Shown here: positions 1 through 64,000 of the stretch, in pieces
Layout of the letters: each line of letters begins with the position of its first letter
Numbering within the stretch: the first letter of the stretch is position 1
NCBI RefSeq assembly: GCF_014595945.1
Contig: NZ_JABXWU010000003.1
Coordinates: forward strand, 62,001 to 126,000
DNA: 64,000 nucleotides
Source: Alkalibacillus aidingensis
GTDB taxonomy: Bacteria; Bacillota; Bacilli; Bacillales; Alkalibacillaceae
Reading direction: 5' to 3'
Translations under genes and position numbers: made by a program
The notes under the pieces: generated by a model
What the model was told of the DNA's origin: nothing
Databases searched by the model: none
The model's input: the letters and a program-made list of their open reading frames with translations, nothing else

Positions 1-454
1 CCCACTTACACCCAGCCCTGGTCAGGATTTCCCTTAATTCATCAAATAATATAACGTGTTCCTTAGTTTCCCATTCTTTAGCTTTAGCGTCTAACTCTTG
101 TAAAGCGGTGTTTTTCATCTCTTCCAGACGTTCAGGGGTGATTAAGGATAAATGCATTCTCTTCCGCTGTTTATGAGCTTCATCATCTAGACCGTGGACT
201 CCACCTTGACCAAGTAAGGACTGTCTAATCGGTAAAGGTACGGCATTTTTACGTTTGAACAGGTTATTATCGTAAAACATTTCTGCTGCATCTTCACCGG
301 CCATGCAGATGACTTTTTTTCCCATTAATCGTGTCTCAAAAATATCTGATTTTAGTTCTTTCCTTTGACCGGGGAGGAAGTTGAATCCTTCTTTTAGGAG
401 GGTTAGTGTCTGATCAATACCATCAGCCCGTGGGATGGGGGTCTTTACTTTCAT
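1..454 (-). CDS. Fatty-acid peroxygenase, cytochrome P450 CYP152 family (N-terminal part)
   Basis: Only the first ~151 codons lie in the window; the gene continues past its left edge, so the haem-cysteine region is not visible. The reverse-strand translation begins MKVKTPIPRADGIDQTLTLL and continues with LLKEGFNFLPGQR, DIFETRLMGKKVICMAG, DAAEMFYD and LLGQGGVHGLDDEAHKQRKRM. These match the N-terminus of B. subtilis CypC (P450-BSbeta), which uses hydrogen peroxide to hydroxylate long-chain fatty acids without a redox partner. The ATG at 454 follows AAGGAG at good spacing. The family call rests on remembered sequence similarity over this part only. Confidence 0.85.
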   Translation of the reverse strand, partial: MKVKTPIPRADGIDQTLTLLKEGFNFLPGQRKELKSDIFETRLMGKKVICMAGEDAAEMFYDNNLFKRKNAVPLPIRQSLLGQGGVHGLDDEAHKQRKRMHLSLITPERLEEMKNTALQELDAKAKEWETKEHVILFDELREILTRAGCKW

Positions 455-577
455 GAATGACAACTCCTTATGCAATAGTAGGTACTTTTGAATCGCCATC
501 CTTATTGTCTCTCGGTTCAAGGGAATTATGACAGGTAGAAGTAAGAGTCACCCTGTTAATTTCGGAAGTCTTCCGTC

Positions 578-612
578 TAAAAAATAACTAGGCTCATATT
601 CATAAGCCTAGT
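578..612 (-). terminator. Rho-independent terminator of the lipoprotein gene
   Basis: On the minus strand, ACTAGGCT pairs with AGCCTAGT across a 9-base loop and is followed by TTATTTTTTAG. It sits just past the stop of the gene at 616-1299. Confidence 0.8.
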
Positions 613-615
613 CAT

Positions 616-1299
616 TTATAACGGTTCAAAATGTATTTGTGAGATTTCCGTAATACGAAGAATTTGCCCATCTTCTAATTGGACATGTCCTTTAGTTGCA
701 CCAAATTCTCCACCAATAACTTCATGAATTTTAGGCTCATCTGTTTGTGAATCGTATATCTGGAGGAAGCCCATCCCGTTAGAGGTGGTGATTTGATAAT
801 CCCCTGGTTCGATATCTGTACCCACTTCCCAGACCCCGGCAGTAAGGTGGTTATTTTCGTTAAAATCATGCGTTGAAGGAGCAGCATGGACCATGTCGAA
901 TCCACCATCAGCTATAATTGTATAAGATTCATCTAAATCAACAGTAATACTTTCAACACCATAACTTCTACCGATAATGTTATGGAATAATAAATGATCA
1001 TGTTCATCATAAATGTAAAGATTACCTGTGATACTTCCTGTGATTTCGTATCTTCCTGGTGAGGCGTTAAACTCAACACCTTCTTGGTCAATGCCATCAA
1101 TTATGATTTCCTCGGCTTCTGGATTTCCCCTTACTTCTGGGATGACGACTGGATCTGTTAAATCTTCTAGTAGTTCATCTTTTTCGTCACCAATGATTTC
1201 ATATTGATCTTGGTAGGCAGTGGCTTCATCAGTTGTTCCTGAACATGCGCTGATGAATATGAGTAAACATAGTAAAATTACTATTTGTCCAATTCGCAT
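616..1299 (-). CDS. Lipoprotein with two similar beta-rich modules, function unknown
   Basis: This 227-residue protein has a lipoprotein signal ending in ISAC (Cys19), so it should be anchored on the outer face of the membrane. After an acidic linker come two related stretches. The first contains FNASPGRYEITGSITGNLYIYD (residues ~77-98) and the second contains IEPGDYQITTSNGMGFLQIYD (~162-182); each is followed by an IIGR/VIGG motif and a short strand. The second has the G-x-DIxPGxY pattern seen in many Bacillaceae lipoproteins. The start is supported by AGGAGG upstream. It lies 35 bp downstream of the ABC exporter genes on the same strand and may be co-transcribed with them. I do not recognise a characterised homologue. 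Confidence 0.8.
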   Translation of the reverse strand: MRIGQIVILLCLLIFISACSGTTDEATAYQDQYEIIGDEKDELLEDLTDPVVIPEVRGNPEAEEIIIDGIDQEGVEFNASPGRYEITGSITGNLYIYDEHDHLLFHNIIGRSYGVESITVDLDESYTIIADGGFDMVHAAPSTHDFNENNHLTAGVWEVGTDIEPGDYQITTSNGMGFLQIYDSQTDEPKIHEVIGGEFGATKGHVQLEDGQILRITEISQIHFEPL

Positions 1300-1334
1300 G
1301 GTTAGTAGCCTCCTAAATGCGTGGAGTGATGCTC

Positions 1335-2234
1335 TTATTTAAAGTCGTGATAATATTTTTCATAGTATTCCATCGTACCTAGTGGGCCGATTACGACCTC
1401 TGAATCCTTGTAATCAAGAGTGCGTTCAATCCAGTTCGTTTGTTCATCGATCGTCATATTTTCTAATGGAATGCATAAGAGATGACCAGCAATATATTGG
1501 TGATTCTCAGGTAACGGATAGTTTTCCTTAAACCGCTTATATTGCATGTGGTCCATCGAGATTTTAATATGATCTTGATTGTCTTCATTTAAATGATGTT
1601 GGTAAACAATTTTTCCACCTTTTAAGAATATAACTCGATCTGCATATAAATCCAGGTTTTCAAGTAAGTGGGATGCGACAAAAATAATTTTGTTCTGTTG
1701 TTTCATTTCAATTAAAATGTCTGAGATAATGGCGACATTAGAAATATCGAGTCCGTTCATGACCTCATCCATTAACATGATGGAAGTGTCGGCTGCGGCC
1801 ATCATAGCGAAACATAGGCGTTGTCTCATGCCTAATGAATAAGTTTTGACTTTCTTTTTGACATAGTCTTGCATGTGTAAACGTTGAATGACTTCTGGGA
1901 CGTGTCGTGTATGGCCTTGCCACATATTGGCGTATAACTTTAAATGATCCACACCTGAAAGTTCTTCAAAGAGATCTTTTTGTTCTGGGAAAGTTGCCAT
2001 ATGCTTATGAATGTAAATTTCGTCTTTTTCTGTTTTGTAAGTATGTTTTTGATAAAATTCAATATAGCCAGAGTCAGGTTTAATAAAGTTTGCCATTGCA
2101 TTAAACATCGTTGTTTTACCTGTTCCATTAGGGGCTGCAACCCCAATAATTTCCCCTTCTTTAGCCGTCAAGGACATTTCATCTAACACTTGATGATCCT
2201 TATAAGCAACAGAGAGATTGTTAAGCTTTAGCAT
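1335..2234 (-). CDS. ABC-2 type exporter, ATP-binding subunit
   Basis: A 299-residue nucleotide-binding protein. Walker A is APNGTGKTT (34-42), the signature is SLGMRQR (133-139, a relaxed LSGGQ), and Walker B is IMLMDE (152-157) with the catalytic glutamate. About 80 C-terminal residues follow the ATPase core. Its start overlaps the end of the upstream permease gene by 14 bp, so translation is probably coupled, and AGGGGTGAG precedes the ATG. Together with the two permeases it forms a complete exporter. The layout recalls lantibiotic-immunity or antimicrobial-peptide exporters, but no peptide gene is visible and the substrate is unknown. Confidence 0.9.
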   Translation of the reverse strand: MLKLNNLSVAYKDHQVLDEMSLTAKEGEIIGVAAPNGTGKTTMFNAMANFIKPDSGYIEFYQKHTYKTEKDEIYIHKHMATFPEQKDLFEELSGVDHLKLYANMWQGHTRHVPEVIQRLHMQDYVKKKVKTYSLGMRQRLCFAMMAAADTSIMLMDEVMNGLDISNVAIISDILIEMKQQNKIIFVASHLLENLDLYADRVIFLKGGKIVYQHHLNEDNQDHIKISMDHMQYKRFKENYPLPENHQYIAGHLLCIPLENMTIDEQTNWIERTLDYKDSEVVIGPLGTMEYYEKYYHDFK

Positions 2235-3387
2235 TGTAACTCACCCCTTTAGTTATTAAGTTCCTGCGATAGTTAAGTTTGTTGATGAGGTAAAGTATAC
2301 ACGAGAAAATAATGATCGTTACCATCATCCAGGTTAGCGCGTGCCAATAATCAATTCCATGATCACCTAATTCAAGAGCAAGGTCACCCGATAAAATGTT
2401 GACGATATCAACATATTTAAAAATACGTAAGAATAATGGGTCCCAATGGATGGCCATCAACAATTCAGGTATCAAAAATAATCCTAGCCCGATTAAGACA
2501 GTGGCATATAAATTATTGAAAAGAACATTTAAAAGCATTGAGAGTAGTAACACCATTAAAGTAATGATGACAATACCACCAAATACATAGACGAGATACT
2601 GGCTAGTCGAAATAGCTGTATAGTCACCTTGTTGATAGATAAGGACAGGTTCTGAAAAGTTTCCTAACCCTTCTTTTCTTGCTGCATACCAAATACTTAG
2701 GAGTGTTCCTAATATTAGTGGAATTAGGATATACACAAAGTATAGGGCAATTTTACTGAATACCTTACTCATAAATGAAATTGGGAACCCATTGACAACA
2801 GTTTTATGTTGCTTTTCATAGACAAGCATGTCCCCACTAGTGAGTAGAACTATAAAGTAATACATTAAGCCACTCATTATACTAACTGCGACAACAATAT
2901 ATTTACTAGCGACATATTCATTCGAGTCAAGGGGGATCTGCTTTTCATTAATATAACTTAAGAAAGCTTCTTCTTTTAACACCTCGTCTTTTGGAATAAT
3001 TAAGTGTTCAGGGATCCCAACGTTGTTTAACTCGTGATTTTTAAGGCGTAATTCATTTAACTTTAGCCCATCATCAATGTAAGCTTGGTCATCATTTCCT
3101 AGGCCAATATAATAGATTTGCATATTAATTAAGGAAAGTTGATCGAGTAAATTGTCATAAACTTGTTGACCATCAGTGGTTTCTAATATGTCATCGCTGA
3201 ATTGATCCAATGCAGAGTCTGTCATCTCTTGTTCAACTCGTTTTCCATCTTGTAGCGTCTCAGGGTCGGTATCACTATAGATCATGTAATAGATCGGAAA
3301 GTAGAGTAATAAAAAGACAGCAATGAACCAAAATTTCCGATTATTTATTAATAATTTTGCTTCAAAGAGTAAATACTTCCAAGACAT
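2221..3387 (-). CDS. ABC-2 type exporter, permease subunit 1
   Basis: Integral membrane protein of 388 residues from the chosen ATG (MSWKYLLFEAKLL). An in-frame TTG at 3429 would add 14 residues but has no ribosome binding site, while AAAGGAAACGCAT precedes the ATG at 3387. The topology is one N-terminal transmembrane helix, an acidic extracellular loop of ~120 residues, then about five helices, as in ABC-2 permeases with a large first loop. It lies between the second permease gene and the ATPase gene and overlaps the latter. The two permeases share layout and size and probably pair as a heterodimer. Confidence 0.85.
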   Translation of the reverse strand: MSWKYLLFEAKLLINNRKFWFIAVFLLLYFPIYYMIYSDTDPETLQDGKRVEQEMTDSALDQFSDDILETTDGQQVYDNLLDQLSLINMQIYYIGLGNDDQAYIDDGLKLNELRLKNHELNNVGIPEHLIIPKDEVLKEEAFLSYINEKQIPLDSNEYVASKYIVVAVSIMSGLMYYFIVLLTSGDMLVYEKQHKTVVNGFPISFMSKVFSKIALYFVYILIPLILGTLLSIWYAARKEGLGNFSEPVLIYQQGDYTAISTSQYLVYVFGGIVIITLMVLLLSMLLNVLFNNLYATVLIGLGLFLIPELLMAIHWDPLFLRIFKYVDIVNILSGDLALELGDHGIDYWHALTWMMVTIIIFSCILYLINKLNYRRNLITKGVSYNAKA

Positions 3388-3435
3388 ATGCGTTTCCTTT
3401 CTTGTTAAATGACATGATTTTATTTTCAAGGTTTC

Positions 3436-4647
3436 TTATGCACTGAAAAACCGTCTTCTATTAATGAATTTGGCTGTTATAAGGACCAAGCACTCGACTA
3501 CAATTAACGTTATAAGTAAAACCAGGATCCCTTTTTCGTAAGTAATAGATTCAACGGTTAGTAAGAAATTCTTATCCCCTGTAACAACTTTGCCAAAGTC
3601 AAAATAGGTTTGTGGAAAATGGCTGACATCAAATCCAAATAACTGTCTTTTTGTACGTGTAAAATATATAAATTCCGAAACTAACAGAATTGTACTAATC
3701 GTAAGGACAAGCCATAGATTTCTAAATATTAGACTCAATATCATATTTAACCTGATAAATAACAACATGATTAATGGAATAAAGCTTAATACCTTAAATA
3801 AGAATTCAGTGATTAACATATAATCGTAATCTTCTAAACGAAATGTCTTTTGGGCGATCATAGTAGGAACTTTAATATCTAAGCTCCCGAAGCCAAATTG
3901 AATCGTGATTATGGTTAATCCAAGGAGTGTTAATCCCGTCAGTATGAGTAAGCTATATACAAATGCTGCTATTGATTTAGTATTCAGCGTTTGATACCAA
4001 GGAACGGGTAAACCTTGTAGCAAGGTTTGATTTTGTTTATCACGTGTTAAAAGATCGCTGCTGAAGTAGATTGCCATAAATATAATTAAATAGGTCACTG
4101 AGCTTAACAGAATATTTTTAACCGATTGTAAAAACGTTTTTTCCTCAATCATCGGGCCAGTAACGGCGATCTCTTGGTCTAAGTAGCCTTGGTACGTTAG
4201 TAATGTTTGATGGTATAAGTGCATTGTATCTTTTCTCGGAATAGGAGAATCTATGAATAATTCTTGGTGTTCGTCTAAAAAAGAATCTTCATTTCTGATA
4301 AGGTCTTGAAGTCGTAGGTGTACAAACCTGGTGAAGTTTTCATTCTTATATGAATGAACCATTCTGTTATGTAACTGGTAGTAATAGTCGTTATATGCGT
4401 AATACGGCATCCCTGTAAATTGGATGATCCCTGTAGCTCCACGTTCTTCTCGGTCTTCTTGCTGGATCGCAATTTCCTCTAGTTCCTTATTAACCTCATC
4501 TGGTGAAAATGTTTCAGTTGTCTCTTCATTTGGAAGAATCATCAAAGCATAACTTAAAACGAGTACCGTCAAAAATAAAATAAAGAATAAGTTCTTCTTA
4601 CTTTGCATCATGAGTTTTAGTTCGTGTTTTAATAATGAAAAATTCAT
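3436..4647 (-). CDS. ABC-2 type exporter, permease subunit 2
   Basis: A 403-residue membrane protein that is first in the three-gene minus-strand operon. A helix at ~20-36 (LFFILFLTVLVLSYALMIL) is followed by a large acidic extracytoplasmic loop (~40-170), then five or six helices to the C-terminus. The ATG follows AAGGGGAAGC. It has the same architecture as the neighbouring permease, suggesting an old duplication. The exporter may span the membrane as a heterodimer with the ATPase at 1335-2234. Substrate unknown. Confidence 0.85.
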   Translation of the reverse strand: MNFSLLKHELKLMMQSKKNLFFILFLTVLVLSYALMILPNEETTETFSPDEVNKELEEIAIQQEDREERGATGIIQFTGMPYYAYNDYYYQLHNRMVHSYKNENFTRFVHLRLQDLIRNEDSFLDEHQELFIDSPIPRKDTMHLYHQTLLTYQGYLDQEIAVTGPMIEEKTFLQSVKNILLSSVTYLIIFMAIYFSSDLLTRDKQNQTLLQGLPVPWYQTLNTKSIAAFVYSLLILTGLTLLGLTIITIQFGFGSLDIKVPTMIAQKTFRLEDYDYMLITEFLFKVLSFIPLIMLLFIRLNMILSLIFRNLWLVLTISTILLVSEFIYFTRTKRQLFGFDVSHFPQTYFDFGKVVTGDKNFLLTVESITYEKGILVLLITLIVVECLVLITAKFINRRRFFSA

Positions 4648-4879
4648 CCATGCTTCCCCTTTAGAACAGATCGTCCGTCACTATTTTAGATATTTTAGTA
4701 AAACATTTATAACTAATTTAACCGAAGTTTGAATATAAGTAAAGTTTTGAATTTTTAATCGATTATCGCCGACTATTGTTAGGTTGTGTTAATTAATGAG
4801 TGATTGTGTGTTATTATGGGGGATGTATTTTAATTACATTCTAATAAGTTAAACAATTAGCTAGATTGGGGAGATTAAT

Positions 4880-5293
4880 ATTCAAAATCGTGTAACTAGT
4901 AAAGATAAAATGCTAGCGATTATCGGTTATGCTATCCCTCTATTTCTACCGATGCCACTATTTAATATTGTGATTACCTATATTTATTGGAGAGTATTGC
5001 CGAGTGAGTCTGACTTTACTGATCATCATTTGAAGGAGAATATAAACTATCAGATTAGTATTCAGCTATATATGCTGTCTTTTTTTGTACTTGTTTTTAT
5101 CGTTCAAATTATTGGTCAAGTTGGTTTTATTCCAGATATCGCCTCGATGATTGGAATACTGTTATCTTTCGGTGTTCTAGGATTAATGATTTTGGCAGCT
5201 TTCACATGGGTCATCTTACTTGCAGTAGCAGTAATTGCCGTACTAATGGGTAAGTACTTCCGCTTTCCATTAATTATTCGATTTGTAAAATAA
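4880..5293 (+). CDS. DUF4870-type small membrane protein, probable ATT start
   Basis: Small membrane protein with three or four hydrophobic segments and the DUF4870 pattern: a KMLA-like N-terminus, then DHHLKENINYQIS between helices. The first ATG (4910) has no ribosome binding site. Ten codons upstream, an ATT at 4880 follows GGGGAGA (4868-4874) and would give an N-terminus of QNRVTSKDK before MLAIIGY, the usual length for this family. I therefore place the start at 4880, giving 137 residues. No ATG, GTG or TTG exists in frame upstream of 4910. The protein's role is unknown in the family. The gene is monocistronic. Confidence 0.75.
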   Translation: MQNRVTSKDKMLAIIGYAIPLFLPMPLFNIVITYIYWRVLPSESDFTDHHLKENINYQISIQLYMLSFFVLVFIVQIIGQVGFIPDIASMIGILLSFGVLGLMILAAFTWVILLAVAVIAVLMGKYFRFPLIIRFVK

Positions 5294-5331
5294 TGACGAT
5301 TTGATTAAGTGAATATTTCAAATTGATTACC

Positions 5332-5371
5332 AATAACTGAAAACGGTTTCCTTAGTTATTCCTGTTATAAT
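5332..5371 (+). promoter_or_regulatory. Candidate promoter with cre-like site and inverted repeat
   Basis: A TATAAT at 5366-5371 precedes the hydrolase gene. Upstream lies TGAAAACGGTTTCC (5338-5351), which matches the CcpA cre consensus at about 12 of 14 positions. AATAACT (5332-5338) and AGTTATT (5354-5360) form an inverted repeat around it. No good -35 box is seen. Confidence 0.35.
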
Positions 5372-5403
5372 ATAAATACAGTAAACAAGAGAGGAGACCT
5401 ACC

Positions 5404-6360
5404 GTGAAAAAAAAGAAATGGCTTAAAATAAGTCTAGGATTGTTGTCAATTCTAGTTGTGATAAATTTGGTTGCCAGTCATTATTTTTATGATTTGGCTA
5501 TCAAGCGTGATCAAAAGGATTTTCTTGTCGATAATGAGGATTTAGTGGTATCCGCTACTGCCATGGATGTTTTTTTACAAGGTGGGTGGCGTGATTGGGT
5601 AAGTAGTCAACCTTTTGATGAATGGGAGCTAGAATCATATGATGGCTTAACGCTACAAGGGTACTATTTAGAAGCGAAGGAACCATCAAATCAAACGGTT
5701 GTATTAGCTCATGGATATTTAGGGCGTGCCACTGACATGGGACTCTTTGGACAGCATTATTATGAAGACCTTGGCTACAACATTTTTATGCCAGACCTTC
5801 GTGGCCATGGAAATAGTGAGGGAGATTACATCGGATTTGGTTGGCATGATCGATTGGACATATTAGATTGGGTTGATCAAATTATTGAACACCAAGGTGA
5901 TGATACTGAGGTTGTCTTACACGGTATTTCGATGGGATCGGCTACCGTGTTGATGGCAAGTGGTGAAGATTTGTCAGACAACGTGAAGGCGATTATTGCC
6001 GATAGCCCGTATACTGATACGTATAGCTTATTTAAATATCAGATGAACCGTATGTTTAATCTACCCGCATTCCCACTGTTACCAAGCACGAGTTTAATGA
6101 CCCAATATCGTGCTGGATACTCGTTAACTGAGGCTTCTTCATTAGACCAAGTTAAACAAACAGACGTGCCGATTCTATATTTCCACGGAAATAATGACAC
6201 ATTTGTCCCGACAAGAATGGCCGAAGAATTACATGAAAACACAAATAGCGAGTCTGAAATCATGGTATTTGAAAACGCTGGCCATGGTGAAGCTATTGCC
6301 GTTTATCCGGAGCAATATGTCGATCATTTAGATCGTTTTTTAGAAAAATATCTGAAGTGA
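5404..6360 (+). CDS. Alpha/beta hydrolase, membrane-anchored (YqkD-like)
   Basis: A 318-residue protein starting with GTG behind AGAGGAG. An N-terminal hydrophobic helix (~7-25) anchors it, with the catalytic domain probably outside. The serine hydrolase features are complete: oxyanion motif AHGYLG (102-107), RGHGNS (133-138), nucleophile elbow GISMGS (174-179, Ser176), Asp265 in HGNNDTFVP and His294 in NAGHGEA. Length and layout resemble B. subtilis YqkD. The substrate is not known. A terminator follows at 6424-6463. Confidence 0.88.
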   Translation: MKKKKWLKISLGLLSILVVINLVASHYFYDLAIKRDQKDFLVDNEDLVVSATAMDVFLQGGWRDWVSSQPFDEWELESYDGLTLQGYYLEAKEPSNQTVVLAHGYLGRATDMGLFGQHYYEDLGYNIFMPDLRGHGNSEGDYIGFGWHDRLDILDWVDQIIEHQGDDTEVVLHGISMGSATVLMASGEDLSDNVKAIIADSPYTDTYSLFKYQMNRMFNLPAFPLLPSTSLMTQYRAGYSLTEASSLDQVKQTDVPILYFHGNNDTFVPTRMAEELHENTNSESEIMVFENAGHGEAIAVYPEQYVDHLDRFLEKYLK

Positions 6361-6748
6361 TTAAAGACAAATACTCCTTTAACTTCCCCTTAAAAGTGGA
6401 CAGTTTTCAAAATCTAGACAGCTAAAAGGTGATCTCGATACGGATTCGGGATCATCTTTTTTTATGTCCATTGGTAGGCTCTATACTAAACGTGGTGTTG
6501 TCCATTGCTATAACAGTCATGATTGTTCGATGGTTCCGATTATAATGCTCTCTTTATTTGTTATGTAAGAATAGTTTTTAGCCAAAAGAAAAAAATATTG
6601 ATTGTGTAAAATCCTGTATCTTTAGGAGGCAAGCTAGACTCAATATAACATTCAGTTAACAGCAACAGAAAGCTCTGTTAAGTGGAATAACGATGACCAC
6701 CACTCGGGTAGTAGATCCCCAAAAATCACAGAAAGAGTAGGCGTTTTT
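6361..6748 (+). other. Intergenic region with terminator and short hairpin
   Basis: No gene is seen here. A terminator hairpin (AAAGGTGATC / GATCATCTTT plus T-run) lies at 6424-6463. Further on there is a perfect 7-bp inverted repeat TTAACAG / CTGTTAA (6656-6662 and 6675-6681) upstream of the next gene. AGGAGG at ~6625 is not followed by a start codon. The stretch around 6390-6420 (AAAGTGGACAGTTTTC) resembles the end of some IS3-type elements, but no transposase is present. Confidence 0.5.
6424..6463 (+). terminator. Terminator of the alpha/beta hydrolase gene
   Basis: AAAGGTGATC pairs with GATCATCTTT (one G-U pair) and is followed by TTTTTTTAT. Confidence 0.7.
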
Positions 6749-7225
6749 ATGGAACGAGACAAAAGAATAGAAGTTGTGTTGTGGAGCATTGCACTGCCAG
6801 GTTTCGGGCAGCTAATTAACAAAAGATTTATTAAGGGTGCTTTTTTTATCTTTTTAGAAATCCTTATTAATGTACAGGCTAGATTGAACTTTGTGATCAT
6901 ACCAAGCTTTCATGGAGATATCCAAATGGCGATTGATCACACGAATTACCAATGGGTCATGTTTTATCCTTGTTTGTATATGTTTTCGATCTATGATGCT
7001 TATAAGGACGCGGGTGGTGCTAGGGACCCTTATGCATATCTTCCATTTACGTTGGCAGCGTTTATTGGAACGATTGGCGTGATTTATTCGCCAATTTTTA
7101 ATGTGAATGGTATTTACCCAGGAATTATATGGTTACCGATTATATTCACGATTTTGGCATTTATTATTGGATATGTGATAAAGAAGGTTCTGCAGACACG
7201 CCTTAAGCAAGCTAAACTGCCGTGA
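6749..7225 (+). CDS. Small multi-pass membrane protein, function unknown
   Basis: This 158-residue protein has about four transmembrane segments. The N-terminal motif LPGFGQLINKRFIKGAFF resembles the PGxGQxyxGxxxxG turn of TM2-like or DUF5683-like membrane proteins, and a soluble-looking YDAYKDAGGARDPY stretch follows the second helix. The ATG follows AGTAGG. It converges on the lipoprotein gene at 7266-8207 with a shared terminator. I do not know a function for this protein. Confidence 0.75.
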   Translation: MERDKRIEVVLWSIALPGFGQLINKRFIKGAFFIFLEILINVQARLNFVIIPSFHGDIQMAIDHTNYQWVMFYPCLYMFSIYDAYKDAGGARDPYAYLPFTLAAFIGTIGVIYSPIFNVNGIYPGIIWLPIIFTILAFIIGYVIKKVLQTRLKQAKLP

Positions 7226-7252
7226 GAAGTTAATACAACGATAATTATAAAC

Positions 7253-7287
7253 AAAACCCAAGTGGTTAGTCACTTGGGTTATTTTTC
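7253..7287. terminator. Bidirectional terminator between convergent genes
   Basis: AACCCAAGTG (7255-7264) pairs with CACTTGGGTT (7271-7280) and has A/T-rich flanks on both sides. The right arm encodes the last residues and the loop contains the stop codon of the minus-strand gene. Confidence 0.85.
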
Positions 7288-8207
7288 CGTTTATAACGAA
7301 TAAAATAGAAGACAGCAATAATAAGAATTGGTATTAGGATTGGTGATAATCCAACGATGAAGACGATGATATTAGAGAAAACCGAGATGATCCAGTTAAC
7401 GGTTCCCATAAATAATTGTTGGGCTTTTTCAAATGTGTTTAAGGAATCTTGGCTTTCTATTTCCGGAATGTTGATTCGTTTTTCTGAAATATTAATGGTT
7501 ACTGTTGAGTAAGCGACATGATCTTCTAAGTAAATCATTCTGCCTTTAATTTGTTCGATTTCTTCTTGTACTCGAGCTAGATCATTAGAAATATTCAACA
7601 GATCTTCGGTGTTATCAGCTTCATCTAGGAAATTAAGAAGACGTTCTTCAACTGCTTCTTGTGAACGTAACCGCGATTCTAAGTCGACATACTCTTCGGT
7701 TACATCATTTCCTTCGGTTGTTTTTTCAATAACGTGTTCGCTATTTGTCTCAACCCCATTCATAAAATCATTGAAATGCTCTTCTGGTATTCGTACAACA
7801 ATATGTCCATTTTTACGGTCATCTTCAGGATGTTCGTGGACGTTAGATTCAACGACATAACCATTAAAGTCGTTTAACTCATCTACAATAGTGGTATAAG
7901 TATGATCGTAGTCTTCAACTTCAATGGCGATTGTCCCGGTATAAATAACCATGCGATCTTCTGATTGGTCGATGGCAGAATTGGCATCGGTTGACTCTGA
8001 ATCATTCATATCATCGCGATCTTCTGTTGCAGAGTCAGCTTGTGCTTCTTGTTCACGTTCTTCAGTGAATCCAATTTCCTCATCTTCACTAGTGTCATAA
8101 TCGGCATTTGCACCTTCTGCCTGATCGTCATCACTAGAACAGGCAGTAGTTATCAACATGGTGATAACCATCAAAACAGCGATTGAGCTAAAACGGAATT
8201 GCTTCAT
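7266..8207 (-). CDS. DUF4349 lipoprotein
   Basis: From the ATG at 8207 (behind GGGGGTC) the protein has 313 residues; an alternative ATG at 8225 lacks good spacing. It has a lipoprotein signal ending ITTAC, then an acidic linker. The DUF4349 domain follows, with MVIYTGTIAIEVEDY, GYVVESNV, VVRIPEEHF and YVDLESRLRSQEAVEERLL, a predicted coiled coil and ISNDLARVQEEIEQIKGRM. A C-terminal transmembrane helix (~288-306) and basic tail complete it. It is thus anchored at both ends with the domain outside. The family is common in Bacillaceae and its role is not established. The 3' end overlaps the terminator. Confidence 0.9.
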   Translation of the reverse strand: MKQFRFSSIAVLMVITMLITTACSSDDDQAEGANADYDTSEDEEIGFTEEREQEAQADSATEDRDDMNDSESTDANSAIDQSEDRMVIYTGTIAIEVEDYDHTYTTIVDELNDFNGYVVESNVHEHPEDDRKNGHIVVRIPEEHFNDFMNGVETNSEHVIEKTTEGNDVTEEYVDLESRLRSQEAVEERLLNFLDEADNTEDLLNISNDLARVQEEIEQIKGRMIYLEDHVAYSTVTINISEKRINIPEIESQDSLNTFEKAQQLFMGTVNWIISVFSNIIVFIVGLSPILIPILIIAVFYFIRYKRKNNPSD

Positions 8208-8341
8208 AAAATTGACCCCCATCAATTCTTTACTACAGTAGACGTAGTAAAATGGTACAATGTTACACAGAAACTCTAATTATAGATTTAAAGTTTTTTT
8301 GAGTAGGGGGAAAGGAAACTAAGTCTATAAGGGTGGAGTTT

Positions 8342-8998
8342 ATGGAAATTAAAAATTTAATCAAAGTTGTCATCACCATCTTATTTGCGCTGTTTCTGTA
8401 TTCACTGAACCAGCGTTTATTAGCTGTTTCACCAGAAGATATCCGTTCAATTATTTCCTCTGCAGGATGGTTATCTCCACTTTTATATATAGTATTATTT
8501 TTTCTTAGGCCCCTTGTTTTCTTCCCGGCTTCTGTGTTTTCTATCGTCGGAGGATTAGCCTTTGGAGCTGTTATGGGATCGCTGTTAGCTTTCATCGGTG
8601 CAGCAAGTGGTGCAATCCTTGCTTATGGCATTGGTCGTCGTTATGGAGATCGGAATATTCGGTTGAATAAAAAGGGAAAGCTTGAAAGTGCAAGGGTGAA
8701 ATTTGAAGAAAAAGGCTTTTATAACATTTTAATATTAAGGCTTTTGCCAATTGTAAATTTTGACTTAATTAGTTATGGAGCTGGTTTAGCTAAGGTGAAG
8801 TGCAGGGATTTTATCAAAGCGACAGTGATCGGTATTGTGCCAGGAACACTCATTTATACCTTTCTTGGAGCAAGCATTGTAGAGGGTGATGATGTGACCA
8901 TGATAATTGCCGGGACAGTTTATATCCTGCTTATCGTTATTCCGGTCATTTGGAATCGTGGTATTATGAATCATGTTAACAAAATTGAATCAAAATGA
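8342..8998 (+). CDS. TVP38/TMEM64 (VTT/DedA-type) membrane protein
   Basis: A 218-residue integral membrane protein. It carries the VTT-domain features FFLRPLVFFPASVFSIVGGLAFG, then FIGAASGAILAYGIGRRYG and RLLPIVNFDLISYGAGLAKV, with six or so hydrophobic segments. VTT proteins are linked to lipid scrambling or transport. The ATG at 8342 is preferred (AAGGG at good distance) over the in-frame GTG at 8333. It is followed closely by the ABC-class ATPase gene with its own ribosome binding site. Confidence 0.88.
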   Translation: MEIKNLIKVVITILFALFLYSLNQRLLAVSPEDIRSIISSAGWLSPLLYIVLFFLRPLVFFPASVFSIVGGLAFGAVMGSLLAFIGAASGAILAYGIGRRYGDRNIRLNKKGKLESARVKFEEKGFYNILILRLLPIVNFDLISYGAGLAKVKCRDFIKATVIGIVPGTLIYTFLGASIVEGDDVTMIIAGTVYILLIVIPVIWNRGIMNHVNKIESK

Positions 8999-9022
8999 AC
9001 TAACATCTATGGAGGGTCTTAT

Positions 9023-10717
9023 GTGCAACGTTTACAGCAACTATTGAAGCAGGTGGATCGAAAAAGCTATAAAGCTTATAAAGACTTACGTGGATCTTAT
9101 CAGTTTCGAGACTTTTCACTTCACATTGATTATGTTCAAGGAGATCCATTTGCCGCACCATCGAAAATTAGATTAACTATTCCAAAAGAAACACAAGATA
9201 TTGACCAATCTTGGTTAGCAACCAATAGACGTCGGATTTATGTAGAAGATCATTTTGCTAGACGTGTCCATCAAGCTATTATCAATGAAAAAACCTTTGT
9301 GAAAGGTAGTGGCAAAAGTGGCATGGTGGCAATTGATGCTCCTGACCAGCAAATCCTCGAAAGAACAGCTGTAACGATTGATACTAATAAAGTTACCATT
9401 TGTTTATCAATTGGTTTGCCGGCTAATGGCCGAAGAATTAACGGTGAAGAGGCAGAAAAGTTATTCTTTCAAGCATTACCTAGTATTGTAAATCATTCGA
9501 TTCTTTCACTTGATCTTAATCGAGTTCAGTCTGTTATTGAGTTAGCTGATCAACATGAAGCGATTCGTGAAAAAATGGACAAGGAAAATTGGATTGCTTT
9601 TATTGCTAATGGCTCTATTTTACCGCGGGAAAGTGGGGTAAGCTCAAAGCCTCTTAAAGAAGCAGTCTCTTTTAAAAGTCCAAAAGAAAATGAGGTTAGC
9701 TTTGATATTCCTCATCGTGATCAACCTATCACCGGTATGGCAATTAAACGTGGAATTACCTTAATTGTCGGTGGAGGCTATCATGGCAAAAGTACATTAC
9801 TTGAAGCTTTAGAAAATGGTGTTTATGAACATATTGCAGGTGATGGTCGTGAATATGTCTTAACGGATCCTCAAGCTGTTAAAGTGAGAGCAGAAGACGG
9901 CAGAAGCATATCGAGTGTAACGATTTCACCATTTATAAATGATTTACCAAACCAGGACAATACGGATTATTTCACGACAGAGAACGCTAGTGGGAGTACT
10001 TCTCAAGCTGCGAATGTGATGGAAGCATTAGAAGCAGGGGCTTCGACTTTATTAATTGATGAAGATACGAGTGCGACCAATTTTATGATTCGTGATGAAC
10101 GGATGCAATATCTGGTTGCCAATGATAAAGAGCCAATCACCCCATTTGTTCAAAAGGTTGAGCAACTTCGTGATCAAATGAATATATCGACTGTATTAGT
10201 CATGGGTGGCTCTGGGGATTATTTTGATGTAGCTGATGACGTCATTATGATGGACCAATATCTTCCCCTTAACGTTACAGCTCAAGCTAGGAAGATCGCA
10301 GAGGAAAATCCACGCCCAATTGAAGAAGTAACCGAAGAAGCGTTTGGTGAATGGCGACGTCGAGCGGTTGATTCAAGCTCGCTCAAACAAAAGTTAGGAC
10401 CTAAAGCGAAGGTACAAGCTAAAGGGAAAGGCACAATTATGCTCGGGAAACAACCAGTTGATCTGGCTTTAGTTGAACAAATTGTCGATGATTCCCAAAC
10501 CAGAATGATCGCAAATATGTTAAAATATATGGCGTTTAAAGAAAGTAGTCAATTAACTATTAATCAGTGGCTAGATCAAATTGAAAAACAAATGCAGAAG
10601 TATGGGTTAAGTTTTATTCAGGGATCAAAAGAACAACACCCTGGCGATTTAGCTCGTCCAAGACGATTTGAAATTGCTGCTGCATTAAATAGGATTCGGA
10701 AATTACAAGTAAAATAA
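9023..10717 (+). CDS. Predicted ABC-class ATPase (PF09818 family)
   Basis: A 564-residue soluble protein that starts with GTG behind GGAGGG. It has an N-terminal ATP-grasp-like substrate region, then the P-loop VGGGYHGKST (around residues 249-257), VTISPFINDLP, TENASGSTSQAANVMEALE (a signature-like serine-rich stretch) and the Walker B LLIDEDTSATNFM. These are the hallmarks of the PF09818 predicted ATPases of the ABC class, widespread in bacteria but without an established function. It lies 24 bp after the VTT gene and may be co-transcribed with it. Confidence 0.88.
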   Translation: MQRLQQLLKQVDRKSYKAYKDLRGSYQFRDFSLHIDYVQGDPFAAPSKIRLTIPKETQDIDQSWLATNRRRIYVEDHFARRVHQAIINEKTFVKGSGKSGMVAIDAPDQQILERTAVTIDTNKVTICLSIGLPANGRRINGEEAEKLFFQALPSIVNHSILSLDLNRVQSVIELADQHEAIREKMDKENWIAFIANGSILPRESGVSSKPLKEAVSFKSPKENEVSFDIPHRDQPITGMAIKRGITLIVGGGYHGKSTLLEALENGVYEHIAGDGREYVLTDPQAVKVRAEDGRSISSVTISPFINDLPNQDNTDYFTTENASGSTSQAANVMEALEAGASTLLIDEDTSATNFMIRDERMQYLVANDKEPITPFVQKVEQLRDQMNISTVLVMGGSGDYFDVADDVIMMDQYLPLNVTAQARKIAEENPRPIEEVTEEAFGEWRRRAVDSSSLKQKLGPKAKVQAKGKGTIMLGKQPVDLALVEQIVDDSQTRMIANMLKYMAFKESSQLTINQWLDQIEKQMQKYGLSFIQGSKEQHPGDLARPRRFEIAAALNRIRKLQVK

Positions 10718-10823
10718 TGTTTTTCTAAAAACGTGTTTTCGCATGGTGGATAGAATAGCTAAACACTGTATTAAAAACAGTCTAAATAAATCATCTAATC
10801 AATTGAAAAAGGAGGGGTTGTGC

Positions 10824-11954
10824 ATGGATTTTAATGAGCTGAAAAAAGAGCTAATTGCTTATTGTGAGGAAGTAAATATACAAAAGGTGGGTTTTGCCTC
10901 GGCAGATACCTTCGAGACATTAAAGCAACGGTTGTTAGTGCAGCAATCATTCAACTATCAATCTGGCTTTGAAAAAGGCTCGATTGAAGAGCGCACAACC
11001 CCGACAATGCTTTTACCAAAGGCACAGTCAATTATCTCGATTGCTATAGCCTACCCATCTAAAATGAAAGATGCTCCGAAAAGTAAAAAAGGTGAAAGAC
11101 GTGGACTTTTCGCAAGAGCCTCTTGGGGTAAAGACTACCACGATGTTTTAAGGGAAAAGCTTCAAAAAATCGGTGAGTTCCTTGATGAACGAGTCGAAGG
11201 TGTTCAATATAAATCGATGGTAGACACTGGTGAATTACATGACCGTGCCGTAGCCGAACGTGCTGGTCTTGGCTATGTAGGTAAAAACTGTGCACTCATT
11301 ACGAAAGAATACGGTTCTTATGTTTATTTGGGTGAAATGATTACTAATATTCCATTTGAACCAGATGAGCCGGTTGAAGACGGCTGTGGTGATTGTAATA
11401 TTTGTGTGGATAGGTGCCCGACAGGAGCATTAGTACAAGGTGGGCAAATTAATGCTAGTCGCTGTATCGCTTATCAAACACTAACTAAAGATTTTATGCC
11501 CGATGAATTCCGAGAGAAAGTCGGTAATCGCATCTATGGGTGTGATACTTGTCAGCAGGTATGTCCGAAAAATAAAGGTATTGATTTTCATCTTCATAAA
11601 GAGCTCGAACCAGAACCAGAACGAGTTAAACCGAAGTTGGAGCCACTTCTTAAGATCTCCAATCGTGAGTTTAAAGAAACTTTTGGTGACATGTCCGGCT
11701 CATGGCGTGGCAAGAAGCCACTTCAACGTAATGCGATCATCGCTTTAGCACACTATAAAGAAGAATCATCTGTCGATACGTTGGCGGAAGTGATGTTTAA
11801 AGACCCAAGGCCTGTAATCCGTGGAACAGCTGGGTGGGCAATTGGTAAAATTGGTAGAAATGATTCAGAAGACTTACTAAGTAGGGCTTTAGATAAGGAA
11901 GAGGACGAACAAGTCATCAAAGAGATTGAAAAAGGTTTAGCTCTATTGAAATAG
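10824..11954 (+). CDS. queG: Epoxyqueuosine reductase
   Basis: QueG performs the last step of queuosine synthesis in tRNA, reducing epoxyqueuosine with cobalamin and two 4Fe-4S clusters. The 376-residue protein (start at the ATG behind AAAGGAGGGG, not the upstream in-frame start at 10743) has the DUF1730 region (HDRAVAERAGLGYVGKN). The ferredoxin-type cysteines are in CGDCNICVDRCPTGAL and CDTCQQVCPKN. A HEAT-repeat C-terminus (PVIRGTAGWAIGKIG) follows. It stands directly upstream of ogt and trmL, the latter being a second tRNA modification gene. Confidence 0.95.
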   Translation: MDFNELKKELIAYCEEVNIQKVGFASADTFETLKQRLLVQQSFNYQSGFEKGSIEERTTPTMLLPKAQSIISIAIAYPSKMKDAPKSKKGERRGLFARASWGKDYHDVLREKLQKIGEFLDERVEGVQYKSMVDTGELHDRAVAERAGLGYVGKNCALITKEYGSYVYLGEMITNIPFEPDEPVEDGCGDCNICVDRCPTGALVQGGQINASRCIAYQTLTKDFMPDEFREKVGNRIYGCDTCQQVCPKNKGIDFHLHKELEPEPERVKPKLEPLLKISNREFKETFGDMSGSWRGKKPLQRNAIIALAHYKEESSVDTLAEVMFKDPRPVIRGTAGWAIGKIGRNDSEDLLSRALDKEEDEQVIKEIEKGLALLK

Positions 11955-11966
11955 GTGGGGAATGAT

Positions 11967-12479
11967 ATGAAATTATTAACGATGACTTATCCGTCACCAG
12001 TAGGGCCTTTATTTCTGGGATCCGATGGTGAGAATCTTTATTGGATTGATTTTGGGACAGCTGAAGAGAAAATGAACAAGATCCAAAACTGGTTAAAGAA
12101 ACACCGAATCGATCCTCATTTTAAGGAAGATCCATCCTCTTTTGAGCCTGTCATTAGCCAACTAGAGGAATACTTCTCAGGTGATCGAAAGACTTTCGAT
12201 GTTGATTTTAAATTTGTTGGGACTGAGTTTCAAAAGCAAGTATGGCAAGCATTAACCCAGATTCCATACGGCGAAACGGTTGCTTATGGTGATATTGCCA
12301 AGACAATCAATAAACCGAAAGCTGTTCGTGCAGTTGGAGGAGCTCTTAATAAAAATCCGTTTTCAATTATCGTTCCATGTCATCGAGTGATTGGAAAAAA
12401 TGGTTCACTAACAGGATTCGGTGGTGGATTGGATAAAAAAACTTGGCTGCTTGAACATGAACTTAAGTATTATGACTAA
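11967..12479 (+). CDS. ogt: Methylated-DNA--protein-cysteine S-methyltransferase
   Basis: A suicide repair protein that takes the methyl group from O6-methylguanine in DNA. The 170-residue protein has the C-terminal domain with GTEFQKQVWQAL, IPYGETVAYGDIA, the recognition helix KAVRAVGGALNKNP and the active-site motif IVPCHRVIG. The N-terminal domain is complete. The ATG at 11967 is preferred over the in-frame GTG at 11955 because AGGTGGGG is correctly placed before it. It begins 12 bp after the queG stop, so it is probably in the same operon. Confidence 0.93.
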   Translation: MKLLTMTYPSPVGPLFLGSDGENLYWIDFGTAEEKMNKIQNWLKKHRIDPHFKEDPSSFEPVISQLEEYFSGDRKTFDVDFKFVGTEFQKQVWQALTQIPYGETVAYGDIAKTINKPKAVRAVGGALNKNPFSIIVPCHRVIGKNGSLTGFGGGLDKKTWLLEHELKYYD

Positions 12480-12530
12480 TCTTTAGATTCTATGAAAAAA
12501 TAAATATGTGTTGTGATCGAGGTGGGAAGA

Positions 12531-13004
12531 GTGGGCTTACACATTGTTTTATATCAACCTGAAATTCCAGCTAATACGGGAAATATTGCTAGGACAGCCT
12601 TGGCAACTAATGCTAGCTTGCATTTAATTCGACCACTGGGCTTCTCAACTGACGATAAAATGCTTAGACGTGCAGGCTTGGATTACTGGCATGATGTTGA
12701 TATTAACTATCATGATTCATTAGATGAGCTATATGAGATTTATCCAAATGGTTCATTTTATTATATAGAGAATTTTGGTACTAAACATTATTCAGATTTT
12801 GATTATAGTAATCAGGAAGAGGATATTTTTTTTGTTTTTGGAAGGGAAACAGATGGAATTCCTAAAGAGTTGTTAGTTGGAAAAGAGGATCAGTGTTTAC
12901 GAATTCATATGACAGATAAAGTTCGGTCTTTGAATTTATCAAATACGGCAGCGATTATCATTTATGAAGCCCTAAGACAACAAGGGTTTCCGGATGTAGA
13001 GTAA
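12531..13004 (+). CDS. trmL: tRNA (cytidine(34)-2'-O)-methyltransferase
   Basis: A SPOUT-class methyltransferase that modifies the wobble base of leucine tRNAs. The 157-residue protein has the N-terminal IVLYQPEIPANTGNIARTA, the middle FVFGRETDGIP and the C-terminal knot region MTDKVRSLNLSNTAAIIIYEALRQ. The GTG at 12531 follows AGGTGG at correct distance; the GTG at 12513 would add six residues without a ribosome binding site. Last gene of the queG-ogt-trmL group, closed by a strong terminator. Confidence 0.93.
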   Translation: MGLHIVLYQPEIPANTGNIARTALATNASLHLIRPLGFSTDDKMLRRAGLDYWHDVDINYHDSLDELYEIYPNGSFYYIENFGTKHYSDFDYSNQEEDIFFVFGRETDGIPKELLVGKEDQCLRIHMTDKVRSLNLSNTAAIIIYEALRQQGFPDVE

Positions 13005-13043
13005 TAAAAAAAGCAGAGGATCGTTTCCTCTGCTTTTTTATTA
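13005..13043. terminator. Bidirectional terminator after trmL
   Basis: AAAAAAGCAGAGGA and TCCTCTGCTTTTTT pair perfectly around a 4-base loop. It serves trmL and the 30-residue minus-strand gene. Confidence 0.9.
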
Positions 13044-13133
13044 CTTGCGTTCACCTGGCTTTGCTTCATAACCTGCTGTGAAAATTGAAACTAAAAACAC
13101 TAGGCATACGCCCAAAATGATAGCTGTTGTCAT
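13041..13133 (-). CDS. 30-residue single-helix membrane peptide
   Basis: The predicted product starts MTTAIILGVCLVFLVSIF, a single transmembrane helix, and ends with the polar tail EAKPGERK. The ATG is preceded by AAAGGAGGAG at ideal spacing, and the stop lies on a shared terminator, so it looks like a complete small gene. The role is unknown; small single-helix proteins of this kind often tune larger membrane complexes. It is divergently oriented from the PrkA-like gene. Confidence 0.65.
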   Translation of the reverse strand: MTTAIILGVCLVFLVSIFTAGYEAKPGERK

Positions 13134-13322
13134 GGAGACTCCTCCTTTATTCTTCTCAAAAAGGATACGTTAATTTAAGTTTATTATAACCAAAAGTATA
13201 CTCGAAGTGAATTAAAGTGTAAACATGTTCAAATAATCTTCTTATTTTTATGCGTATAGTCCACCATCATGACCGAATAAGGATAGTTATAGGATTCTTA
13301 TATCCGATGAGGAGGTAGGTAC

Positions 13323-15017
13323 ATGAGGTGGGAAGGGACTTTAGAAGAATATGTCCACTTGATTCAATCAGGTGAATTTGAACCTTTATCTACTCATCAA
13401 CGTTTATACTACGCAGTGAAACGGGCAATCGATCAAAGGAAAGATGATCCAAAGCTAATCGCAATGCACAATGTGATAAAATCTCTTTTCAAATATTACC
13501 TAACCCCTGCTAATCAGGGTTATGATATCAAAAAGCGAATGGTTATCTTTGTTGGGCCACCTGGTAGTGGGAAATCTACTTTAGTTCAATTTTTAAAACA
13601 AGCATTGATTGACTTCTCCAAAACAGCTGAAGGTGCAGTAATTCGCATAAAAGGTTGTCCATTACAAGAGAACCCATTATTAGCTTTACCCCCAAAATGG
13701 AGAATTTATTTACGAGAAGAGTGTCAGCTTGAGGTAAAGGGTGAACTTTCACCTTTAAATAAGTACAAGTTAGACAAAGAGTATCAAGGAGATTGGCGTC
13801 AGATACCTGTCGAGCGGTTTGTTTTATCTGAATCTGAGCGTAGGGGGATAGGAAGTTTCTTCCCTGGAGATCCCCATACTCAGGAGTTATCAGAGTTAGT
13901 GGGAGGGGTTGATTTTTCAACCATTACCACGTATGGATCAACATCCGATCCTAGAGCATATCGTTATGACGGTGAACTGCAAGCAGCTAATCAAGGGATT
14001 CTAGAATTACATGAAGTGTTTAAATGTCGTACGGAGTTGCTTTATCCATTATTAACACTGGCAGAAGAAGGCACATATAAAATAACGAGACAGTCTATGA
14101 TTCACACTGATCTAGTCATGTTTGGTCATACGAATGAAGAAGACTTACGAAACTTTATCAGTCAAGGTAACAACCACGCTTTATTAAGTCGAATGGTTCT
14201 AATCAATGTTCCTCATAACCTTCTTCTAGATGCAGAAGTTAACCTTTATAAACAGATAATCCCCCCTAATGAACAGCCTAGATTGATGTATCAAGCTTTA
14301 GAGACATTGGCTGCAGCTGTGATTATGACACGGCTAAAAAAATCTAATACCTACCCAATCACCCTTAGCGAAAAAATAGATGTTTATAATAAGAAGAATT
14401 CGTCGAATCTGATAAAGGATGATTTGCAAGCAGAGCATCCTGATGAAGGGATGTTTGGTTTAGAATCACGTTTAGTTTTTAATGCAATCAGTTCTGTTCT
14501 TGCAACAGAGTCTGATCAAATCGATGCAAAAATGCTACTGGATGAGTTATTAGAGTGGATAGAAGACTCTTATCGTTTTACAGAGTCTGAAAAGCAGGCT
14601 TATCAATATTGTATTAGGCGTGCACGCGCACGTTACATTGACCAACTCCTAAAACATGTTGAAGACTACTTCGCTGAAAGAAATATCAACCAACTTAATG
14701 AGATGGTGCAAAGGTTTCTGTGCTCTGAAGAAGGTTTTCAAGAATTTAGCGATGTATTGGAGTTTGACCGTGCGATGTATGATCAGCTTCAGGAAAATAT
14801 AAGTGAGCTAGATGTGAATAAAATAGATTTTTCTATCCTTCCTACAGAATATCAACGACGATTCAAGCAAAAGCTAAGACAAGATTGTGTGGATCATTTG
14901 AAAAAAATGGATCAATTAAAAGCATGGTTAACGGATGAATTTTGGCCTTATATGGTATACAAAGACAGAAAATTTTCAATGACATCAATCACAGATTTAT
15001 ATGAAATTTTAAGATGA
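13323..15017 (+). CDS. Divergent, shortened PrkA/YeaG-type AAA+ protein kinase
   Basis: A 564-residue protein clearly related to PrkA (631 residues in B. subtilis). Shared motifs include RWEGTLEEYV, VIRIKGCPLQENPLLALP, ELSPLNKYKLDKEY, VDFSTITTYGS, DPRAYRYDGELQAANQGILE and FGHTNEEDLRNFISQGNNHALLSRM. The Walker A is GPPGSGKST (78-86), where PrkA has GPVSGGKST. About 30 N-terminal residues are missing compared with PrkA. In Bacillus, PrkA acts in sporulation and is often linked with YhbH and SpoVR; YhbH is not here, and a SpoVR-like gene lies at 46797. An AT-rich sigma-E-like pair (TCAAATA and GCGTATAGT, 13229-13260) is a weak promoter candidate. It could be a paralogue rather than the genome's main PrkA. 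Confidence 0.85.
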   Translation: MRWEGTLEEYVHLIQSGEFEPLSTHQRLYYAVKRAIDQRKDDPKLIAMHNVIKSLFKYYLTPANQGYDIKKRMVIFVGPPGSGKSTLVQFLKQALIDFSKTAEGAVIRIKGCPLQENPLLALPPKWRIYLREECQLEVKGELSPLNKYKLDKEYQGDWRQIPVERFVLSESERRGIGSFFPGDPHTQELSELVGGVDFSTITTYGSTSDPRAYRYDGELQAANQGILELHEVFKCRTELLYPLLTLAEEGTYKITRQSMIHTDLVMFGHTNEEDLRNFISQGNNHALLSRMVLINVPHNLLLDAEVNLYKQIIPPNEQPRLMYQALETLAAAVIMTRLKKSNTYPITLSEKIDVYNKKNSSNLIKDDLQAEHPDEGMFGLESRLVFNAISSVLATESDQIDAKMLLDELLEWIEDSYRFTESEKQAYQYCIRRARARYIDQLLKHVEDYFAERNINQLNEMVQRFLCSEEGFQEFSDVLEFDRAMYDQLQENISELDVNKIDFSILPTEYQRRFKQKLRQDCVDHLKKMDQLKAWLTDEFWPYMVYKDRKFSMTSITDLYEILR

Positions 15018-15140
15018 ATAATCTGCTTCGACAATCCAATGATAAATCTGCAAAATTTCGATCGTTAACCTTTTCTATATGGTTATTTTCATATATACTA
15101 ATTTAAGGTAAAGTATGTTTTTCCTTTTGTTTTCTAAAAG

Positions 15141-15172
15141 TTGTTTACACTGGCTAATTTATGGGTAAACAA
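15141..15172. promoter_or_regulatory. Perfect inverted repeat upstream of odhAB (candidate operator)
   Basis: TTGTTTAC (15141-15148) and GTAAACAA (15165-15172) form a perfect 8-bp dyad 16 bp apart. It ends one base before a possible -35 box (TTGATA, 15174-15179; candidate -10 TGTTAT, 15197-15202). A binding site for a dimeric regulator is plausible; which one is unknown. Confidence 0.45.
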
Positions 15173-15254
15173 TTTGATAGAAATCAGGAGAAAAACTGTT
15201 ATAAACTAATAAGTATAAATATTCAATTTGTACAATTCGATGGGGGTAGTAAAA

Positions 15255-18083
15255 GTGGCAATCAGAGGGTCTAACGACAATGTATGGCATGCTTTTCATG
15301 GCCCAAATATGGGATATGTTGAAGAGCAGTATGAATTATTTTTAGATGACCCTGATGCAGTTGATGAATCACTGCGTCAAATGTTTGAAGAACATGGCGC
15401 ACCTGAGTGGATGGATTCAGGTAGTGTTGAAGCTACTGGTGGGCAAACAGCGTCGAAGGCTGACATGAAAAAGCTAACATCTGCAATGAAGCTTGTTGAT
15501 GCAATCCGTCGCCATGGTCATTTAGAAGCGGACATCTTCCCTGTAGGAAAACAAGATAATCGATCAACACCATTAGTTGATCCGAAAACGTATGACCTAA
15601 CGGAATCAGATCTTAAGAAGATGGATGTCGATATTTTAGTATCTGATTCGCCTAGTCATGTGAAAAATGCCTGGGACTTAATTCAACATTTGAAAGGCCG
15701 TTATTCAGGTAAGGTTTCTTATGAATTTAACCATATTCCTGATGATGATGAGCGCGAGTGGCTCTACAACCAAGTAGAGACTGGTGCTTTTGACGTGTCT
15801 TTAACTGACGACGAACAAAAGGAATTGCTCAATCGTCTAGCAGAGGTTGAAGGTTTTGAGCAATTTTTAGGAAAAACTTTTGTTGGACAAAAACGCTTCT
15901 CAATTGAAGGTTTAGATATGATGGTTCCGATGCTTGATCGTATGGTTAAGAATGGAAACAAAGATTCAGTTGAGCATATTATGATGGGAATGGCACACAG
16001 AGGGCGACTAAACGTATTAGCGCATATCGTTGGTAAGCCGTATGAAAGAATTTTTTCAGAGTTTGCGCATTCTCCAGATAAAGAACTCGTACCTTCTGAA
16101 GGATCAACTGGCATTAATTATGGCTGGACAGGAGATGTGAAATACCACTTTGGTGGCGATCGTGAATTTTCTGGTGATGATCATAAGACCAACGTCACGT
16201 TAGCTCATAACCCTTCACATCTAGAGTTTGTTAATCCAGTTGTAGAAGGATATACACGTGCAGTACAAGATGATCGCTATAAAGGTGGTTATGCTGAACC
16301 TGACTTTAATAAATCTTTTACAGTCCAGATTCACGGTGACGCAGCCTTTATTGGTGAAGGTGTTGTTGCTGAGACACTTAATATGTCACAATTGAATGGG
16401 TATGCAACAGGTGGTTCCATTCATATCATTGCGAATAACTTAGTTGGTTTCACAACCAATCATGAAGAGGGTCGTTCAACTAAATATGCAAGTGATTTAG
16501 CGAAAGGTTTTGAGATTCCTGTCATTCACGTCAATGCGGATGATCCAATCGCTTGTCTAACTGCTGTTGAACTAGCTTATCAATATCGTAAAAAGTTCCA
16601 AAAAGATGTCTTAATTGACCTTGTTGGGTACAGAAGATATGGACATAACGAAATGGATGAACCACGTGGGACACAGCCTCACCTTTATAAGTCAATTGAT
16701 AAGCACGAAACAGCATATGAACAATATGCACAATACTTAGCGGATCAGAATGTTATTTCAGAAGATGATGTTAAAGGTTATAAAGATCAAGTGATGAAAG
16801 ATCTACGAGAAACTTATAACAACATGATTGAAAATGAAAACCTTGATCCAACAATCCCAGAGTTACCAGATGAAGTAGCTAATGGATTAGACCAGATTGA
16901 AACAGCTGTCGAGGTCGATGTACTTAAGAAATTAAATGAAGATATGTTAAAGCGCCCGGAAGATTTTACAGGCTTTAAAAAACTTGAGAAGATCCTCCAA
17001 CGACGTGAAAAAGCATTTAACGAAGGGGAAAAGATTGATTGGGCATTAGGTGAAGCACTGGCATTTGCATCCATTTTAAATGACGGTACACCAATCCGGA
17101 TGACTGGTCAGGACTCTCAGCGTGGTACATTTGCTCACCGTCATGCGGTGTTACATGATACTGAAAAAGAACAATCCTATAGTCCTTTTCATGGATTAGA
17201 AGGTGTTGATGAAACATTTAGTATCTATAACAGCCCATTATCAGAAGCTGGTGTCTTAGGCTTTGAGTACGGCTATAGTGTTCAAAGTGAGGATACATTA
17301 GTACTATGGGAAGCTCAATTTGGTGACTTCGCTAATGCCGCCCAAGTTATTTTTGACCAGTTTATCTCATCTGGTCGAGCGAAATGGGGACAAATTGCAA
17401 GTTTAGTGATGTTATTACCACATGGTTACGAAGGTCAAGGACCAGAACACTCTAGTGCCAGACTAGAACGTTTCTTACAATCATCAGCCGAAAATAACTG
17501 GACAGTAGCTAATGTAACTACATCAGCACAATACTTCCATTTATTAAGACGTCAAGCAGCAATCGTTGGTACAGAAGCTGCTCGTCCACTTGTGGTCATG
17601 TCACCTAAGAGTTTATTACGTAACCAACGAGTGGCAGTCGATGCGAAAGAATTATCTGAAGGTAAGTTTAAGAACATTCTTGAGCAAAAAGGCACAGGTG
17701 AGAATCAAGAGGCTGTTACACGTTTAGTTCTAGGAAGCGGTAAAGTCATGGTTGAATTAGAAGAAGCCATTGAAAAAGGTGAAGTGGATGATGAGACGAT
17801 CCATCTAGCCCGTTTTGAACAGATTTACCCGTTCCCTGAAAAAGAATTAAAAGAATTACTTAAGAAATATAAAAATGTTGAAGAAATTGTTTGGGTTCAA
17901 GAAGAGCCAAAGAACATGGGAAGCTGGGATTTTGTTAAGGAACGTATCCAGGATGTTAAGAAGGTTAAGCAGAAGCTTCACTACGTTGGACGCCCGTATC
18001 GCTCATCTCCAGCTGTAGGTGATCCTAATATTTCTAAATCAGAACAAAGTCGTATTATAAATGAAGCATTGAAGCTAGATTAA
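15255..18083 (+). CDS. odhA: 2-oxoglutarate dehydrogenase E1 component
   Basis: Thiamine-diphosphate enzyme that decarboxylates 2-oxoglutarate in the tricarboxylic acid cycle. From the GTG at 15255 (behind GGGGGT) the protein has 942 residues, normal for the family; earlier in-frame TTG (15228) and ATG (15240) lack a site. The N-terminus WHAFHGPNMGYVEEQYELF is E1-typical. Other hallmarks are MAHRGRLNVLAHIVGKPYE, the thiamine-binding GDAAFIGEGVVAETLNMS, RYGHNEMDEP, and GQDSQRGTFAHRHAV in the second half. odhB follows after 14 bp; the E3 gene is not adjacent, as usual in Bacillus. Confidence 0.97.
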   Translation: MAIRGSNDNVWHAFHGPNMGYVEEQYELFLDDPDAVDESLRQMFEEHGAPEWMDSGSVEATGGQTASKADMKKLTSAMKLVDAIRRHGHLEADIFPVGKQDNRSTPLVDPKTYDLTESDLKKMDVDILVSDSPSHVKNAWDLIQHLKGRYSGKVSYEFNHIPDDDEREWLYNQVETGAFDVSLTDDEQKELLNRLAEVEGFEQFLGKTFVGQKRFSIEGLDMMVPMLDRMVKNGNKDSVEHIMMGMAHRGRLNVLAHIVGKPYERIFSEFAHSPDKELVPSEGSTGINYGWTGDVKYHFGGDREFSGDDHKTNVTLAHNPSHLEFVNPVVEGYTRAVQDDRYKGGYAEPDFNKSFTVQIHGDAAFIGEGVVAETLNMSQLNGYATGGSIHIIANNLVGFTTNHEEGRSTKYASDLAKGFEIPVIHVNADDPIACLTAVELAYQYRKKFQKDVLIDLVGYRRYGHNEMDEPRGTQPHLYKSIDKHETAYEQYAQYLADQNVISEDDVKGYKDQVMKDLRETYNNMIENENLDPTIPELPDEVANGLDQIETAVEVDVLKKLNEDMLKRPEDFTGFKKLEKILQRREKAFNEGEKIDWALGEALAFASILNDGTPIRMTGQDSQRGTFAHRHAVLHDTEKEQSYSPFHGLEGVDETFSIYNSPLSEAGVLGFEYGYSVQSEDTLVLWEAQFGDFANAAQVIFDQFISSGRAKWGQIASLVMLLPHGYEGQGPEHSSARLERFLQSSAENNWTVANVTTSAQYFHLLRRQAAIVGTEAARPLVVMSPKSLLRNQRVAVDAKELSEGKFKNILEQKGTGENQEAVTRLVLGSGKVMVELEEAIEKGEVDDETIHLARFEQIYPFPEKELKELLKKYKNVEEIVWVQEEPKNMGSWDFVKERIQDVKKVKQKLHYVGRPYRSSPAVGDPNISKSEQSRIINEALKLD

Positions 18084-18097
18084 AGGAGGAGAATGTC

Positions 18098-19360
18098 GTG
18101 AAGGAAATTATTGTTCCGGAGTTGGCCGAATCAATCACAGAAGGTACGGTAGCAGAATGGTTAGTTAAAGAAGGTGACCAGGTAGAGAAAGGTGATCCTG
18201 TCGTTGAACTTGAAACGGATAAAGTAAACGTAGAGGTAAATGCGGATCACTCTGGTGTTATTACTGAATTATTAGTTGAAGAAGGTGCGGATGTTGAAGT
18301 AGGTGACGCGATCGCAAAAGTTGACGAAAGTGGCGAGGGTGCAGCACCTGCATCTGATGACAAACCTGAGGAAACAGAAGAGCCTAAGGAAGAAGTAAAA
18401 GAGGATAAAAAAGAAGAAAAGCAACCAACAACTAAAGAAGAGCCAGCTGCAGCAGACGGTGAACAGCCAGTAGCATCACCAGCAACACGTAAGCGTGCTC
18501 GCGAGCTTGGTATCGACTTAAGTGAAATTAAGCCAAAAGATCCAGTTGGCCGAATTTCAAGAGAAGATGTTGAAGCTGCTGCTAAGGCAAAAGTTGACGA
18601 AGGTAAGAAGCAATCAGCTAAGAAAGAAGACAAATCAGCTGAGAAAACTGAATTCGAAAAGCCAGTCGAACGTGTAAAAATGTCACGTCGTCGTCAAACA
18701 ATTGCTAAGCGTCTAGTTGAAGCACAACACAATTCTGCGATGTTAACAACATTTAACGAAGTGGATATGACTAATATCATGAATTTACGTAGTGAACGTA
18801 AAGAAGAGTTCGAGAAGAAACATGGTATTAAGCTAGGATTCATGTCATTCTTCACAAAGGCAGTTATTGGAGCACTTAAAGAGTTCCCATTACTTAATGC
18901 TGAGATCCAAGGCGATGAAATTGTTCAAAAACAGTTTTATGACATCGGTATGGCTGTATCAACTGAAGAAGGTTTAGTTGTTCCAGTAGTTCGTGATGCG
19001 GACCGTTTAAGTTTCGCAGGTATCGAAGGCGAAATTATGGAACTAGCTAAGAAAGCTCGTGACGGTAAATTAACGATGGGTGAACTACAAGGCGGTTCAT
19101 TCACGATTACCAATGGTGGAATTTTCGGTTCAATGCTTTCAACACCAATTCTAAATACACCACAGGTTGGTATCTTAGGATTACACAAGATCGAAAAGCG
19201 TGCAGTCGTTATGCCAGATGATAGCATTGAAGTACGTCCAATGATGTACCTTGCTTTATCCTATGACCACAGAATTGTTGATGGTCGCGAAGCTGTACAA
19301 TTCCTAGTACGCGTGAAAGAAATGATTGAGGATCCATATGACCTTCTTCTAGAAGGATAA
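18098..19360 (+). CDS. odhB: 2-oxoglutarate dehydrogenase E2, dihydrolipoyl succinyltransferase
   Basis: Transfers the succinyl group from the lipoyl arm to coenzyme A. The 420-residue protein starts with GTG behind AAAGGAGGAG. Its order is lipoyl domain with Lys42 in ELETDKVNVEV, an acidic/Glu-Lys-rich linker, an E3/E1-binding domain (SPATRKRARELGIDLSEI), a second linker and the catalytic domain ending SYDHRIVDGREAVQFL with the active-site His. The highly acidic linker fits a halophile. Operon with odhA; terminator at 19384. Confidence 0.97.
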   Translation: MKEIIVPELAESITEGTVAEWLVKEGDQVEKGDPVVELETDKVNVEVNADHSGVITELLVEEGADVEVGDAIAKVDESGEGAAPASDDKPEETEEPKEEVKEDKKEEKQPTTKEEPAAADGEQPVASPATRKRARELGIDLSEIKPKDPVGRISREDVEAAAKAKVDEGKKQSAKKEDKSAEKTEFEKPVERVKMSRRRQTIAKRLVEAQHNSAMLTTFNEVDMTNIMNLRSERKEEFEKKHGIKLGFMSFFTKAVIGALKEFPLLNAEIQGDEIVQKQFYDIGMAVSTEEGLVVPVVRDADRLSFAGIEGEIMELAKKARDGKLTMGELQGGSFTITNGGIFGSMLSTPILNTPQVGILGLHKIEKRAVVMPDDSIEVRPMMYLALSYDHRIVDGREAVQFLVRVKEMIEDPYDLLLEG

Positions 19361-19383
19361 GTCTTATGTAAGTATTATTAAGG

Positions 19384-19422
19384 AGCCCGGTTATGATGAA
19401 TAGTCATAACCGGGCTTTTTTT
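19384..19422 (+). terminator. Terminator of odhAB
   Basis: AGCCCGGTTATGA and TCATAACCGGGCT form a perfect 13-bp stem with a 7-base loop, followed by TTTTTT. Confidence 0.93.
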
Positions 19423-19432
19423 ATATGGTCAA

Positions 19433-19577
19433 ATTAACGGAAATGCGTCGACAAGGGGTCAAACCGTTAAATAGCCAGGCTCTAATTAACGGAAATGCGT
19501 CGACAAGGGGTCAAACCGTTAAATAGCCAGGCTCTAATTAACGGAAATGCGTCGACACGATCCCAAATCGTTAAATA
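19433..19577. repeat. 52-bp tandem repeat array A (two exact copies plus a partial third)
   Basis: Units begin ATTAACGGAAATGCGTCGAC at 19433, 19485 and 19537. The first two 52-bp units are identical; the third keeps its first ~22 bases and then changes. Each unit carries the inverted repeat TTAACGG / CCGTTAA separated by ~23 bases (TTAACG/CGTTAA in the third). The period is not a multiple of three, and no gene covers it. Array B (38219) has the same period. Confidence 0.9.
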
Positions 19578-19763
19578 GAATGGCATCATCACTGTTTTAG
19601 CGACCAGTTCTCTACTCACTCACCCGTTTTTCCTACCTAATTTCATTCCAACACAAAAGAGCTGATTTGCGTCCAGCAATTCAGCCTCCTTCTTAACATG
19701 AATGAAAGAATCCATTATCCTCATCATATATTAGCTTTAGAACTCTTATAGGGGGGGATTCAC
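19578..19763 (+). other. Intergenic stretch before the VWA-like gene
   Basis: No gene is seen. An imperfect hairpin lies at ~19651-19689 (GAGCTGATTTGC against GCAATTCAGCCTC). AGGGGGGG at 19750-19757 serves the next gene. Confidence 0.4.
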
Positions 19764-20510
19764 ATTAAGTATAGTAGCCATAAAATTTTACATAGACATA
19801 GGGAGATCCCCAAATTACCTCCACAAACACAAGCACAAACCTATTCACAACCATCGAAAGTAGGCAGAAGTGAACAATCACCTAAGCCACTATCTACTCA
19901 AGCACTTAAAAAATTAATCCAGCAAAAATCAACCAATCAATCTGATGAGACCCATACAAATAAAGGTAAGCTTAACACAACGAGAACCTTACTGAATTAT
20001 TTAAGTAACAATAAGCCATTTGAGAAATCTCTAATATATAATCAGATTCCATTGAAGCCTAGAGAGAGGACGATTGAATTAGCTCTTATCGATATTTCTA
20101 ATTCTATGAAGCCAAAAAAACAGACTCTAACGGTCAATCAACTTGGAATCACAAGTAGCAAACTTGTTTTGCTGCACAACCAGGAGCTATTAGACGATGA
20201 ATTTATACATATTAATCAACTGAGTTTTCACGGTGGAACGTCTTACACCAATGTATTTAGAAAAATCTACCGAGCATTAGATCAGATGAAAATTCAACTT
20301 CAATTAACCCATGTGACTGATGGAGAAGTTGATCCTGGTGAGGTGAATAAAAGTATCGCTCTTCTCAAATCCTTAAGCCAGCACAATGCTTTAGCATATA
20401 AATTAATCTTAGTGACGGCAAACCCTAAGTCCGAATACGTAAACAAACTGAACCGTGATCTAAAAAACGTTGACATAAAATACCTTCCTTTCGGTCACAC
20501 TAACAAGTGA
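19764..20510 (+). CDS. VWA-like domain protein, probable ATT start
   Basis: The open frame runs from 19752 to 20510 with no stop, but the first usual start codon in it is a TTG at 20052 with no ribosome binding site and already inside the conserved part. An ATT at 19764 stands six bases behind GGGGGGG, so I place the start there (248 residues). The C-terminal half resembles a von Willebrand A domain: ELALIDISNSM holds a DxSxS-type metal site, FHGGTSYTNVF supplies the threonine and THVTDGEVDPGE the third loop. The N-terminal ~95 residues are Gln/Ser/Lys-rich and look disordered. The next gene starts 18 bp after its stop. Function unknown. Confidence 0.65.
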   Translation: MKYSSHKILHRHREIPKLPPQTQAQTYSQPSKVGRSEQSPKPLSTQALKKLIQQKSTNQSDETHTNKGKLNTTRTLLNYLSNNKPFEKSLIYNQIPLKPRERTIELALIDISNSMKPKKQTLTVNQLGITSSKLVLLHNQELLDDEFIHINQLSFHGGTSYTNVFRKIYRALDQMKIQLQLTHVTDGEVDPGEVNKSIALLKSLSQHNALAYKLILVTANPKSEYVNKLNRDLKNVDIKYLPFGHTNK

Positions 20511-20527
20511 CGAAAGGGGTGCTACTT

Positions 20528-21163
20528 TTGAGATTCAAAAAGTTCTTCTTTGTGATTGCGCTATTATTGATGGTACTGGTTGTGGTTGATGAACCAATCA
20601 AAAGAGTAGATGCTGAGACAGTGGACGTTTACGTTGTACAGCCTGGAGATTCACTGTGGATGATTTCACGAAGTTATCAAATTGGCTTAAGTGAAATCAT
20701 TGAAGCGAATCCTCAAATACGTAACCCAGACTTAATTTACCCTGGAGATGAAATTAATGTCCCTTTAAAAACAGAAGTAAAGTCAATTGAAAATGAAGTT
20801 ATTCGTCTAACGAATAACTATCGTGAACAGAATGGATTAGAACCATTAGACCATGATTGGCAACTTTCAAGGGTAGCTAGGTATAAATCTGCAGATATGC
20901 GTGATAAAAATTATTTTTCTCACCAATCACCTACTTATGGTTCACCATTTGATATGATTGAAAATTTTAATGTCAGTTACCGTAGAGCAGCCGAGAATAT
21001 TGCTGCCGGTCAGAGGTCCGCTGAGGCAGTGGTTGAATCATGGATGAATAGTCCAGGACATAGACAAAACATATTGAATCCTGATATGACACATATTGGT
21101 GTTGGTTACGCAGAAGGAGGAAGTCGCTCTACTTATTGGACCCAAATGTTTATTGAAAAGTAG
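20528..21163 (+). CDS. Secreted LysM-CAP (SCP/PR1-like) protein, YkwD/SafA-like
   Basis: A 211-residue exported protein. TTG start at 20528 behind AAAGGGG; an upstream in-frame GTG (20507) overlaps the previous stop. A signal peptide (~1-30) is followed by one LysM peptidoglycan-binding module (YVVQPGDSLWMISRSY to PGDEINVP). A CAP domain closes it, with NNYREQNGLEPL, ADMRDKNYFSHQSP, RRAAENIAAGQ, VVESWMNSPGHRQNIL and GVGYAEGG. The conserved His and Glu residues of the CAP cavity are present. Likely a cell-wall or spore-coat protein; paired with the VWA-like gene. Confidence 0.9.
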   Translation: MRFKKFFFVIALLLMVLVVVDEPIKRVDAETVDVYVVQPGDSLWMISRSYQIGLSEIIEANPQIRNPDLIYPGDEINVPLKTEVKSIENEVIRLTNNYREQNGLEPLDHDWQLSRVARYKSADMRDKNYFSHQSPTYGSPFDMIENFNVSYRRAAENIAAGQRSAEAVVESWMNSPGHRQNILNPDMTHIGVGYAEGGSRSTYWTQMFIEK

Positions 21164-21170
21164 TAGTAGT

Positions 21171-21217
21171 AGTAGTGGTTGAAGTAGGTAAGTTACTACG
21201 GAGACCACTACTTTTTG
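21171..21217 (+). terminator. Terminator after the LysM-CAP gene
   Basis: AGTAGTGGT (21171-21179) pairs with ACCACTACT (21204-21212) and is followed by a T-run. A TAG trinucleotide run follows the stop codon. Confidence 0.75.
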
Positions 21218-21301
21218 TTAGAATATTTTTCTTGTATAGTAAAAAATCAACTTCACCAAATTGCGACATTTTTAAATTTTTATCGATAAATTTACCTAAT
21301 A

Positions 21302-21352
21302 TGATTGCGTTTTCATACTCCAGTTGATAAAATTCAATAGCAGTGATTATTT
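21302..21352 (+). promoter_or_regulatory. Candidate cre site and promoter of the nucleoside permease gene
   Basis: TGATTGCGTTTTCA (21302-21315) fits the degenerate cre consensus for CcpA with one mismatch. TTGATA (21324-21329) may be a -35 box with a weak AT-rich -10 near 21347-21352. Confidence 0.35.
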
Positions 21353-21380
21353 ATATATTTATTTTTAGGAGGATATAGAG

Positions 21381-22576
21381 ATGGATATTATTTTGGGGTT
21401 AATAGCCATTGTTGCAGTTATTGGACTAGCTATGTTAATGTCTAGTAACCGTAACGGGATTCCATTTAAAGGAATCGGAATCATGATTTTGTTACAGCTA
21501 CTGATTACGTGGTTTATGTTTAATACGGAAATTGGTCGTATTATCATCGAATCGATTGCAGTGGTGTTTGAGAAATTAATCGAATTTGGACGTGAAGGGG
21601 TAGAGTTCGTCGTGGGTGGTATTGCCATGACTAATCCAGATGACCCTAACGTGTTCTTCTTTGATGTATTATTAATTATTATTTTCTTTGCTACTATTCT
21701 ATCTGTTTTAACATATTTGAAAGTGCTTCCATTACTCATTAAGTATGTTGGTGGGGCATTATCTAAAATAACAGGTTTACCGAAAATCGAATCCTTTAAC
21801 GCAGTAAACAGTATGTTCTTTGGTCAGTCTGAAGCGTTAATCGCGATCAAATCACAGTTCCATCGAATTACTGAAAATCGCTTGTATATTGTATCAGCGT
21901 CAGCGATGGGGTCTGTTTCAGCATCGATTATTGGTGCTTATATGACGATGATCCCGGCAGAATATGTACTAGTGGCGATTCCACTAAACATGTTCAGTGC
22001 GTTAATTGTTGCATCTATCATTGCACCACCAGATGTTTCTGATGAAGATGATGATGTTGATGTGAATGAAGTAAGTGGAGCTAAAAGTATCTTTGAAGCA
22101 ATGGCAAATGGTGCGATGGATGGTGGTAAAATTGCCTTAATCGTTGCAACGATGTTAATTGCCTTCTTAGCTTCATTAGAATTAGTGAACTTCATTGTAA
22201 GTGCCATTATCCCTGGTCAAACATTAGAAAGTATTCTTGGTATTATCTTAGTTCCAATTACTTTCTAATTGGTATCCAGCCAGGTGAATTGATTGATGCA
22301 GGTAGTTTAATGGGTCTGAAGATTGTAACGAACGAATTCGTTGCGATGTTACAGTTCATTGACATGCAAGATCAATTCTCAGATAAGACAGTTGGTATTG
22401 TATCTGTATTCTTAACAAGCTTTGCGAACTTTGGTTCAATTGGTATTATCGCAGGTACAGTTGCTGGTATTGATGGTGAAAAAGGTAAGACAGTTTCACG
22501 TTTTGGTATGAAGCTTCTAGTTGGTGCTACTTTAGCATCTATCCTTTCAGCTACAATCGCTGGTCTATTCTTATAA
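21381..22576 (+). pseudogene. nupC: NupC-type concentrative nucleoside transporter, frameshifted
   Basis: Reading two frames together gives a full-length (~398 residue) proton- or sodium-coupled nucleoside permease of the CNT family: MDIILGLIAIVAVIGLAMLM at the start, ESFNAVNSMFFGQSEALIAIK in the middle, then LIGIQPGELIDAGSLMGLKIVTNEFVAM and TSFANFGSIGIIAGTVAGI. The first frame stops at TAA 22266-22268 right after LVPITF, and the homologous sequence continues at once in the -1 frame. One missing base near 22263-22266 explains this. AGGAGG precedes the ATG. It is either a recent inactivating mutation or a sequencing error; no typical slippery heptamer is present. Confidence 0.85.
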
Positions 22577-22586
22577 AATCGAATTT

Positions 22587-22639
22587 AAAAGAGGCTGTCC
22601 CAGTCATGAATAGATGACTAGAGGGACAGCCTCTTTTTT
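22587..22639. terminator. Strong bidirectional terminator
   Basis: AAAAGAGGCTGTCCC pairs with GGGACAGCCTCTTTT; it lies between the convergent nupC and MATE genes. Confidence 0.9.
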
Positions 22640-22655
22640 GATTGATGGTGGTGAA

Positions 22656-23999
22656 TCAGCTAAATGTCTTAACGACGTAATATAACCTCATGATTAAAAT
22701 AATTGCCCCTGTTGCAAGTCCAGTAATTAAACCAACCCAGTATCCGAATGGATCAAGTGCTGTTAAGTTGGCTAAAGCAATCCCTGTTGGTAATCCAATA
22801 ACCCAAAATGATATAAATGCGATCACCAGAGTCGTATTAACATCCTTGTATCCTCTTAATGCACCTTGGATTGGTGTGCCAAATCCATCAGATAACTGAA
22901 AGAATACAGCGTAAATTAGGAAATACTGCATTAATAAAATCACTTCCGGCTCATTACTATACAATTGGGCAACTTCTTCACGTAAAATGAAAATCAATAT
23001 ACCACTTAATATGGCAAAGAAAAGTCCTGAACTAATTCCAATAAAACTGTATACTTTAGCATCAATTAATCGTTTTCCCCCGACTTCAAAACCGACTGAG
23101 ATCGTTAGTGCCATAGCAATAGCCAGAGGAATCATATAAAATATCGAAGCAAAGTTCATTGCAGCTTGGTGGGCTGCTATTGTTACTGTGTCATAAACAC
23201 TAATAAACAGAGTGACTGCAGCAAAGATACTTGTTTCAAAAAAGATGGTAATCCCAATTGGGACGCCTATTTTTAATTGTTCTTTCCATGCTTTTATTGA
23301 TGGACGAACTAGCTCATTAAATATCTGATAACCTCTAAAGGGTTGCACTTTTTGTACAATAATGATGGTAATGATTGAGGTAATGAAGTAAGTCAGTGCT
23401 GAAGCAACTCCTGCTCCAATTCCACCAAGTTCTGGAACACCCCAATTACCAAATATAAAGAGGTAATTAAAAAAAGCATTTAACGGTAAGGCGATTAGTA
23501 TGATTAACATAGAGGTTTTGGTTTGACCTAAGGCATCAATAAATGAACGCATGAGGTTGAATGAAAATAGGAACAACATACCAAAACCAAGAGCGACTAG
23601 ATAGTACTTAGCGATGTATCTAACTTCTGGTTCAAGTGATAATATATTTAATAGGGAGTCTAAAAAGAACACTCCTAAAGTAAACATAAAAGCAGAGATG
23701 ATAATCGCTAAGTAAATCCCTTGTTTAACGGCAGTAGGGATTTTGTCACGTTGATTGGCTCCTGAAAGTTGTGCGACGATTGGAGAAATGGCTAATAATA
23801 TACCATTAATACCTGTTAATACAGGTATCCAAATTGAAGAACCGATCGCAACACCTGCTAAATCTTCAGATGAAGCCTGACCAGCCATCACGGTATCAAA
23901 AACGTTCATTAAATAGATCCCGACCTGAGTCACTAAGATCGGGAGTAATATTTTTATGAATAAAGTTATTTTTTCGATTGTGGAATGAGTTTGATACAT
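22656..23999 (-). CDS. MATE family multidrug efflux protein
   Basis: A 447-residue membrane protein with about 12 helices in two homologous halves. Landmarks are LPILVTQVGIYLMNVFDTVMAG, GINGILLAISPIVAQLSGA and SFIDALGQTK in the N-half. IAAHQAAMNFASIFYMIPLAIAMALTISVG is in the C-half, with the typical HQ and SxxxG pattern. MATE pumps exchange cationic drugs for Na+ or H+. The ATG follows GAAGGAG. Monocistronic and divergent from the murG-like gene. Confidence 0.92.
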   Translation of the reverse strand: MYQTHSTIEKITLFIKILLPILVTQVGIYLMNVFDTVMAGQASSEDLAGVAIGSSIWIPVLTGINGILLAISPIVAQLSGANQRDKIPTAVKQGIYLAIIISAFMFTLGVFFLDSLLNILSLEPEVRYIAKYYLVALGFGMLFLFSFNLMRSFIDALGQTKTSMLIILIALPLNAFFNYLFIFGNWGVPELGGIGAGVASALTYFITSIITIIIVQKVQPFRGYQIFNELVRPSIKAWKEQLKIGVPIGITIFFETSIFAAVTLFISVYDTVTIAAHQAAMNFASIFYMIPLAIAMALTISVGFEVGGKRLIDAKVYSFIGISSGLFFAILSGILIFILREEVAQLYSNEPEVILLMQYFLIYAVFFQLSDGFGTPIQGALRGYKDVNTTLVIAFISFWVIGLPTGIALANLTALDPFGYWVGLITGLATGAIILIMRLYYVVKTFS

Positions 24000-24094
24000 T
24001 TTTTAACTCCTTCCTATACTATGTGATAACAATGTTTGCTAATATGTCATTATAGCTTAGTTTATGGTTTTTGGATAGAAAGGAAGACGAACAA

Positions 24095-25165
24095 ATGACA
24101 AATAAACGAATAATTTTTACAGGTGGAGGAACGGCAGGGCATGTAGTGGTTAACCTTGCTTTAATGCCAGAGTTTATAAAAGAAGGTTATGACATACATT
24201 ATATTGGGTCTTATCAAGGGATTGAACGCGAATTAGTAGAGGGAATGGAAGGCGTGACTTATCATGGTATCGCAACAGGTAAGTTAAGACGTTATTTGTC
24301 GGCCCAAAATATGAAAGATCCATTTAAGGTATTAAAGGGTGTTTTCCAGGCTAAAAAGCTCATGAAAGAGTTAAAACCAAGTATAGTTTTTTCAAAAGGT
24401 GGGTTTGTTTCGGTGCCAGTTGTTATGGCATCTAAAATGTCTAATATACCGTCAATCATCCATGAATCTGATTATACGCCGGGATTAGCTAATAAAATCG
24501 CCACTAATTTTGCTAAGTATGTTTTGACAACCTTCCCTGAAACGAACGAATATCTGCCCCAGAATAAAGTGAAAAACGTTGGTGCAATTGTGCGAGATGA
24601 ATTGTTTCAAGGAGATCCAGGTCAAGCCTATCAAATGACGGACTTTGTTAAATCTAAACCGACCTTACTAGTGATGGGGGGGAGTGCAGGAGCCCAAAGC
24701 ATTAATGAGGCTATTCGTTCTAATCTCCCACAACTGCTTGAAGAGTTTCAAGTCATTCATTTGTGTGGCAAAGGAAAGTTAGACGCATCTATTAAACAGT
24801 ACGGTTACGTTCAATATGAATATGTCACAGATGAACTAAAGGATCTTTTAGCTATTGCGGATGTTGTTGTTTCTCGGGCTGGAGCCAATGCTATATTTGA
24901 GTTTTTAGCTTTAAAAAAACCAATGCTCCTCATCCCGTTGTCAAGGCAAGCAAGCCGAGGTGATCAAATCCTTAATGCTGAATCCTTTAAGAAACGTGGT
25001 TATGCACAAATGCTTGAAGATGAAGAGGTTAATGATCAAACTTTATATGAACAGATCCAAGAGCTTTATCAAAATCGGGAAAAATATATCCAAAATATGC
25101 AAGCTTATCAGCCGATTAAGACTAAAGATGAGGTAATTAATTTAATCAAAACAACCATGAAATAA
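24095..25165 (+). CDS. murG: MurG-type UDP-N-acetylglucosamine transferase (second type, orphan)
   Basis: Family role: adds GlcNAc to lipid I to make lipid II on the inner face of the membrane. The 356-residue protein (ATG at 24095 behind AAAGGAAG; an in-frame TTG at 24071 is less likely) has TGGGTAGHVVVN, SKGGFVSVPVV, IIHESDYTPGLANKIA, VMGGSAGAQSINEAI and SRAGANAIFEFLALKKPMLLIPL. HESD replaces the usual HEQN. No mur or division genes are near it, and B. cereus-group genomes carry a similar second MurG. It may be a paralogue rather than the essential copy. Confidence 0.85.
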   Translation: MTNKRIIFTGGGTAGHVVVNLALMPEFIKEGYDIHYIGSYQGIERELVEGMEGVTYHGIATGKLRRYLSAQNMKDPFKVLKGVFQAKKLMKELKPSIVFSKGGFVSVPVVMASKMSNIPSIIHESDYTPGLANKIATNFAKYVLTTFPETNEYLPQNKVKNVGAIVRDELFQGDPGQAYQMTDFVKSKPTLLVMGGSAGAQSINEAIRSNLPQLLEEFQVIHLCGKGKLDASIKQYGYVQYEYVTDELKDLLAIADVVVSRAGANAIFEFLALKKPMLLIPLSRQASRGDQILNAESFKKRGYAQMLEDEEVNDQTLYEQIQELYQNREKYIQNMQAYQPIKTKDEVINLIKTTMK

Positions 25166-25184
25166 CAATTATTTCCTTTTGTAT

Positions 25185-25224
25185 ACAAAGGTACTACCTA
25201 TTTTTGGGTGGTACCTTTGTTTTT
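25185..25224 (+). terminator. Terminator of the murG-like gene
   Basis: ACAAAGGTACTACC pairs with GGTGGTACCTTTGT (one G-U) and is followed by TTTT. Confidence 0.85.
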
Positions 25225-25330
25225 GGATAGAATGTAGAGTTATTTCTATCGATATTATCTAAAAAACAACTGAACTATAAATAATCGGAATATTTGTTTG
25301 TAAATCGTTCTTAATCGTTAAATATCGTAA

Positions 25331-25359
25331 TTGATAGAATTTTGCCACACGAATATAAT
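25331..25359 (+). promoter_or_regulatory. Sigma-A promoter P1 of the betaine transporter operon
   Basis: TTGATA (25331-25336) and TATAAT (25354-25359) with an exact 17-bp spacer. Confidence 0.8.
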
Positions 25360-25376
25360 TAAAAATGGTTTCAAAA

Positions 25377-25405
25377 TTGATAGATTCAGAGAAAAATTTT
25401 TATAG
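25377..25405 (+). promoter_or_regulatory. Second promoter P2 of the betaine transporter operon
   Basis: TTGATA (25377-25382) and TTATAG (25400-25405) with a 17-bp spacer, 46 bp downstream of P1. Two promoters in tandem fit the salt-regulated pattern of opu genes, though osmotic control itself is not visible. Confidence 0.55.
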
Positions 25406-25490
25406 GTCTTTTCGAACACAACGTTGATCAACAAAAAGTGTAAAAAGTAACCAGGCCTAATGCATTTAAAAATTTAAAAGGAGAGTTAAA

Positions 25491-26483
25491 ATGAAGAAAT
25501 TTTTATTATTAATTTTAATGTCTTCCATGCTGGTTCTTGTAGCATGTAGTGACGATGATGAGACTTTAGAAGAAATTGTCCTAGCTGACGGGGATTGGGA
25601 TAGTATTAAATTCCATAACCATGTTATGGCTAATATTATTGAACATGGTTATGACTACGATACTGAAACTATGAGTGGTTCAACCGCAAACACGATGCAG
25701 GCATTAAGAGAAGGAGACATTCAAGTTTACTCTGAAATTTGGACAGATAATACTAAGGAACTTTATGAAGAAGCTATCGAGGCTGGAGATTATGTTGATG
25801 CTTCAGTTAACTTTGATGATAACGCACAGGGCTTATATGTACCAACATACGTCATTGAAGGTGATGAAGAGCGTGGGATTGAGCCTGTGGCACCAGATTT
25901 AGAAACTGTTGAAGATCTCGCAAATTATCCTGAGCTTTTTGAAGACCCAGAGGATTCTAGCAAAGGTCGTATCGTCAACGGACCATCTGGTTGGGCAGTT
26001 AATGAACATATTGAAGAAAAACTTCAACATTATGGTTTAGATGAGATGTATAACATATTAGCTCCAGGTTCTGAAGCTGCGCTAGTATCTTCACTTTCAT
26101 CAGCTTATGAGTCAGGTGAGCCATGGGTTGGCTATTACTGGTCACCAACTTGGGTTACAGCTTCTTATGATTTAACAATCCTAGGAGATAATCCGTATGA
26201 TGAGGATGAGTGGGAGGAAAATAGAGCAACTGAATTCCCTCCTAATGATGTTATGGTAACGGTGCACAAAGACTTCCCTGATCAAGCACCAGAAGTTTTT
26301 GAGTTCTTACAAAACTATGAAACATCAACTGAATTAACTGAACAAGCATTAGTCTATCTACTAGAAAATGATACAGATGCTGAAGAAGCAGCAGAATGGT
26401 GGATGGAAGAGAATGAAGATCTTTGGACACAATGGGTTCCTGAAGATGTGGCTGAGAAAGTAAAAGAGGGCTTAGGAATCTAG
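25491..26483 (+). CDS. opuAC: Glycine betaine/compatible-solute ABC transporter, substrate-binding lipoprotein
   Basis: A 330-residue lipoprotein (signal ending LVAC, Cys19) of the ProX/OpuAC type that captures quaternary ammonium solutes outside the cell. Features: FHNHVMANIIEHGYDYD, SGSTANTMQALREGDIQVYSEIW and GPSGWAVNEHIEEKL. ESGEPWVGYYWSPTWV carries Trp/Tyr residues of the kind that form the aromatic cage. The composition is strongly acidic, as in halophiles. First gene of the operon, unlike B. subtilis opuA where the binding protein is last. A hairpin follows before the permease gene. Confidence 0.9.
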   Translation: MKKFLLLILMSSMLVLVACSDDDETLEEIVLADGDWDSIKFHNHVMANIIEHGYDYDTETMSGSTANTMQALREGDIQVYSEIWTDNTKELYEEAIEAGDYVDASVNFDDNAQGLYVPTYVIEGDEERGIEPVAPDLETVEDLANYPELFEDPEDSSKGRIVNGPSGWAVNEHIEEKLQHYGLDEMYNILAPGSEAALVSSLSSAYESGEPWVGYYWSPTWVTASYDLTILGDNPYDEDEWEENRATEFPPNDVMVTVHKDFPDQAPEVFEFLQNYETSTELTEQALVYLLENDTDAEEAAEWWMEENEDLWTQWVPEDVAEKVKEGLGI

Positions 26484-26493
26484 TTCCTAATTT

Positions 26494-26540
26494 GAAGGTA
26501 GTTAGCCACTATTTGATTAAATGGCTAACTATCTTCTTTT
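26494..26540 (+). terminator. Intra-operon hairpin with T-tail after the binding-protein gene
   Basis: GAAGGTAGTTAGCCA (26494-26508) pairs with TGGCTAACTATCTTC (26522-26536), one G-U, followed by TTTTATTT. It probably ends or stabilises most binding-protein transcripts, giving more binding protein than permease. Confidence 0.8.
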
Positions 26541-26571
26541 ATTTAAACAAAACAATTGAGAGGTGAGAGTG

Positions 26572-27429
26572 ATGAGTGGTTTCCCTGATATATCGATTCC
26601 TCTGGGGAATATAGCCGACTTTGTCGTTAACTTTTTAGATAAAAATTTAGAGCCTGTATTTGACTTTATTTTTTGGATGACGTCCACAACCATTACCACG
26701 TTTGATGATATATTGAATTTCTTACCGTGGTGGTTACTATTAGTGTTTATTTTTGCTTTGGGTTACTTTTTCCAAAACGCAACATCAGGTTTGTTGTACG
26801 CGTTTCTTATATTCTTAGTTGGTAGCTTTGGTTTATGGGAAGAGTTGATGATTACCGTTGCAATTGTGCTGACTGCTGTGATCATCTCGTTAATCATTGG
26901 TATACCAATCGGAATATGGATGGCGATGAACCGAGCCTCCTCTGTTGTGATTAGACCTATCTTAGATGCGATGCAGACGATGCCAAGCTTTGTCTACTTA
27001 ATTCCTGTTATCTTCTTTTTCCCACTAGGTAATGTTCCTGCTGTATTTGCAACTATCATTTACGCAGTACCTCCAGTTATTCGTTTAACCGAATTAGGTA
27101 TTAGAAATGTTGATCAGGAAGTGGTTGAATCAGCTGAATCATTTGGTTCATCTCGCATGCAAATTTTGACGAAAGTTCAATTACCACAAGCTGTTCCTAC
27201 AATTATGGCTGGTGTTAACCAGACAACGATGATGGCTTTAGCGATGGTTGTTATTGCATCCATGGTTGGTGCTGGCGGTTTAGGTGAACAAGTCTTAGTG
27301 GCAATTAACCGTATTGATATTGCATTAGGATTTGAAGCAGGTATCAGTATTGTATTTTTAGCTATTATCATTGACCGCATTACAAGTGGAATCGGTAACC
27401 GTTTCCAAAGAGATAAGGGGGACCAGTAA
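26572..27429 (+). CDS. opuAB: Glycine betaine ABC transporter, permease subunit
   Basis: A 285-residue permease of the ProW/OpuAB type. It has an N-terminal amphipathic region, then six or so helices. The EAA-type loop is VESAESFGSSRMQILTKVQLPQAVPTIMAGVNQTT, with MQTMPSFVYLIPVIFFF before it. The ATG at 26572 follows AGGTGA; an in-frame GTG at 26563 overlaps that site. It ends at TAA directly before the ATPase gene with no gap. Confidence 0.92.
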   Translation: MSGFPDISIPLGNIADFVVNFLDKNLEPVFDFIFWMTSTTITTFDDILNFLPWWLLLVFIFALGYFFQNATSGLLYAFLIFLVGSFGLWEELMITVAIVLTAVIISLIIGIPIGIWMAMNRASSVVIRPILDAMQTMPSFVYLIPVIFFFPLGNVPAVFATIIYAVPPVIRLTELGIRNVDQEVVESAESFGSSRMQILTKVQLPQAVPTIMAGVNQTTMMALAMVVIASMVGAGGLGEQVLVAINRIDIALGFEAGISIVFLAIIIDRITSGIGNRFQRDKGDQ

Positions 27430-28620
27430 ATGAGTGTGAAAATGAAATTGGAGAATGTATCGAAAATTTTTGGTCCAAAACCTAAGACAGCCATACCTTT
27501 AGTTGAACAAGGAAAATCTAAAGAAGATATTTTAGCTGAAACAGGAAATACAGTAGGTGTTTATAACGCATCGATCGATATAAATGAAGGTGAACTATTT
27601 GTAATCATGGGGCTTTCTGGAAGTGGAAAGTCGACGTTAATTCGTTGTTTAAATTTATTGAACAAGCCAACAACAGGCTCAATTGTCGTTGATGGTGAGG
27701 ATGTGGTGCAGTATAAGGGTGAGGCTTTAAAGGAATACCGCCAGAAGAAAATCGCGATGGTTTTCCAGCATTTTGGATTGTTCAGTCACCGTACTGTACT
27801 AGGAAATGTTGAGTATGGATTAGAGATTCGTGGGGTATCAGCTGAAGAGCGTCAAGAAATTGCTCGTCAAAATCTAGAAAGTGTCGGATTAAAGGGGTGG
27901 GAAGATAAATACCCCGACGAACTATCTGGTGGTATGCAGCAACGTGTGGGATTAGCTCGTGCGTTAGCTAATGACCCAGATATCCTTTTAATGGACGAAC
28001 CATTTAGTGCGTTAGACCCTCTCATTCGTCGTGAAATGCAGTTAGAATTGTTAGACCTTCAAGAGCGCCTACAGAAGACGATCGTCTTTATCACTCACGA
28101 TATTAACGAAGCTTTCAAAATTGGCGATCGTGTAGCGGTGATGAAGGACGGTAAAGTCGTTCAGACGGGTACACCAGAAGAAATCCTTGAAGAACCGGCA
28201 AACGATTATATCTCAGAATTTATTAAAGATATCGATCGTTCGAAAATTATCCAGGCCGAAAATATTATGATTAGACCGAACGCGTTAGTTTCGCTAAAGG
28301 ATGGGCTTAAAGTAGCTATTCAGGAAATGGAGTCTAATGGTTTATCAAGTGTTTATGTGACGGATCGTAAACGTCAGTTACAGGGGATCGTCACGATTGA
28401 TGATGCTATCCAAGGTGTAAAAGAAAAGAACTCTTTAGAAGACGTTATGATTAAAGATGTAGCAACCGTAAAAAAAGAAGATTACTTAGAAGAGATTATT
28501 CCAAAAGCTGTTGAATCAACTTACCCAATTGCTGTAGTTGGTGAGAGTAATCGTCTAGAAGGAATCATTCTTCGGGTTCATGTACTATCAAGTTTAGTTG
28601 CAGAAGATATAGATGAATAA
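27430..28620 (+). CDS. opuAA: Glycine betaine ABC transporter, ATP-binding subunit with CBS domains
   Basis: A 396-residue ATPase. N-terminal KIFGPKPK is typical of ProV/OpuAA, followed by Walker A GLSGSGKST, signature LSGGMQQR and Walker B ILLMDEPFSALDP. A C-terminal tandem CBS region (~280-390: VYVTDRKRQLQGIVTIDDA, TYPIAVVGESNRLEGIILR) follows. In OpuA of lactic bacteria such CBS pairs sense ionic strength or cyclic di-AMP; that role is an inference here. Last gene of the operon. Confidence 0.93.
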   Translation: MSVKMKLENVSKIFGPKPKTAIPLVEQGKSKEDILAETGNTVGVYNASIDINEGELFVIMGLSGSGKSTLIRCLNLLNKPTTGSIVVDGEDVVQYKGEALKEYRQKKIAMVFQHFGLFSHRTVLGNVEYGLEIRGVSAEERQEIARQNLESVGLKGWEDKYPDELSGGMQQRVGLARALANDPDILLMDEPFSALDPLIRREMQLELLDLQERLQKTIVFITHDINEAFKIGDRVAVMKDGKVVQTGTPEEILEEPANDYISEFIKDIDRSKIIQAENIMIRPNALVSLKDGLKVAIQEMESNGLSSVYVTDRKRQLQGIVTIDDAIQGVKEKNSLEDVMIKDVATVKKEDYLEEIIPKAVESTYPIAVVGESNRLEGIILRVHVLSSLVAEDIDE

Positions 28621-28630
28621 TGTATTAAAA

Positions 28631-28766
28631 AGAGCTAGAGCCAAAAAGTAAATAACAAGTACAAAAGAAAAAATTTGGCCAAACGTATAATAAAGACCGT
28701 ACAATGATTAAAACGATTAGTTCATTGTACGGTCTTTACTTTAATGATAAACATTGGTCTCGACAG
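28631..28766. repeat. Dispersed palindromic intergenic element, copy 1
   Basis: Shares GTAAATAAC, GTACAAAAGA and GTATAATAAAGACCGTACAA with copy 2 (49837-50006). Its core is the perfect hairpin AAAGACCGTACAATGA / TCATTGTACGGTCTTT (28692-28707, 28722-28737), followed by a T-rich stretch. Outer arms (GAGCCAAAA near the left end, TTGGTCTC near the right) are also roughly complementary. It lies between the convergent opuAA and gerAC genes, where it can act as a terminator. Copy 1 lacks a central ~32-bp segment of copy 2. Confidence 0.8.
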
Positions 28767-28796
28767 CATCGAAAAACTTAGCCTTTTTTAACCTTT

Positions 28797-29933
28797 TTAT
28801 TGAACTGTACCGTGTCTTTCAATGTTGATTTTAATAGTTGTCTCAACCTCTATGTCAGTAAACATTTCACGCCATTGCTCTTTAGTAAGGTCCTCTCCAC
28901 GAGTATTATTGTTATATTTGACGCCAAATCCAAACACATCAGCATTCATCTCTTGAGCTTTGTTAATGACTTCTTCTAACTCTTTCTCCATTTGCTTGGT
29001 TACTTGTGTTTCTAAAACATCTAAGGTTTCAGGATCGTCTAAATTTAATTGTCTTGACAGTTCAATTACTCTGCCATCAATATCGATTTTCACTTCAAAT
29101 GACGGTGGATTCTTACTTTCCATAGTTATATCTGTATTACTGTTAATTTTATCGATAACGGCGTAGATATGTGGGTCTTCAATTTCAGCGTATTCCTCTA
29201 GATGATCTTCAAATGGCTCAATCGGCAGTTTCAGTTCAATTAACCCAGAATCAAACTGATCTACCATCAGACGAATATAGAAGCCTTCCTCTATCGTAAA
29301 ATCTCCTACCACTTTATCATCTTGTAAAGCAGCAATATTTTTAATAGTAACTTTTTCAGAATCAACACTTAGTAATGGTAAAACAGGGTCACGACCTACT
29401 TGGAAATAGTCTCTTAAATATTCGTGGTACGTACTACTTGTTATTTCCTCATTTCTTACGGCGGTTTCTATTAATTGATGTAAATAGGCCCCAATATTTG
29501 GTGCTTCTTCATAGTTTGTAGAAGCAAGTACTTGGTCACTTGGCTGATCTGAAACGGCTATATAAACAATATCTGATAGCTTAGCATCTCTTCCTAAAGT
29601 GTCAAGATGTTCAATAAAACCATCCTCTTTAGAAAGACTTGGTCCGAATAATATAACTCTTAATTGACCATTGGTGATCTTGTGCCCAGACTCTTTATTG
29701 GCATTTCTCTTAACTCCTTGTAACGTATCCCCTTCACTGTTAATGATTTGTGAAGCATTGGTTATATCAGGATCGAATTGGTATAGGACAGTTGTTGCAA
29801 GGAGGTGTCCAGTATCTTCATCTTTATCAAAGCCATATACCGTCACGATTCCAAGGTCTTCAATGATATTTTCTTCAGCACAACCAACTAACATGACTAG
29901 CAATATACATATGACAAGTAAATGATATTTCAT
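28797..29933 (-). CDS. gerAC: Spore germination receptor subunit C (Ger(x)C lipoprotein)
   Basis: A 378-residue lipoprotein (signal ending MLVGC, Cys18) of the GerAC type, part of the nutrient receptor in the inner spore membrane. It has the N-terminal IVTVYGFDKDEDTGHLLATTVLY, the ITNGQLRVILFGPSLSKEDGF region, and the C-terminal DVFGFGVKYNNN with FTDIEVETTIKINIERHGTV. Its start overlaps the end of the B subunit gene by 4 bp, so translation is coupled. Which nutrient the receptor detects cannot be read from sequence. Confidence 0.93.
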   Translation of the reverse strand: MKYHLLVICILLVMLVGCAEENIIEDLGIVTVYGFDKDEDTGHLLATTVLYQFDPDITNASQIINSEGDTLQGVKRNANKESGHKITNGQLRVILFGPSLSKEDGFIEHLDTLGRDAKLSDIVYIAVSDQPSDQVLASTNYEEAPNIGAYLHQLIETAVRNEEITSSTYHEYLRDYFQVGRDPVLPLLSVDSEKVTIKNIAALQDDKVVGDFTIEEGFYIRLMVDQFDSGLIELKLPIEPFEDHLEEYAEIEDPHIYAVIDKINSNTDITMESKNPPSFEVKIDIDGRVIELSRQLNLDDPETLDVLETQVTKQMEKELEEVINKAQEMNADVFGFGVKYNNNTRGEDLTKEQWREMFTDIEVETTIKINIERHGTVQ

Positions 29934-31030
29934 GATTTATTTCCTTTCACTCTTTTATAGATGGCAAAAGGTAATAGAAGAAATGGCAATGTTAGACCAA
30001 AAAATATACCTGCCTGCCCCACATAATCTGTTAATATGTTGACGTATTCTCGTTTATCAACAAAGGTGGCTACTATTAAAGCGATTAACATAAAAACATG
30101 TAGGCAATGCTTTTGTTTTAAACCAGTGACTCGCTTACAACTATATGAGATCATCCAGCCAAGTAAGATGAGATTGGGAATGACGACCATTAACCATAAT
30201 GCAACTGAAATCACATCGAATCGCTCAAAGATAGGGAGTGTTATGATTTTAAACATCGTAAAAAGTGGCCACACCTTCATTTCTAGATGTTTCGGACTGA
30301 AGTAACCAATGGCTACTACAGTGACATACATAACTAAAATAATTGTAAATAACATGGCAAAATGACTATACTTGGCTACGTTCTTCTTATCCTGGATGAA
30401 TGGATAGAGAACCCAAATTAATTCAAAACCTAGTATCGAGTAAGACGTTTTTAATGCGCCTGAGAAGATGTCTTGTGGACTATTATCTAATACTGGTAGA
30501 AAATATTCTGCACGCATTAAGAAAATGGGTTCAATTAACAGTAGTACCATCCAGATCGTCGTAAAGAAAAAGACAATACTACTTCCAACAGCTGCCCTAA
30601 CTCCACCATAAACAGCGTAAATGACTAAGAATATAAGTAGTGAAGCGATAAAACCCGTTGATAGTTTAGGAAATATGAATACTTGTACGAATTCTATATA
30701 ATTAAGTAAAATGCTAATAAACATTAAGTAAAAATAAAAGATAAAAACCATACTAAGGACTTTGCTGATCTTTTGTCCGAATATCTGAGCTAAAATGCCA
30801 TGTATATCCGTATTTTTATAACTGTTTAGAATGAAAACAATACAGGCAATCACAATATGAAGAGCGATACCAGCAATTAATACTGACACCCAGCTGTCTT
30901 GCTTAGCTTCTTCATACACAACACGAGGGAGCCCTACAACTCCTACCCCCATTTGTAAGGCGTGTAAGACAACAAATAAATAAACCGCCTTTATTTTTTT
31001 ATCTATTGGTATTTGAAGTTGTGATTGCAT
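29930..31030 (-). CDS. gerAB: Spore germination receptor subunit B (permease-like)
   Basis: A 366-residue membrane protein with about ten helices of the GerAB/amino-acid-permease type. It has LHALQMGVGVVGLPRVVYEEAKQDSWVSVLIAG near the start and repeated hydrophobic segments to the end. It is thought to bind the germinant. The ATG at 31030 (behind AGGTG) is chosen over the GTG at 31039. It follows the A subunit gene directly and overlaps the C subunit gene. Confidence 0.93.
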   Translation of the reverse strand: MQSQLQIPIDKKIKAVYLFVVLHALQMGVGVVGLPRVVYEEAKQDSWVSVLIAGIALHIVIACIVFILNSYKNTDIHGILAQIFGQKISKVLSMVFIFYFYLMFISILLNYIEFVQVFIFPKLSTGFIASLLIFLVIYAVYGGVRAAVGSSIVFFFTTIWMVLLLIEPIFLMRAEYFLPVLDNSPQDIFSGALKTSYSILGFELIWVLYPFIQDKKNVAKYSHFAMLFTIILVMYVTVVAIGYFSPKHLEMKVWPLFTMFKIITLPIFERFDVISVALWLMVVIPNLILLGWMISYSCKRVTGLKQKHCLHVFMLIALIVATFVDKREYVNILTDYVGQAGIFFGLTLPFLLLPFAIYKRVKGNKS

Positions 31031-31039
31031 AATCCACAC

Positions 31040-32536
31040 CTATTCATCGATATCAGATTTCTTCTTTTTCGGTGGCTTAGGGAACCGCTTAATCTCTTTT
31101 GGCTTATTTGAGTAAGAACGTTTGTTACTGAATAAAAAAGGTAACCGAATGACAGAGTTGTCAATATCCTTAGGTTGAGTTGGGTAAATGGGTGCTAGGT
31201 ATGGTCGATTTAAAGATTTTTGTTTAATCAAATGAATGATGATAAAGGCCATACTGAAGACAATGCCAAGAAATCCCCAAAGACCAGCCAATACAATAAT
31301 TGGAAAGCGAATTATTCGGATTGCAGAACCCATCAAATAACTAGGCGCTGTAAAAGAAGCCAAGGCACTGATCGCAACAATAATAATTAAGATATTACTG
31401 GTGAAGCCCGCTTCTACAATGGCTTGTCCGATGACAATCCCCCCAACAATACCCATTGTTTGACCGACTTTAGTCGGTAACCTTGCCCCTGCTTCACGAA
31501 TCAATTCGATGAATATCTCAAGGATTAAGGCTTCGAGTAATGGTGGGAAAGGGACCCTAGACCTCGAGTGACCGAGGGAAACTAGCATCGCTTCAGGAAT
31601 AATCTCATAGTGAAACGTTAAAGCCGCTACATAAACTGGAGTTAAAGTAATCGAAGCAAACATAGCGACAAAACGCATCACCCTAATAAAAGCACCCATG
31701 TTCCATCGTGTATATAAATCCTCTGTAGATTGGAAATAGCTAAGGAAATTGGTGGGTGCAATTACGCCTGATGGACTTTTGTCTACTAGTACGCCTAACC
31801 TACCTTCCTTAAGACTGTAACAAAATCTGTCTGGTAATTCAGTGACTAAAAATTGAGGAAAGATCGAGTATGAATTATCTTCAATATATTGTGTGATGGT
31901 TGAACTCTCTAGGACATCGTCAACCTTCAACTGTTCAAGACGACTCCTCATTTCTTTAACATTATCTTCATTTGCTATGTCTTCTAGATAAACTAATCTA
32001 ACCTCTGAAGGGACGGTATCACCAATAACAAACTTTTCAACTTTTAATTTATCGGTATTCATCCGTTTATGAACAATGTTTAAATTAATATCAATTGACT
32101 CAGTAAATGAAATCTGTGGACCAAATACAAGAGATTCTGTTTCTGCCCGTTCAGGCTGTCTTGCTTCTACTCTTGGAATTGGAATGGTCAATGCTTGTTG
32201 TTCCCCTTCAATATAAGCACAGACTCCACCGTCTAATAGTTCGTCACCAATATTCTCAAGCTCTTTCTCCTCTTTTACTCCTGATATTGGTATAGCTTCT
32301 TTGATCGATTCATTTGATAATTCACTAGTGTCTTGTAGCTCTTTAATAACTTTATCGAATAAGTGTTGCTTATCAACTAAATAATCTAAGAAGATAATGA
32401 TACAACCGTTGTTTTGTTGCTCAATTATTTTTGAAGATAGATCTGGTGATCCTTTAAAATATTGTTCTTTTAAATCGGTTTTGAGTTGATCCATTTTACA
32501 AGGAAAATAGTTTGACTTCTTAAATCTACGCTTCAT
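31040..32536 (-). CDS. gerAA: Spore germination receptor subunit A
   Basis: A 498-residue GerAA-type protein. It has an N-terminal soluble domain of ~280 residues (DLSSKIIEQQNNGCIIIFLDYL, FGPQISFTESIDINLNIVHKRM, LPDRFCYSLKEGRLGVLVDKSP). Four or five helices follow, with PPLLEALILEIFIELIREAGARLPTKVGQTMGIVGGIVIGQA, the strongest family motif. GerAA oligomers form an ion channel in spores. AAAGGGAG precedes the ATG. First gene of the minus-strand A-B-C operon, behind a sigma-G-type promoter. Confidence 0.96.
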   Translation of the reverse strand: MKRRFKKSNYFPCKMDQLKTDLKEQYFKGSPDLSSKIIEQQNNGCIIIFLDYLVDKQHLFDKVIKELQDTSELSNESIKEAIPISGVKEEKELENIGDELLDGGVCAYIEGEQQALTIPIPRVEARQPERAETESLVFGPQISFTESIDINLNIVHKRMNTDKLKVEKFVIGDTVPSEVRLVYLEDIANEDNVKEMRSRLEQLKVDDVLESSTITQYIEDNSYSIFPQFLVTELPDRFCYSLKEGRLGVLVDKSPSGVIAPTNFLSYFQSTEDLYTRWNMGAFIRVMRFVAMFASITLTPVYVAALTFHYEIIPEAMLVSLGHSRSRVPFPPLLEALILEIFIELIREAGARLPTKVGQTMGIVGGIVIGQAIVEAGFTSNILIIIVAISALASFTAPSYLMGSAIRIIRFPIIVLAGLWGFLGIVFSMAFIIIHLIKQKSLNRPYLAPIYPTQPKDIDNSVIRLPFLFSNKRSYSNKPKEIKRFPKPPKKKKSDIDE

Positions 32537-32565
32537 AATATTCTCCCTTTATCAAGGTTTGAACA

Positions 32566-32595
32566 TAGTATGCGATTAGTTGGAGAAAATATGTA
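32566..32595 (-). promoter_or_regulatory. Sigma-G type promoter of the gerA operon
   Basis: On the minus strand TACATA (32595-32590) and CATACTA (32572-32566) are 17 bp apart, matching the forespore sigma-G pattern. Confidence 0.65.
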
Positions 32596-32640
32596 ATAGC
32601 GCTTGTTAAAACTAACTTAAAAAACGGGGAATGTTAGCAA

Positions 32641-33654
32641 ATGAGCATACAATTAATAGAAGTCTATATACCTAAAGAAAACTTTGAAGATGTTGAGTCT
32701 GCATTAAGTAACTTTTCTGGTAAGAGCGTGTGGAAAGAAAATGAACTTGCTGACAGAATTTTGTTTAGAATGATTGTGGCTGAAGAAGATGTAGAAGAGG
32801 TTTTGGATTATTTAGAAGCAATCTCTACTTTATCTGAAGGATTTGAAACGATTCTATTTCCGGTTCACACTTACTTCTCAAGAGAAACGATTGAAAAGCG
32901 AGAGCAGAATGAAAAAGACAAGAAGGAAGAAAGCACAGAGGAAAAAGGTAAATTATTAAGAGCAAGTCGGCAAGAACTAATGCATACGATTGAAAAGAGA
33001 AGTAATTTAACGATGAACTATACCTTATTAATTATCTTTTCAGCAATTGTTGCTGCGGGTGGTTTTGTTAATGATAGTGAGGCGGTAGTTATTGGAGCGA
33101 TGGCCATTGCGCCTTTAATCGGCCCCGCTATTTCGGTATCTTTTGCGGCGGTGTTAGGAGATTTACGGCGACTTGGTAAGGCAATGTCCACGTTGGTAAT
33201 TGGTTTTCTAATCATTGTCTTTATTGCTAGTTCATTCGGTTATTTCTTTGATGAAGCAATTGAATCGAGGCAGTATCTGTTACGAACTAATGTGTCATTA
33301 GCTGATTTGTTTATTGCCTTAGCTTCTGGGGCAGCTGGAGCATTATCGATTTTAAATCGTGTCTCTAGTGGCCTTGTGGGAGTGATGGTAGCTGTGGCCT
33401 TGCTTCCACCGACAGTCACGTTTGGTATTTCGATCGGACAAATGATATGGGAAGACACATATTGGTCTTTCTTACTTATAACGACTAACGTCACTTGTAT
33501 TTTCTTGAGTGGAATTATTATTTTCTTTATCAGTGGCATACGGCCTTTAAAGTGGAAAGAGGAGCTTACGATTAATGTTTCTAGGATCTTATCATTTACA
33601 ATTGTTGCGATAATTTTCGTGACGCTAGTTATTGTGTTGTTATTAAGTATGTAA
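32641..33654 (+). CDS. DUF389 (TIGR00341) membrane protein
   Basis: A 337-residue protein. The ~90-residue N-terminal domain (ENFEDVESALSNF) is followed by a charged linker, then SRQELMHTIEKRSNLTMNYTLLIIFSAIVAAGGFVNDSEAVVIGAMAIAPLIGPAISVSFA, the core DUF389 motif. Five or six helices follow to the end, including the GAAGALSILNRVSSGLVGVMVAVALLPP motif. The family is widespread; the function is not established. GGGGAA precedes the ATG. Divergent from the gerA operon. Confidence 0.88.
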   Translation: MSIQLIEVYIPKENFEDVESALSNFSGKSVWKENELADRILFRMIVAEEDVEEVLDYLEAISTLSEGFETILFPVHTYFSRETIEKREQNEKDKKEESTEEKGKLLRASRQELMHTIEKRSNLTMNYTLLIIFSAIVAAGGFVNDSEAVVIGAMAIAPLIGPAISVSFAAVLGDLRRLGKAMSTLVIGFLIIVFIASSFGYFFDEAIESRQYLLRTNVSLADLFIALASGAAGALSILNRVSSGLVGVMVAVALLPPTVTFGISIGQMIWEDTYWSFLLITTNVTCIFLSGIIIFFISGIRPLKWKEELTINVSRILSFTIVAIIFVTLVIVLLLSM

Positions 33655-33684
33655 AAGGTTTTTGAATCATTTATCAATTAAGTG

Positions 33685-33713
33685 TTGCAATTTTCAGATA
33701 AGGGGTATATAAT
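33685..33713 (+). promoter_or_regulatory. Sigma-A promoter of the BmrCD-like leader
   Basis: TTGCAA (33685-33690) and TATAAT (33708-33713) with a 17-bp spacer, 35 bp before the leader ORF. Confidence 0.8.
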
Positions 33714-33747
33714 TTGAGAGGAAATTAAAGGAAAAAGGAGGTCGCGA

Positions 33748-33846
33748 ATGATGATTAAACGTAAAATGATGCAAAATCGCCATGAGTTAATGATGACAAA
33801 TTTATATTTCACTGTCGTGACCTTGCCGAAGGATGTCTTTAATTAG
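33748..33846 (+). CDS. 32-residue leader peptide of the ABC pump operon
   Basis: Starts MMIKRKMMQNRHELMMTNLY and ends TLPKDVFN, behind AAAGGAGGTC at ideal spacing. It sits between a strong promoter and two tandem terminators in front of a BmrCD-like pump. B. subtilis bmrCD is preceded by the leader gene bmrB, whose translation controls attenuation under ribosome-targeting drugs; this ORF occupies the same place. The ribosome binding site region contains GTCGCGA (33741-33747), complementary to TCGCGAC in the first terminator, so alternative pairing is possible. I cannot confirm sequence similarity to BmrB. Confidence 0.7.
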   Translation: MMIKRKMMQNRHELMMTNLYFTVVTLPKDVFN

Positions 33847-33879
33847 TGTTATGCCATATTATTGATTTAAGTTATTAGC

Positions 33880-33917
33880 AAAGTCGCGCATGTTCCTCAT
33901 GTCGCGACTTTTTTTAT
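33880..33917 (+). terminator. Leader terminator 1 (candidate attenuator)
   Basis: AAAGTCGCG (33880-33888) pairs with CGCGACTTT (33903-33911), followed by a T-run. It begins 34 bases after the leader stop codon. Confidence 0.85.
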
Positions 33918-33923
33918 TTATGG

Positions 33924-33965
33924 ACACTTAGGCTCTTGGTTTATTGGGCCTAAGTGTTTTTGTTT
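33924..33965 (+). terminator. Leader terminator 2
   Basis: ACACTTAGGC (33924-33933) pairs with GCCTAAGTGT (33948-33957), followed by TTTTTGTTT. The MITE is inserted at the end of this T-rich tail. Confidence 0.85.
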
Positions 33966-33966
33966 A

Positions 33967-34231
33967 CGCTCTGTTAAAGTCCGTTGTTGTTATGGTGATA
34001 CGCTTTCGGTGGAGGCTTTCCACGGGCACGGCTTCAGCTAACTTGGGAAGAAAAGCGTTTCCCAAGTGGATCTTCAGCTCGCGCTATTCTCGCGACGTAC
34101 AGGACGTACAAGTGTCGGTGATGCCACAGGACGTGGCGTTTTCACCGACCAGGAGTCGCCACCTTCGCTATCACCATACAACAACTAAGTGCTGTTTCTT
34201 TAAATCATCAACACTGAACCTTAACAGAGCG
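33967..34231. mobile_element. 265-bp MITE with 8-bp target duplication
   Basis: Terminal inverted repeats CGCTCTGTTAA (33967) and TTAACAGAGCG (ending 34231) enclose 265 bp. Both sides are flanked by the identical octamer TTTGTTTA (33959-33966 and 34232-34239), a target-site duplication. The inside is GC-richer than its surroundings and folds back on itself: ATGGTGATA near the left end and TATCACCAT near the right end are complementary, with further nested hairpins such as ACTTGGGAA / TTTCCCAAGT. It encodes no transposase. The inner sequence (GCTTTCGGTGGAGGC ... GGAGTCGCCACCTTCGC) resembles repetitive elements I associate with Bacillus and Oceanobacillus relatives. Confidence 0.85.
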
Positions 34232-34254
34232 TTTGTTTAAAGGAGGTGATCAAG

Positions 34255-34362
34255 ATGTTACAGATTTCCATTGAGTATTTGAATAAAAAGAAAGGGGTGA
34301 AAAAGGTGGTTCATATTAAATTTCAATTGCTAAATAGAGGTAATAGGATTGATGGTGGTTAG
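34255..34362 (+). CDS. 35-residue basic peptide upstream of the ABC pump
   Basis: Begins MLQISIEYLNKKKGVKKVVH and ends GNRIDGG. AAAGGAGGTGATC precedes the ATG, an almost complete match to the 16S anti-Shine-Dalgarno sequence. It ends 37 bp before the first pump gene. It could be a second leader peptide coupling translation to the pump gene, or a small protein of its own; B. subtilis has the short bmrB gene in this position. Confidence 0.55.
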   Translation: MLQISIEYLNKKKGVKKVVHIKFQLLNRGNRIDGG

Positions 34363-34399
34363 AGAAAGACAAATAGAGAGAACGAAGAGGGGGGATTAG

Positions 34400-36142
34400 A
34401 TGATCTCGGTATTTAGAAAGTTATCTTGGTATTTTAAAGAACAATGGCTTCGCTATACACTGGCCATTTCAGCGCTACTCGTTGTCAATATCCTTGGTGT
34501 TATTCCGCCGATGTTGCTTGGGGAAGTCATTGATTTAATTCAGTATAACCAATTAACAGCAGCAAGGTTTTATGAGCTTTTGGCCATATTTATTGGACTT
34601 GTATTAACTATTTATGTGGTCTCATTTTATTGGGATTTTACCTTGTTTGGACGTGCGTTTTTATTAGAAAGGAAGATGCGTTCGAAATTAATGAATCATT
34701 TTATGCGAATGACACCTACTTTTTTTGGCCGATACCGAACAGGTGACTTGATGGCTAGAAGTACAAATGACCTACGTGCCATTATGATGACAGCAGGATT
34801 CGGTATTTTAACTTTAGTTGATGCAACGATGTTCATGATGTTGATCATTATGGTCATGTCAGTAATGATTAACTGGCATTTAACACTAGCGGCTTTAGTC
34901 CCTTTACCGATTATGGCTTTATTAATGCAGAGGTACGGTCGGGCGATTCACGAACGTTTTACAAAGGCGCAGTCTGCTTTTAGTGATTTAAATAATGACA
35001 CGTTGGAATCGATTCAAGGAGTTCGTGTGATTCGTGCCTTTGTGCAAGAAAAGTGGGATGACGAACGATTTAGTGATCAAACAGAGGAAGTCTTTCAGAA
35101 AAATATTGAAGTTGCTAAAATGGACGCTTTATTTGAACCAACGATAAAAGTATTAGTTGGATTGGCTTATACGATTGGATTAGGGTACGGTTCATATCTT
35201 GTTATTCAAGGTGTGATTACTATTGGTCAATTGGTTACTTTCAATGTGTATTTAGGGATGTTGATTTGGCCAATGTTTGCTGTTGGTGAGCTAATTAACG
35301 TGATGCAAAGAGGCAATGCCTCACTCGATCGAACCGATGAAATTCTGACACATGAGCCAGACGTTAAAGATCCTCTTAAGGAAGTGATGATTGAATCACC
35401 AGAGACGATTAGCTTTAATCAAGTCAGTTTTAGCTATCCACAGGCTGAATCTCATCAATTAAAGGAGATCAATTTACAAATTAATAAAGGTGAGACCATT
35501 GGCATTGTTGGTAAAACAGGTTCTGGGAAGACCACTTTAATCAGGCAATTGTTAAGAGAGTATCCAACACCGGAACAAGGTTCTGTGACCGTTGATTGTA
35601 TTCCAATTGACGAGATCCCCTTGTCTAAAACTCGGGAGTGGATTGGCTATGTCCCACAAGACCATATTTTGTTTTCCAAAACAGTTAGAGAAAACATTTT
35701 ATTTGGGAACATAAATGCTTCAGATGAAGAAGTCTACCGGATGCTAGAATTAGCCTCTCTACGTGAAGATATTGAGCAATTACCAGAAGGATTAGACACC
35801 TTAGTTGGTGAGAGTGGTGTGACTTTATCAGGGGGGCAGAAGCAGCGTGTGTCCTTAGCAAGAGCACTCGTAAAAGACCCCGAATGGTTAATCTTAGATG
35901 ATTCGTTATCAGCTGTAGATGGTCAAACCGAAGCCAAAATCATCCAACACTTGAAACAAGAACGTAGTCATAAAACGACGATCATTGCTGCTCACCGTTT
36001 ATCAGCTGTTAAACATGCCAATCAAATTATCGTACTTGATCAAGGTGAAATAGTTGAACATGGAACACATGATCAGCTTATGGCCTCTAAGAGTTGGTAC
36101 TGCCAACAATTTATTAAGCAACAAATGGAAGGGGGCGAATAA
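34400..36142 (+). CDS. bmrC: Heterodimeric multidrug ABC exporter, subunit with degenerate ATPase site (BmrC/YheI-like)
   Basis: A 580-residue half-transporter with six helices, then an ATPase domain: Walker A GKTGSGKTT (~371-379), signature LSGGQKQR, and Walker B LILDDSLSAVD. Asp501 stands where the catalytic glutamate should be, exactly the substitution seen in BmrC, so its own site is non-hydrolysing and it must pair with the neighbour. The start has GGGGGG upstream. The downstream gene begins one base after its stop. Family role: export of drugs such as ethidium and Hoechst dyes, induced by translation inhibitors. Confidence 0.9.
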   Translation: MISVFRKLSWYFKEQWLRYTLAISALLVVNILGVIPPMLLGEVIDLIQYNQLTAARFYELLAIFIGLVLTIYVVSFYWDFTLFGRAFLLERKMRSKLMNHFMRMTPTFFGRYRTGDLMARSTNDLRAIMMTAGFGILTLVDATMFMMLIIMVMSVMINWHLTLAALVPLPIMALLMQRYGRAIHERFTKAQSAFSDLNNDTLESIQGVRVIRAFVQEKWDDERFSDQTEEVFQKNIEVAKMDALFEPTIKVLVGLAYTIGLGYGSYLVIQGVITIGQLVTFNVYLGMLIWPMFAVGELINVMQRGNASLDRTDEILTHEPDVKDPLKEVMIESPETISFNQVSFSYPQAESHQLKEINLQINKGETIGIVGKTGSGKTTLIRQLLREYPTPEQGSVTVDCIPIDEIPLSKTREWIGYVPQDHILFSKTVRENILFGNINASDEEVYRMLELASLREDIEQLPEGLDTLVGESGVTLSGGQKQRVSLARALVKDPEWLILDDSLSAVDGQTEAKIIQHLKQERSHKTTIIAAHRLSAVKHANQIIVLDQGEIVEHGTHDQLMASKSWYCQQFIKQQMEGGE

Positions 36143-36143
36143 C

Positions 36144-38174
36144 ATGAAAGGTTTATCGACTGAAAAACGCCTTTTCCATTATGCTTTGCAGTATCAAAAG
36201 ACAATTTGGATTGGCCTGATCTGTTTAATTATTGCAGTCGTGATGGAGTTAAGTGGCCCCTTGATTGCCAAAAAGGTGATTGATGATCATATTGTTGGGG
36301 TCGCTAATCATTATGTGGTTACGGATGAGCAGACGGGTGAGGTTGAATATCAAGGTGAATATTATACACGCGTTGAGCGCCATGACTCTGCAAGTGGTGA
36401 GGAAGTTGTGACCCTATTTCAAGATGGCTTATCATTCTTCCTATTAGAAGAAGAAGTTCCGCTTAATGCTAGGTTTGTTGGAGAAGAGGGCTCTAATTAT
36501 GTTTTGGAAACGAATGAAACAGAGGTTATTGTAACAGGACAGTCGTTAACAACGGGTGAGGTATTTTATTTTTTTGAACCTGAAATCAGTTCAATTATGG
36601 CTTGGTTAGGACTATATTTAGGATTAATTCTAGGCTCGACAATTTTCCTATATTATAAAACATACCTACTACAATATGCTTCTAACCGAATTATTCAAAC
36701 GATGCGAAAGGATGTTTTTAAGCATATCCAACGCATTCCGATTCCCTATTTTATAGACCAACCAGCTGGAAAAATCGTTGCTCGTATCACCAATGATACA
36801 GAGGCAATCAAGGAGTTATATGAGAAGGTATTAGAAGTTTTCACTTCTGGTTTCATTTATATGTTTGGAATTTTTATTGCTTTATTTATCTTAGATGCTA
36901 GATTGGCTAGTATTTGCTTGCTTTTAATTCCAATTATGATCATATGGATGAAGGTTTATAAAAAAGTTGCCGGCGATTATAATCATGAGATTCGTGAAAC
37001 CAATAGCCGGATTAATGCTAATATTAATGAATCCATACAAGGAATGTCCATTATTCAAGCGTATAATCAGGTTGATCGAATGACAAGAGAGTTTGAGGAT
37101 TTAAACCACTATCACCATCGTTATCAAAAGAAGATGAACACGTTTACAGCAGCCACCTCATTTAACTTAGTTGATTTTCTTAGAAATGTCGCGTTTGTTG
37201 TGTTCATTATTTACTTTGGCGGATTGTCACTAGATGGCACAGGCATTGTGACTGCTGGTGTTCTTTACGCGTTTGTCGATTACTTAACGAGATTGTTTGA
37301 ACCAGTCAATCAGATCGTTAGTCAACTAGCGCAACTTGAGCAGTCAAGAGTGGCTGGTAGACGCGTATTTGAACTATTAGATGAAGATGGGGAAGAAGTC
37401 TACGAACAACCGATTTCTCGATACAATGGTCATGTTGAGTTTGATCAGGTCTCATTTGCTTATGAAAAAGATGAGTATGTCTTGAAAAACCTATCATTTT
37501 CTATTCAGCCGGGTGAAACAGCGGCTTTTGTCGGTCATACAGGTTCTGGAAAAAGCACCATCATGAATTTATTGTTTCGATTTTATGATCCATCTACAGG
37601 GCAAGTTTTAATTGATGGGAAACCGATTAGTAAATTATCAAGACAGCAAGCTAGAAGCCATATTGGTATTGTGCTTCAGGATCCGTTTATATTTACAGGC
37701 ACGATTCTTTCTAATGTAACGATGAATGATCCTCGGATTAGTCGAAAAGATGCAATACAGGCTTTAAAGGCGGTTGGTGCAGATCAATTTATTGAGAAGT
37801 TACCTAATCAATATGATGAGCCGGTTAAAGAAAAGGGGGCTGAGTTTTCCACTGGTCAAAGACAGTTATTATCTTTTGCTAGAGCTTTAGCTTTTGATCC
37901 TGCCATTTTAATATTAGATGAAGCAACAGCGAATATCGATACAGAGACAGAAGCAATGATTCAGGATGCATTAAAAGTGTTAAAGAAAGGAAGGACAACC
38001 TTGGTGATTGCCCATCGTTTGTCCACGATTCAAGATGCTGATCAAATCTTTGTACTAAAGCAGGGAGAATTGATTGAAAAAGGTACACACCAAACGCTCT
38101 TGCAAGAACAAGGTGAATACTATATGATGTATAAAATGCAGCTTGGACACCCCCACTCATATGCCTCGTTTTAA
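36144..38174 (+). CDS. bmrD: Heterodimeric multidrug ABC exporter, catalytic subunit (BmrD/YheH-like)
   Basis: A 676-residue half-transporter (ATG at 36144 behind GGGGGCG). Between the first two helices is an extracytoplasmic insert of ~90 residues (HHYVVTDEQTGEVEYQGE to TTGEVFYFF), a BmrD trait. Its ATPase domain has Walker A GHTGSGKST, Walker B LILDEATANID with the catalytic Glu, and a degenerate signature FSTGQRQ. The weak signature complements the weak Walker B of the partner to form the single inactive site; the other site is complete. This is the expected asymmetry of BmrCD-type pumps. Confidence 0.92.
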   Translation: MKGLSTEKRLFHYALQYQKTIWIGLICLIIAVVMELSGPLIAKKVIDDHIVGVANHYVVTDEQTGEVEYQGEYYTRVERHDSASGEEVVTLFQDGLSFFLLEEEVPLNARFVGEEGSNYVLETNETEVIVTGQSLTTGEVFYFFEPEISSIMAWLGLYLGLILGSTIFLYYKTYLLQYASNRIIQTMRKDVFKHIQRIPIPYFIDQPAGKIVARITNDTEAIKELYEKVLEVFTSGFIYMFGIFIALFILDARLASICLLLIPIMIIWMKVYKKVAGDYNHEIRETNSRINANINESIQGMSIIQAYNQVDRMTREFEDLNHYHHRYQKKMNTFTAATSFNLVDFLRNVAFVVFIIYFGGLSLDGTGIVTAGVLYAFVDYLTRLFEPVNQIVSQLAQLEQSRVAGRRVFELLDEDGEEVYEQPISRYNGHVEFDQVSFAYEKDEYVLKNLSFSIQPGETAAFVGHTGSGKSTIMNLLFRFYDPSTGQVLIDGKPISKLSRQQARSHIGIVLQDPFIFTGTILSNVTMNDPRISRKDAIQALKAVGADQFIEKLPNQYDEPVKEKGAEFSTGQRQLLSFARALAFDPAILILDEATANIDTETEAMIQDALKVLKKGRTTLVIAHRLSTIQDADQIFVLKQGELIEKGTHQTLLQEQGEYYMMYKMQLGHPHSYASF

Positions 38175-38218
38175 GTTTTGTATAATAGGAGGGGAGGCGA
38201 AATAGTGTGGTAGGGGTG

Positions 38219-38426
38219 TCTATACGGAAATTAACAGTTAGATCGGGAAAAATGGTATTGAGAGAGGTTATCTATACCGAAAACGCCGATCAATGTTGAG
38301 AAAAACGTTTAGAGTGAGGCTCTCTACACCGAAATTAGTGATTAAAGTTGAAAAAATCGTATAGAAGGCCTCTGTCTACTCTAAAATTAGCCGTCAAATC
38401 GATAAAAATGTCGTAGAGACCTGTTG
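38219..38426. repeat. 52-bp tandem repeat array B (four diverged units)
   Basis: Four gap-free units of 52 bp begin at 38219, 38271, 38323 and 38375, each starting TCTA(T/C)... and containing GAAA, an AT-rich centre and AAAAA followed by GTATAGAG-like sequence. The start and end of each unit are roughly complementary (unit 1 TCTATAC... GGTATTGA; unit 4 GTCTAC... GTAGAGAC), so each can form a hairpin. Same period as array A (19433), weakly similar sequence, no coding potential. It fills the gap between the pump and the protease gene. Confidence 0.85.
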
Positions 38427-38453
38427 AAAAGCCATTTCTAAGGAGCAATTGCG

Positions 38454-39272
38454 ATGTCTGATGATCGACGCTATGAAACTGAAGATGAAAAAGACTTATA
38501 TGAAGACCTAGATGAAGAAGAGATGTATGAGATCTTACAAGAGGAAAAGGAGCGCATACGTCAAAAACGTCGTGTCGAGAAGAAACAGGAACCTAAGCGT
38601 CGTTTTCCCCGGTGGATTTTTTGGCTTATTGCTCTGTTTCTGTTTATTAATGCTGCCATTGCCATTCCTAGTATGTTCTCATTACCGGCGATTGACTTTG
38701 TCAAAACGTCCGCTCAACTCATGTTAGATGAGGATGTTCAAAAATATCGAGAATCGATTGTCACGGTCGACACAGGTAGTGGTCGAGGAACAGGGTTTTC
38801 TTTTACTAATGATGGATATATATTAACCAACTATCATGTAATTGAAGAGAGGGAGCAACTATGGGTTTACTTTAAGGAAGATGGTCCATATGGTGCAACC
38901 ATTGAAGAGGTTTATCCTGAAATTGATTTAGCCGTACTCAAAACGGAGGCTAGTAATTTTCCACATCTAGACTTAGCCTTGCAAACTGAGTATGAGTCAA
39001 ATGAACCTTTCTATTTTATTGGTAGCCCTTTAGGCTTTAGTGGGATTGCAAATGAAGGTGAAATTATTGGAGAAATGACGGTGTCTGGCATTGATTCCCC
39101 TGTACTAATGTTAGATGCACCGATCTATAGTGGTAATAGTGGTAGTCCAGTTATTAATGAGTCTGGTGAAGTTATAGCCATTATTTATGCAACGTTAAAT
39201 CATGACACATATGGTAGAATAGGCTTGGCTGTTCCAATTGATGCTTATTATGATTTTCAACAGAAAGAATGA
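38454..39272 (+). CDS. Membrane-anchored trypsin-like serine protease (HtrA-type catalytic domain, no PDZ)
   Basis: A 272-residue protein. It has a charged cytoplasmic N-terminus of ~48 residues rich in Asp/Glu/Arg/Lys, one helix (FPRWIFWLIALFLFINAAIAIPS), then an extracellular protease. The catalytic triad is His in LTNYHVIEE, Asp in EIDLAVLK and Ser in YSGNSGSPVI, with GTGFSFTNDGYILTN before the His. HtrA proteins usually have a C-terminal PDZ domain, absent here. It stands directly upstream of sigI-rsgI on the same strand. AAGGAGC precedes the ATG. Confidence 0.88.
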   Translation: MSDDRRYETEDEKDLYEDLDEEEMYEILQEEKERIRQKRRVEKKQEPKRRFPRWIFWLIALFLFINAAIAIPSMFSLPAIDFVKTSAQLMLDEDVQKYRESIVTVDTGSGRGTGFSFTNDGYILTNYHVIEEREQLWVYFKEDGPYGATIEEVYPEIDLAVLKTEASNFPHLDLALQTEYESNEPFYFIGSPLGFSGIANEGEIIGEMTVSGIDSPVLMLDAPIYSGNSGSPVINESGEVIAIIYATLNHDTYGRIGLAVPIDAYYDFQQKE

Positions 39273-39276
39273 TAAA

Positions 39277-39305
39277 ACACCCATAAAGATTAGACTGTTT
39301 TCGAA
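39277..39305 (+). promoter_or_regulatory. Candidate SigI-dependent promoter of sigI-rsgI
   Basis: ACACCCATAAAG (39277-39288) followed after 13 bases by CGAA (39302-39305) resembles the C-rich, A-tract -35 and CGAA -10 described for SigI. Autoregulation is typical of sigI. Confidence 0.4.
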
Positions 39306-39332
39306 AAATATATTAGTTGGGGGTGGTGAGGG

Positions 39333-40073
39333 GTGTTACAACGTCAAGTAGATCAAGATGACGTTACCCTCGAGGAACAGGTGGTAGCTGTTCAGCATGG
39401 CGATGAGAATGCCCGTCACCATCTGTTATCGAGCTATCAACCGTTCATTGCAACTGCTGTTTCAAAGGTTTGTAAAAGATATATAGACACAAAGCAGGAT
39501 GACGAGTTTAGTATCGGGTTAATGGCGTTTAATGAGGCCCTTGATTCTTATTCAAAAGATAAAGGTAGTTCTTTTTTAACCTTTGCTCGGTTAGTTATTT
39601 CCAGGAAAGTGATAGATTATATCAGAAAAGAATCCAATCATTTCGGGACTGTTTCCTTAGATCAATCAGAGGAAGATGAGGATCAATCACCGACAGACTG
39701 GAAATTATCCCATGCTGCCAAACAAGCATTTGAACAAGACCAGGACGCTTGGTATCGTCAGATCGAAATTGAAGAGTATAACCAAAAGCTTAAAGAGTAT
39801 AAGCTTTCTTTTTCAGAGTTGGCAACCATTTCACCAAAGCATCATGATGCTAAGGAGTCTGCTAAAGAAGTTGCAAGGGTCGTTTATCATAATGATGAAA
39901 TCAGAGAATATGTGTTAACTAAAAAAAGGCTACCGATCAAAAAGGTCGAGCCACTCGTTAGTGTGAGTAAAAAAACAATCGAACGTAACCGAAAATATAT
40001 ATTAGCTATTTTTATTCTTTTAACAGAAGATTTTATGTACTTAAAGGATTATGTACAGGGGGTGAGTGAATAA
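39333..40073 (+). CDS. sigI: RNA polymerase sigma factor SigI
   Basis: A 246-residue sigma-70-family protein of the SigI group. It has HHLLSSYQPFIATAVSKVCKRYID near the N-terminus, EFSIGLMAFNEALDSYSKDKGSSFLTFARLVISRKVIDYIRKE (sigma-2-like), and a C-terminal region with LPIKKVEPLVSVSKKTIERNRKYILAIFILLTEDF. SigI responds to heat and cell-wall stress in B. subtilis and is held by RsgI. Starts with GTG. Its stop codon TAA overlaps the rsgI ATG by one base, so translation is coupled. Confidence 0.93.
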   Translation: MLQRQVDQDDVTLEEQVVAVQHGDENARHHLLSSYQPFIATAVSKVCKRYIDTKQDDEFSIGLMAFNEALDSYSKDKGSSFLTFARLVISRKVIDYIRKESNHFGTVSLDQSEEDEDQSPTDWKLSHAAKQAFEQDQDAWYRQIEIEEYNQKLKEYKLSFSELATISPKHHDAKESAKEVARVVYHNDEIREYVLTKKRLPIKKVEPLVSVSKKTIERNRKYILAIFILLTEDFMYLKDYVQGVSE

Positions 40074-41347
40074 TGAAAGGGATCGTTGTTGAGAAGAAGG
40101 GTCATCATCATATTGTTATGACATCAGATGGGTCTTTTTATAAGACTAAGTTAGAATCGGCCGTTTTTATTGGTGAAGAAGTAACATTTAATCCATTAGA
40201 AACAACAGGATTCTCTTTTGACTCGCTCTTATCCTGGGTGCAGAATCGTATTCAATGGAAAGCTGTTACAGCTTTTGTACTGTGTTTAGCGCTAGTATTC
40301 CCATTTTATTCATGGATCAATCAGGAGCAAGTTCATGCTTATGTTAGTATTGATATTAATCCAAGCATTGAGTTAAGTGTTGACCAAACCTATGAAGTAA
40401 TTGGAGCTGAACCACTTAATAGTGATGGGTCTAAGTTATTAGATGAAATGGGTGGCATCCAAGGTCAAAGCTTACAAAACGTGTCATCTGAAGTGCTTAT
40501 ATTAAGTAAAGAGTTGGGGTATTTAGAAGAAGATCATAACATTTTTCTAGGGATTAGTTACGCAGATCAGCTTTTAGAAAATGAAGATTATTCATTAGAC
40601 TCCTTATCATCCGATCTACTATCTAGTTATGAAGGTGATATTAGTATTACCTCATTTATTGTCCCAAAGGATATACGAGATGAAGCGAAAGATGAAAATA
40701 CATCTATGAATGTAATTTACGCTTCTGAAATGGTGTTCGGATCACTTGAGCAAGAAGATGATTACGTAGTCGAAGATCGAACAGAATCTGATGATTCATC
40801 TGAGAATCCTGAGTCAAATAACCAATCGGAAGATCATCCACAAGAGGACCGACTACAAGAAGTGATGGAACACTTTTTAGAAAAGTCTAATCGCGATGAC
40901 CTTCCACCAGGGCTTCAAAAGAAAATAGATGATTCACAAACAGCAGAAGACCAACGTGAATCAGAAAATCAGTCATCTGACCAAGGTTCATCAGAAGAAA
41001 ATGATCACCCTTCTGAAAATGGGAAAAATAACGGAAAGGGTCATCAAGAGGATCAATCTAAAGATGGTCCACCTGATGACCATCCGGTATTTGGTGAAGA
41101 CGGACCACCTGGTCAAAATAAGAGTGATGACGATGAAGGCGAGGATTCATCAGAAGAGCCTGATCAAGAAAATAAGGGTAACTCAAACAATAATAATGGA
41201 AACGGCAAAGGCAATGGGAATGGTAATGAAAAAGGCCCAGGTAACAAGGGAAATAATCAAGGAAACAAGGGGTCATCGGATAAAAAAGGCCCACCTTGGT
41301 TAAATGATTTTGTTCCACCTGGATTAAATAAGAAAAATGATGATTAA
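40073..41347 (+). CDS. rsgI: Anti-sigma-I factor RsgI
   Basis: A 424-residue single-pass membrane protein. The N-terminal RsgI domain (1-~50) binds SigI inside the cell. A helix at ~63-82 (WKAVTAFVLCLALVFPFYSW) is followed by the conserved extracytoplasmic domain starting AYVSIDINPSIELSVD. Asn96-Pro97 in DINPSIE corresponds to the bond reported to self-cleave in RsgI proteins. From ~225 the tail is Glu/Asp/Ser-rich, then Gly/Asn/Lys repeats (GNGKGNGNGNEKGPGN), a long disordered extension likely in the cell wall. Confidence 0.93.
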   Translation: MKGIVVEKKGHHHIVMTSDGSFYKTKLESAVFIGEEVTFNPLETTGFSFDSLLSWVQNRIQWKAVTAFVLCLALVFPFYSWINQEQVHAYVSIDINPSIELSVDQTYEVIGAEPLNSDGSKLLDEMGGIQGQSLQNVSSEVLILSKELGYLEEDHNIFLGISYADQLLENEDYSLDSLSSDLLSSYEGDISITSFIVPKDIRDEAKDENTSMNVIYASEMVFGSLEQEDDYVVEDRTESDDSSENPESNNQSEDHPQEDRLQEVMEHFLEKSNRDDLPPGLQKKIDDSQTAEDQRESENQSSDQGSSEENDHPSENGKNNGKGHQEDQSKDGPPDDHPVFGEDGPPGQNKSDDDEGEDSSEEPDQENKGNSNNNNGNGKGNGNGNEKGPGNKGNNQGNKGSSDKKGPPWLNDFVPPGLNKKNDD

Positions 41348-41357
41348 GAAAACTTAC

Positions 41358-41395
41358 TGTCTCAGTAGTCATTATGACAACTGGGACATTTTTTT
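41358..41395 (+). terminator. Terminator after rsgI
   Basis: TGTCTCAGT pairs with ACTGGGACA (one G-U), followed by TTTTTTT. Confidence 0.8.
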
Positions 41396-41401
41396 GATGA
41401 C

Positions 41402-41430
41402 TTAAACTTAGCTTGGAATCGTAGTATAAT
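41402..41430 (+). promoter_or_regulatory. Sigma-A promoter of the 513-residue protein / exporter cluster
   Basis: TTAAAC (41402-41407) and TATAAT (41425-41430), spacer 17 bp, 46 bp before the start codon. Confidence 0.65.
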
Positions 41431-41476
41431 AGTAAAACATGGTCATTATTCACGCGTTGAGGTGTAGGAGGATTAG

Positions 41477-43018
41477 ATGGTTCAGCTGAACGGTAAGCAT
41501 AAAAGAAACTTACATATAAATAGTAAAAAGGTAATCTTATTTGTCGTTGTCAGCGTAATTCTGATCGTCTTGGCAGCTACCATCTATGCTTACCAGATAT
41601 TTTTTTCTCATCCACTTGTTAAGTATGCAGAAGCAGAGAAGCAAACGATGGAAGATATTGATTCATTGACCAGTCATTTTTATGATAATGAAGAAGTGAT
41701 TAATGATCGTTTGCAGAGTACCGCCAGTGAATCAAATATGACCATCACAGGTAATATTTCTGTGGATCAACAAGCATCAAACGAGATAAGCGCCCTGATT
41801 GACACTTTGCGTAGTTTGTTAATGACTACACAAATTGAGGCGACTCGCCACTTGCTTCCCGAAGAAGAAGTCTCCTTTGATCTCGGGCTAGATATTATGG
41901 GAATGAATGTGTTTAATAGTCATTTATATCAAGATGAACAGCTGACAGCCATTCAATCAGATGTTTTATATGACCAACCTTTAGGATTTGAACACGAAGG
42001 ATTAGAAGATCGGTTGACCGTTGGTAGCTTTCCCCGTCTTTATCAGCAACAAAGTGAGTTTTTTACGGGAAGAGATATTCAAAGCAGTTTTTTCGATCAG
42101 GTGACCTTTTTTATCGATTATTTCAATAATCTAAATATGGAAACGACAGAGGACGTCGAAATAGATGGAGAGAAGCTTGCTCGATTTGATGTTGAAATAT
42201 CTGAGGATGAATTTCAAGGTTTGTTGCTTGAGTTGGTTAATCACCTTGAAGAAGAGCAATTAGTTAATTCTTTTCAAGCTCAGCAATTTTATACGACAGA
42301 TGAGAGCTATTTTGATGAATTACGAAGCATAATTGAAAAGATCAATTTACCAGAGGGAATAACTTATCAAGCGTATTATACGAATGATTATGTAGCTTAC
42401 CGTGAACTTTCTGGTACATGGTTAATCGATGGACAAACTTATGATATGAGCGGGTTGATGGATACACGTATAGACGATCAAACCTATCGTCTTGATTCTA
42501 AATTTGAGGTGAAAAGTTTAGAAGGAGAATGGACCTTTGATTTCAGCTCAAATGGTGAGCCAAAGGACGATGGTTATATTATTAATCGGAAAATGGGCTT
42601 AGGTCATGGGGAATTGTTACAACTCGCTGTGGACATGGATTCGTTTTATGATGAAGATAAGATGAAAACTGATTTTGAGCTAAAACATGAAAATGATCAT
42701 ACCACGTCTGAAATGTCTGGATCATTAGTACAGGAAAGCACTGTATCTGAAGACTCAGCTTATCGCAATTATGAGTTGACGAGCCAATTTAACATACCAA
42801 CATTATGGTCTGACCATGCAGCAGGATATGAAGTTGATTTGAATGTTGAGCAAGATCTTCGTTTTATGGAAAACCTCGAGGTTCCACAAATCAATCTTGA
42901 AGACGTTAAAAGGATTGACCTGTTGAGTGAACAGCAACGGTTAAAGTTTAAATCTGAACTTGAAGAGCATGTCGAGAGTTATTTTGATCAATTTTTGGAG
43001 TCAATTCTCCCGTTTTAG
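41477..43018 (+). CDS. Membrane-anchored extracytoplasmic protein, unknown family
   Basis: A 513-residue protein with a basic N-terminus, one helix (~21-42: ILFVVVSVILIVLAATIYAYQIF) and a large, acidic extracellular domain. That domain has alternating beta-like strands (YDMSGLMDTRIDDQTYRLDSKFEV, GEWTFDFSSNGEP) and ends in a coiled-coil-like helix (RLKFKSELEEHVESYFDQFLESI). No catalytic motif is visible and I do not recognise the family. Own promoter and GTAGGAGG upstream. 61 bp before the exporter genes 43080-45995 on the same strand, no terminator seen between, so it may work with them. Confidence 0.75.
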   Translation: MVQLNGKHKRNLHINSKKVILFVVVSVILIVLAATIYAYQIFFSHPLVKYAEAEKQTMEDIDSLTSHFYDNEEVINDRLQSTASESNMTITGNISVDQQASNEISALIDTLRSLLMTTQIEATRHLLPEEEVSFDLGLDIMGMNVFNSHLYQDEQLTAIQSDVLYDQPLGFEHEGLEDRLTVGSFPRLYQQQSEFFTGRDIQSSFFDQVTFFIDYFNNLNMETTEDVEIDGEKLARFDVEISEDEFQGLLLELVNHLEEEQLVNSFQAQQFYTTDESYFDELRSIIEKINLPEGITYQAYYTNDYVAYRELSGTWLIDGQTYDMSGLMDTRIDDQTYRLDSKFEVKSLEGEWTFDFSSNGEPKDDGYIINRKMGLGHGELLQLAVDMDSFYDEDKMKTDFELKHENDHTTSEMSGSLVQESTVSEDSAYRNYELTSQFNIPTLWSDHAAGYEVDLNVEQDLRFMENLEVPQINLEDVKRIDLLSEQQRLKFKSELEEHVESYFDQFLESILPF

Positions 43019-43079
43019 CACGATAAAGTTAGATCTATTTGAATTTAAATAAGGTTATTCCAGAAAGGGGCAGGGAGAA

Positions 43080-44264
43080 ATGATCTTTCATTTGAGTATG
43101 TTTGAGTGGCGAAGAGTTTTAAAATCACCTGCTCTTTTTTTATTTACTTTAGTTTTTCCGATATTAATTTTACTCGTTGTGGGTATGTTTTTTTACGAAA
43201 CGGTTCAGGAGGATTTAGAACAAGTCGAGTTAATGGTCATTGATGAGGATCAAACGTTTGAAACCAATACCTTAATTCAACAGCTTGAAAATGATGAAAC
43301 GATTGGTGAACAGGTCATCTTCCACCGCGGTGATCGGTCGTTGTCTGAGTACCTTGATGAGTCGATTGATTATGCTGCTGTTGTAAGAATTCCTAAAGGT
43401 TTTACAGAGCAGCTTCAAAATGGACAAAACGAAGAAATCGAGGTCTACTTAAATAACCAAATTCCCTTTAGCTCACAATTAGCTTATTTATTGTTGCATA
43501 GTGGACAAGGTTATATTACAGCAGCACAGAGTGGGGTAAATACAGTTAACCATTTTTGGGGATCGGAACTCCCTTCGGATGAACGAAGGGATTTAGTTGA
43601 ACAGATGACTGTTCATTTTTCCTTTTTAACGTTAGGACGTAACAGCTTGTTTTTAGAATCTGATCTATCGAGTGTTGATATTTTATCATGGGACAAGCAA
43701 CTATACGTAACAGGATTTGTGCTCCTGTATATATTAACGCTCATCTTTTTTGCATTTTTATTTAGGCCTAAGGAATGGTCGTTAATTAATCAGCGGCTAT
43801 ACTTAATTGATGTGACCCTGTGGAAGAGGGCTTTAGGAAGGTTCTTACACTTAATTAGCTTTAGTTTTGTTTATTTATTAATAACAGCAGTTACAGGCGC
43901 CTTACTACTTTTTGATGTTAATAGCTTAATGTTGACGATTCAGTGGACGTTATTAGCGACGATTATCTGCCTATTAATGGTGATTCTTGAAACAGTTATT
44001 CGTACGCCAGCGTTAAGCTTGTTTTTATTTAGTTTAACAAGTTTAACCGTTCTGACGATTAGTGGCTTAATCATCCCACGTGTTTATCTACCTGACTGGA
44101 TGACAGTTGATGCGTGGTATCCAATACAGTCTTTATATTTTAGTTTTTATCAAATTATCAACGAGCAAACTTGGCCCATAGGTTTTTGGGGGATCTTATG
44201 GTTACTCCTTCTTTTCATGCTTTTTATACTATGGCTCATGAGTAGAAGGGGGGATCATGTATGA
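43080..44264 (+). CDS. ABC-2 type permease, subunit 1
   Basis: A 394-residue membrane protein in the YhgE/ABC-2 style. A first helix (LFLFTLVFPILILLVVGMFF) is followed by an extracytoplasmic part (~45-205: VELMVIDEDQTFETNTLIQQL, SIDYAAVVRIPKGFTEQLQNG) and then five or six helices. The pattern 'mvidED..f....i..l' is typical of ABC-2 exporters of peptides or drugs. GGGGCAGGGAG lies before the ATG. Its last four bases overlap the next gene (coupled). Substrate unknown. Confidence 0.85.
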   Translation: MIFHLSMFEWRRVLKSPALFLFTLVFPILILLVVGMFFYETVQEDLEQVELMVIDEDQTFETNTLIQQLENDETIGEQVIFHRGDRSLSEYLDESIDYAAVVRIPKGFTEQLQNGQNEEIEVYLNNQIPFSSQLAYLLLHSGQGYITAAQSGVNTVNHFWGSELPSDERRDLVEQMTVHFSFLTLGRNSLFLESDLSSVDILSWDKQLYVTGFVLLYILTLIFFAFLFRPKEWSLINQRLYLIDVTLWKRALGRFLHLISFSFVYLLITAVTGALLLFDVNSLMLTIQWTLLATIICLLMVILETVIRTPALSLFLFSLTSLTVLTISGLIIPRVYLPDWMTVDAWYPIQSLYFSFYQIINEQTWPIGFWGILWLLLLFMLFILWLMSRRGDHV

Positions 44265-45280
44265 GATGGGTTTGGAAGTCGATGCTGTTTTCCAAGGTAA
44301 CGATGGTCATCTTGTTAGTTTTACCCATTCTATTTTTAAGTTTAGCTTTACCATTATTTAAATCGACTGTTGAAGATCTTCAGGTACCCATTATGCTTGT
44401 CGATTCTTCAGAACAAACTATGGTTGAAGAATTAGTTGATGAGCTTGAAGAAACTGAGCCATTTTCATTACAAGTAGTCAATAACTTGGATCTTGATGTT
44501 CTTGCTAGGGGAGAGGTAGAGGCGATTTTCGAAGTGACGGACGATTTAGAAACACGAATTTTAGACGGAGATACGGATGAATTATTCACCTGGTATCGTC
44601 ATGAGAATAGTTTTGCTGACGGGTTGTTTAAAGAGCACCTGGCATCAACATTGATGGAAATGATTGTTAAGGCAGAATCGGCTAACCTGGTGATGAGTCA
44701 AACAGACACTTTTGATTGGGATGAAGTGTTTCATTATGGTCAAAGATATTTCGAACCTGACCCGATCTTTCAAATGGATTTCCAATCGTTTGGTGAGTAT
44801 GGTCAAGAAGAGACTCATCGTCAAAGTGAACAATCAACAGCCATGTACTTACTAATAATTTGGACGTATTGTTGGTTATTAATGATTTATTTTACTAATT
44901 ACATCTACCATTGGAGAGGTCAACAATTATTTGATCGGTTATCTCTTTATCGCTACGGACGAGCAAAGTTGTATTTATATTGGATCATTGTCGTGTTAGT
45001 GATTGTTTTCGGATTTGCTTCAGTTATCGGAGCGATTCTTCATAGTATAGATTCACAAATGGTAACGTGGTGGCAATTAATGAACGAGCTTGGTCCTGTG
45101 TTATTCATTTCAGCTGTTTTAATTTTAGTGAGTAGTTTGATTTGTAGAACAAGACGAGGAATGTTAGCTTCCACCTTAAGCTACTTACTTGGTTCCGTTA
45201 GTGTATTTTGGTTTATTTCTTGGGGTTGGTTAGCTGACAACTGGTTTAACTATTTTTTCATACCTGTTTGGTTGCTTTAA
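44261..45280 (+). CDS. ABC-2 type permease, subunit 2
   Basis: A 339-residue membrane protein with the same plan as its neighbour: helix (VTMVILLVLPILFLSLALPLF), extracytoplasmic part with LQVPIMLVDSSEQTMVEELVDELEE, then about five helices. It begins inside the end of the first permease gene (ATGA overlap), which argues for a heterodimer. It ends 16 bp before the ATPase gene. Confidence 0.83.
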   Translation: MRWVWKSMLFSKVTMVILLVLPILFLSLALPLFKSTVEDLQVPIMLVDSSEQTMVEELVDELEETEPFSLQVVNNLDLDVLARGEVEAIFEVTDDLETRILDGDTDELFTWYRHENSFADGLFKEHLASTLMEMIVKAESANLVMSQTDTFDWDEVFHYGQRYFEPDPIFQMDFQSFGEYGQEETHRQSEQSTAMYLLIIWTYCWLLMIYFTNYIYHWRGQQLFDRLSLYRYGRAKLYLYWIIVVLVIVFGFASVIGAILHSIDSQMVTWWQLMNELGPVLFISAVLILVSSLICRTRRGMLASTLSYLLGSVSVFWFISWGWLADNWFNYFFIPVWLL

Positions 45281-45296
45281 TGAATGGAGGGATTGA

Positions 45297-45995
45297 ATGA
45301 TCAGGCTAGATGATGTGGGTTATAAAAAAAAGGGAAAGCACATATTAGAAGGTGTGAACGCTCATGTGGAAGCTGGTGATAGTATCTGTCTATTCGGGCC
45401 AAACGGGGCGGGCAAATCAACGCTACTTAAGGTCATGGCTAATTTAATTAAGCCGACAGTTGGGGTAAGGCATTTTCATCCTAAAGAAGAAAAACATCCG
45501 ATTGGTTATATACCTCAGCAGGTTGCTTTATTTAATAACTTAACAGTAAAAGATCATTTGCGTTTTTATCAAAAGATGACTAAAAAGCATTCAACAAATT
45601 ATATTGAAGAGATGAAGTTGAAGTTAGGACTCAATGAAATTCTCAGTAAGAGGGTTGATCAGTTAAGTGGTGGTATGATGCGTAAGGTCAACTTAGCTGT
45701 TGGTCTATTGCACGAACCGGAGATCGTTTTTCTAGATGAAGCTTTTGTAGGGGTTGATTTAGCGGCAAAGCATGATATGTTAAAGTGGCTGAATCAGTTA
45801 AATGAAAGAGGAGTGACGGTTGTGTTTGTGACTCACGACTGGCATGTGATTAATCAACTGGCTAAAAAAATGTGGATATTAGAGGATGGTCGGATCACTG
45901 ATCAAGTGAAGATGAGTGAGATAAACCATTTATCAAGTCAAAAAATAGCCGAGGGGACAGCACTAAGTAAAATGTTTGCTTTAAGAATGCAGTGA
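45297..45995 (+). CDS. ABC exporter, ATP-binding subunit
   Basis: A 232-residue nucleotide-binding protein. Walker A FGPNGAGKST (~35-43), Q-loop IPQQVALF, signature LSGGMMRK, Walker B IVFLDEAFVGVD with the catalytic Glu, and a switch His in FVTHDWH. ATGGAGGGA precedes the ATG. It completes a permease-permease-ATPase exporter and is the last gene before a spore-type promoter region. Confidence 0.92.
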   Translation: MIRLDDVGYKKKGKHILEGVNAHVEAGDSICLFGPNGAGKSTLLKVMANLIKPTVGVRHFHPKEEKHPIGYIPQQVALFNNLTVKDHLRFYQKMTKKHSTNYIEEMKLKLGLNEILSKRVDQLSGGMMRKVNLAVGLLHEPEIVFLDEAFVGVDLAAKHDMLKWLNQLNERGVTVVFVTHDWHVINQLAKKMWILEDGRITDQVKMSEINHLSSQKIAEGTALSKMFALRMQ

Positions 45996-46032
45996 TAAGA
46001 AAAATATGGTATCGTTTTTTCGCGTTTCAGGT

Positions 46033-46063
46033 AGCATATTCTGTTTAGCCTTCTTCCATACTA
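46033..46063 (+). promoter_or_regulatory. Sigma-G/F type promoter of the YhcN-like gene
   Basis: AGCATA (46033-46038) and CATACTA (46057-46063) with an 18-bp spacer, a close match to forespore promoters. It directly precedes a spore lipoprotein gene. Confidence 0.65.
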
Positions 46064-46098
46064 AAAATACATCATGAATGAAAGGAGGCTAAATAATT

Positions 46099-46737
46099 AT
46101 GCGCTTAGTGATGTTACCAACTATTTTGGTATTTATGCTTTTAGCGGCTTGTCAGCCAAACGATGATACGGGTATGATGGATAACCAGCCGAATGACCAA
46201 GGACAAAATCAGATCGGACAACAGGATGGACAGTTTGGTCAACCTGGTCAGATGAATGTGAATGACCGTGGTACTAGCAACCGTACAGGTGACCGTATGG
46301 GAGATAATACGGGAAACCGTTTAGGCGAAGATGATAGAGCGGACCGTATGGGAGATAACACGGGTTGGACAGACCGTACCGCTGGAAACGATCGTTATGA
46401 CATTGCAGAAGAAGCTGCAGATGCAGTTACTGACCAGGTGGATGACGTAAGAAGAGCATACGTTTTAACTGGCGATGATAATGCATATGTTGCAGTTGTT
46501 CTTCATAATGATGATAATAATACAGAAGATTTAAGTGATGATTTAAAAGAAGAGGTAGCAGATGTGGTGAAGTCAACCAAGCGTGACTTAAATAATGTTT
46601 ACGTTTCTGCTAACCCTGACTTTGTCAACATGACAGGCGACTACGTCGACCGTGTGGGCCAAGGAGATCCTGTTGAAGGATTTTTTGAAGAGTTTACACA
46701 AATGTTAGATCGCGTTTTCCCTGATTTAGAAGGATAA
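46099..46737 (+). CDS. YhcN/YlaJ family sporulation lipoprotein
   Basis: A 212-residue lipoprotein (signal ending LLAAC). After an Asn/Gln/Gly/Asp-rich region with short repeats (DRMGDNTGNR, DRMGDNTGWT) comes the family domain: YDIAEEAADAVTDQVDDVRRAYVLTGDDNAYVAVVL, LKEEVADVVKSTKRDLNNVYVSANPDFVNM. YhcN and YlaJ sit in the spore inner membrane and affect germination. AAAGGAGG precedes the ATG. The forespore promoter agrees with this role. Confidence 0.9.
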   Translation: MRLVMLPTILVFMLLAACQPNDDTGMMDNQPNDQGQNQIGQQDGQFGQPGQMNVNDRGTSNRTGDRMGDNTGNRLGEDDRADRMGDNTGWTDRTAGNDRYDIAEEAADAVTDQVDDVRRAYVLTGDDNAYVAVVLHNDDNNTEDLSDDLKEEVADVVKSTKRDLNNVYVSANPDFVNMTGDYVDRVGQGDPVEGFFEEFTQMLDRVFPDLEG

Positions 46738-46745
46738 TTACTATT

Positions 46746-46779
46746 AAAGATGGAGCAGGATTGCTCCATCTTTATTTTT
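46746..46779 (+). terminator. Terminator between the YhcN-like and SpoVR-like genes
   Basis: AAAGATGGAGCA and TGCTCCATCTTT form a perfect 12-bp stem with a 4-base loop, followed by ATTTTTC. It ends 17 bp before the next start, leaving no room for a separate promoter. Confidence 0.85.
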
Positions 46780-46796
46780 CATCTAGGAGGGGAAGA

Positions 46797-47918
46797 ATGT
46801 TTTTTATATTAGAGCAATACAAAAAGGAGCTTATCGCATTAGCGGACAGTCATCATTTGATCCCATACGATTTTGATATACAGTTTAGTTCACCATCAAG
46901 AATGCGTGAGTTACAATCTCGAGGTTATGCGAAACGACCTTATAAAATACCCGATTCAAATGAATCATTCTATATTGCTGAGTTGTACGATTTTATTGGC
47001 GTCAATCGTCTATATTTAAATGAGTATAACAATCACTCATTAAATTTACTGGCTATTGCCCATGCGATTGGTCATGCCGATTTTATTAAGCATAATAAGT
47101 GGATCAATCAACGAGCATTTCGACTGAACCAAATCATCGAACATGGGAATGATATCGACTTTTATGAAACAGATAAGCTAAATTTTATCAATAAATTACT
47201 AACTTTAAGTAAACATATTATGATGACCGAGGAATTTGCCAATCAATACATAAATAAAAGGGACGGGATTAACTTAATTGACTACTTATTACATGAGGAA
47301 TTTCCCTTAAAGACCTGGGAAAAAACGCTTTTACGCTTGATTAGAAGTGAAGCGCTGGTATTTGAAATGACCTACCGGACGAAGATTATGAATGAGGGAT
47401 GGGCTTGTTATTATCAAATGCCTCTTTTAAAATCCTCATCAATAGACCAGGATGAACTGCTGAGGATCATAATTAACGAATCGGAGCTATATCGTCATTA
47501 CCGTTATGGTATAAACCCTTATACGTTAGGTAAATCAATATGGAGTGAGGTACCTGATGTTTTAAAACGTCAAGTGATGAAGAACTTTACTGATTATGAG
47601 TTTATCCAAAAGTACTATACAGAAGCTGTTCATAACCAAGAACAAATTTCTATAATTGATGGTGATTTGTTAGTGGATGAATTCCATAAGGTGAAGGCTA
47701 ACTTATTGAAATCTGCTGCGCTTGGTGATCAAGTCGTTTTGACAGTTGACCAACAGCTAACATCTCCTCCTAATGAATTAGTACTAAGACATACACCTAA
47801 GTCATCTAACCCACATAGCCTTAAAACAATTAAGACACTTCTTCAATCCCTCTTAAATATGAAGGTATATTTAAAAGCAAGTCGGCTTCAAAAGAGCACC
47901 ATAACTAATTATAGTTAA
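46797..47918 (+). CDS. Short SpoVR-like protein
   Basis: A 373-residue soluble protein resembling SpoVR/YcgB (468 residues in B. subtilis). It has YPYDFDIQFSSPSRMRELQSRGYA-like N-terminal sequence, LAIAHAIGHADFIKHNKWI, and MNEGWACYYQMPLL, where family members have MNEGWATYWH. The region YRYGINPYTLGKSIWSE is also family-typical. The ATG at 46797 follows AGGAGGGGAAG; an in-frame TTG at 46761 lies in the terminator. SpoVR is needed for cortex formation, and its E. coli relative YcgB is linked to the PrkA relative YeaG. It probably depends on read-through from the upstream spore promoter. Confidence 0.8.
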   Translation: MFFILEQYKKELIALADSHHLIPYDFDIQFSSPSRMRELQSRGYAKRPYKIPDSNESFYIAELYDFIGVNRLYLNEYNNHSLNLLAIAHAIGHADFIKHNKWINQRAFRLNQIIEHGNDIDFYETDKLNFINKLLTLSKHIMMTEEFANQYINKRDGINLIDYLLHEEFPLKTWEKTLLRLIRSEALVFEMTYRTKIMNEGWACYYQMPLLKSSSIDQDELLRIIINESELYRHYRYGINPYTLGKSIWSEVPDVLKRQVMKNFTDYEFIQKYYTEAVHNQEQISIIDGDLLVDEFHKVKANLLKSAALGDQVVLTVDQQLTSPPNELVLRHTPKSSNPHSLKTIKTLLQSLLNMKVYLKASRLQKSTITNYS

Positions 47919-47953
47919 CCCACTTGAAATTTGTAAAATATGTGAACATCAAG

Positions 47954-47982
47954 TTGTTTTTTGTCGATGGCTATGCTAATCT
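47954..47982 (+). promoter_or_regulatory. Candidate promoter of the chemoreceptor gene
   Basis: TTGTTT (47954-47959) and TAATCT (47977-47982), spacer 17 bp. No clear sigma-D motif is visible. Confidence 0.35.
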
Positions 47983-48061
47983 AAAATTAATATTTTGCAT
48001 TTTATAAAATATTCAATCTTATTTAAAAAGTGAAACGGATGGGGAGATAGGGGGATTGACG

Positions 48062-49831
48062 TTGAAAAATAAAGACGTACAAAAGAACGTAGCAAAGAAA
48101 GCTAAAAAACAAGCGAAGAAGCAGAAGAAAAAAATATCAATAGGAAAAAATTTATCTATTGGTAAGAAATTCGGTTTAGTATTTATAATTACTTTGTTGT
48201 TATTCGCAGCTGCTTCATCATTAGTTTTCTGGCAGATTAACACAGCTAATCAAACAGTTAATCAACAAGATGAATATAGTGAACGAGCTGTTGTTATTGG
48301 AGAGATGGGATCAGTCTTTAGGGCTAAGGATATTCGTATAGGGGATTATGTTGCTTTTAAAACCAATGGTCATCTAAATGAGTATCGGGAGAGAAACGAA
48401 GAATTAGTCGAGCTTTACGAATACATAAGACCTACATTAAATGAAGAGCAGACAGTTTTATTAGACGAGATCATGGCTAAAAATGAAGAAATAGATGAAA
48501 TAGTCAATGATGACGTCGTTCATTCGATAGGAAACCGTAATAACCAAGATGCTTTGGGTGAACGTACCATTATCGGAAATCTCCGTGGGGAGACAACCGA
48601 CATGTTTGAAGAATTAAGAGCGATGGTACTTGATGATTACGAACAATCAGCTAGTGAAACAAGAGGAGCTATGTCACAGATACAAGTGTTTTTAATAGCT
48701 GGTCTTGGTTCAGCCGTTGTTATCGCTATTATTTTATTACTGGTCATAAGCAGAGTAGTAAGCCGAAATATTAATTCAGTTGTTGAAGTAGCAGATCAAA
48801 TAGCCCAGGGTAACTTAACGGTTGATGATATTAAGTATGAAGGAAAAGATGAAATTGGTCGTTTATCTACTTCAATGAATACGATGAAAACTTATTTAAA
48901 GCAGATTATTGGAAGTGTTGCAACCGCTTCTGAGTCTGTTTCAAGTCAAAGCGAGGAATTAACACAGTCATCAAACGAGGTTAAAGAAGGCAGTGAACAA
49001 ATTGCCTCAACCATGCAAGAGCTTTCCTCTGGTGCGGAGACACAAGCACAAACTGCCTCATCCATTTCTGAGATGATGGATCAGCTTGTTCGTAAGGTTA
49101 AACATTCATATGAAAGTGGCGAGAACGTAGCTAAGTCTTCTGAGCAAGTTTTAGCGACGGCAGGAGAAGGCCAAGAGTTAATGGAGCAATCGGTTTCTCA
49201 AATGCAACAAATTCATAGTCTGGTCGAAGAATCTGTTAATAAGGTCAAAGGCTTGGATCATCAGTCACGAGAAATTTCTAAGTTAGTTCAAGTTATTGAA
49301 GATATTGCTGAACAGACAAATTTATTAGCACTAAATGCTGCTATTGAAGCTGCAAGAGCTGGTGAGCATGGTAAAGGATTTGCAGTCGTAGCTGACGAAG
49401 TAAGAAAGCTGGCCGAGCAGGTAAGTAATTCAGTTGGTGATATCACAACGATTGTTGACAATATCCAGTCAGAATCTAAACAAGTTACAACTTCATTAGA
49501 ATCAGGCTACCAAGAGGTTGAAGAAGGCTCTGAACAAATCAAGAATACACAACAGACCTTTATTAAAATTAATGATGCGATCACCGAAGTCGTAGGCAAG
49601 ATTCAAGAGATTTCAACAAATCTAGAAGAAGTAATGAATGATAGTACTCAAATGAATAACTCTATTGAAGAAATTGCTTCTATTTCAGAAGAATCAGCTG
49701 CAGGAGTTGAGCAAACAGCTGCTTCAGTTGAACAAGCTAATACTTCAATGGAAGAAATCTCTCGCGCAGCTGAAGACTTAGCAAATTTATCGGAAGAACT
49801 GAACGGACAAGTTCAAAAATTTAAACTCTAA
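48062..49831 (+). CDS. Methyl-accepting chemotaxis protein
   Basis: A 589-residue chemoreceptor. It has a very Lys-rich N-terminus, a first helix (~42-60), a 150-residue four-helix-bundle sensor with no recognised ligand pocket, a second helix ([23 protein letters not shown]) and a HAMP domain. A signalling domain follows with the conserved tip [39 protein letters not shown]. Glutamate/glutamine-rich methylation helices flank the tip. TTG at 48062 behind AGGGGG; an in-frame TTG at 48056 is too close to that site. Likely steers flagellar motility; the ligand is unknown. Confidence 0.93.
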
Positions 49832-49836
49832 TATAA

Positions 49837-50006
49837 GCGAGGCAGGGACAAAAGGTAAATAACAGGTACAAAAGACAAACATTAGATGGAAATTCTAATT
49901 TCAGCTTCGTATTTTGACGAAGCGTATAATAAAGACCGTACAAATGATTAAAAGATTAGTTCATTGTACGGTCTTTGCTTTAATTATAAACATTTGTTTT
50001 GGCCTC
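49837..50006. repeat. Dispersed palindromic intergenic element, copy 2
   Basis: 170 bp with roughly complementary ends (GAGGCAGGGACAAAA at left, TTTGTTTTGGCCTC at right). It holds nested hairpins GCTTCGT / ACGAAGC and GACCGTACAAATGA / TCATTGTACGGTC. It shares GTATAATAAAGACCGTACAA and the surrounding sequence with copy 1 (28631-28766), and carries ~32 more bases in its centre. It follows the chemoreceptor gene. Confidence 0.8.
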
Positions 50007-50084
50007 TTTTGGCATGATTTGTCATGTTTATCAAGGTCATAACTTTATAAATGAGTTAGTAAATTCTTATTGTGAGGTGTTCAT

Positions 50085-50870
50085 ATGCGAATCGTATCAA
50101 TTTGCCCGAGTAATACAGAAATTTTGGCCTATTTAGATGCCATTGACCTACTAGTTGGGGTGGATGATGATAGTGATTGGCCTTTAGAAATTGATGGTCT
50201 TCCAAGAGTCGGACGTGATTTAAACATCGATGTGAATAAGGTCAAGGAACTAAGGCCTGATTTGGTTTTAGCTTCATTAAGTGTTCCAGGAATGGAGCGA
50301 AATATTGAACAATTAGAGGAGTATGGGTTACCATATATCATATTAAACCCTAACTCTTTAAATGAAATTGCTGATAATATAAAGACAGTTGGTGAAGAGA
50401 TTGGAAAACAAGAGTTAGCTGATCAAGTTTACACTAGTTTTCTAAAAACCATTGATCAGTTTCAAAACTGGTCAAATCAAATTGAAAACCGAAAAAAAGT
50501 ATATTGGGAATGGTGGCCAAAACCGATTTTTACACCAGGAGGGAAAAATTGGCTTACCGAAATAAGTGAATTAGCAGGTGCATATAATGTGTTTCGGGAT
50601 TATGACCAAGCAAGTGTTCAAACAACTTGGGAAGAGGTCATTGACAAGGAACCTGATGAGATATGTATGGTTTGGGTTGGTGTTAAAGAAGCAAAAATGA
50701 ACCCGGGCCATATTAAAAAACGTCATAATGCTTTATCACTTAAACCGGTTAAAGAAAATCGAATTCATGTCTTAGAAGAATACTTATATTGCCGTCCCTC
50801 ACCAAGACTTTTGGAAGGACTGGAAAAGTTAGCAACTATTCTACACCCAGACCATTTTCCTCATGAATAG
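50085..50870 (+). CDS. BtuF-like cobalamin-binding protein without signal peptide
   Basis: A 261-residue periplasmic-binding-protein fold of the BtuF/FepB class: MRIVSICPSNTEILAYLDAIDLLVGVDD, VKELRPDLVLASLSVPGM, and KVYWEWWPKPIFTPGGKNWL, the last as in proteins annotated cobalamin-binding. There is no signal peptide or lipobox; the protein starts directly at the first beta strand, so it is predicted to be cytoplasmic. No BtuC/BtuD genes and no cobalamin riboswitch are next to it. GTGAGGTG precedes the ATG. Confidence 0.75.
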   Translation: MRIVSICPSNTEILAYLDAIDLLVGVDDDSDWPLEIDGLPRVGRDLNIDVNKVKELRPDLVLASLSVPGMERNIEQLEEYGLPYIILNPNSLNEIADNIKTVGEEIGKQELADQVYTSFLKTIDQFQNWSNQIENRKKVYWEWWPKPIFTPGGKNWLTEISELAGAYNVFRDYDQASVQTTWEEVIDKEPDEICMVWVGVKEAKMNPGHIKKRHNALSLKPVKENRIHVLEEYLYCRPSPRLLEGLEKLATILHPDHFPHE

Positions 50871-50929
50871 TTCTGTCTTGTAAGATATGCTAAATTAAGT
50901 AGAAACGTTTAGAGAAAGAAGGTATGACA

Positions 50930-51673
50930 TTGGAAGAGGCAGTTTCAACTGATATAGAACAAGAACATGAACAAACTAGAGCCGCTGCTATTAAGCAAGG
51001 AGCTATAGCCGGTTTTCCAATCTTTTTAGGCTACTTACCGATCGCAATTGCTTATGGTGTTTTGGCCAAGCAATCAGGATTGACAACTTATGAAACAACC
51101 ATGATGAGTTTATTAGTATTCGCCGGTGCTGCTCAATTTATGGCAGCGAATATGTTTGCACAAGGGGCCATGTTTTTACAAATTGTTGTCGCTACATTTG
51201 TCTTGAACTTCAGGCATTTTGTGATGAGTATGTCATTTATGAATAAGATTCATAACTTTCCCCTTAGGTGGAAGTTTGGATTATCGTTAGGATTAACAGA
51301 TGAGACTTTTGCGGTTTCTTCATTAAACGGTAAAGAAGCTAACAAAAGTTATGGAAAGTACTTCTTTTTATCTTTATTTTTATTAGCTTATGTCTCGTGG
51401 ATTATTGGTAGCTTTATTGGAGCGATGTTAGGTGACACATTGCCGACCTCCTTAAGTGATAGTATGGGAATTGCCCTTTATGCCATGTTTATTGGTTTAC
51501 TAGTCCCCTCTGTGAAAAAGGAATGGCGAATTGGTGTCATCGCCGTCATTAGTATGGCCATCAATTATCTACTAATCACCTTCCTAAATTTAGATGATGG
51601 TTGGGCTATTGTTTTAGCAACTGTATTCGGTAGTTTACTGGGAATTTCATTATTGAAGGAGGAAGAGGCATGA
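50930..51673 (+). CDS. azlC: AzlC family branched-chain amino acid exporter subunit
   Basis: A 247-residue membrane protein with AIKQGAIAGFPIFLGYLPIAIAYGVLAKQSGL, LLVFAGAAQFMAANM and NFRHFVMSMSFM, the AzlC motifs, and about seven helices. The TTG at 50930 is at correct distance from AGAAGG; the ATG at 50924 is too close. With AzlD it should export leucine-type or related amino acids. Overlaps azlD by 4 bp. Confidence 0.9.
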   Translation: MEEAVSTDIEQEHEQTRAAAIKQGAIAGFPIFLGYLPIAIAYGVLAKQSGLTTYETTMMSLLVFAGAAQFMAANMFAQGAMFLQIVVATFVLNFRHFVMSMSFMNKIHNFPLRWKFGLSLGLTDETFAVSSLNGKEANKSYGKYFFLSLFLLAYVSWIIGSFIGAMLGDTLPTSLSDSMGIALYAMFIGLLVPSVKKEWRIGVIAVISMAINYLLITFLNLDDGWAIVLATVFGSLLGISLLKEEEA

Positions 51674-51963
51674 TTATTGCAACGATTATAGGGATGGCGA
51701 TCGTAACGATGGTGCCACGGTTTATCCCGGCATTTATTATGGAAAAAATCTCTCTTCGTCCTTGGTTGAATCGCTGGTTAAACGCTATTCCCTTTGCAGC
51801 TTTAGGAGCATTGGTTTTTCCTGGTATAATGAATGTGATACCCGAACAGCCTTGGATTGGAATAATTGGTGGATTAGTGGCTGCAGCTATTGCATTATTT
51901 AATGTAAATGTTATCTTTGCAGTAGTGGGTGCAATTTTTACCGTATTTTTACTAACCATGTAG
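51670..51963 (+). CDS. azlD: AzlD family branched-chain amino acid exporter subunit
   Basis: A 97-residue membrane protein with three or four helices: MVPRFIPAFIMEKISLRPWLNRWLNAIPFAALGALVFPG is the AzlD motif. The ATGA overlap with azlC implies coupled translation and a one-to-one complex. GGAGGAAGAGGC precedes its ATG. Confidence 0.9.
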   Translation: MIIATIIGMAIVTMVPRFIPAFIMEKISLRPWLNRWLNAIPFAALGALVFPGIMNVIPEQPWIGIIGGLVAAAIALFNVNVIFAVVGAIFTVFLLTM

Positions 51964-51988
51964 TGTTAGTTTGAAGGTGGGGATGGAA

Positions 51989-52537
51989 ATGGTTAATGTT
52001 CGTAAAGCAACAGTTGAGGATGCTGAAAAGGTCGCCAAGGTCCATGATCAAACTTGGAAATGGACTTATGAACCAATTATTCAAAAAGACGACTTACAGC
52101 AAGTGACTTCTTTTGAATATAAGAAAATTATGTGGGAGACGACACTGAGATCACCACATCACCATGTATTTGTCGTTGAAACCGAAAACGGGGATATCGT
52201 TGGTCTTATTTCTGGAGGAAAAGAACGTACGGGTAACTTTACATATGACGGTGAAATTTATCAGATCTATATTTTACCAGAATATCAACGTAAAGGGTAC
52301 GGACAAAGACTGCTGCTAGCGTTTGTGGAAGAGTGCGAAGAGGTCGGGTACCAATCGTTATTAGTCTGGATCTTAACTGATAATCCGTACGGTCAATTTT
52401 ATGTTAATTTAGGTGCGAAGAAAGTTGAAGCTGAAAATGTGACTATTGGTAAAGGAACATATGAGGAAACAGCTTATGGATGGGAGTCTATCCAAACGTT
52501 AAAGCAAAACATAAATAAATCGAAAGAGCTTAGATAA
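51989..52537 (+). CDS. GNAT family N-acetyltransferase
   Basis: A 182-residue protein with the GNAT fold: VRKATVEDAEKVAKVHDQTWKWTYEPI at the start, FVVETENGDIVGLISGG in the middle, YILPEYQRKGYGQRLLLAFVEE as the acetyl-CoA motif (QRKGYG), and NLGAKKVEAENVTIG near the end. The substrate cannot be predicted. The ATG at 51989 is preferred over 51983 and the TTG at 51971 because of AAGGTGG spacing. Follows azlD by 25 bp. Confidence 0.85.
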   Translation: MVNVRKATVEDAEKVAKVHDQTWKWTYEPIIQKDDLQQVTSFEYKKIMWETTLRSPHHHVFVVETENGDIVGLISGGKERTGNFTYDGEIYQIYILPEYQRKGYGQRLLLAFVEECEEVGYQSLLVWILTDNPYGQFYVNLGAKKVEAENVTIGKGTYEETAYGWESIQTLKQNINKSKELR

Positions 52538-52597
52538 GTTTCACCAACATAAAGAACGATCAATAATAAGTATTAGTGAATAAATATGGATAAAAGC

Positions 52598-52631
52598 CTC
52601 GGTTGAAGAGATATCTTCAATCGAGTTTTTG
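52598..52631 (+). terminator. Terminator after the acetyltransferase gene
   Basis: CTCGGTTGAAG pairs with CTTCAATCGAG (one G-U), followed by TTTTTG. Confidence 0.8.
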
Positions 52632-52752
52632 TAAGTTATGTAGTCAATGTAGTAGTTCATTTTTAATTTTTCTTAAAAAAATGAAAAACAACCCCCTGAA
52701 AAATTCACCTTGTATTCGTAACGTATAGTAAATCTAACAAAGAGGTGAGAGA

Positions 52753-53793
52753 ATGAAGGGAAAAAAGCTAATTTACTCATTATCAGCAATTACATTAACT
52801 AGTTCATTAATGCTAAGTCCATTAGCAGTACTTGCTGATGAAGAGGAACAAACAGAAACAAATGAAGAAGAAGTTGAGGAAGTTCTTGAGGATCAAGAAG
52901 AAACTCTTGAGGAACTTGAGGATGAACTAAATGAAGAAGTTACTGATGAGGATGAGGGACAAGAAGAAGCAAATCTTGTCGAGCAATTATTTACTTATTA
53001 CGGAAAGTTATCCAATCAACTATCCATTGCTCTTGAGGATGGACAAGTTGAGTTAGCTCACAGTATTTTATATTGGTCAGTTGAAGATCTGCAATCAGCA
53101 TTTACTTCATATCAAGAAGGTGACTTAGATGCAGTTCGTTCAGTGATTGAAGATGGCATTGAGATTCTTGAAGAAGCAGAGGCTGTACAAGAAGACTCTG
53201 ATGAAGAAGAAGAATCAACCGAAGAAGGTTCTGAAGAGGAAGAGGAATCAACTGAAGAAGGCTCTGAAGAGGATGCAGTAGAAGAAGATGAGCTTGAAGA
53301 AGATGAAGAAGAAACTGAAACAAAACAAATTGGTCAAAATGTTCTTTCATTAGCAAATGCAATGGAAGACAAGAAAAATCCAGTTGCAAAAGCTGCACTT
53401 AAGCGTAATATTGAGCGCTCACTTGATCGCTTAGAAGCTAAATATGGTGATATCTCTGATTTATTAGAACAATTAAATGAAATTACTGATGAATTTAAAG
53501 AAGAAGAAGAAACTGATGAAGATGAAGAGCAAGAAGATTCTAACGAAGAGAATAATGAAGAGGAAAGTTCATCATCTGATGAAGAGTCCGAAAATGATTC
53601 AGAAACAGAAGTTCAATCAGCAACGGTGAATGAAACAGAAGAAGATGAAAAAGAAGAATCTTCTAATGATGAAAAAGAATTTAAAAACAATGGTCAGAAG
53701 ATGAAAGAACAGAACAAAGAAAACAAGCCAAGTAAAGGAAAAGGCAAAGGTAACAATGGTAAAGGCAATAATGGAAAGGGTCCAAATAGCTAA
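52753..53793 (+). CDS. Secreted, very acidic DUF5667-like protein
   Basis: A 346-residue exported protein: signal peptide (~1-28, LMLSPLAVLA cleaved before DEEE), then glutamate-rich segments. These alternate with helical stretches (LVEQLFTYYGKLSNQLSIALEDGQVELAHSIL; NPVAKAALKRNIERSLDRLEAKYG) that resemble the DUF5667 domain. A short direct repeat (EEEESTEEGSEEEEESTEEG) sits in the centre, and the C-terminus turns basic and Gly/Asn-rich (GKGKGNNGKGNNGKG). AGAGGTGAGAG precedes the ATG. Possible wall-associated or ion-binding role; unproven. Confidence 0.75.
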   Translation: MKGKKLIYSLSAITLTSSLMLSPLAVLADEEEQTETNEEEVEEVLEDQEETLEELEDELNEEVTDEDEGQEEANLVEQLFTYYGKLSNQLSIALEDGQVELAHSILYWSVEDLQSAFTSYQEGDLDAVRSVIEDGIEILEEAEAVQEDSDEEEESTEEGSEEEEESTEEGSEEDAVEEDELEEDEEETETKQIGQNVLSLANAMEDKKNPVAKAALKRNIERSLDRLEAKYGDISDLLEQLNEITDEFKEEEETDEDEEQEDSNEENNEEESSSSDEESENDSETEVQSATVNETEEDEKEESSNDEKEFKNNGQKMKEQNKENKPSKGKGKGNNGKGNNGKGPNS

Positions 53794-53806
53794 TACCAAC
53801 TGTGGA

Positions 53807-53895
53807 AAAATCGTGTTCAGTCACGATTTTCATATACACCTCTCTCCCAACAGAGGAAAAAAGGAGCTGTCTCTACAAGAGATGGCTCCTTTTTT
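53807..53895 (+). terminator. Two consecutive terminator hairpins after the DUF5667-like gene
   Basis: First AAAATCGTG / CACGATTTT (53807-53830), then AAAAAGGAGCTGTCTC / GAGATGGCTCCTTTTT with T-run (53857-53895). Confidence 0.8.
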
Positions 53896-54063
53896 CTTGG
53901 TACCTATTTCAAAGAGGGGTGACTTTTGCATAATTACCGAGTTTTCTGTAATTAAGCAAACACATAAGAAGACTACTTGAATAAAAATAAGTAAGGTTTC
54001 AGAAAATTATTGCAATTGCCTGTGAAATTTAGGATAATGGAAAAAAGGAGTAAGGGGGAAGGG

Positions 54064-54306
54064 ATGATGAAAAAACAAGTAACCTCTTATGTATTAGTGA
54101 AGTATCGCTTTCCGAAAAGCATTGTTATAAAAGCAAGAAGAGATGTTCCTTACGAGTTTAAATTGACGTCGCGTTTGATTTTAGATGAGATCATGTTTAA
54201 ATGGAACAAACAAGTATTAGAAGATAAAATTAATGAAGCCATTGATCAACAAAATATTGATGATTTTGATCGTCTAAGTAAACAGTATTCTAAATATATA
54301 GTATGA
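54064..54306 (+). CDS. Small IDEAL-domain protein
   Basis: An 80-residue protein (ATG at 54064 behind AAGGGGGAAGGG). The C-terminus KWNKQVLEDKINEAIDQQNIDDFDRLSKQYSKY matches the short IDEAL domain found at the end of YpiB-type Firmicute proteins, in a variant form. The N-terminal half is basic. Function unknown. Terminator follows at 54311. Confidence 0.75.
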   Translation: MMKKQVTSYVLVKYRFPKSIVIKARRDVPYEFKLTSRLILDEIMFKWNKQVLEDKINEAIDQQNIDDFDRLSKQYSKYIV

Positions 54307-54310
54307 TTTT

Positions 54311-54340
54311 AAATGCTGCCGTGAATGGCAGCATTTTTAT
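54311..54340 (+). terminator. Terminator after the IDEAL-domain gene
   Basis: AAATGCTGCC and GGCAGCATTT pair perfectly, followed by TTAT. Confidence 0.88.
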
Positions 54341-54427
54341 GAGTAAGATCAATTTAAGTAGAATAGAGACATTAAGGTGGAAATCATGTTAAATTATATA
54401 TAAACAACTTATAGAATGGGGATTATG

Positions 54428-55240
54428 ATGATACGAAAAGTTTTAGCAACTACGATTTTCATGATGTTAGCAACCATATTATTCGCATGTCAACAGGATG
54501 ACGTTGAATTAGGTTCAGGCCAAACAGCCCATTCAGCTGATTTAGAACTACAACCTAAGGGTCATATTGTCATTCATGAGCAAGAAGATCCTAATCAGAC
54601 TGATCCTAATGGACAAGAAGAAGATTCACAAAAACCAGAGACAGATGAAAATGAAGCCATAACAGTTTCTGATCCAGATGCGATTGATGTGATTGTGAAT
54701 AAGGAGCGAAAATTACCTGATGGCTATGAACCTCCTGACTTAATTCAGCCAAATGTAGATTTTCATGCAACGAATGAAGAGCGTAAATATATGCGTGAGG
54801 AAGCTGCGCATGCATTGGAAGAATTATTTCAGGCAGCTAGTGAAGAAGGACATGATCTAGTAGCGATTTCAGGGTATCGTTCTTACGGGACTCAAGAAGC
54901 TGTGTTTGCGATGCATGTAAGTAATAATGGACGAGAGTATGCTGAGCAATATTCAGCTGTTCCTGGACATAGTGAACACCAAACAGGATTAGCAATGGAT
55001 ATATCTACAGAATCATTAGGCTATAGTTTGACGGAAGATTTAAGTGATACAGCTGAAGGTCAATGGGTAGCTGAACATGGTCATGAGTATGGATTTATTA
55101 TCCGTTATCCAGAAGGAAAGAGTCATATTACCGGTTATAATTATGAACCGTGGCATTTACGTTATTTTGGTGATAACTTAGCTACGGCAATTTATGAATC
55201 GGGCCTAACGGTTGAGGAATACTTTGGAATGGTTGAATAA
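54428..55240 (+). CDS. VanY/LdcB-type D-alanyl-D-alanine carboxypeptidase lipoprotein
   Basis: A 270-residue lipoprotein (signal ending LFAC) with an acidic linker, then a zinc peptidase domain: ISGYRSYGTQEAVF, PGHSEHQTGLAMDIS (zinc His and Asp), EHGHEYGFIIRYPEGK and EPWHLRYFG (second zinc His and catalytic residues). Such enzymes trim D-Ala or tetrapeptides from peptidoglycan outside the cell. The ATG at 54428 has GGGG at proper spacing; ATGs at 54416 and 54425 are less well placed. Confidence 0.92.
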   Translation: MIRKVLATTIFMMLATILFACQQDDVELGSGQTAHSADLELQPKGHIVIHEQEDPNQTDPNGQEEDSQKPETDENEAITVSDPDAIDVIVNKERKLPDGYEPPDLIQPNVDFHATNEERKYMREEAAHALEELFQAASEEGHDLVAISGYRSYGTQEAVFAMHVSNNGREYAEQYSAVPGHSEHQTGLAMDISTESLGYSLTEDLSDTAEGQWVAEHGHEYGFIIRYPEGKSHITGYNYEPWHLRYFGDNLATAIYESGLTVEEYFGMVE

Positions 55241-55251
55241 TATAAGATTTA

Positions 55252-55287
55252 AGGACCTAAGGATAGAAAGCTTTAGGTCTTTTTTTA
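55252..55287 (+). terminator. Terminator of the VanY-like gene
   Basis: AAGGACCTAA pairs with TTAGGTCTTT (one G-U), followed by a T-run. Confidence 0.8.
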
Positions 55288-55296
55288 GGCTATTCG

Positions 55297-55325
55297 TTTA
55301 AAATCTTGGTGATTATTATTATAAT
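55297..55325 (+). promoter_or_regulatory. Sigma-A promoter of fumC
   Basis: TTTAAA (55297-55302) and TATAAT (55320-55325), spacer 17 bp. Confidence 0.6.
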
Positions 55326-55374
55326 AAGAAGTGGTTTGAAAAGTTTCATTGGATAAATGAAGGAGGATATGAAT

Positions 55375-56766
55375 ATGGATTATCGTATTGAACGCGATAC
55401 ATTAGGTGAAATGAAAGTACCAAACGACAAATATTGGGGAGCACAGACCCAGCGTAGCCTGCAAAACTTCCCAATCGGTAATGAAACGATGCCAAAGGAA
55501 ATTATTGAAGGCTTTGCGATTTTGAAAAAGAGTGCAGCACGTGCTAATGAGTCATTAGGTCTTTTAGAAAAAGATAAAGCTGATGCCATTGGACATGCAG
55601 CTGATCGTGTGTTAGCTGGAGAATTATTTGATCATTTCCCATTGGTTGTTTGGCAAACAGGTAGTGGTACACAATCAAATATGAATATGAACGAAGTACT
55701 TGCTTATGTTGGTAATGAGTGGTTAGAAGCGCAAGAAAAAGAAGTAAGTCTTCATCCAAATGATGATGTAAATAAGTCACAAAGCTCAAACGACACTTAT
55801 CCAACTGCTTTACATATTGCGGCTGTTAAGAAGGTAGAAGATCACTTGTTACCTGCGCTTAAGCAGATGAAACAAACGTTAAAGGAAAAAGCAGACGCTT
55901 ATCAAGATGTGGTTAAAATTGGTCGTACTCACTTACAGGATGCAACACCACTGACATTAGGCCAAGAAATTAGTGGCTGGCATCGTATGTTAGAGAAAAC
56001 CGAATCCATGATTGATGATTCGTTAAAATATGTTCGCGAGATTGCTTTAGGTGGTACGGCAGTAGGTACAGGAATTAACGCTCATCCTGACTTTGCTGAA
56101 ACCGTGGCTCAAAAAATCAATGAAGAGACAAATGGCACTTTTATTTCAGCTCCGAATAAATTCCATGCGTTAACTAGTCATGATGAATTAGTTCATACAC
56201 ATGGTGCTTTGAAAGCTTTAGCAGCAGATGTGATGAAGATTGCTAATGACGTACGTTGGTTAGCGAGTGGTCCTCGTTGTGGTATAGGTGAAATCACTAT
56301 TCCAGCTAACGAACCAGGTAGTTCGATTATGCCAGGTAAAGTGAACCCAACACAAAGCGAAGCGATTACTATGGTAGCTGCACATGTGATGGGTAATGAT
56401 GCAGCGATTGGATTTGCAGCAAGCCAGGGAAACTTTGAGTTAAACGTTTTTAAACCAATGATTGCCTATAACTTCTTGCAATCCTGCCAGCTTCTTGGTG
56501 ATAGTATTAAGTCATTTGATGAGCGTTCGCTAGCAGGTTTAGAACCTGATGAAGAGAAGATTGAAAAATATTTAAATGATTCATTGATGCTCGTTACAGC
56601 ATTAAATCCTCATATCGGATATGAAAATGCAGCTAAAATTGCTAAATATGCACACGAAAATAATCAAACGTTACGTGAATCGGCTGTTGAAACAGGCGTT
56701 CTCTCAGGTGAAGAGTTCGACAAGTTAGTTGTTCCAAAAGAAATGACAAAACCTAATGCCAAATAA
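55375..56766 (+). CDS. fumC: Class II fumarate hydratase
   Basis: Converts fumarate to malate in the tricarboxylic acid cycle without an iron-sulfur cluster. The 463-residue protein has [63 protein letters not shown] and the fumarase signature [13 protein letters not shown]. The ATG at 55375 is preferred over 55369 and 55357 because AGGAGG lies 8 bases before it. It stands alone with its own promoter. Confidence 0.96.
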
Positions 56767-56795
56767 AGAACCATAATTTACCGATGATTTTTCCT

Positions 56796-56825
56796 TATAT
56801 AAATTCACTTCTTGTCCACAATATA
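56796..56825 (+). promoter_or_regulatory. Possible sigma-G promoter of the SASP gene
   Basis: TATATA (56796-56801) and CAATATA (56819-56825) with 17 bp between; the -10 differs from CATNNTA at one position. Confidence 0.3.
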
Positions 56826-56850
56826 ATTACACAGGAGGTGACATTAGATT

Positions 56851-57054
56851 ATGGCACAAAACAATAATTCTAATTCAAATCAGTTAGTAGTTCCTGGTGC
56901 TTCTCTAGCTTTAGACCAAATGAAAGCAGAGATTGCTCAAGAATTTGGTGTACAGCTTGGAGCAGATTCAACTTCACGTGCTAACGGTTCAGTTGGTGGT
57001 GAAATCACAAAACGTTTAGTACAGATGGCGGAGCAACAAATGGGTGGTCAATAA
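56851..57054 (+). CDS. Alpha/beta-type small acid-soluble spore protein
   Basis: A 67-residue protein with the SASP features: [21 protein letters not shown] contains the germination protease site (E-x-A cleavage region), and [20 protein letters not shown] is the second conserved helix. These proteins coat spore DNA and protect it from UV and peroxide. ACAGGAGGTGAC precedes the ATG. Neighbouring yheB and yheA match the sspB region of B. subtilis. Confidence 0.95.
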
Positions 57055-57111
57055 GTAGTTAATTGACAAGATTAATTATTTATTGTGAGACTTTAAAATT
57101 TAAATTGAATT

Positions 57112-57145
57112 CTAAGAGGGGGTCTTAATAGGGCCTCCTCTTTGT
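57112..57145 (+). terminator. Terminator of the SASP gene
   Basis: AAGAGGGGG pairs with CCTCCTCTT across an 11-13 base loop, followed by TGTTGTT. Confidence 0.65.
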
Positions 57146-57187
57146 TGTTAGTAAGGGAGTTTCACTGCTTGAGTAAGTATTGATTTG

Positions 57188-57228
57188 AAAATAAAAATAT
57201 GAGAGGAAGCCCCTCATATTTTTATTTT
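57188..57228. terminator. Long A/T-rich terminator at the end of the minus-strand small gene
   Basis: AAAATAAAAATATGAG (57188-57203) and CTCATATTTTTATTTT (57213-57228) pair over 16 bp. The right arm covers the stop codon of the 64-residue gene. Confidence 0.8.
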
Positions 57229-57416
57229 GACGTCTCATTATTTGTTTTTGCCTCTGGAAAAGGTTCATCATTTTCCCTTATGTCATGTAATTCCTCGATT
57301 TGCACTTGCTCGTCTTTTGGATTTACGTGTCCACCTGCTAATCCTTCATTAATCATACGATCAACATCTAAATCATACTCACTTCGACTGTCTTTGCGAT
57401 CTCTTGAATCATTCAT
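57222..57416 (-). CDS. Small acidic hydrophilic protein, unknown
   Basis: A 64-residue, highly charged protein beginning MNDSRDRKDSRSEYDLDVDR, with MINEGLAGGHVNPKDEQVQI and ending PFPEAKTNNETSK; it has no hydrophobic segment. The ATG at 57416 is preceded by AAAGGAGG. Longer readings upstream have no ribosome binding site. Its position between a spore DNA-binding protein gene and yheB is suggestive of a sporulation protein, but I do not recognise it. Confidence 0.7.
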   Translation of the reverse strand: MNDSRDRKDSRSEYDLDVDRMINEGLAGGHVNPKDEQVQIEELHDIRENDEPFPEAKTNNETSK

Positions 57417-57600
57417 GATGATTAATCCTCCTTTCGATGCTTTCAAGTCTCTAAATAGTGAGTTCCTACAATCTATATTTTGCAACGCGTTTACTGGAAT
57501 CATACATTGAAGTAATTGTATATGGGTATGATCTGTCGATGATTTGGAGATAATATGATATCTTGATAATGGTTCACTAAAGACAAAAGGGGGCTTTAAC

Positions 57601-58740
57601 TTGGAATATTTATTAATAATCTTGTTAATGATTGGGATAGGTGCTGTTATTGGTGGGATGACGAACTTCTTAGCCATTAAAATGTTGTTTAGACCATATC
57701 GCCCTATCTATTTAAATAAATTGAAGCTACCTTTCACACCAGGTTTAATCCCGAAACGACAAGGTGAACTAGCCGAGCAGTTAGGGAAGTTAGTGACGAA
57801 TCATTTAGTCACAGCCCAAGCCATTCGTGACAAATTAGAAAATAGTGAATTTAAACAGAAAATTGTTGAATTAGTCAATCAACGAGTTGAACGGTTTCTT
57901 TATGAGGACGGCCGAACTGTTTTCGCTCTTTTACAAGAGTTCAACTCAGATTTAACCATCGAACAGTTAGAAGCTCATGCAACTTCTTTAGTTGAGCAAG
58001 AACTGGTAAAAATTTATCACAGTCATCAATCGGCTAAATTATCGGAGGTCTTACCAGAGGACCTTAAACATTCAACCGATCAGCAAATTCCTGACGTTGC
58101 CTCGTATATATTATCTAAGGTTGACCAATACATTAACAGTGCACAAGGACAAAGGGAATTGTCAGAGGCAGCATCAAAATTTCTAGCTACACAAGGATTT
58201 TTAGGGAACATGGTCTCCTCCTTTTTAGGTGAGGAGGGATTGATAGACAAGATTACACCTGCCGTTAATCAATATATCCGTTCTGGACAAACGCAGACAA
58301 CTGTTGAAAATTTAATTCGAAATGAATGGAATAAGTGGCAAGAAACTGAAATATCGATAATTCGCGAAAGATTCTTTGACGATTTATTGGAAAAACGGGT
58401 GGCTACATATATGATTGATGAAATGAATATCAGCGAGCATGTACAACAACCACTCTCAGCTAAGTTACAAAAATGGGAAAGCCTATTTAAAGAACAGATC
58501 ACCCCAAAATTGACCAATCAACTATTTCATCAATTGTCTCAACAAGTGGAAACATTGATGAAAACTCTGGGGGTATCTGAAATGGTTCAGAAAGAAGTCG
58601 ATCAATTTGATGTCGTTCGACTAGAGAAAATGGTACTAGAAATAACGAAGCGCGAGTTCACTATGATCACTTATTTGGGAGCTGTTTTAGGTGGGACTAT
58701 TGGTTTAATCCAAGGTGTTATAGTGATTTTTATTAGCTAG
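57601..58740 (+). CDS. yheB: DUF445 membrane protein YheB
   Basis: A 379-residue protein starting with TTG behind AAGGGGG. An N-terminal helix with GAVIGGMTNFLAIKMLFRPYRPIY and LPFTPGLIPKRQGELAEQLGKLVTNHLV is the DUF445 hallmark. A long helical cytoplasmic middle (~80-350) and a C-terminal helix (TYLGAVLGGTIGLIQGVIVIFI) complete it. The order yheB-yheA matches B. subtilis. Function not established. Confidence 0.9.
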   Translation: MEYLLIILLMIGIGAVIGGMTNFLAIKMLFRPYRPIYLNKLKLPFTPGLIPKRQGELAEQLGKLVTNHLVTAQAIRDKLENSEFKQKIVELVNQRVERFLYEDGRTVFALLQEFNSDLTIEQLEAHATSLVEQELVKIYHSHQSAKLSEVLPEDLKHSTDQQIPDVASYILSKVDQYINSAQGQRELSEAASKFLATQGFLGNMVSSFLGEEGLIDKITPAVNQYIRSGQTQTTVENLIRNEWNKWQETEISIIRERFFDDLLEKRVATYMIDEMNISEHVQQPLSAKLQKWESLFKEQITPKLTNQLFHQLSQQVETLMKTLGVSEMVQKEVDQFDVVRLEKMVLEITKREFTMITYLGAVLGGTIGLIQGVIVIFIS

Positions 58741-58819
58741 TATGTATTTTTACTATACAGTCTGTACATTCTTTGATACAGTAGAAAAGAATATGTGAAA
58801 GATTATTAGGAGGTATATT

Positions 58820-59167
58820 GTGCCAAATATTTACGACTTAGCTTATGATTTAGAGAAAGGACTTCGCGAAAGCGATGAATTCCAAGCATTAAAAAATGCG
58901 TATGAAAAGGTTATGAATGATCCATCAACAAAGCAAATGTTTGATAACTTCCGTGATACTCAATTAAACCTTCAGCAGAAGCAAATGCAAGGTGAAGAGA
59001 TTACTGAAGAGGAAGTTAATAAAGCCAAGCAAGTTGTTGATCTTGTACAACAAAACGAAGACATTTCTAAATTAATGGAAGAAGAGCAACGCCTAAACAC
59101 AGCAATTGGTGATATTAGTAAGATTATTACGAAGCCACTTGAAGAGCTATACGGAGAAGATCAATAA
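58820..59167 (+). CDS. yheA: YlbF/YmcA family protein YheA
   Basis: A 115-residue helical protein beginning with GTG behind AGGAGG: MPNIYDLAYDLEKGLRESDEFQALKNAYEKVMNDPSTKQMFDNFRDTQ is the YlbF-family pattern. Relatives (YlbF, YmcA) act with RNase Y; YheA itself is uncharacterised. Follows yheB by 79 bp as in B. subtilis. Confidence 0.9.
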   Translation: MPNIYDLAYDLEKGLRESDEFQALKNAYEKVMNDPSTKQMFDNFRDTQLNLQQKQMQGEEITEEEVNKAKQVVDLVQQNEDISKLMEEEQRLNTAIGDISKIITKPLEELYGEDQ

Positions 59168-59307
59168 GTTAATTTAGATGAATGAGTACATCATTGGATA
59201 AATGGTGTACTTTTTTATTTTTATATTTGTGGAATCCAAGCGAGACGTTTTAATCTCGCCTGGTATGAGCTTAGCTTAAGAAAGTACCCTCTGAAGTAAG
59301 TTGTTGG

Positions 59308-59493
59308 TTAGCGATGAAATAAAACTAATCGCCCGTCTGGAGCTACACAGCGGTGAGTTGTTTCTTCATATTGATGTTGTTTTAATTTTTCCTGTCCAAT
59401 TTCTTTAGCTTCTTGATCATGGTTTGCCTCGAAAGGTTCATCTAATAGGTTTTCACCTGATTTAGCATAAACAGTTAAGTAGAAAGTCTTCAT
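59308..59493 (-). CDS. YhzD-like small protein
   Basis: A 61-residue protein: MKTFYLTVYAKSGENLLDEP at the start, then NHDQEAKEIGQEKLKQHQ and the C-terminal THRCVAPDGRLVLFHR, the layout of the short YhzD family near yheA/yhaO in Bacillus. AAGGGGGATG precedes the ATG. Function unknown. Assignment from memory of the family pattern. Confidence 0.75.
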   Translation of the reverse strand: MKTFYLTVYAKSGENLLDEPFEANHDQEAKEIGQEKLKQHQYEETTHRCVAPDGRLVLFHR

Positions 59494-59590
59494 CTCTCAT
59501 CCCCCTTAATAAATCCAAGCTTCTTACTTTTAACTATATGGATTTTAGAGAGTTTTGTAAATGGTCTGACGTTATTATTTTCTTCAGAAC

Positions 59591-59604
59591 CGAACGTGCA
59601 TTCG
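59591..59604. promoter_or_regulatory. LexA (SOS) box of the yhaO-yhaN-yhaM operon
   Basis: CGAACGTGCATTCG fits the Bacillus LexA consensus CGAAC-N4-GTTCG with one mismatch. It overlaps the expected -35 position for a -10 TAAAAT at 59619-59624. Confidence 0.65.
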
Positions 59605-59655
59605 TTAATTGTTTTTGGTAAAATAAAGTCAAAGGTTTGAATGGAGGAACTAATG

Positions 59656-60870
59656 ATGAGACAGTCGGTGCGTTTTTTACATTGTGCTGATTTACATTTG
59701 GATAGTCCGTATAAAGGGTTACACGATTTACCCGATCATATATTACACGATATTAAAAATAGTACATTCCAGGCGTTTGATCGACTAGTGGACTTGGCTA
59801 TTTCTGAGCATGTTGATTTTGTCTTGATTGTTGGCGATGTTTTTGATCAACAATCGGTTTCGTTAAAGTCATTAGTCCATCTAAAAGAAGGATTAAAACA
59901 ACTGAATGACCACGAAATTAATGTATATATTAGCTTTGGCAATCACGATTATCAAATGTTAGAGAAGGTTGATTTATCATTACCAGAACGCACATACATA
60001 TTTCCTTCAGAGGAAGTGACAGCTTTTACCTACCAAAAGGGTGGGGAAGCAGTTGCACATATTTATGGATTTAGCTATCAAAGAAGAGCGGTAACGGAAA
60101 ACAAGGTTCGTGAATATCTACCTAAGCAAGAATCTGGTTTTCATATAGCAACCTTACACGGGAGTCTGCAGTCTAATGAGGAGCATGACCATTATGCTCC
60201 CTTTTTATTACAAGAACTTAAGGAAAAATCATTCGACTATTGGGCTTTAGGACACATTCATCAACGATCGATCTTATCTAAGCATCCTTTAGTTGTTTAT
60301 CCAGGTAATATTCAAGGAAGACATATGAAGGAGACCGGTGATAAAGGATGTTATCTAGTTGAACTTAGCGATGCATCACAGGATTTATCTTTTCAGTCTT
60401 TACAGTCCATCCGTTTTAGAGAAGATACTTTAGAATTTTTGGGTTGTACGAGTGGTGAAGAGCTTCTAGAACGGTTAAAACAATATAAGGCAGATGTTAG
60501 AAGTTATGGAGAAAAAGTCATTGTAAGAGTAACTGTTGAAATAAATTTCGAAATGAAGCATGTTAAAGAGTTAGTGACCATATTAAATGAGGATGAAGCA
60601 ACAGAGCAAATTTGGGTCTGGTTTCAAGGGGTTAAGTTTGAGTATAGAGTTAACTATGATCGTGAACAGCTGAAAAAGTCAAACCGATTTGCTAGTGAAG
60701 TGATTCAGATGATTGATGAAGCTGACATTGAGGGGTATTTACAGGACTTGCTCAATAATCGTACCTTCCGCCAACACATGAGGGTTTTTGATCAACAATC
60801 GATTGAGGAAATTAAAGAAGAAGCTGAACAACTAGTTATGCAAAAGTTGTTAAAAGGTGGTCGTGATTGA
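59656..60870 (+). CDS. yhaO: Mre11-like DNA repair exonuclease subunit YhaO
   Basis: A 404-residue metallophosphoesterase of the SbcD/Mre11 class: FLHCADLHLDSPYKGL, VLIVGDVFDQ, YISFGNHDYQM, IATLHGSL and WALGHIHQRS supply the metal ligands. In Bacillus it acts with YhaN as an SbcCD-like DNA end-processing complex. The ATG at 59656 is best spaced from GGAGGA. The C-terminal ~130 residues probably contact YhaN. Overlaps yhaN by 8 bp from the start chosen there. Confidence 0.93.
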   Translation: MRQSVRFLHCADLHLDSPYKGLHDLPDHILHDIKNSTFQAFDRLVDLAISEHVDFVLIVGDVFDQQSVSLKSLVHLKEGLKQLNDHEINVYISFGNHDYQMLEKVDLSLPERTYIFPSEEVTAFTYQKGGEAVAHIYGFSYQRRAVTENKVREYLPKQESGFHIATLHGSLQSNEEHDHYAPFLLQELKEKSFDYWALGHIHQRSILSKHPLVVYPGNIQGRHMKETGDKGCYLVELSDASQDLSFQSLQSIRFREDTLEFLGCTSGEELLERLKQYKADVRSYGEKVIVRVTVEINFEMKHVKELVTILNEDEATEQIWVWFQGVKFEYRVNYDREQLKKSNRFASEVIQMIDEADIEGYLQDLLNNRTFRQHMRVFDQQSIEEIKEEAEQLVMQKLLKGGRD

Positions 60871-63844
60871 ATTGCATTTTAAACGATTAGAAATTGTTGC
60901 ATTTGGAAAATGGCATCAACAAACTATTGAGCTGACTGATGGCTTCAATTACATTTATGGAGCTAACGAATCAGGGAAATCGTCGCTTCGAATGTTTATT
61001 ACTTATGTATTATTTGGATTGTCTGCGCAAAATCGTGAACAATACCGTTCTAAAATAGATGGACAAATCGGTGGTCGAGTCGTCATTGAAAAGGATGGAG
61101 AGGACTGGGTGATCGAACGCTTCGCACACCATAATCGTGGCAAACGGATCGCTTATTATCAGGGTGAGCCAGTGGATGATAAGGCAATCAATCAGGTATT
61201 ACAGCATATTGATTTATTTTTATTTGAAGCGATTTTTTCATTTCAGGATCGTGATTTGCACGCGATTCGTCATAAACATTCTGACGATATTGGTAAAGTT
61301 TTATTTAATCTGGGTTTGACAGGTTCTGATCAAGTTGTCGCTATCGAGAAGGAATTAACCAAGAAAAGTGAAGGTTTATTTAAAAAACAAGGTCGTAAGC
61401 CACCGATTAACGAAAAACTGAATGAACTAAAAAGTTTAACTGAAGAAATTGAACGAGTGGATCAACGAGAAAAGCAACATCACGGCTTGTATCAAGATGT
61501 TAAACGTCTAGAGAGAGAAATGGTGCTATTAAAAGAAGAAGAAAAAAGGCTCGACACAAGCATTCGAAACGCTCAACTTTTACTTCAAGCTAAATCCTCT
61601 ATAGTTCAATTCCAGCAATTATCTCATGAAATGAACGAATTATTGACGGAATCACATTTAACAGAAGCCATGATCGAACGATACCAAGAAGTCAAAGAAA
61701 TGCGACAGGAGTTTGATGAGAAAGCTAGGGTCCTTATTTCAAAGCTCGATCATGTCAAACAAGAGGAAGAAGATTTAAGAAAGGCATCAAAACAAGAGGT
61801 CCTTCCTTTCTCGTTAGATGAAGTTGAGCAGTGGGTATTTGATTTAGAAAGGCAGTACGAACGGAACCGTGAACTAAATGAACAATTAAAAAAGTTGCAA
61901 AATTCATTAGACGAACAACTTAAGGATACGAACCTTTATACCAATAAGGACGAATTATCTGCTTTAGAGTTAAGCCAATATACGAAGCAATCTTGGCAGA
62001 GGCTAGCTCAAGAAATAAAAGCAAATGCTGAAAAATTAAGTGAGCTTCAGAGTAAAAAACGAGTTAAATTGACGGAACTCCAGGAACTTAGTGAGAAACA
62101 GACCTCAATGGAACAGCAAATGTTATCTGAGGAACGGCGAATAACTTTAACAGATCAACTTGAACAGTTAAAGCAGAGACAAGCAAGACAGTCTTTAGAA
62201 AAACAAATGCAATCGCAGTCTGAAGCTCAACAAAAGCAATTATCTCGCTTAAATCATTGGATGTCTAACCTGAAATGGGGAATTAGCACCCTTTCAATCG
62301 TAGCAATAACCATTTATGTCTTATACGTTAGTTCGGGTTCTTCTAGTGATTACCTTTGGCTAAGTGGTTTAATGGGAGGCGGGTTATTGGCGTTTATTTT
62401 ATTTCACTTTCAATCACGCTCAATAAAAAAGGAACTCAACAAACTAAAGAAAACGTCTGATTATTATAAAGAGGAAGAGGATTTAACTAGGAAGGTAATG
62501 GAAATTGAACGGCTATTAGAGAAAGAACAACAAGATCAACAGCAGTTAAATGAATTGAAAATGAAAATGGATTACCTTCATGCAGATTTAAGAGAAAATG
62601 AAGCTGAGCGACTTCGACTCGAAGAAAAATTAGATCAACTCGAAACAGAACGAGTCAGTGAAGTGCAACAATTTCCGTTCTTGGAATCCTTTGATCTTGA
62701 TCAGTGGAGTGATATATACCAATTATTAGTTGATGCACAGAACTATATGGCAAAAATCAGTGATATTGAAGTCGAAATTGCTGAGGTTGAACGTGTGAGT
62801 GATCATTTAGAAGATCAGCTGAAACGATTTCTTAGCTATTATGTATCTGAAGGTGAACTCTATAGAAGTAAAGTATCCATTGAAATGGTACGACATTATA
62901 TTAAATATGAAAGAGACTTAGCGGAAAAACAATACCATCAAAATCAGTGGCGTCAGCAACTAGAACAAGAATTAAAGGAATTGAAACTAGCGTATGAGCC
63001 TTATGAGCAAGATTTAAATCAACTTCTACAAGAGACTAATTTCGAAAATGAGGAAATTTTACGCCAAGCGATTGTAGACTTTGAGACTTACCAAGAAAAA
63101 GATCGTGCCAAGCAGCAGCATTATCAGGTGGTAAATGAAATCTTTAATGAACAGACTGATCACGTGCTCAAAAAATCATATGATTGGATTGAAATTGAAC
63201 AACGTTTACGTCAAGATGAAGATAATCGTATAGGAGTTTTAGACCAATTAGAAAATAAGCGTCAAGTCCAGGCAGATTTAACGGCAACTATTAAACAGTT
63301 AGAAGAGGATGGGAGATTGTCTAATCTAATACATGATCAAGCGGTGCTTGAAGGTGAGATTATGAGTTTAGCTAAAGAATGGGCTGTGTATCAAACAGCG
63401 AAGGGAGTACTACAGGATACGAAAGCTCGCTATCAATATGAGTATTTACCAGCCGTATTAGAGTATACAAGGAAAGTCTTTCATAATGTAACTAGAGGTC
63501 GATATGTTGAAGTAGGTTTTTCAAAAGAGCAGTCTTTAAGGGTTTGTCAGTCTAACGGTGAATGGTTTGATGTTAAGCAGCTATCAGAAGGAACTGCCGA
63601 TCAATTATACGTTTCTTTACGGCTTGCTTTGAATGAAGCACTAACTCATACGACAGGTTTTCCGTTTATATTAGATGATGCCTTTGTTCACTTTGATGAT
63701 ATGAGAAAAAGCCTTATGATTGATGAATTATTAGAAAAGGCAAAAGAGCAGCAGCTAATTTATTTTTCTTGCGAAAGCTATCCATTTACAGAATCGACTA
63801 TAAATGTAGTTCCAATCGAAGAGTACGGCAAAGCTCAGTTGTAA
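60863..63844 (+). CDS. yhaN: SbcC/Rad50-like ATPase YhaN
   Basis: A 993-residue protein that partners YhaO. It has Walker A YGANESGKSS (~32-41), a long coiled coil, two adjacent hydrophobic helices in the middle (WGISTLSIVAITIYVLYV and YLWLSGLMGGGLLAFILFHF), a second coiled coil, then signature LSEGTADQLYVSLRLAL and Walker B FPFILDDAFVHFDD. The membrane hairpin is a YhaN trait not found in SbcC. Possible starts are GTG 60857, GTG 60863 and TTG 60872; I favour 60863 by spacing from AAGG. It is translationally coupled to yhaO. Confidence 0.92.
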   Translation: MIELHFKRLEIVAFGKWHQQTIELTDGFNYIYGANESGKSSLRMFITYVLFGLSAQNREQYRSKIDGQIGGRVVIEKDGEDWVIERFAHHNRGKRIAYYQGEPVDDKAINQVLQHIDLFLFEAIFSFQDRDLHAIRHKHSDDIGKVLFNLGLTGSDQVVAIEKELTKKSEGLFKKQGRKPPINEKLNELKSLTEEIERVDQREKQHHGLYQDVKRLEREMVLLKEEEKRLDTSIRNAQLLLQAKSSIVQFQQLSHEMNELLTESHLTEAMIERYQEVKEMRQEFDEKARVLISKLDHVKQEEEDLRKASKQEVLPFSLDEVEQWVFDLERQYERNRELNEQLKKLQNSLDEQLKDTNLYTNKDELSALELSQYTKQSWQRLAQEIKANAEKLSELQSKKRVKLTELQELSEKQTSMEQQMLSEERRITLTDQLEQLKQRQARQSLEKQMQSQSEAQQKQLSRLNHWMSNLKWGISTLSIVAITIYVLYVSSGSSSDYLWLSGLMGGGLLAFILFHFQSRSIKKELNKLKKTSDYYKEEEDLTRKVMEIERLLEKEQQDQQQLNELKMKMDYLHADLRENEAERLRLEEKLDQLETERVSEVQQFPFLESFDLDQWSDIYQLLVDAQNYMAKISDIEVEIAEVERVSDHLEDQLKRFLSYYVSEGELYRSKVSIEMVRHYIKYERDLAEKQYHQNQWRQQLEQELKELKLAYEPYEQDLNQLLQETNFENEEILRQAIVDFETYQEKDRAKQQHYQVVNEIFNEQTDHVLKKSYDWIEIEQRLRQDEDNRIGVLDQLENKRQVQADLTATIKQLEEDGRLSNLIHDQAVLEGEIMSLAKEWAVYQTAKGVLQDTKARYQYEYLPAVLEYTRKVFHNVTRGRYVEVGFSKEQSLRVCQSNGEWFDVKQLSEGTADQLYVSLRLALNEALTHTTGFPFILDDAFVHFDDMRKSLMIDELLEKAKEQQLIYFSCESYPFTESTINVVPIEEYGKAQL

Positions 63845-63900
63845 TTATTGTTTAATTGACCGAAAGTATAAAAGTTATAGTTAAAAAGGGGAGATAAGCG

Positions 63901-64000
63901 ATGAATGAAGGAGTTGCGACTCTAGACGTTGGGGAAATTTTTGAAGGATTTCTATTGATCAAATCGGTTAATAAGGGGGTAACTAGCTCCGGAAAACCGT
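63901..64000 (+). CDS. yhaM: 3'-5' exoribonuclease YhaM (N-terminal part)
   Basis: Only 33 codons lie inside the window: MNEGVATLDVGEIFEGFLLI then KSVNKGVTSSGKP. This matches the N-terminal OB-fold of YhaM (LLIKSxxKGxxSNGKPF), a manganese-dependent RNase. AAGGGGAG lies before the ATG. The gene order yhaO-yhaN-yhaM is that of B. subtilis. The catalytic HD domain lies beyond the right edge. Confidence 0.88.
   Translation, partial: MNEGVATLDVGEIFEGFLLIKSVNKGVTSSGKP

What the first reader, a model, noticed from the sequence alone, without database searches (positions are those of the whole stretch)
38219..38426. Second 52-bp array (B), four diverged units with the same period
19 kb from array A, four gapless 52-bp units occur with different sequence but the same unit length, TCTA at the start, GAAA after ~8-12 bases, an A-rich centre and complementary ends. 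Same period and same hairpin design in two places suggest one family of repeats that grows in 52-bp steps, perhaps made by a trans-acting enzyme or replication slippage on a fixed structure. This may be an undescribed intergenic repeat system.
Basis: partly seen in the sequence, partly recalled or inferred. Interest (0 to 1): 0.65.

Follow-up and report, generated by a model that had tools for sequence, protein, structure and literature searches.

The report
Genome-wide 52-bp phased intergenic repeat arrays
The four 52-bp units are one of more than thirty intergenic repeat arrays in this bacterium that keep the same 52-bp step although their sequences differ; sampled close relatives carry mostly 20-21-bp arrays instead, at one gene end in the very same place, and the function is unknown.

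Summary
In detail: four gapless 52-bp units at 38219-38426 (lag-52 match 95/156; mean 41.6, sd 6.9). The guess of one 52-bp family is largely right and too modest: I catalogued 30 arrays with this step, plus two more of B's own subtype (one at steps of 52, one short with a step of 53). All three B-type arrays lie in sense 2-27 nt before a start codon. In 400 kb sampled without regard to arrays, 5 of 9 non-coding arrays have period 52 (7 of 11 with the window). Stretches of ten relatives (1.15 Mb) have one array near it (53) and mostly multiples of 20-21. Behind rocA all five congeners have a 20-21-bp array where this species has a 52-bp one; at other sites this mostly does not hold. In A-type units facing arms are alike between arrays (81%), centres are not (37%), with an ascertainment caveat. 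Arm covariation: three tests, none found. No shared neighbour gene; the one REP-transposase-like gene sits among other palindromes. Best reading, inferred: helically phased (5 x 10.4 bp) inverted half-sites for a DNA-binding protein or topoisomerase. RNA leader and neutral satellite remain open.

The parts
38219..38270 (+). Array B unit 1
   Evidence: lag-52 register and alignment A1
38271..38322 (+). Array B unit 2
38323..38374 (+). Array B unit 3
38375..38426 (+). Array B unit 4
38179..38238 (+). G-rich, C-poor left-edge window of array B (22 G, 4 C)
38181..38186 (+). TATAAT, a possible -10 element, seen by eye only; the consensus scan did not list it
   Evidence: sequence; not among the sites
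38440..38445 (+). AAGGAG, likely ribosome binding site of the peptidase gene, behind the array
   Evidence: sequence, read by eye
36054..38174 (+). ABC transporter permease/ATPase gene upstream of array B (ORF start uncertain)
   Evidence: PF00664, PF00005
38454..39272 (+). Trypsin-like serine peptidase gene downstream of array B, followed by sigI and rsgI
   Evidence: PF13365; HtrA models match below their cut-offs; SigI and RsgI
19429..19584 (+). Array A, three A-type 52-bp units behind odhB
   Evidence: odhB by NCBIfam

Best explanation
Array B is one locus of a lineage-specific superfamily of head-to-tail 52-bp intergenic arrays. SHOWN: the same step in 30 catalogued arrays plus two further B-type arrays (one with a 53 step); among A-type arrays the two facing arms are alike and the centre is not; units are more alike inside an array than between arrays. 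INFERRED: arrays grow and shrink by whole units (unequal recombination or slippage) and homogenise locally. The 52-bp length and the two facing half-sites (A-type CTAATTRACGG, B-type TCTAYAC plus an A-run) are held by selection, because 52 bp is five turns of B-DNA, so that every unit offers its half-sites on the same DNA face. The arrays would then be cooperative binding scaffolds for a dyad-recognising protein, or a wrapping topoisomerase or nucleoid protein, at gene boundaries, resembling the role proposed for E. coli BIMEs (recalled). The B subtype is the version placed in 5' leaders, directly before start codons.
For: 75 of 77 successive A-type unit steps are 52, the others 50 and 51; one step of 104 is two units, and gaps of 193 and 1200 lie outside arrays. 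A-type arms: 0.88 identical within arrays, 0.81 between; centre 0.74 and 0.37; tail 0.62 and 0.33. Period 52 in 5 of 9 non-coding arrays of the 400-kb sample, 7 of 11 with the window. In relatives 16 of 19 non-coding periodic regions have lags of 20-21, 40-42, 61 or 81-84 (after dropping 4 of 23 by eye: two tRNA clusters, two Q-rich frames). Behind rocA this species has a 52-bp array and the five congeners 20-21-bp arrays with other motifs: 0/300 shuffles in G001, G002, G004, G005; 9/300 in G003, whose motif recurs at steps of 20-22; exact 21-bp steps in G002, G004, G005 and, with one position unmatched, G001. Both strands fold better than shuffles (mean z -4.2 and -3.6 over 30 arrays). G-to-C skew inverts across arrays: 17/30 against 13/111 control intergenic regions, p 1e-6. 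No RNA covariation.
Against: No binding protein was identified or tested. The A-type set was gathered by similarity to array A and its units were picked with a profile seeded on the arms, so arm conservation between arrays is partly by construction; other unit families have other arms. Helical phasing rests on few values: the relatives' lags are mostly multiples of one base period of 20-21, and 61, 65 and 127 fit less well. The 10.4-bp harmonic has the largest mean share for G+C (0.087; flat 0.038) but is top in only 4 of 30 arrays, is second to 7.4 bp for WW dinucleotides (0.119 and 0.125), and is unremarkable for R/Y (0.044). Array B lacks the skew inversion (right edge 15 G, 9 C). B-type arrays in leaders fit an RNA role better. 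Site exchange is clear only behind rocA: array A's site is empty in the 4 readable congeners, and of five other sites seen in one congener each, one has a 42-bp periodicity (0/300), one is borderline (14/300), three have none. 27 of 29 arrays lie behind at least one gene end, but so do 93 of 111 controls (p 0.25).
Confidence: 0.35

Rival explanations
1. RNA-level element: the B-type arrays are transcribed 5' leaders (tandem weak hairpins with Shine-Dalgarno-like tails) that tune translation or decay of the gene behind them, and the 3' arrays are mRNA-end hairpins as proposed for REPs.
For: Three of three B-type arrays lie in sense 27, 2 and 4 nt before a start codon; in two the last tail itself looks like a purine-rich RBS (by eye). 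No terminator-like site was found on the + strand behind the ABC gene, so read-through is likely. The B region with flanks folds better than each of 200 shuffles, z -2.5. By the ORF caller, 2 of 17 other codirectional arrays end within 30 bp of a downstream start (gaps); 3/3 against 2/17 gives p about 0.009 by hand (one search was fed 1/17, a hand reading, p 0.0035).
Against: No covariation in B-type arms (score 0.058, shuffles 0.077) or A-type arms on either strand. The other two B-type arrays fold unremarkably in sense (z -0.9 and -0.9), one better in antisense (-3.2), and B equally on both strands. A-type arrays occur in either orientation towards their genes. Only three B-type loci, two found with models of the first.
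Confidence: 0.27
2. Neutral or selfish minisatellites: a 52-bp palindromic unit spread and amplified in this species by slippage, recombination and gene conversion, without a host function.
For: A-type units were not found in 59 other genomes by BLASTN or 29 by model; B gave two short weak BLASTN matches (27-30 bp, E 0.005 and 0.0096) in 59 others. Empty sites at B in four named relatives and at A in four congeners. Within-array homogenisation, degenerate edge units.
Against: Arms more alike than centres between A-type arrays (partly by construction, see above), the step kept at 52 across families that share little sequence, and arrays with other motifs at the rocA site in five of five congeners.
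Confidence: 0.27
3. Array B is unrelated to the other arrays and shares 52 bp by coincidence.
For: The A-type model does not find B in register, BLASTN at E 0.1 finds only itself in the genome, the direct A-to-B comparison is at chance level, and the palindrome axis differs by 4 columns.
Against: Two further B-type arrays exist, one at steps of 52 and one with a step of 53 (each 0/300 shuffles); 52 is the commonest period of non-coding arrays here; several dissimilar unit families share it, two of them within one array.
Confidence: 0.07
4. REP-like element mobilised by a REP-associated tyrosine transposase.
For: One such gene is present, 191 aa; NCBIfam NF047646 scores 79.8 against a cut-off of 80. 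Units are palindromic and intergenic.
Against: The gene is flanked by copies of a different palindrome (GTGCCTGTCAC..., by eye) and its 3.3-kb locus shows no 52-bp periodicity. Units are head-to-tail, not in alternating orientation.
Confidence: 0.04

Closest known systems
REP / BIME elements (GTAG and CGTC superfamilies; PMC3733652, passages seen)
   Same: Short palindromic intergenic repeats, mostly between convergent or codirectional genes; dimers and composite arrays; proposed roles in supercoiling, termination and mRNA stability.
   Different: Units are 52 bp, head-to-tail, strictly spaced; no unpaired GTAG or CGTC tag (CGTC lies inside the arm); the RAYT-like gene here is not beside them; many sequence families with one step.
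Bacterial minisatellites / VNTRs (recalled)
   Same: Head-to-tail arrays with local homogenisation and differing copy number.
   Different: The same unit length in many loci and several sequence families; in A-type units arms are alike between loci while centres are not.
Iteron or phased binding-site arrays (recalled, no call)
   Same: Short motif at a constant distance with largely variable spacer, as in the 21-bp arrays of the congeners.
   Different: Dispersed over the chromosome in intergenic regions, with different motifs; no initiator gene was sought.
CRISPR arrays
   Same: Regular repeats with a conserved and a variable part.
   Different: The centres are alike within an array (0.74 identity); cas genes were not sought.

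Membership tests
REP/BIME | Unpaired GTAG or CGTC tag at one end of the palindrome | tested here: not met
   Conserved CGTC lies in the paired right arm, columns 37-40 of A2; B-type units share no GTAG or CGTC end
REP/BIME | RAYT gene flanked by the same repeat (GTAG type) | tested here: not met
   Single Y1_Tnp match; flanks hold other palindromes and no 52-bp periodicity
REP/BIME | Intergenic, mostly between convergent or codirectional genes | tested here: met
   30 arrays: 12 ++, 9 convergent, 6 --, 2 divergent, 1 unknown; not clearly different from control intergenic regions (convergent excess p 0.05, divergent p 0.25). B-type arrays lie before start codons, one in a divergent region
REP/BIME | Binding of gyrase or other host proteins | not testable with these tools
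   No experimental data
Structured RNA (riboswitch-like leader) | Covarying base pairs | tested here: not met
   A-type + strand 0.129 against shuffles 0.131; - strand 0.152 against 0.150; B-type 0.058 against 0.077; RNAalifold gives no consensus on A2
Structured RNA (riboswitch-like leader) | Match to an Rfam family | tested here: not met
   At gathering thresholds only S414 at 24626-24800 in the window
CRISPR | Near-identical repeats separated by mutually unrelated spacers | tested here: not met
   A-type centres 0.74 identical within arrays
52-bp superfamily of this genome | 52-bp step, and relatives of B elsewhere in the genome | tested here: met
A-type subfamily | Match to the A-type covariance model | tested here: not met
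   No in-register match of B with filters off

The most novel reading that the evidence does not exclude
Members of this family of (by their named relatives, halophilic) Bacillaceae keep a previously undescribed class of intergenic binding-site arrays whose unit length is locked to whole turns of DNA (20-21, 40-42, 52 bp), whose position can persist between species while motif and period are wholly replaced (shown behind rocA), and which are read by a rapidly changing DNA-binding protein or topoisomerase acting at gene boundaries, with a sub-type (array B) recruited into 5' leaders.
Probability: 0.25. Interest if true: 0.8.

Novelty: new variant of a known kind. Interest (0 to 1): 0.55.

Why it matters
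A unit length that stays fixed while sequence turns over, together with replacement of one array type by another behind the same gene in sister species, would make the question of what bacterial intergenic palindromic arrays are selected for directly testable: DNA phase, RNA structure and neutrality predict different outcomes of simple spacing and deletion experiments.

Tried and rejected
Rejected: RNA-structure conservation (three pair counts). A shared neighbour gene: 59 flanking proteins of the 30 arrays compared all against all; five related pairs, of which one is the same gene counted on both its sides, two are that gene against a 54% homologue beside L142, and two are about 34% paralogues. 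RAYT mobilisation. Sequence identity of A and B. A Rho-terminator reading of the skew (G-rich then C-rich on each strand would suit bidirectional rut sites) was considered but not tested; several arrays already lie next to intrinsic-terminator-like hairpins seen by eye.

Limits and dropped rows: A2/A3 hold 57 units chosen by hand (3-9 per locus) from the 13 loci then known, counting window array A. The A-type units were picked with a profile seeded on the arms. L092 fell below the lag threshold and is not among the 30; the C1 and C4 B-type arrays came later and are not among them either. Edge windows were chosen after I had noticed the skew (27/30 left, 27/30 right); the half-array test (17/30 against 13/111) is the more cautious figure. 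For 20-21-bp arrays in relatives the inversion was 9/15, reverse 0/15, on 15 arrays picked by hand; over whole intergenic thirds it was 7 of 16. Gene calls are by a simple ORF picker. In one search the odhB locus of G003 was cut by a contig end and is not counted. In one search the stretch printed for L086 was the wrong side of the gene and is not counted. G012 has a borderline 20-bp periodicity behind rocA (6/300). Model searches scored at most 150 candidates per genome, so the unit list is a lower bound and absence in relatives is absence among scored candidates. Searches use different filters: L142 and two of the three L136 arrays are only.

Full report
OBSERVATION. Window 38219-38426 holds four gapless units of 52 bp. 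The lag-52 match of the 156-base window at 38219 is 95 against a mean of 41.6 (sd 6.9) over the window. The array lies between an ABC transporter gene and a trypsin-like peptidase gene that is followed by sigI and rsgI. In four named relatives (Filobacillus milosensis, two Piscibacillus, Aquisalibacillus elongatus) the same two genes are adjacent with about 12-16 nt between them and no array (gaps read by eye), against 279 nt here. In the five congeners the peptidase gene is present; a scan of its 3.8-kb loci for lags 40-69 flagged none of the five, and in the three where I read the upstream sequence another gene precedes it (for G001 and G004 the other side was printed).

ONE SUPERFAMILY, SEVERAL SEQUENCES. 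BLASTN with B finds only itself in the genome at E 0.1, but BLASTN with array A finds many places. Twelve stretches fetched for these hold arrays in which 52 is the best lag, or (one array) second to 104. A model of 57 A-type units returned 150 hits (the cap), including second-strand hits of near-palindromic units, and led to 11 further loci, one of which had also been hit by BLASTN. Here different unit families share arrays: in L084 units of the form TCTAATTGACGG... switch to CTCTCGGACATTTTGCGC...; L055 begins with TCTCAATGCCG... units before A-type ones; most of L090 is of the latter kind. Twenty 20-kb stretches chosen without regard to arrays gave five further 52-bp arrays, none of which was among the hits of the A-type model. 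In that 400-kb sample 5 of 9 non-coding periodic regions have period 52; three neighbouring ones with one motif have 42/21 and one has 40/20; with the window it is 7 of 11. Thirty arrays were catalogued.

B IS NOT ALONE. A sequence model of B's four units found a second array at C1:870684-870891 with four units in 52-bp register (single hits E 0.05-2.2, but in register; 0/300 shuffles), 2 nt before the start codon of rnhC (RNase HIII), with zapA diverging on the other side. A model of these eight units found a third at C4: two units one 53-bp step apart (E 4e-4 and 0.0024; 0/300 shuffles at lag 53) and a partial one, 4 nt before the start of a 93-aa ORF with no Pfam match. B ends 27 nt before the peptidase ATG. 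All three point in the sense of the downstream gene. Two end in a purine-rich tail that itself looks like the ribosome binding site (by eye). No match in 12 other genomes passes E 0.01 (best 0.0115).

WHAT IS CONSERVED. Between A-type arrays the arms are 0.81 identical, the centre 0.37, the tail 0.33; within arrays 0.88, 0.74, 0.62. Seventy-five of 77 successive steps are 52. A caveat: these arrays were collected by similarity to array A and the units were picked with a profile seeded on the arms, so the contrast between arms and centre is partly by construction, and other families have other arms. The arms face each other (CTAATTRACGG and its inverse). Base-pair covariation is absent on the + strand, on the - strand, where 87% of outer-stem cells pair because A.C becomes G.U, and in the B-type. 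Consensus units are mildly palindromic (mean z 1.3 over 30), and both strands of the arrays fold better than shuffles (mean z -4.2 and -3.6; the central 420 bases where longer, 60 shuffles each). The A-type and B-type palindromes have different axes but the same repeat length, so hairpin size does not set the period.

SKEW. Across arrays the + strand changes from G-rich to C-rich whatever the direction of the flanking genes: left edge G>C in 27 of 30, right edge C>G in 27 of 30. With whole halves and controls from the same genome it is 17 of 30 against 13 of 111, p 1e-6. B itself has the G-rich left edge but not the C-rich right edge.

RELATIVES. A-type units were not found in 29 other genomes by model or in 59 by BLASTN; B gave two short weak matches in 59. 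Stretches of ten relatives (1.15 Mb) have 19 non-coding periodic regions after four were removed by eye; 16 have lags of 20-21, 40-42, 61 or 81-84, the rest 53, 65 and 127 (one region, L178, was not read). The relatives' arrays carry several motifs. Behind rocA (L-glutamate gamma-semialdehyde dehydrogenase) this species has an A-type 52-bp array. Of 13 other genomes examined there, G001, G002, G004 and G005 have 20-21-bp-based arrays with other motifs (0/300 shuffles each), G003 a weaker one (9/300, motif at steps of 20-22), G008 a 42-bp and G011 a 41-bp one (0/300), G012 a borderline one (6/300), and five none; G001-G005 are the congeners. The motif recurs at exactly 21-bp steps in G002, G004 and G005, and in G001 with one position unmatched. 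Behind odhB (array A) none of 12 other genomes, four congeners among them, has a periodicity above shuffles. Of five other sites seen by chance in one congener each, the L054 site in G005 has a 42-bp periodicity (0/300), the L087 site in G002 a borderline 20-bp one (14/300; three units by eye), and the L053, L085 and L093 sites none. So replacement at a fixed site is clear behind rocA and not general.

MECHANISM. The facts to be explained are a constant length, facing arms with free centres, no consistent strand, no covariation, and array exchange at one fixed site. A DNA-level scaffold phased to the helix explains most of these; 52 bp is five turns and 20-21 bp is two. The Fourier share at 10.4 bp is the largest for G+C on average (0.087), but top in only 4 of 30 arrays, second for WW dinucleotides and unremarkable for R/Y. 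No binder is known. The leader position of the B-type arrays is the strongest point for an RNA role, and species restriction the strongest for neutrality.

LITERATURE. Ten searches of an open-licence full-text library showed no description of these arrays; most subscription papers are not in it, and only the listed top results were seen. PMC3733652 was seen in passages; PMC2817692, PMC8266576, PMC12306157, PMC3116915 and PMC8360656 only as search listings with the start of the abstract. Gyrase binding of BIMEs is recalled.

VERDICT.

Noticed in passing
window 24626-24800 (-): Rfam RF02895 (Staphylococcus sRNA S414) match, 46.4 bits against a gathering score of 45.
   Followed up: no
L230 (G001), L232 (G002), L233 (G005), L234 (G004): downstream of rocA: Arrays of a short motif at 21-bp steps with largely variable spacers, in place of the 52-bp array of this species.
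   Followed up: partly
L149, L150, L151 (G001) and L155, L156, L161, L162, L164 (G005): Many non-coding 20-21/41-42-bp arrays with a handful of motifs per genome; 8 of 16 intergenic regions with arrays are convergent, against 9 of 70 without.
   Followed up: partly
L136 9368-9629, 12280-12579, 19775-19937 (G000:C12): Three neighbouring 42/21-bp arrays with the motif CACGGATT in the window's own genome; part of a GTGCCTGTCACTTCCCG palindrome lies beside the third.
   Followed up: no
L247 1471-2046 (G000:C12:210655): Single REP-associated tyrosine transposase-like gene (NF047646, 79.8 bits, cut-off 80) among GTGCCTGTCAC palindromes.
   Followed up: partly
L048 3255-3374, L055 2903-3010, L056 3186-3260 (L048 and L056 in reverse-complement coordinates): The last unit and 3' flank of several arrays become C-rich and G-poor, the left flanks G-rich: a skew inversion across the array.
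   Followed up: yes
window 19655-19690; L047, L050, L051 behind their arrays: A similar hairpin (GCTGAATTGC...CCAGCAATTCAGC, varying) preceded by an A-run recurs just behind several arrays; it may be the terminator of a leftward transcript.
   Followed up: no
L198 7305-7527 (G012): A 52/53-bp array with a different sequence in another genus of the family.
   Followed up: no
L277 1590-1700 (G000:C4) and L253 1510-1660 (G000:C1): Some B-type units contain short ATG frames that read alike by eye (such as THHVKN and AHHGKK); array B lacks the ATG, so probably by-products.
   Followed up: no
window 38187-38212: A strong Shine-Dalgarno-like AGGAGGGGAGG directly before array B, followed by the frame GTG TGG TAG (by eye).
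   Followed up: no
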